NCBI GenBank assembly: GCA_030627585.1
Contig: DAOURU010000001.1
Location: forward strand, 1-17,227
Direction: 5' to 3'
DNA: 17,227 nt
Source of the DNA: Bacillota bacterium
GTDB lineage: Bacteria; Bacillota; DSM-12270; Thermacetogeniales; Thermacetogeniaceae
The translations under genes were made by a program, and so were the position numbers. Every line of letters starts with the position of its first letter. Positions within the stretch are counted from its first letter, which is position 1. Of the stretch, positions 1 to 17,227 are shown piece after piece. Under the pieces are notes generated by a model that was not told the origin of the DNA, made no database searches, and saw nothing but the letters and a program-made list of their open reading frames with translations.

Positions 1-2
1 AG

Positions 3-113
3 AAAATTGATTTTGTCCCGGCCTGCACCAGGAGAGGGAGGGGGCTGGAACAAACCAAGAATTTGGGTCGTTTTGTGGATTTTTTTGTTAGCCGCAGCGC
101 CCCTTTCTTTTAG
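3..113 (+). CDS. Possible C-terminal end of an upstream gene (partial)
   Basis: One frame is open from the window edge to a TAG at 111-113 and reads like a basic protein tail, with a stretch RGRGLEQTKNLGRFVDFF. I do not recognise the family. A second frame is also open from base 1 to about 177 and encodes a hydrophobic stretch (IWVVLWIFLLAAAPLSF), so the choice of frame is uncertain. The TAG overlaps a TATAAT sequence that could start the next transcript, which favours this gene ending here. Sequence to the left of the window would settle it. Confidence 0.25.
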   Translation, partial: KIDFVPACTRRGRGLEQTKNLGRFVDFFVSRSAPFF

Positions 114-119
114 TATAAT
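114..119 (+). promoter_or_regulatory. Candidate -10 box for the zinc peptidase gene
   Basis: A perfect TATAAT lies 25 bases before the ATG at 144, leaving room for a short leader with the ribosome site at 131-136. I see no good -35 hexamer at 16-18 bases upstream; the nearest TTGTTA (85-90) is 23 bases away. The call is therefore weak, and a -10 match can arise by chance in this A/T-rich gap. Confidence 0.25.
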
Positions 120-143
120 GGAGAGAAGAGAGGAGGAAGGAGG

Positions 144-992
144 ATGGACAGACTTGTTGTTTCCTGCTTGATATTTTGTCTTGTTTTCTTATTGTTCCTT
201 AATTTTGTCCAGCCCAACCCGGTCCGCACCTTTGGCTTCGAATTATTTCGAGAATACCAGCGTTTTTTGCTGCGGCTGGAAACGTCCTCCTGGCCGGTGC
301 TCGCCGGGGAGCATTTTATCGTAAAATACCGGCTGGGTGACGAGGAAAACGCCCGCAAGGTTTTGCAGGAGGCGGAAAGGGTTTACCATCCCTTGGGAGC
401 TTTATTTGCTTACTTTCCTGAGGAAAAGGTGCCGATTCTGATTTATCCCGACCGCTCGTCTCTTAACCGGATTTTTGGCTGGGGAAACGAAGAAAGCGCA
501 ATGGGTGTTTACTGGGCAGGGATCATCAGAATTCTATCTCCGCGGGAATGGTTGGGGGATTTACCCGAAGCGGAGAGAAGGGCGGCTTTTAAGGCACAGG
601 GCCCCGTTGCCCATGAATATGTTCATTTTGTCGTGGACTATAAAAGCAAAGGGAACTATCCGCGCTGGATAACGGAGGGGCTTGCCCAGTATGGGGAGGG
701 ACGGATCACGCCGGTTTCCTCTCCAGATAAAAACCTTAAAAACCTTCCGCTGCCCTCCTTTCCCTTAAAGAAATTAGACGGGAAATTTGACGATCCGGCC
801 TGGCAGAACTACAGTTACGCTCTTGCCCGGGACCTCGTAACATACCTTGTTAAAACATACGGAGAGGAACAGATTCCCCTCCTTTTAGACGCACTGGGGG
901 AGGGTTGCAGCTTAGACCGGGCTTTTCAGGAAACTCTCGGGATCGGAGCGGATGAATTTTTGGAGGGCTACAAGAGCCGCGCAGCTGAATAA
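144..992 (+). CDS. Membrane-anchored gluzincin-type zinc metallopeptidase (peptidase MA-like)
   Basis: This 282-residue protein starts with an uncleaved signal/anchor helix (about residues 3-22), so the catalytic part is probably outside the membrane. The zinc-binding HExxH motif is visible as HEYVH at residues 157-161. It is followed by a second motif, W175-ITEG-LAQY, whose Glu178 would be the third zinc ligand; this spacing is typical of gluzincins in the peptidase MA-like family. The natural substrate is unknown. The ATG at 144 has AGGAGG at 131-136 with good spacing. It is followed by a small membrane-protein gene and murA, so an envelope role is plausible, but that is inference. An alternative is a proteolytically inactive relative, although both key motifs look intact. 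Confidence 0.8.
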   Translation: MDRLVVSCLIFCLVFLLFLNFVQPNPVRTFGFELFREYQRFLLRLETSSWPVLAGEHFIVKYRLGDEENARKVLQEAERVYHPLGALFAYFPEEKVPILIYPDRSSLNRIFGWGNEESAMGVYWAGIIRILSPREWLGDLPEAERRAAFKAQGPVAHEYVHFVVDYKSKGNYPRWITEGLAQYGEGRITPVSSPDKNLKNLPLPSFPLKKLDGKFDDPAWQNYSYALARDLVTYLVKTYGEEQIPLLLDALGEGCSLDRAFQETLGIGADEFLEGYKSRAAE

Positions 993-997
993 TTTTT

Positions 998-1031
998 CCT
1001 TCTTCTGCCCAAGACTAACGGCAGAAGGGGG
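998..1031 (+). promoter_or_regulatory. Hairpin covering the ribosome-binding site of the next gene
   Basis: Bases 998-1009 pair with 1020-1031 to form a 12-bp stem (two G-U pairs) with a 10-base loop. There is no T-run after it on the + strand, so it does not look like a simple terminator. Its right arm contains the AAGGGGG stretch that would be the Shine-Dalgarno sequence for the ATG at 1038. The hairpin could therefore limit translation of that small gene or protect the end of the upstream message. This is inferred from sequence pairing only. Confidence 0.4.
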
Positions 1032-1037
1032 GATTCC

Positions 1038-1235
1038 ATGGCGCGGAAAATTTTTACGCTTCTGATAGGAATGCTGCTTTTTTTTGCTGCTGTTGCAGGA
1101 ATAGTCGGTTCGATACAGCGCGCCAGGCATCGTGTACCGATCTTTCAGATAGAAAACCTTTCTGCCCGGGCGGCCGCAAGTCAAAACCTGGTCGAGGCCC
1201 AGGTATGGAGCACGGAGCTGACTTTTCCAGGGTAA
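1038..1235 (+). CDS. Small single-pass membrane protein, function unknown
   Basis: A 65-residue reading frame with ATG at 1038 and a purine-rich AAGGGGGG site at 1025-1032. Residues about 5-25 (FTLLIGMLLFFAAVAGIVG) form one strong transmembrane helix, followed by a basic stretch (QRARHR), which predicts the N terminus outside and the C terminus in the cytoplasm. The soluble tail is about 40 residues and carries no motif I recognise. It lies 45 bases after the zinc peptidase and about 100 before murA, on the same strand. The coherent membrane helix and ribosome site support it, but short hypothetical genes can be spurious, and the site is buried in a hairpin. Confidence 0.5.
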   Translation: MARKIFTLLIGMLLFFAAVAGIVGSIQRARHRVPIFQIENLSARAAASQNLVEAQVWSTELTFPG

Positions 1236-1333
1236 AGTGTAATGCCGAGGGAAGGAATATCTGTTGCTAGGGAGAATATAAAAGACGGAAAAGGACCATT
1301 TTTTGGTGCTCATGACTGGAGGATACAATCAAG

Positions 1334-2584
1334 ATGAAATTGGTGATTAAAGGAGGCAACCGACTCTGGGGAAGGGTTCGCGTCAGTGGTGCGAAGAATG
1401 CTGCTTTGGTTTTAATTGCCGCGAGCGCGGTTGCGCGGGAGGAAGTTATTTTAGACAATGTGCCGAGAATTGCAGATGTAGAAACGCAACTGGAAATTGT
1501 GCGCGCCCTGGGGGGGAAGACTGTCTGGCTGGGACAGAATACGGTCAGTCTGGCATGGCCCGGCCAAATCGAAGTCACGCCTCCGTACCACCTTGCAAAA
1601 AAGCTGCGGGCTTCCAATCTTTTTTTAGGCGCACTTGCCGCCAGGCAGGGGAGGGCGGAAATTCCCCTTCCAGGTGGTTGCAATATCGGATCCCGTCCGA
1701 TGGATCTTCATTTAAAAGGGCTTCATATTTTAGGCTTTGAAGTCGGTTTGGAACACGGCTTTATTAAGGCCCGGGCACGCGAGCTGCAAGGAGCTCGGGT
1801 TTATTTGGATTTTCCGAGTGTAGGCGCCACAGAGAATCTGATCATGGCGGCAAGTGGAATTCCCGGGACGACGGTGCTTGAAAATGCCGCAAAAGAACCG
1901 GAAATTGTTGATCTTGCGAGCTTTCTCAACGCGCTGGGGGCGCGGGTCCGGGGCGCCGGAACAGATTTAATTAAAATTGAAGGCGTTAAGGAATTTGGGG
2001 GGACGAGATTCAGCGTCATTCCGGATCGCATCGAGGCAGGCACCTATATGATCGCGGCGGGTATTACAGGGGAAGCAATTACTGTCGAAAACGTAATTGT
2101 TACCCACCTTCAGTCCGTGATCGCGAAACTGCAGGATGTGGGGCTGGAAGTGCAATCGGGAGAAGATTTTGTGGCTGTTAAGAGGACGGGCGGCCTGCGT
2201 GCGACTGATATTAAAACACTCCCCTATCCTGGTTTCCCGACTGATCTGCAGTCCCCCATGATGTCTCTCCTCTGCCTGGCGCGCGGCACCAGCCTTATTG
2301 TGGAAAATGTCTTTGAAAACCGTTTCCAGGTGGCTGACGAATTAAAGCGAATGGGGGGGCGGATCAGGGTTAAAGGCCACACGGCAGTAATTGAAGGTGG
2401 TACAAGCCTCTTGGGGGCCCAGGTAAAGGCAACCGACCTCCGGGCCGGGGCGGCTCTTCTCCTGGCAGGGCTTGCCGCCGAGGGAGAAACGGAAATCTGT
2501 CAGGCAGAACTGATCGCGCGGGGATACGAAGGCGTAATTGAGAAGTTTGCCTCGCTCGGCGCCCAGATCCGGTGCATTTCTTAG
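1334..2584 (+). CDS. murA: UDP-N-acetylglucosamine 1-carboxyvinyltransferase (MurA family)
   Basis: Catalyses the first committed step of peptidoglycan synthesis: transfer of enolpyruvate from phosphoenolpyruvate to UDP-GlcNAc in the cytoplasm. The 416-residue length matches the family. The SGAKNA motif is at residues 18-23, LRAS at 91-94, and the mobile catalytic loop PGGCNIGSRP (residues 113-122) keeps the active-site Cys116, so the enzyme should be sensitive to fosfomycin. Later family signatures GATENLIMAA, PGFPTDLQ (with the catalytic Asp) and the C-terminal RGYEGVIEKFASLGA are present. The ATG at 1334 is preceded by CTGGAGG at 1316-1322. Many Firmicutes carry two paralogues (MurA and MurZ); I cannot tell which this is from one copy. 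Confidence 0.95.
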   Translation: MKLVIKGGNRLWGRVRVSGAKNAALVLIAASAVAREEVILDNVPRIADVETQLEIVRALGGKTVWLGQNTVSLAWPGQIEVTPPYHLAKKLRASNLFLGALAARQGRAEIPLPGGCNIGSRPMDLHLKGLHILGFEVGLEHGFIKARARELQGARVYLDFPSVGATENLIMAASGIPGTTVLENAAKEPEIVDLASFLNALGARVRGAGTDLIKIEGVKEFGGTRFSVIPDRIEAGTYMIAAGITGEAITVENVIVTHLQSVIAKLQDVGLEVQSGEDFVAVKRTGGLRATDIKTLPYPGFPTDLQSPMMSLLCLARGTSLIVENVFENRFQVADELKRMGGRIRVKGHTAVIEGGTSLLGAQVKATDLRAGAALLLAGLAAEGETEICQAELIARGYEGVIEKFASLGAQIRCIS

Positions 2585-2617
2585 GGAGTCCCTGACGGGA
2601 TGAAACGACTCTTGTGA

Positions 2618-2800
2618 CCGGTTTTTCTGGCTCCTGTTCAAATTATTGTCAACCGGGTTTTGCGTCATGTCCGGGAGGGATCGGTAATCCTGTTCCATGA
2701 GGGCCGGGGGTTAGGACGAAAGGAAGCCGCCCTCGCCAGGGCGTTGCCGGTCCTGCTTGATAAACTGCCGGAAAAAGGTTTTTCCGGTTACTGTTGGTGA
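2618..2800 (+). pseudogene. Vestige of a polysaccharide deacetylase (C-terminal end only)
   Basis: The frame from 2618 to the TGA at 2798-2800 encodes about 60 residues that read like the last quarter of a NodB-type polysaccharide deacetylase: IVNRVLRHVREGSVILFHEG, then basic residues, ALPVLLDKL and PEKGFSG. Family members typically show a block like 'hvkpGsIiLlHdg... alpeiidgLkekGyrf', with the His of LHD as a metal or active-site residue. Here LHD has become FHE. The frame is closed by a TGA at 2615-2617, there is no start or ribosome site, and the NodB core is absent from the preceding bases, which are murA. I infer a decayed remnant left by deletion. The match is by recognition, not by search. 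Confidence 0.55.
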
Positions 2801-2832
2801 TCTTCTTAGTGAGAAAGGATGAAGGGAGAGTG

Positions 2833-3369
2833 ATGACGGTGGGGAGTGTTGTGGCGCGGATTTTAAGTTTAACCCGGCGCCGCTTGTTTTATATCCTGGT
2901 GGTGGCGAGCATGGTTTTATGGGGAGGCCCCTGCGTTCTCCCGGTTTTTTTTCACGATCGTTACCTTTTATCTGGTTTGTTGAGTATTTTTTGTTCCCAG
3001 GGCATGAAGCCTTTTACTACAGTGATACCCGGGCAGGAGGGCTTTGCCTGGGCGCGCGCCTTCGGGTGCGGCGGGATGCCGAGTTCGCACGCGGCGGTGG
3101 CCGCCGCCCTCGCCACTTCGCTGGGGATGGATTACGGCTGGACCTCCCCTTTTTTCCAAATTGCTGCTGTTATGGGGGGGATTGTTATTTACGACGCCGT
3201 TACGCTGCGCCGCATCGTGGGGGAGCACTCCCGCCTTTTAAAGGAGATGGTCCGGGAGAAAACAAAAAGTTGCCCTCTTTTCGGTGAGATGGTAGGGCAC
3301 ACGCTGCCAGAGGCTTCGGTAGGGGTTTTAATCGGTGTTCTTTGTGCCGTTCTGGTAGTATGGAGATAA
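2833..3369 (+). CDS. Divergent PAP2-related membrane protein (DUF212 / YuiD-like)
   Basis: A 178-residue integral membrane protein resembling the DUF212 family, which is related to acid phosphatase/vanadium haloperoxidase (PAP2) proteins. The conserved signature GMPSSHAAVAAALATSLG (residues 81-98), the later VIYDAVTLRR block (118-127, Asp121) and GHTLPEASVGVLIG (155-168) are all present. Hydrophobic segments lie at about 17-38, 46-54, 108-121 and 162-177. No activity is established for this family; lipid phosphate chemistry is only a guess from the distant relationship. I chose the ATG at 2833 because AAGGGAG (2822-2828) lies just before it. An in-frame TTG at 2794 would add 13 residues but has no ribosome site and overlaps the deacetylase remnant. 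Confidence 0.8.
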   Translation: MTVGSVVARILSLTRRRLFYILVVASMVLWGGPCVLPVFFHDRYLLSGLLSIFCSQGMKPFTTVIPGQEGFAWARAFGCGGMPSSHAAVAAALATSLGMDYGWTSPFFQIAAVMGGIVIYDAVTLRRIVGEHSRLLKEMVREKTKSCPLFGEMVGHTLPEASVGVLIGVLCAVLVVWR

Positions 3370-3389
3370 GGCAGGACAGGAGGGAGACG

Positions 3390-4022
3390 ATGATCAGCAC
3401 GAAGGAATTTCAATTTTGTCTCCCCGGTTTGAATCTTTCTTTAGAAATTGTTGCCAATACGGAGGATCTGATTACGGACCCGGAGGACGATGATCAAATT
3501 CCGTACTGGGCTGAACTCTGGCCTGCGGCACGCGGCCTGGCGCAGTACATTTGGGAGTCCGTTGATTTTCGGGGAGCGACAGTGCTCGAACTGGGGGCAG
3601 GGTTGGGGCTGCCGGGTCTGGTGGCTGTCCTCAAAGGCGGGAAAGTAACCCTTACAGACTACCAGCCCGAAGCGTTAAAGTTTGCTGCCCGCAGTGCCAG
3701 CAGAAACAACATTCAGGGTGTTGACTTCGTCCTTGCGGACTGGCGGGATTTTCCCATCATTACCCGGTTTGACTGGATTATCGGTTCCGATGTTCTTTAC
3801 AACCCCAAGCGTGTTCCTTTCGTGGCGCAAATTATCGAGCGCAACCTGGCACCGCAGGGGCAGCTTCTATTTGCCCACCCGGGCCGGAAAGTAGCTTATG
3901 ACTTTCTGCGGGAACTGGCGCGGCTTAAAAGAATGAAAGAAAAACAGGACATCATTCCGGTTGCAACAGACCACCCCCATTTTCCTTTTTACGAAATTGA
4001 CATCCACCACTTAATTTGTTAA
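3390..4022 (+). CDS. Class I SAM-dependent methyltransferase (methyltransferase-16 / lysine methyltransferase-like)
   Basis: A 210-residue cytoplasmic protein with a Rossmann-fold methyltransferase core. Motif I is VLELGAGLGLPG at residues 65-76, the acidic end of the second strand is TLTD (Asp90), motif II is ADWRD (116-120), and SDVLY sits at 133-137. The upstream PYWAELWPAARGLA block (38-51) is typical of the METTL21-like group that methylates protein lysines; the target here cannot be read from sequence. The ATG at 3390 has GGAGGG at 3379-3384; the frame is open further upstream, but that start would overlap the DUF212 gene with no better ribosome site. It follows that gene by 20 bases and is probably cotranscribed with it. 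Confidence 0.85.
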   Translation: MISTKEFQFCLPGLNLSLEIVANTEDLITDPEDDDQIPYWAELWPAARGLAQYIWESVDFRGATVLELGAGLGLPGLVAVLKGGKVTLTDYQPEALKFAARSASRNNIQGVDFVLADWRDFPIITRFDWIIGSDVLYNPKRVPFVAQIIERNLAPQGQLLFAHPGRKVAYDFLRELARLKRMKEKQDIIPVATDHPHFPFYEIDIHHLIC

Positions 4023-4243
4023 GACAGGGCGGGTTGGTTGGAGTGAACCTTTGGTTGGGGCCGTAGGGCGGCTCAAAGAACCTTTTTACCGGATGGTGCA
4101 GGCATTATCATGAAACCTCTCATCCTCAGGATCTCAAGCAAGCAAATCAAAAACCGGGATGCTCCGGCCGGGGCTCAAGTGAGGAGGAATGAGGTAAAAA
4201 TACCGGAAAAAATTATCGAGGGAAAAGGAAAAAAATCTTTTTG
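4023..4243 (+). other. Intergenic region before the KaiC-like operon
   Basis: No confident gene. A 33-codon frame ending in TGA at 4111-4113 reads plausibly like a protein tail (LVGAVGRLKEPFYRMVQALS) and might be another gene remnant, but I cannot assign it. A weak composite stem (CTTTG pairing with CAAAG around GCCG/CGGC, about 4049-4077) followed by TTTTT at 4083-4087 could act as a poor terminator for the methyltransferase transcript. A 74-codon frame from an ATG at 4110 has no ribosome site and overlaps the next gene, so it is not called. Confidence 0.4.
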
Positions 4244-4250
4244 TGTCGAA
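4244..4250 (+). promoter_or_regulatory. Candidate Spo0A box (TGTCGAA)
   Basis: A perfect match to the Spo0A recognition heptamer TGTCGAA lies 50 bases before the first gene of the KaiC-like operon. It occupies the -35 position of the candidate promoter at 4245-4273. This is the geometry known for Spo0A-activated sigma-A promoters such as spoIIG in Bacillus subtilis. Two or so such heptamers are expected by chance in a window of this size counting both strands, so position rather than presence is the argument. Confidence 0.4.
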
Positions 4251-4273
4251 AAAATTTATGGTTGTGTAGTAAT
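4245..4273 (+). promoter_or_regulatory. Candidate extended -10 promoter of the KaiC-like operon
   Basis: AGTAAT at 4268-4273 (4 of 6 to TATAAT) is preceded by TGT (4265-4267), giving an extended -10. The -35 position at 17-base spacing (4245-4250) has no TTGACA match but lies inside the Spo0A box. Initiation near 4280 would give a leader of about 20 bases ending in the GGGAGG ribosome site at 4291-4296. A promoter with a poor -35 replaced by an activator site is plausible, but it is not proven from sequence. Confidence 0.35.
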
Positions 4274-4299
4274 TGGTGCCGGGTTAAGGGGGGAGGATT

Positions 4300-5688
4300 T
4301 TGAAGAAAATTCGCACCGGAATTACCGGTTTTGATGAGCTTTTTTACGGCGGAATCCTTGCAGGAAACACAATTCTTGTGGAAGGAATTCCCGGCGCGGG
4401 CAAAACAACCTTCGGGGTTGAATTTATCTACAGGGGGGTCCAAGATTATGAAGAGCCGGGTATTGTTTTAACCTTTGAGCAGTTTCCGGCTTCCCTTTAC
4501 CGGGATGCTTTAAATTTCGGTTGGGATCTGCAGACTCTGGAAAGACAAAACAAGCTCCGGGTGATTTGTACTTCACCGGAGGTTGTGCTGCTGCCGGAAT
4601 CAAATATTTTAGAAGAAGCCGTCAACGAAATCAGGGCGCGCCGGGTGCTGGTTGACAGCATGTCTCACTTTCGCCAGGTTATTGACAACCCCCTCGAGCT
4701 GCGCCAGGCGGTTTATGCTTTTTGCAACGGGCTGCGCCGCCTCGGTTTAACCTCTTTGCTCGTGAAGGAACAGGAGCAGGAAGAGGAGGATTTTTACAGT
4801 TTCGAGGAGTTTCTGGTAGATGTTGTCGTACGCCTCCGGTACGGAGCGAACGGCGGATTGCAGCGCCAGCGTACCGTCGAAATTATCAAAAGCCGGGGGC
4901 AGCCTCATTTATCGGGGAGACACAGCTTTAAAATCAAGGAAGCGGGGATGCAGGTTTTTTCCCTGCGGCCTCTTCTCCTGGAACCGGATGAGGGCCGCTC
5001 TCCGAGTTTTTTGTTAAAGACGGGGATCAAGGGTTTGGACGAACTCTTACGGGGTGGCCTTCCGCGGGGTGTAAGTATTGTTGTCGCGGGAGAGGCGGGC
5101 ACGGGGAAAACGGTTTTAGGCTTGGAATATTTAGTCCGGGGGGCGCTCCAGCAGCAGGAAAGAGGTCTTTTTGTCTCCCTGGAAGAAGCCCCTCAGAAGA
5201 TCCATGCCCACGCGGCCGCTTTTGGGTGGGATCTGGCGGGCCTGGCGCAGGAGGGAATGATTCAGGTAATCTTCACGCCTCTGGTGGAGGTTGATTTTGA
5301 CGAGCTGATTACCCGGCTGGGCGCCGTGATCCGGGAAAACCGGATCGTGCGGGTTGTTTTTGATGCTTTGCCCGCCTTAATTGCCCGTGTACGTGACATG
5401 TTTGTGCTCCGGGAAAAACTCTTCTACCTGACGACCTATCTCAATAATCTGGGATGCACAACCCTGTTTCTTTACCCGACCGGGATTGGAATTCCCAACG
5501 AGCAGCTGGATATTGTTCAATCTCTCGTCCAGGGGAGTATTCTCCTCAAGTCGAGTTTGTTTCATAACAGGAGGCTGCGATACCTGGAGCTTTATAAGTT
5601 GCGGGGGGTAAGCCATATTACCGGCAATCATCTCATGGAAATTACGAAAACCGGGATTCAGGTCTTCCCCCGGGCAGGAGGTTGGTAG
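4300..5688 (+). CDS. Double-domain KaiC-like ATPase
   Basis: A 462-residue RecA-superfamily ATPase with two tandem KaiC domains, the CI/CII layout. Domain 1 (about 4-225) has Walker A GIPGAGKT at 29-36 and Walker B VLVDS ending Asp119. Domain 2 (about 236-457) has Walker A GEAGTGKT at 264-271 and Walker B with Asp355. The catalytic glutamate pair is EE in domain 2 (295-296) but EQ in domain 1 (60-61). Each domain ends with the usual family block (KSRGQPHLSGRHSFKI, KLRGVSHITGNHLMEI). By eye alignment the Ser/Thr phosphosites of cyanobacterial KaiC fall on Gln407 and Ser408, so clock-type autophosphorylation is unlikely in the same form. An in-frame TAA at 4285-4287 leaves TTG 4300 as the start, with GGGAGG at 4291-4296. 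It leads a five-gene run. Cyanobacterial clock function should not be inferred. Confidence 0.9.
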   Translation: MKKIRTGITGFDELFYGGILAGNTILVEGIPGAGKTTFGVEFIYRGVQDYEEPGIVLTFEQFPASLYRDALNFGWDLQTLERQNKLRVICTSPEVVLLPESNILEEAVNEIRARRVLVDSMSHFRQVIDNPLELRQAVYAFCNGLRRLGLTSLLVKEQEQEEEDFYSFEEFLVDVVVRLRYGANGGLQRQRTVEIIKSRGQPHLSGRHSFKIKEAGMQVFSLRPLLLEPDEGRSPSFLLKTGIKGLDELLRGGLPRGVSIVVAGEAGTGKTVLGLEYLVRGALQQQERGLFVSLEEAPQKIHAHAAAFGWDLAGLAQEGMIQVIFTPLVEVDFDELITRLGAVIRENRIVRVVFDALPALIARVRDMFVLREKLFYLTTYLNNLGCTTLFLYPTGIGIPNEQLDIVQSLVQGSILLKSSLFHNRRLRYLELYKLRGVSHITGNHLMEITKTGIQVFPRAGGW

Positions 5689-5690
5689 GA

Positions 5691-6407
5691 TTGAAAGCAA
5701 GGGCCTATTTTGGCGTGGAAGGACTCGACAGGATTATTTCCCAGGGTGTGAGTTACGGTTCCCAAATTATGGTCGACGGTGATACCGGGGTGGGAAAAAC
5801 GGTTTTAGCGGGGGAATTTATTAAAGAAGGGCTCCGGTGCGGGGATGTCTGCATTTACGTGGCCTGCGACGAGCCACCGGCGGTGATGCGCTACCACCTG
5901 GGCACTTTCAGGGTAGGGACGCGGGCATACGAGGAGGCCGGACGCTTAATTTTTGTGGATGCCTACGAAGAAGAGGCCAGTGTTGAGAAATTTCATATTG
6001 CCGACCAGCATAATCTGGATAAATATTTTACCCTGGAAAAGGAGCTTTTGAAGCGCTTTGCCGGACAGCGCATCCGACTCATTGTGGACAGCCTGAGCAC
6101 TCTGTTCACTCCCTTTGAGCCTGCGGAAATCCTGGAATTTCACCGCAGCCGTTTAAAATACCTCCGGAAAAACGGGATTCTCACCCTTGATATCTTTGTG
6201 GACGGGGTGCTTGGAGACCGGGTGATGATGGTGGCCAGCCATTTCTACAACGTCATTTTAAAGATGAAGTTTGGCAGCTCCGCAACGCGGCCGGTCCGGA
6301 TTTTGCAGGTGGGGAAAGTCCGGAGCGGAAAATTCAGTTCTACTCCCTATATGTTCGGCATTAGTCCCACCTTTGGAATTTTAGTCGCGACAGAGTTGGA
6401 GGTGTAG
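5691..6407 (+). CDS. Single-domain KaiC-like ATPase
   Basis: A 238-residue RecA-superfamily ATPase with one KaiC domain. Walker A GDTGVGKT lies at residues 30-37 and Walker B IVDS ends at Asp133. The position usually holding two glutamates reads DE (60-61), so one catalytic Glu is kept. The C-terminal block ILQVGKVRSGKFSSTPYMF (204-222) corresponds to the KMRGxxH segment of other family members but lacks the His. I chose the TTG at 5691, two bases after the previous stop, because AGGAGG at 5676-5681 has the right spacing. A TTG at 5682 would touch that site. Pairing a double- with a single-domain KaiC suggests hetero-oligomers or two stages of a switch; this is inference. Confidence 0.88.
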   Translation: MKARAYFGVEGLDRIISQGVSYGSQIMVDGDTGVGKTVLAGEFIKEGLRCGDVCIYVACDEPPAVMRYHLGTFRVGTRAYEEAGRLIFVDAYEEEASVEKFHIADQHNLDKYFTLEKELLKRFAGQRIRLIVDSLSTLFTPFEPAEILEFHRSRLKYLRKNGILTLDIFVDGVLGDRVMMVASHFYNVILKMKFGSSATRPVRILQVGKVRSGKFSSTPYMFGISPTFGILVATELEV

Positions 6408-6412
6408 GTGAA

Positions 6413-7432
6413 ATGGATGAAAACGTGTCAGTTGTTCACAAGATTCTGAACTACCTTTATTTAACATTAAGCAAAACCATTCCCGCAATCCCTTTCAGCG
6501 GACAGTACTGGCTGGAAGAAGTCACGCGCGGGGTAGGCGCCTGCGTCATGGATGAATACGGGAAAGAATTGGAGCTATCCAGCCGGCGCCCCGCAGACAT
6601 CTGCAGGGCTTATTTGGATATTCTCGACCGCGAGGGGTTCCTGGAGGCAAGCGCTTACCGGCTGGAAGAAGAAGGGGAAAACGTCCTGGTAAACTTGACC
6701 CGGAGTCGCTGCATTTATCTGGATTTCTGCCGGGGCGCAGAAAAAGAAGAGCTTTTCTTTTACTGTCCCCGCCTGGGGGCGTTCCAGGCCTGCCTCCAGC
6801 GGGTGCTGGGGAGCGAGTATTCTAGGGAAGTCACGATTAATGCGGAGGCAGACATGTGCCGTGGCCGGGTTTCCCCCACCAGGCGCCTGAAAACAGAGAT
6901 CGTCACCCGCGAAGGGGATCTTTTAAAAATTGCAGGAGAAAGGGCAATCCTTTTGCCCAAGGAAACTTACGCCTCTATTTTTGTCGCGCTTAAAGAATAC
7001 GCGCCCCATATTATTAAAACCATCCTCTTTGATGCCGGCTACCTTTCGGCCCTGACGGTCGCCGCGCAGGCAAAAACCTTCTACAATACACCCTTAGAAG
7101 CGCTGGAGGCGCTTTTTGAGGAAGTCAAGAATTGCGGCCTCGCAAGGGTGGAACTGGTCTCACTGGAACCGGGGGCAGGGCGTGCGGTAATCAGGTGCTA
7201 TAATTCCTTCCAGGTGGCAACAGTCAAGAAGTACGGCTGGTTTTACCGGACACCGCGCGTTGTCTGCGACCTTCTTCGGGGAATGTTCTCCGCCTATTTG
7301 ACTGTTCTCCTTGAGCGGAAGATCCTATGCGAAGAAATGCGGTGCGAGGCGCTGGAAGGAGATTACTGCGAATTCCATGCTTTACCTGATGAAAGTGGAG
7401 CCCAGGCAGCGGGGAGTGAGCCTCTTGTCTGA
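6413..7432 (+). CDS. V4R (4-vinyl reductase-type) sensor protein with two V4R-like domains
   Basis: A 339-residue soluble protein. The C-terminal half (about 175-325) is a recognisable V4R domain, ending in VCDLLRGMFSAYLTVLLER, EEMRCEALEGDYCEF with Cys311 and Cys319. The N-terminal half (about 30-155) looks like a diverged second copy, including Cys100, Cys106, Cys118, Cys127 and a closing ADMC (Cys149). V4R domains are predicted small-molecule (hydrocarbon or pyrrole-type) binding domains and occur in regulators and in BchJ-like proteins; the ligand here is unknown. The cysteine group could bind zinc or an Fe-S cluster. The ATG at 6413 has GGAGGTG at 6399-6405, and the gene starts 5 bases after the KaiC-like gene, so it is very probably cotranscribed and works with it. 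A direct reductase role is unlikely. Confidence 0.8.
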   Translation: MDENVSVVHKILNYLYLTLSKTIPAIPFSGQYWLEEVTRGVGACVMDEYGKELELSSRRPADICRAYLDILDREGFLEASAYRLEEEGENVLVNLTRSRCIYLDFCRGAEKEELFFYCPRLGAFQACLQRVLGSEYSREVTINAEADMCRGRVSPTRRLKTEIVTREGDLLKIAGERAILLPKETYASIFVALKEYAPHIIKTILFDAGYLSALTVAAQAKTFYNTPLEALEALFEEVKNCGLARVELVSLEPGAGRAVIRCYNSFQVATVKKYGWFYRTPRVVCDLLRGMFSAYLTVLLERKILCEEMRCEALEGDYCEFHALPDESGAQAAGSEPLV

Positions 7433-7694
7433 CCAGCACCAGCATGTCCTGGAAAACGGGGGTGTGCGCGAGAGTATTGTTCGGATTGAACTCCTGACAT
7501 TTTTTCAAGCCAACCCTCATACCAGAGATACCGCTGCAGGGTTGGCGCGGCGTCTGCACCGCCCGCTTGAGGATGTTGCTGCCGCTGCGGCTGCCCTTGC
7601 CAGAATCGGGATTTTAGATCAAAACGGGAGCGGTCCTTATGTTGTTTACCGGCTGCGGCACGGAGAACTGATCAGAGCTTATTTTGAGAATTAA
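7425..7694 (+). CDS. Small winged-helix DNA-binding-like protein
   Basis: An 89-residue protein with a winged-helix fold pattern: a first helix (SIVRIELLTFFQANP, residues 17-31), a helix-turn-helix (DTAAGLARRLHRPLEDVAAA, 35-54), a third helix running into IGILDQNG (61-68) and a wing strand YVVYRL. Such modules bind DNA or act as protein contacts; there is no second domain. I chose TTG 7425, which overlaps the V4R stop by 8 bases and has GGGGAG at 7411-7416. A GTG at 7416 or ATG at 7389 in the same frame would lengthen it by 3 or 12 residues but lacks well-spaced sites. The tight overlap implies translational coupling with the V4R gene. It may be the DNA-binding output or an adaptor between ATPases and kinase; this is not shown by sequence. 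Confidence 0.7.
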   Translation: MSDQHQHVLENGGVRESIVRIELLTFFQANPHTRDTAAGLARRLHRPLEDVAAAAAALARIGILDQNGSGPYVVYRLRHGELIRAYFEN

Positions 7695-7722
7695 CGGGAA
7701 AATTTCGAAGGAGGGGCCGTCC

Positions 7723-8802
7723 TTGCAACAGCAAAAGAAAGAAGCGGGAAAGAAGGGAGCGCCGGAACCGACGCTCCAGCAGGTTTTGAATGGTTTTCCT
7801 GCAGGTGTTATGATCATTGACAGGTCAGAAAGAATTATCGGGTTTAACCGTTTTTTTGAGGAAGCGACAGGGCTTTCCGAGCAGAATGTCCGGGGGCGGC
7901 ATTTCCGGGAACTCTTCGGAAAAAAGGGGTTTCCGGAAGATCACCCTTTATTATTAACCCTAACCACCGGGAAGGAATTTAGCAGGATTGCTCCGGAGAA
8001 GTTCCTTCCCTTTTTCTCCCCCTGTTCTGCGTATATCAGCACTCACGTTTTAAGGGGCGCAAGCGGGGAGAAGGCAGGGGCGATGGCCGTGCTCTGGGAT
8101 GCCAGGCGCCAGCAGGAATTGGAGCAAGCAGTAATCCGGGCCGAGCGCCTTGCGATTATGGGCCAGTTGGCTGCGGGGGCGGTTCATGAAATCAGGAATC
8201 CTCTCACGGCAGTGGCGGGTTTTCTTCAGATACTGAAAAAGGAGTTGGAAGGAACGCCCCGCGTTGAGTATGTGGATATTATGCTGGATGCCCTCGAGCG
8301 CGTAAATTCTATTATCGGGGGCTTTCTCCGCCTGGCAAAGCCCGGTCTTCCCCAGCGGAAGCCGTATCATTTAAGGGATTTGATTGAAAACGTACTCAAG
8401 TTATGGGAAAGTGAGGGGGCGCGCCGGGGGATTGCAGTCAATGCCTCTTTTGCACCGGGCCTGCCGCCGGTTTTGCTGGACGAAGAGCAGTTTCAACAGG
8501 TGCTGTTGAATATTTTTAATAACGCGCTTGAGGCGATGCCGGATGGCGGCGAAATCAAGCTTGCGGTTGAGATTGACCGGGAGGACGACCTGATCCGGAT
8601 TACAATCCAGGATACAGGGCCGGGGATTCCGGAAGCGGTTCAAGCTCAGGTTTTTGAGCCCTTCTTTACAACCAAGGAAACGGGGACCGGTTTAGGGCTT
8701 TATATTTCACGGGCGATTATTCAAAATCACGGTGGAGAGATTGTAATTGAAAATAACCCCGAGCGGGGTTGCAAAGTTACCATCATCCTTCCTCAGGCAT
8801 AG
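7723..8802 (+). CDS. Cytoplasmic PAS-domain sensor histidine kinase, sporulation-kinase-like
   Basis: A 359-residue histidine kinase with no membrane segments. A PAS domain (about 17-127) precedes a HisKA domain whose phospho-acceptor is His155 in HEIRNPLTAVAGFLQIL. This H-box wording is typical of the Bacillus sporulation kinases KinB/KinE and their relatives. The ATPase domain is complete: N-box NIFNNALEAM (263-272), G1 DTGPGIP (297-303), F-box FEPFFTTK (311-318), G2 GTGLGL (321-326). I chose TTG 7723 because AAGGAGGGG (7708-7716) precedes it. It is the last gene of the KaiC-like run and has no response regulator beside it, so it is an orphan. Clostridial orphan kinases of this kind can phosphorylate Spo0A directly; that role here is inference. 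Confidence 0.9.
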   Translation: MQQQKKEAGKKGAPEPTLQQVLNGFPAGVMIIDRSERIIGFNRFFEEATGLSEQNVRGRHFRELFGKKGFPEDHPLLLTLTTGKEFSRIAPEKFLPFFSPCSAYISTHVLRGASGEKAGAMAVLWDARRQQELEQAVIRAERLAIMGQLAAGAVHEIRNPLTAVAGFLQILKKELEGTPRVEYVDIMLDALERVNSIIGGFLRLAKPGLPQRKPYHLRDLIENVLKLWESEGARRGIAVNASFAPGLPPVLLDEEQFQQVLLNIFNNALEAMPDGGEIKLAVEIDREDDLIRITIQDTGPGIPEAVQAQVFEPFFTTKETGTGLGLYISRAIIQNHGGEIVIENNPERGCKVTIILPQA

Positions 8803-8822
8803 ATTCAGGCAAAAATAAGGTC

Positions 8823-8852
8823 TTGCATAAAAGGGCTTTCATGCCAAATAAT
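8823..8852 (+). promoter_or_regulatory. Candidate sigma-A promoter of argS
   Basis: TTGCAT at 8823-8828 and AATAAT at 8847-8852 are separated by 18 bases, in the 89-base gap between the kinase and argS. A transcript from here would have a leader of about 30 bases and carry the AAAAGGGG site at 8877-8884 before the ATG at 8892. There is no T-box-like length in the gap, so tRNA-dependent attenuation of argS is excluded here. Confidence 0.4.
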
Positions 8853-8891
8853 AGAAAGATGAAGAAACTTTAGTTTAAAAGGGGTTTCCCG

Positions 8892-10562
8892 ATGGGGGTT
8901 TTGGAGCGCTTAAAAAGCCAGATTTATCAAGCTTTAACGCGGGCTGCGCAAGAGGCCCGGGAGGAGGGGAGAATTGCCTGCGGGCAGATCCCTCCCTTTA
9001 CATTAGAGGTGCCCCGCGAAAAAGCGCACGGAGATTTAGCGACGAATCTTGCCATGCTTCTTTCCCGCGCGGCGGGCCAACCCCCGCGCCTGATTGCGCA
9101 GGTGCTCCTGGAATATTTCCGCGGGGGGAATCGGATCGCGCGGGTGGAGGTGGCAGGGCCCGGCTTTATTAACTTTTTTTTGGACCCGTCCTGGCTTTAT
9201 GAGGTTTTACCGGAGGTTGAAGCGCAGGATGAATCCTACGGGTGTTCCAGTTTGGGGCAGGGGCAGAAGGTTCAGGTGGAATTTGTCAGCGCGAATCCCA
9301 CCGGGCTTCTCCATATGGGAAACGCGCGGGGCGCCGCGCTGGGCGACACCCTGGCCCGGATCCTTGCCGCCGCAGGTTATGATGTGACGCGCGAGTTTTA
9401 TATCAATGATGCCGGAAATCAAATTGAGACCTTTGGGCATTCCCTTGAGGCCAGGTATCTGCAGTTGCTGGGGCATGACGTCCCCTTCCCTGAAGACGGG
9501 TATCCGGGGCAAGATCTTATCGACAACATGAAAAGCTTGATTGCCGAGGTGGGGGATAAATATGTGGCAATCGATCCGCGCCTGCGGCGGGAAAGGTTGG
9601 TTAAGTACGCCCTCAAAGAAAAGCTTGCCCGAATGGAGCGCGATCTGACCGACTTCGGGGTCGTCTACGATGTTTGGTTTTCCGAGCAGACCCTTCATGA
9701 TTCCGGAGCTGTAGAAAATGTTTTGAGGGAATTGCAGGCAAAGGGTTATTTGTACGAGGACGAAGGCGCCCTGTGGTTTCGTTCCGCCCTTTTTGGCGAC
9801 GAAAAGGACGAGGTATTGGTACGGGGCAACGGGACGCCTACCTACTTTGCGGTTGATATTGCCTACCACCAAAACAAGTTTCAGCGGGGCTTTAAGCGGG
9901 TGGTTAATGTCTGGGGGGCGGATCACCACGGCCATGTCCCCCGCTTAAAGGGGGCGATGCGGGCGCTGGGGTTTGACCCGGACCGGCTTGAAGTAATCAT
10001 TATGCAGCTTGTGAGGCTTTTTAAAGGCGGCGCGCCAGTGCGCATGTCAAAGCGGACGGGGGAATACATTACCTTGCGGGAACTCATGGAGGAGGTAGGC
10101 CGGGACGCAGCGCGCTATTTTTTCTTGCTGCGGAGCGCCGACAGCCACCTCGATTTTGACCTTGATTTGGCCAGAGAACAGTCCAGCGAAAACCCGGTTT
10201 ACTACATCCAGTACGCGTATGCCCGGATCTGCAGCATTTTACGCAATACGGAGGCCCCGCTTCCCCGCGCCCAGGAAGCTGTGCTCGAAGCCCTCCAGGA
10301 TCCCGCAGAGCTCGCCCTGATTCGGAAAATTGCCGATCTTCCGGGGGAAATTCTTTTTGCGGCAACCAGTCTCGAGCCGCACCGCCTTGCCCATTACGCT
10401 TACGAATTGGCAACCCTTTTTCACGGTTTTTATACCACGTGCCGCGTTCTGACCGAGGATCCCGTCTTACGGGCGGCGCGCCTTGTGCTCGTTAATGCTT
10501 GCCGCATTACCTTGCGGAATACCCTGGGCCTTTTAGGTGTTTCTGCACCGGAAAGGATGTAA
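8892..10562 (+). CDS. argS: Arginyl-tRNA synthetase
   Basis: Charges tRNA-Arg with arginine using ATP; a class I synthetase of the cytoplasm. The 556-residue length is normal. The N-terminal Add1 domain (about 1-105) includes the family block REKAHGDLATNLAM. The class I HIGH motif is HMGN at residues 141-144, inside FVSANPTGLLHMGNARG. The second signature is MSKRTG at 385-390 in place of KMSKS, as usual in ArgRS. The C-terminal anticodon-binding domain begins near YIQYAYARICSILRN. The ATG at 8892 has AAAAGGGG at 8877-8884. It is followed by rpoE with a 22-base gap, which is a conserved Firmicute order. Confidence 0.97.
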   Translation: MGVLERLKSQIYQALTRAAQEAREEGRIACGQIPPFTLEVPREKAHGDLATNLAMLLSRAAGQPPRLIAQVLLEYFRGGNRIARVEVAGPGFINFFLDPSWLYEVLPEVEAQDESYGCSSLGQGQKVQVEFVSANPTGLLHMGNARGAALGDTLARILAAAGYDVTREFYINDAGNQIETFGHSLEARYLQLLGHDVPFPEDGYPGQDLIDNMKSLIAEVGDKYVAIDPRLRRERLVKYALKEKLARMERDLTDFGVVYDVWFSEQTLHDSGAVENVLRELQAKGYLYEDEGALWFRSALFGDEKDEVLVRGNGTPTYFAVDIAYHQNKFQRGFKRVVNVWGADHHGHVPRLKGAMRALGFDPDRLEVIIMQLVRLFKGGAPVRMSKRTGEYITLRELMEEVGRDAARYFFLLRSADSHLDFDLDLAREQSSENPVYYIQYAYARICSILRNTEAPLPRAQEAVLEALQDPAELALIRKIADLPGEILFAATSLEPHRLAHYAYELATLFHGFYTTCRVLTEDPVLRAARLVLVNACRITLRNTLGLLGVSAPERM

Positions 10563-10584
10563 AGTTTTAGGGGGTCAGGGGAAT

Positions 10585-11010
10585 ATGAGCAGAGCAGAAT
10601 GGGGAAAGAAAGACGCTATTCTTGACTTTATTTACGAATTCATAAAAACCAACGGGCAGCCTGTTCACTATTCGATTTTAATGGAAGAGGTTGAAAAAAA
10701 ATTCTTGGCTTCCCGCGCAACAGATTTAGTGCAGGCAAAAGCGAGGTTTTATACATGGCTCAACCTTGATGTCCGTTTTGTGTATTTAGGGGAGGGCCGG
10801 TGGGGGCTGCGCAGTTGGGCGCCCCAGAAGGGGACGCGCCGTGTTCCCCTCGTTTCGCTCATGCATAAGACGGTGGAATACAACGACGAACCCCCCCGGG
10901 CTTCGGAAGAAGAGGAATTGGGCAACGAACTCTTTCCTGCTCAGGAATTGCTCCGCGGAAAAGTGAAACCTGTTTCCGGGCGGGGGGAGTTCGAAGGAGA
11001 AAATTACTAG
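10585..11010 (+). CDS. rpoE: DNA-directed RNA polymerase delta subunit
   Basis: A 141-residue protein with the HARE-HTH domain found in the Gram-positive RNA polymerase delta subunit. The diagnostic block ARFYTWLNLDVRFVYLGEG, then RWGLRSW, lies at residues 53-78. In Bacillus, delta increases promoter selectivity and helps recycle polymerase. The usual long acidic tail is shortened here: only a patch EEEEL near 108-112 and scattered acidic residues follow, compared with a very acidic C terminus in B. subtilis (173 residues). The tail-dependent displacement of RNA may therefore be weaker; this is inference. The start at ATG 10585 is set by AGGGG just upstream; a longer frame from 10537 would overlap argS. 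The argS-rpoE-pyrG order supports the call. Confidence 0.85.
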   Translation: MSRAEWGKKDAILDFIYEFIKTNGQPVHYSILMEEVEKKFLASRATDLVQAKARFYTWLNLDVRFVYLGEGRWGLRSWAPQKGTRRVPLVSLMHKTVEYNDEPPRASEEEELGNELFPAQELLRGKVKPVSGRGEFEGENY

Positions 11011-11029
11011 ATTTCAAGGAGGGGGCAGG

Positions 11030-11662
11030 ATGCAGATTCGCTGGTTCGGACATGCATGTTTTCTTTGTGAGGGGAGCGGGGTGCGCCTCCTTACTGATCC
11101 CTTCAGTAAAGAAGTAGGCTACCCTTTCCCCCGCGCAGAAGTCGATTTGGTAACGGTAAGCCACGATCACTACGATCATAACGCGGTCGAGGAGCTTCCG
11201 GGGCGTCCGGCTGTCATCAGGGAGCCGGGGCGTCATGCCGTGAAAGGGATTCAGGTGGAAGGCTTCCCTGTCTTTCACGACGAGGTAAAGGGCGCAAAAC
11301 GGGGAAAGAATCTTATTTTCGTTTGGGAGATGGACGGAGTCAGGGTCTGTCATCTTGGAGACCTGGGTCATCTTTTAGAGCCTGATACCGTTGCGGCCTT
11401 AGGGAAGATTGACATCTTGATGGTCCCGGTTGGAGGAATTTTTACAATTGATGCTGACGGAGCGCGCAAGGTGGTCGAACAGCTGGCGCCGCGCGTTGTG
11501 ATTCCCATGCATTACAAAACCCCGGCCCTGACCTTTGAACTCGCTTCCGGGGAGGATTTCACGCGTTCTTTCGAGCAGGTGCGGAGAGAGAAAGTGTATG
11601 CAGGAGACGCAAAAAGTTTGCCGGCCCGGCAGGAAGTAGTGGTGCTCGACTACCTTCCCTAG
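11030..11662 (+). CDS. MBL-fold (UlaG-like) metal-dependent hydrolase
   Basis: A 210-residue metallo-beta-lactamase-fold enzyme. The metal-binding motif HDHYDH is at residues 45-50, preceded by the strand DLVTVS. Further ligands are visible as HLGDLGH (108-114, with Asp111) and the C-terminal IPMHYKTP (His161). This pattern fits the UlaG/UPF0173-like group of small hydrolases acting on phosphoesters or lactones, but the substrate is unknown. The ATG at 11030 is preceded by AAGGAGGGGG. It lies between rpoE and pyrG, which are usually neighbours in Firmicutes, so it may be an insertion into that order. It is 19 bases after rpoE and probably shares its transcript, whereas pyrG has a separate promoter. 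Confidence 0.85.
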   Translation: MQIRWFGHACFLCEGSGVRLLTDPFSKEVGYPFPRAEVDLVTVSHDHYDHNAVEELPGRPAVIREPGRHAVKGIQVEGFPVFHDEVKGAKRGKNLIFVWEMDGVRVCHLGDLGHLLEPDTVAALGKIDILMVPVGGIFTIDADGARKVVEQLAPRVVIPMHYKTPALTFELASGEDFTRSFEQVRREKVYAGDAKSLPARQEVVVLDYLP

Positions 11663-11701
11663 CGTGCCCCCGGGCTTGCAGACTTTACGCCCAGTTGCGC
11701 G

Positions 11702-11758
11702 CAGGCGCCCGGCAAGAGGCGATTCAAAGACCCGTTAATACGGCCCGCAAAGCGCCTG
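11702..11758 (+). repeat. Inverted repeat with inner hairpin upstream of the pyrG promoter
   Basis: CAGGCGC at 11702-11708 pairs exactly with GCGCCTG at 11752-11758. Inside, CCGT (11732-11735) pairs with ACGG (11740-11743) over a TAAT loop. There is no T-run after either, so it is not a standard intrinsic terminator. It could stabilise the 3' end of the rpoE-MBL message. The whole gap 11663-11880 otherwise holds only the pyrG promoter. Confidence 0.3.
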
Positions 11759-11795
11759 TTCGTCAGGACGGTGGGGATCTGGGAATTACCTCCCC

Positions 11796-13563
<1,768 letters not shown>

Positions 13564-13566
13564 TTT

Positions 13567-14652
13567 TTGTACGGGGTTCATCTGATTCAAGAGACGGAAC
13601 GAGATCTTTTTAATGATTTTATCAGTTCTTCTCCAAAACCTCATTTTCTCCAAACTTACGAGTGGGGTGAATTAAAAAAAGCCACCGGTTGGGAGCCCCT
13701 CCGCTTGCTGGCAACAAAGGAGGGACGCCCGTTTGCTGCAATCTCTCTTTTGAAGCGTCGCCTTCCCTTTTTCAGCCGCGCCATTCTTTATGCGCCCCGG
13801 GGCCCCATCCTGGGGGAGGAGTGCGATGCGGAGGCGGAGGACTTTTTCTGGGAAGAAGTAAAGAAAACAGCTCGCCTGCACCGGGCGATTTTTTTGAAAA
13901 TCGATCCCGATATTCTAAAAGAGGATGAAAGCTACCGCCTCCGGCTCGAGAAACGGGGCTTTTGCCCCCGGGGAAACCGCCTTGGATTCGGCGGCATTCA
14001 GCCGCGCTTTGTTTTTCGCCTCAACCTCACACCTGCCGAAGAGGAAATCCTGGCGGTCATGGAAAGCAAAACGCGCTATAATATTCGCCTCGCAGAACGG
14101 AAAGGCGTCCGGGTGCGAACCGCCGAAGATCGCTCTGACCTCAAAACATTTTACGATTTGCTGGCGGAAACGGCAGCGCGGGATAGATTTTTAATCCGCT
14201 CTTTCCATTATTTCGAGCAGATTTGGGAGCACTTTGTGCGCCGCGGTACCGCCCGGATCTTTCTTGCCGAGTACCGGGGCAGGGCAATTGCCGGCACCCT
14301 TGCCTTCCACTGCGGGGACCGGGTCTGGTACCTGTACGGTGCCTCAAGCGACCGCTTCCGGAATGTCATGCCGAACCACCTGCTGCAGTGGACGATGATC
14401 CGCTGGGCGCGGGAGTTAGGCTGCAGGATCTACGATTTCCGGGGCGTGCCCGGAGACGCCAATCCTGAAAATCCTTTACACGGTTTATATCGCTTTAAAA
14501 AGGGTTTTGGGGCGCAATTTACCGAGTTTATCGGAGAATACGACCTGATCATTTCGCCGTTTTGGTACTTTCTCTGGACGCGGGTTCTTCCGCTCTACCA
14601 GCAGATCCTGCGCGGGCTGCGCCGTCGGAGCAAAGAAGAGGAGGCATTTTAA
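13567..14652 (+). CDS. FemAB-family aminoacyltransferase (peptidoglycan interpeptide bridge type)
   Basis: A 361-residue protein of the FemABX group, which adds amino acids from aminoacyl-tRNA to the lipid II peptide. Fem proteins are built from two GNAT-like domains. The N-terminal part has HFLQTYEWGELKKATGW, typical of the first, and the central segment MESKTRYNIRLAERKGV (about 164-180) is the usual hinge signature. The second domain carries YLYGASSDRFRNVMPNHLLQW (starting near 255) and RIYDFRGVPG. The end of the protein is hydrophobic (ISPFWYFLW) and may sit against the membrane. Start TTG 13567 lies 3 bases after pyrG with GGAGGG at 13554-13559, so it is probably cotranscribed with pyrG. 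The specific amino acid and target are not readable. Its partner alr downstream supports a cell-wall role. Confidence 0.85.
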   Translation: MYGVHLIQETERDLFNDFISSSPKPHFLQTYEWGELKKATGWEPLRLLATKEGRPFAAISLLKRRLPFFSRAILYAPRGPILGEECDAEAEDFFWEEVKKTARLHRAIFLKIDPDILKEDESYRLRLEKRGFCPRGNRLGFGGIQPRFVFRLNLTPAEEEILAVMESKTRYNIRLAERKGVRVRTAEDRSDLKTFYDLLAETAARDRFLIRSFHYFEQIWEHFVRRGTARIFLAEYRGRAIAGTLAFHCGDRVWYLYGASSDRFRNVMPNHLLQWTMIRWARELGCRIYDFRGVPGDANPENPLHGLYRFKKGFGAQFTEFIGEYDLIISPFWYFLWTRVLPLYQQILRGLRRRSKEEEAF

Positions 14653-14693
14653 TTTTCAGCAGCACGGCATCATTTCGGCAGAAGGTTAGACCT

Positions 14694-14735
14694 GGAGGTA
14701 TTTGGCAAAGAGACGGAGGTATTTGGCAAGGAGAC
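14694..14735 (+). repeat. 21-bp tandem duplication carrying the alr ribosome-binding site
   Basis: Bases 14694-14714 and 14715-14735 are the same 21-bp unit, beginning GGAGGTATTTGG and ending GAGAC, with one difference (A to G at unit position 16). Each copy carries GGAGG, and the change in copy 2 makes AAGGAG at 14728-14733, just 3 bases before the alr ATG at 14737. The GGAGG of copy 2 is 17 bases from the ATG, too far to work normally. The duplication therefore moved the old site away and a point change seems to have supplied a new one. Confidence 0.75.
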
Positions 14736-14736
14736 G

Positions 14737-15912
14737 ATGGAAAGAGATCGCACAAACCTGGCCCGCTGGTTGGAAGTTGACCTTGAGGCAATTGCTCATA
14801 ATACTGCTCAGGTAAAGCAGCTCCTTTCCCCCGGCGTCCAGTTGATGGCCGTTGTCAAGGGAGACGGGTACGGGCACGGCCTGATTCCGGCGGCGTGTGC
14901 CGCCCTGGCGCGGGGCGCCGACATGCTGGGGGTTACTCATCCCGAGGAGGGGGTTGCGTTAAGAGAAGCAGGGATTACCGCCCCTGTCTTAATTTTTCGT
15001 CCCCTCCTGCCCGGGGAGGAAGAAATCGCTGTGGCCTTTCGTTTAACCCCTTCTCTGAGCGATCTCGAGCAGGCAGAGCACCTTGCCGCCGCAGCCCGGA
15101 GGGCGGGGGAACAAATCTCCGTACACGTGAAAATTGAGACCGGAATGGGGCGAACCGGCTTTACGCCCGCCTCTTTCCGGGATGAAGCCGGGAGGCTCTT
15201 GAGCCTTTCCGAATTGAAATGGGAGGGAATTTACACCCATTTTGCGGCGGCTGCCGGCGATCCCTCCTTTACCCGGCACCAGTATCGAGTCTTTCTTGAA
15301 CTGCTCGATGCTTTGGCTGCCAGGGGAATCAGGATCCCGGTCCGCCATGTCTGCAATAGCGCCGCACTGCTCCTTTATCCTGAAATGCACCTGGACCTCG
15401 TGCGGGCCGGTACTTTGTTGTATGGCCAGCTCCCCGCAGGAATTAAGTCAGCTCCTCTAGTCCTGCGGGAAACCTGGTCTTTCTGGGCGCGGGTGATTCA
15501 CCTCCAGCGCGTCCCGCGGAGCGCCACGGTTGGCTACGGCCGTACCTTCCGGGCGTGCCGGGATACGGTGCTCGCGGTTTTGCCCGTTGGCTACAGTGAC
15601 GGTTTTGGCCTTGATGTGATGCCGCGCCCTGCCGGTCTGTGGGATCTCATTAAAATATTGGCCAAGCTTACAGGGGCCTTTTTCGGAATCCCCTGGGGTG
15701 CTTCCTACGTGCAGGTAAATGGAAGACCTGCCCCTGTAGTGGGCCGCCTTGGGATGGAGTTAAGTTGCATTGATGTGGGCAAGATACCAGAAGTGGGAAT
15801 CGGAACACCGGTTTTGCTCCCGGCGCGACGCACCGCCCTTTCTGCCGCCATCCCGCGCCTGTATCTTGAGAGCCACACTCAAGCAAGACAAAATTCGACT
15901 AATAATTTCTAA
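14737..15912 (+). CDS. alr: Alanine racemase, variant C-terminal architecture
   Basis: Converts L- to D-alanine for peptidoglycan, using pyridoxal phosphate in the cytoplasm. The PLP lysine is Lys41 in AVVKGDGYGHG, where GDG replaces the usual ADA. The second catalytic residue is Tyr267 in VGYGRTF. Other family blocks present are KIETGMGRTGF (132-142), GIYTHFAAA (164-172), RAGTLLYG (223-230) and PVGYSDGFG (283-291). Two differences from the textbook form stand out. There is an insertion of about 25 residues at 293-323 rich in hydrophobics (LWDLIKILAKLTGAFFG). The usual VCMDQ is LGMEL (338-342) and the end is short, closing with RTALSAAIPRLYLE. I believe this is a recurrent clostridial subfamily rather than damage, but I could not check. 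ATG 14737 follows AAGGAG. Confidence 0.88.
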   Translation: MERDRTNLARWLEVDLEAIAHNTAQVKQLLSPGVQLMAVVKGDGYGHGLIPAACAALARGADMLGVTHPEEGVALREAGITAPVLIFRPLLPGEEEIAVAFRLTPSLSDLEQAEHLAAAARRAGEQISVHVKIETGMGRTGFTPASFRDEAGRLLSLSELKWEGIYTHFAAAAGDPSFTRHQYRVFLELLDALAARGIRIPVRHVCNSAALLLYPEMHLDLVRAGTLLYGQLPAGIKSAPLVLRETWSFWARVIHLQRVPRSATVGYGRTFRACRDTVLAVLPVGYSDGFGLDVMPRPAGLWDLIKILAKLTGAFFGIPWGASYVQVNGRPAPVVGRLGMELSCIDVGKIPEVGIGTPVLLPARRTALSAAIPRLYLESHTQARQNSTNNF

Positions 15913-15949
15913 TTTTGAGGCAGGACCATGCAGGCATTGAGTAGAATCT

Positions 15950-16000
15950 GTTAAGATTAGTGCTGTCAGAGTTAAAGTCAGCGCTGCCAGGATTAAAGGA
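15950..16000 (+). repeat. 21-bp imperfect tandem repeat before the response-regulator gene
   Basis: Units at 15950-15970 and 15971-15991 match at 15 of 21 bases, and a third partial copy (ATTAAAGGA) follows at 15992-16000. All six differences are transitions. Read in the frame of 15950 each unit codes seven residues (VKISAVR, then VKVSAAR), and four of the six changes fall at third codon positions. The frame runs only from 15941 to a TAG at 16025-16027 with no ATG. It may be a remnant of coding sequence or paired regulator sites at two helical turns. The gap 15913-16033 holds no other feature I can support. Confidence 0.55.
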
Positions 16001-16033
16001 TGGACTTTTGGGGTATTTTGGGGGTAGGTGGAA

Positions 16034-16422
16034 ATGAGCTTCACGGGAGTGCCTTTACTGGTCGTTGATGATCACGCGGGTGTGCGCTTCCTTTTAAAAG
16101 AAGTCCTCGAGCAAGACGGCTACCGGGTTCGGGTTTTGGCTTACGGCAAGGATGTCCTTTCCTCCTTCTCGACTGGAATCTGCCGGACTGGCGGGGGTGG
16201 GAGGTGCTTGTGGAACTGCAAAAGCTTCAATTCCGCATCCCGGTGATCCTGCTCACGGGGTGGAGCGATGGGGAGCTGTTCCGGCGTGCCCTGGAAAAAG
16301 GGGTCGTAGGTTACCTTGTGAAACCTTTCGATCTTAATGATCTGAGGAAATTAATTCAGCAGGCGCTGGCGGTTTCACCCTATTTTCATCAGGGGGAAGC
16401 AAAACAGACTTCTTCGACATAA
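16034..16422 (+). pseudogene. Spo0F-like response regulator receiver, split by an out-of-frame deletion
   Basis: From ATG 16034 the frame encodes the first half of a CheY-fold receiver: PLLVVDDHAGVRFLLKEVLE with the acidic pair Asp12-Asp13, then DGYRVRVLAYGKDV. It then runs into nonsense and stops at 16244-16246. The rest is intact in another frame: FLLLDWNLPDWRGWEVL with the phospho-acceptor Asp codon at 16171, LLTG (Thr at 16255) and VKPFDLNDLRKLI (Lys at 16321), ending TAA at 16420-16422. Compared with B. subtilis Spo0F, about 28 bases are missing around 16150-16165, at a 16-base pyrimidine tract. The single-domain form and the pyrG-to-fba location fit Spo0F. As written no intact receiver can be made. 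A GTG at 16204 could not restore the Asp. An assembly error is the main alternative. Confidence 0.75.
16413..16419 (-). promoter_or_regulatory. Candidate Spo0A box, inverse orientation
   Basis: TTCGACA on the + strand is TGTCGAA on the - strand. It lies 4 bases before the -35 of the candidate promoter at 16424-16452. It also overlaps the last codons and stop of the broken receiver gene, and the heptamer is expected about twice by chance in this window, so the support is weak. Confidence 0.2.
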
Positions 16423-16423
16423 A

Positions 16424-16452
16424 ATGACAAAGAATTCGGAAAATGTTACAGT
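16424..16452 (+). promoter_or_regulatory. Candidate sigma-A promoter of the zinc-ribbon gene
   Basis: ATGACA (16424-16429) and TACAGT (16447-16452) are separated by 17 bases, and the -10 is preceded by TGT, giving an extended -10. It lies just after the stop of the broken receiver gene and 68 bases before the next ATG, so the zinc-ribbon gene need not depend on transcription through the pseudogene. Confidence 0.4.
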
Positions 16453-16519
16453 AAAAAGGAATTTACGCGCAGATGGAGAATACCAAGAGCAGAACTCGCG
16501 GCAGAGGAGGTAGAAAGAA

Positions 16520-17188
16520 ATGCTCGTTGCGACAACTACCGCACTCGCGCTTCGTTGTCCGAACTGTGGGAAAATACAATACCATGCCCTGTCTCTTTTT
16601 TCTTTTTCCGTTCAGAAAACAATTCGCTTCACTTGTACTTGCGGGGCGCCCCTTCTTTTAATCAGCACCAAAGATCGCAGGGTTTTTTACTTCCAACTGG
16701 AATGTTTAATGTGCGAAAGAAGGCACCTTTTGCAGTATTTTTTAAAGGATATCTGGTCCTCTCAGGTGCTCAGCCTTACCTGTGAGGAGACCGGTCTGGA
16801 GGTTGGTTTTGTCGGCCCCCGGGAGCAGGTAAAAAAGTGCATCGCCAACCAGGAGCGTTCCCTCAGGGAAATGGCTGAGGACCTGGGTTTCGCGGATTAT
16901 TTTACCAATCCCGAGATTATGTATGAAATCCTGGATGCTTTGCATAAAATTGCGGAGGAAGGAAATCTTACTTGCCAGTGTGGAAATCCCCAGATTGAAG
17001 TGGAAATTTTTGCGGAGCGCGTTGAACTGAAATGCCCAAGCTGCGGTGCCCTGGGGGTGCTTGATGCGGAATCCCGGGCGGATTTGCAGACAATCCAAAA
17101 CAGCTGGGAAATCGAGCTCAAGCCGGGGGGGCTGCAGCTGCTCGGGCTTGGAAAGGTAAGGCGAAGCCGCAGGCGTTCTAAGAAATAG
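16520..17188 (+). CDS. Cysteine-rich zinc-ribbon protein (CpXC-like), function unknown
   Basis: A 222-residue soluble protein with several metal-binding cysteine pairs. The N-terminal part has CPNC at 13-16 followed by CTC (39-41), a layout like the CpXC domain, then CLMC (62-65) and Cys88. A C-terminal ribbon has CQC (152-154) and CPSC (172-175). The middle (about 105-147) is helical. The end is very basic (GKVRRSRRRSKK), which could bind nucleic acid. No catalytic motif is visible. ATG 16520 is preceded by GAGGAGG at 16504-16510. It sits between the Spo0F-like gene and a probable fba start. Its own promoter candidate lies upstream. I do not recognise a named family beyond the CpXC resemblance, and a role in RNA or protein binding is only a guess. 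Confidence 0.7.
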   Translation: MLVATTTALALRCPNCGKIQYHALSLFSFSVQKTIRFTCTCGAPLLLISTKDRRVFYFQLECLMCERRHLLQYFLKDIWSSQVLSLTCEETGLEVGFVGPREQVKKCIANQERSLREMAEDLGFADYFTNPEIMYEILDALHKIAEEGNLTCQCGNPQIEVEIFAERVELKCPSCGALGVLDAESRADLQTIQNSWEIELKPGGLQLLGLGKVRRSRRRSKK

Positions 17189-17205
17189 AAGGGAGGACTG
17201 TCCTG

Positions 17206-17227
17206 GTGGGATTGGTGAGCATTGCAG
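17206..17227 (+). CDS. Probable start of class II fructose-bisphosphate aldolase (partial)
   Basis: Only seven codons are inside the window. The GTG at 17206 is preceded by AAGGGAGG (17189-17196) at good spacing and reads MGLVSIA, which resembles the MPLVS-type N terminus of Firmicute class II aldolases. fba follows pyrG and spo0F in many Firmicutes, so gene order supports the guess. Seven residues are too few to be sure. A TTG at 17211 is an alternative start. Confidence 0.4.

Follow-up and report, generated by a model that had tools for sequence, protein, structure and literature searches.

The output of the cyanobacterial KaiABC clock passes through a histidine kinase, and archaeal KaiC-like ATPases were reportedly linked to sensors and HTH proteins by Makarova, Galperin and Koonin in 2017. 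KaiC-like ATPases have been proposed as archaeal signal-transduction hubs (cited in PMC5847659), and KaiC-REC fusions tie the ATPase family to two-component parts (PMC5847659). V4R domains are known as aromatic sensors in PoxR, MopR and DmpR (PMC7264223), while the methanogen redox regulator MsvR is represented by MaMsvR with its cysteines C206, C232 and C240 (PMC3729527). Among histidine kinases, orphan position combined with a PAS domain is the signature of candidate sporulation kinases in Desulfotomaculum acetoxidans and Bacillus (PMC6136694). The window analysed here, a 17,227-nucleotide stretch of a Thermacetogeniaceae contig, contains a putative operon that joins KaiC ATPases, a cysteine-rich V4R sensor, an orphan sporulation-type kinase and a SigH/Spo0A-box-like element. 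A search of open-licence papers found no title or abstract describing such a KaiC/KaiC/V4R/winged-helix/kinase gene set.

A five-gene unit and its distribution

The five genes are tightly packed, with gaps of 2, 5, -8 and 28 bases, and both the gaps and the coordinates given in an earlier note on this DNA were confirmed. Scanning the window against Rfam and for tRNAs returned nothing. The features are:

4226..4250, + strand: AGGA-N-TGTCGAA element, 49 nt before the KK start (no second match in the window, 0.01 expected)
4300..5688, + strand: KK, double-domain KaiC-family ATPase (PF06745 in two stretches, PDB alignments)
5691..6407, + strand: K1, single-domain KaiC-family ATPase (PF06745, 94.9 bits)
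6413..7432, + strand: V4R protein, two tandem V4R/TRAPP-fold domains (alignment, predicted model, fold matches)
7425..7694, + strand: WH, 89-residue winged-helix protein (alignment, predicted model, fold search)
7723..8802, + strand: HK, soluble orphan PAS-HisKA-HATPase histidine kinase (profiles)

The complete set is found in the same order at 21 of the 25 named loci that carry the V4R gene and two further loci are truncated by contig ends; one locus (L025) is without the kinase and one (L041) has the V4R gene alone. Across lineages the genes are co-directional and frequently overlap, K1 and the V4R gene sharing a 4-base frame overlap in 14 of the 23 loci carrying both. Within the 398 genomes sampled from the phylum, K1 exceeds 300 bits in 14 and the V4R gene adjoins it in every one of them, and the module as a whole is confined to about 15 genomes from a few lineages of Clostridia. 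All five gene families are also present in a distant family, where the order is rearranged and V4R is fused to an NMT1_2 domain. Comparison of the flanks found no sixth gene family common to more than four of 15 loci.

The retained order, the co-occurrence of K1 with V4R and the rearranged set in the distant family together indicate a conserved module, albeit one of few Clostridia lineages. The earlier note had staked its reading on conservation beyond close relatives, and this survives; the unit is not, however, spread across Clostridia, over which the note had suggested counting it. The same order and co-occurrence, the recurrent K1/V4R overlaps and the complete though rearranged distant set already refute the proposition that the genes came together by chance, or that HK is an ordinary two-component kinase with unrelated genes beside it, to which practically no credence is given. 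Like the archaeal KaiC hubs, the module associates KaiC-family ATPases with two-component parts, but it differs from them in being a fixed bacterial unit of five genes with a V4R protein and an orphan PAS kinase. Among its hosts are Syntrophaceticus schinkii and Pelotomaculum propionicicum, both known from anaerobic digestion and syntrophy. The V4R protein had no match in plasmid and phage collections at E 1e-5, so nothing points to carriage by plasmids or phages. Weak V4R-profile matches in four other genomes (G246, G387, G141 and G289) had no KaiC match in the flanking DNA and were set aside as non-members; those scanned in G246, G289 and G141 are sigma-54-type or XylR_N/V4R regulators.

The V4R protein, the KaiC ATPases and the winged-helix protein

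Against PF02830 the V4R protein of the window scores 29.7 bits, just under the cut-off of 31, while PF02830 is precomputed for 47 of 49 homologous proteins and the predicted structure matches the fold of V4R domains. A match of residues 11-130 to P-Rex1 in a PDB profile search (E 0.0024) was taken as chance. Domain 1 carries four conserved cysteines. Domain 2 retains a complete Zn(Cys3Glu)-type site (C285 in 49/49 sequences, E308 in 48/48, C311 in 48/48 and C319 in 49/49), and alignment to DmpR and MopR indicates that this Cys-Glu-Cys-Cys arrangement matches the PoxR/MopR/DmpR type, the putative metal being assigned from the residues. Domain 2 has two additional invariant cysteines, Cys262 (49/49) and Cys306 (48/48), which unlike in PoxR, MopR and DmpR occupy the positions of the pocket aromatics Trp128 and Tyr170, so the PoxR-type aromatic pocket is absent. 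The module protein also differs from these regulators in having no AAA+ or DNA-binding domain and in carrying an additional domain of similar fold at the N-terminus. The complete Zn(Cys3Glu)-type site and the six further highly conserved cysteines make a redox or small-molecule sensor plausible, in keeping with the earlier suggestion that V4R senses a small molecule or redox cofactor.

KK and K1 were assigned to the KaiC ATPase family (PF06745) by scores over the cut-off together with Walker A/B motifs and the catalytic acidic pair. The active-site motifs of KK domain 1 are kept in 30 of 30 sequences, and in an alignment of 21 K1 sequences Walker A, the DE pair of YVACDEP and the Walker B Asp are invariant. 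Since the Walker and catalytic acidic residues are kept in both proteins, ATP-driven switching is plausible. The earlier note had proposed an ATP-driven switch or timer; the switch is thus consistent with the conserved active sites and the timer is without support. Like the cyanobacterial clock, the module contains a double-domain KaiC-family protein, and both of its ATPases have conserved active sites, but in PDB alignments both KK domains are closer to KaiC CI than to CII, the second domain far more so (E 2.5e-34 for CI and only 1.9e-15 for CII of the same KaiC chain). Positions in KK were placed using Ser431 and Thr432, which we take to be the numbers of the CII autophosphorylation site; as read by eye from the alignment, the Ser431 position is Gln, His or Glu in 29 of 30 sequences, although the Thr432 position is Ser in 25 of 30, and the CII-type phosphosite pair is therefore missing. 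Furthermore, KK reaches 258 bits with circ_KaiC (TIGR02655), below the equivalog cut-off of 546, and no full-length KaiB match was found in the 18 module genomes, where four have matches (two over the cut-off), all of them partial and covering at most about 42 of 82 positions. The circadian-clock reading was rejected on these grounds, and a KaiC-based timer or clock of any kind is regarded as very improbable.

WH is predicted to be a winged helix from its modelled structure and a fold search, and a PDB profile search returned only weak winged-helix matches.

The upstream element and the orphan kinase

SigH promoters combine a -35 AGGA and a -10 GAAT with a spacer of 17-18, Thermacetogenium phaeum being among the genomes with the SigH motif (PMC12456013), and the core of the 0A box is TGTCGAA (PMC3485338). 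The window element has a SigH-like -35 AGGA and a -10 GAA followed by A, with a spacer of 18 nt, and on the 3' side it ends in a perfect Spo0A box core. The pattern AGGAW-N11-15-TGTCGAA is found in 11 of 23 KK upstream regions against 1 of 349 control upstreams and none of the 23 regions when reversed, an enrichment whose significance is inflated because the pattern, like the kinase code below, was drawn post hoc from this sequence set, whose loci are related. Even the loosest form, YGTNGAA, is absent from 7 of the 23 regions. Bare AGGA-17/18-GAA is present in 18 of 23 yet is common in controls (49/349), and the version with the full GAAT is found in 7 of 23 against 32 of 349; this last control is not in favour of SigH and slightly lowers confidence in the sporulation-kinase reading. 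In 9 of 10 genomes spo0A has a near-identical AGGA..CGTCGAA upstream, and in the variant with rearranged gene order the 273 bases leading up to the kinase contain no AGGA/GAA element. Overall, most module copies appear to be preceded by a SigH/Spo0A-box-like element, a predicted promoter that often includes the core Spo0A box.

HK has an N-terminal PAS domain (PF00989, over the cut-off) and the specificity residues TAGFQI. Receiver-like frames are absent from the locus DNA of 22 of the 25 named loci, and in the other three (L035, L045 and L047) the frame lies on the opposite strand, next to its own kinase. In the single-contig genome G006 the module kinase is the only one of six HisKA kinases without a receiver gene in its 1.5 kb flank, the other five each having one; G002 contains two further kinases without a receiver, one with little upstream DNA and the other a fragment. 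Orphan position and an N-terminal PAS domain are two marks of candidate Spo0 kinases that HK displays. The code [ST][ATSV]G[FY]Q[LIM], which was set after inspecting these kinases, is carried by 13 of 28 module kinases and by none of the 11 further kinases compared from G006 and G002; the remaining 15 do not match, two of them because no H-box was found by pattern. The module kinases thus resemble the orphan sporulation kinases of PMC6136694 in being orphan PAS-HisKA proteins, often with TxGFQL-type residues, in hosts that bear Spo0A, but they are fixed to KaiC, V4R and WH genes, whereas that paper reports no conserved neighbourhood for sporulation kinases. The earlier assignment of the kinase to the output side fits the G012 locus, where the element, WH and HK are kept in that order and KK, K1 and V4R are gone. 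A frameshift as the cause of the split G012 kinase was dropped, as an assembly gap lies inside the gene.

Of the 18 module genomes tested, 17 contain Spo0A, but so do 11 of 11 others, and its presence therefore does not discriminate. A possible partner for HK, Spo0F-like by position, lies outside the module:

16028..16422, + strand: one receiver domain spread over two overlapping frames (broken in the assembly), third gene after pyrG

Its two pieces score 24.6 and 34.5 against Response_reg, under and over the cut-off of 30.2, respectively. The relative in G002 is intact and that in G001 has an Asp to Asn change in the acid pair. This receiver-only candidate at the pyrG/fba/tal position was found only in the window's genus and is degenerate in two of its three members, and the simple Spo0F route consequently lost weight. 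Five other genomes examined have no receiver-only gene at that position, and no clear Spo0F was seen among four single receivers inspected elsewhere in G006, three of which accompany flagellar or chemotaxis-like genes and one of which (L234) lies elsewhere. SPOB_a matches in 16 of 18 genomes include kinases that we named AgrC-like and were not counted as evidence of Spo0B.

A proposed input to the Spo0A pathway

Because the genes are kept together, mostly behind a promoter resembling those of sporulation onset, they may form a sensory switch that feeds the sporulation decision. The reading tentatively preferred, at slightly short of an even balance, is that the genes encode a cytoplasmic signalling module of anaerobic Clostridia with Spo0A, in which a V4R/KaiC sensor switch gates the orphan kinase at the onset of sporulation or the transition state, with output into the Spo0A pathway. 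The module would be made at entry into the transition state, and the V4R protein would respond to a small molecule or a redox-related cue by means of its Zn site, the two pocket cysteines and the four-cysteine N-terminal domain. It would then act on K1 and KK, which may change assembly state with ATP turnover, and WH could link this KaiC switch with HK, and may also bind DNA. From HK, phosphate would enter the Spo0A pathway, either via Spo0F in genomes that have it or straight to Spo0A, and so contribute one of the inputs to the decision to sporulate. A more specific version, in which an ATP-driven KaiC switch is set by a two-domain V4R thiol/metal sensor, read by WH as a dedicated adaptor and directly gates a sporulation kinase under SigH/Spo0A feedback, is doubtful.

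The same module could instead feed a regulator unconnected with sporulation, such as one governing energy metabolism, motility or type IV pili, with the SigH-like promoter belonging to an expanded metabolic regulon. The SigH regulon is expanded and partly metabolic in such acetogens, with motifs upstream of Wood-Ljungdahl genes in T. phaeum and its relatives (PMC12456013), and in G006 the element also precedes folC, trmO, ftsE, an mreB-type gene and pilB-, opp- and chemotaxis-like genes, of which folC and trmO have no evident sporulation link among the ten element-preceded genes scanned there. The lack of a conserved Spo0F and the variable kinase specificity residues point the same way. Such a target is nevertheless judged rather unlikely, given that no receiver gene consistently adjoins the module, that HK bears the orphan and PAS signature and that spo0A shares the promoter architecture.

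A transcriptional switch formed by V4R and WH in response to redox or ligand, with the KaiC proteins and kinase as accessories, would be a split-gene counterpart of archaeal MsvR. The C285/C311/C319 spacing of 26 and 8 is identical to that of MaMsvR (PMC3729527), the module includes a modelled winged helix and the MsvR profile matches the V4R protein weakly (E 4.8e-4; 19.9 bits against a family cut-off of 220). Unlike in MsvR, however, winged helix and V4R are on separate genes and are joined by KaiC ATPases and a kinase. Moreover, the G012 locus keeps WH with HK though V4R and both KaiC genes are gone, and WH homologues adjoin KaiC genes without V4R in other Firmicutes, making this switch improbable.

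If the more specific version, with the KaiC switch directly gating a sporulation kinase, is true, the module would add a new class of input through which anaerobic spore formers reach the Spo0A decision, and would be the counterpart in bacteria of the archaeal KaiC hubs. The triggers of sporulation in anaerobic Clostridia and the roles of KaiC outside clocks could both be addressed through five small soluble proteins.

A conserved five-gene unit

The five genes lie on the forward strand with the coordinates and gaps described in an earlier note, whose identification of two KaiC proteins and a PAS kinase is borne out by family scans:

KK, 4300-5688, forward strand: double-domain KaiC-family ATPase, a KaiC protein by family scan
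K1, 5691-6407, forward strand: single-domain KaiC-family ATPase, a KaiC protein by family scan
V4R, 6413-7432, forward strand: cysteine-rich protein with two tandem V4R-fold domains; V4R signal in the second half, slightly below the Pfam cut-off
WH, 7425-7694, forward strand: 89-residue winged-helix protein
HK, 7723-8802, forward strand: soluble PAS-HisKA-HATPase kinase by family scan, without a receiver domain

TTG is the start codon of four of the five genes, and the window, a single contig of 17,227 bases (C151), belongs to a genome of 1.57 Mb in 340 contigs that is 76% complete. A search with the V4R protein returned 49 proteins at E < 0.001, the window's own among them, and scanning named genomes with an alignment of the window protein and 23 of the others defined a set of 25 loci. 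Hosts include Syntrophaceticus schinkii (Thermoanaerobacterales Family III by taxonomy), Pelotomaculum propionicicum (Desulfotomaculaceae), Desulfofundulus thermosubterraneus, Desulfocucumis palustris and Sporotomaculum syntrophicum. The complete order KK-K1-V4R-WH-HK is found at 21 of the 25 loci and in several lineages, i.e. the cluster and its gene order are kept outside close relatives. At the incomplete loci, contig ends interrupt the module (L044 and L049), HK is missing and KK is split over two frames (L025), or the V4R gene stands alone in a MAG that also carries a complete module (L041 and L043, respectively). K1 and V4R overlap by four bases at 14 of the 23 loci with both genes, if first starts are assigned mechanically. 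Where both flanks are present, loci of the window's family have the module between a methyltransferase gene and argS; no sixth family is common to more than four of 15 flank-compared loci, 13 of which are from the Desulfotomaculaceae-type group.

A co-occurrence search in one sample of 398 phylum genomes found K1 above 300 bits in 14, with a V4R gene adjoining in every case. Two other K1 matches (60 and 87 bits) lie within longer frames in genomes without a V4R match, and the only strong V4R match without K1 (G013) begins at a contig end. WH exceeds 95 bits in 15 genomes, namely 13 of the 14 K1 genomes, G013 and G012, and scores 76 bits in the remaining K1 genome, G053. Weak V4R-profile matches in four more genomes were discarded as unrelated regulators. 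The five genes certainly form a conserved unit.

Variant arrangements and the clock question

Two genomes of one other family (G094 and G129) have the order HK-WH-KK-K1-V4R, with a PAS hybrid kinase carrying receiver and Hpt domains. Their V4R protein, adjoining the KaiC genes (L073 and L074), carries a fused NMT1_2 (periplasmic-binding-protein-like) domain, a combination seen in five full-length proteins, and this fusion supports the prediction that the V4R protein senses a ligand. In G012, KK, K1 and V4R were not found at the locus, nor V4R and K1 by genome search, and WH-HK stand behind an AGGA..TGTCGAAT element; the sequence from the upstream methyltransferase gene to WH contains no N, and an assembly gap lies inside the kinase gene. 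This apparent natural deletion, if real, suggests that WH-HK are the output half of the module.

In the more distant Firmicutes G122 and G086, WH homologues adjoin KaiC genes and GAF/HD-GYP/LuxR-type proteins, G038 has a receiver-WH-KK arrangement, and in G127 the homologue adjoins a GAF/HD-GYP/LuxR-type protein, and the DNA examined around that locus gave no match to KaiC. At L086, L087, L088 and L090, WH-family proteins adjoin KaiC and/or GAF, HD-GYP or LuxR-type regulators; small winged-helix proteins of this family may partner KaiC generally in Firmicutes. A separate N-terminal V4R-like domain of 161 residues, with the four cysteines of the first domain of the module's V4R protein, adjoins argS in G117 (L072, 7297-7782); the DNA examined there gave no KaiC match, and G117 encodes WH and a short HisKA protein at other places.

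In an alignment of 30 KK sequences, among them one duplicate locus and six divergent relatives taken from different contexts, all 30 have the Walker A motif, catalytic Glu and Walker B Asp of domain 1, and 27 have the Walker A Lys of domain 2. K1 motifs are conserved over 21 sequences. The timer offered as one option in the earlier note finds no support: both KK domains are closer to KaiC CI than CII, the Ser431 equivalent, aligned by eye, is Gln, His or Glu in 29 of 30 (that of Thr432 is Ser in 25), and KaiB gave partial matches in four of 18 module genomes. A clock function is unlikely; an ATP-driven relay is plausible.

An orphan kinase behind a SigH-like element

An orphan kinase with a PAS domain is the signature of a candidate sporulation kinase according to Davidson et al. 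(PMC6136694), who give specificity residues of TAGFQL for KinA, TSGFQI for KinC and mostly TTGFQ plus L, M or F in D. acetoxidans. The window HK has TAGFQI, and 13 of 28 module kinases match a code of our own, [ST][ATSV]G[FY]Q[LIM], vs none of 11 other HisKA kinases from G006 and G002, the code having been defined after the first comparison (window, G006 and G002) was seen. In the DNA around the 25 named loci, receiver-like frames occur at three, each on the opposite strand beside its own kinase. G006, a single contig of 2,939,057 bases, has six HisKA kinases; a receiver gene lies in the 1.5 kb flanking five of them, the exception being the module kinase. The rest of its 17 HATPase matches include kinases with a receiver nearby and, by our own naming, chemotaxis-like, GyrB-like (by place only), MutL-like and small anti-sigma-like proteins, and one small AgrC-like membrane protein with no receiver nearby. 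In G002 a receiver lies beside four of six other kinases; of the two without, the first was examined with <450 bases of upstream DNA and the second is a fragment.

Spo0A is present in 17 of 18 module genomes tested (all except G009) and in 11 of 11 other genomes, and Thermacetogenium phaeum is reported to form spores (PMC3551663). A receiver-only gene near pyrG is split into two overlapping frames in the window (16028-16422), intact in G002 and altered by replacement of one acidic residue in G001, both relatives being of the window's genus, where Spo0F may be decaying. The corresponding neighbourhood was searched for it without success in five genomes from other genera (G006, G015, G018, G007 and G016); therefore the kinase, if it serves Spo0A there, would have to act directly or via another receiver. 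The window also encodes a 222-residue protein with several CxxC pairs (16520-17188), for which none of the matches listed (25 of 29) is to a Pfam family above its cut-off; in the window's family it is conserved between alr and genes that we read as fructose-bisphosphate-aldolase-like and transaldolase-like.

Many KK upstreams carry AGGA(A/T), then 17-18 nt, then GAA, frequently within TGTCGAA. AGGA/GAAT with this spacing matches the SigH motif from a study of the acetogen Sporomusa, in which the motif was mapped and was also found in T. phaeum (PMC12456013), and TGTCGAA is described as the core Spo0A box (PMC3485338). AGGAW-N11-15-TGTCGAA, a pattern drawn up after the sequences were seen and counted in related loci, precedes 11 of 23 KK genes (one duplicate locus removed) vs one of 349 controls (upstreams of other mechanical open frames >200 aa at the same loci), rising to 16 vs three when relaxed to YGTNGAA, and was absent from reversed KK upstreams (0/23). 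The plain AGGA-17/18-GAA form precedes 18/23 KK genes vs 49/349 controls and the textbook GAAT -10 form only 7/23 vs 32/349, so the GTCGAA end is the distinctive part. A looser AGGAW..GAAW lies just upstream of spo0A, its start codons not fixed, in nine of ten genomes with upstream sequence (absent in G388; G094, without such sequence, was not counted), and all nine end in CGTCGAA, which the pattern did not demand. Genome-wide, the strict pattern outnumbered the reversed control in each of the six genomes scanned (G006, 32 vs 5; G001, 35 vs 4; G002, 35 vs 5; G016, 22 vs 3; G005, 17 vs 2; G388, 16 vs 4). Ten frames behind G006 elements include ftsE, an mreB-type gene, folC and trmO over curated cut-offs, with others, including pilB-, opp- and chemotaxis-like genes, below them. 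The 32 to 35 elements per genome in G006, G001 and G002, six- to nine-fold above the reversed control, mark a putative SigH/Spo0A-box-like regulon that merits mapping. Genes for PAS/sigma-54 activators are found close to V4R or KK at the Desulfotomaculaceae-type loci L041 (7982), L036 and L038 (the last by similarity only), one of them behind the same element.

The promoter by itself is no proof of a sporulation role, since the Sporomusa SigH regulon is reported to take in Wood-Ljungdahl genes (PMC12456013). Taken with the orphan kinase and the hosts, all of them indirect evidence, it makes transition-state or sporulation signalling the best-supported role of the module, a tentative reading that falls a little short of probable, in which we infer that V4R would sense a signal and the KaiC proteins, winged helix and kinase would form the route of communication.
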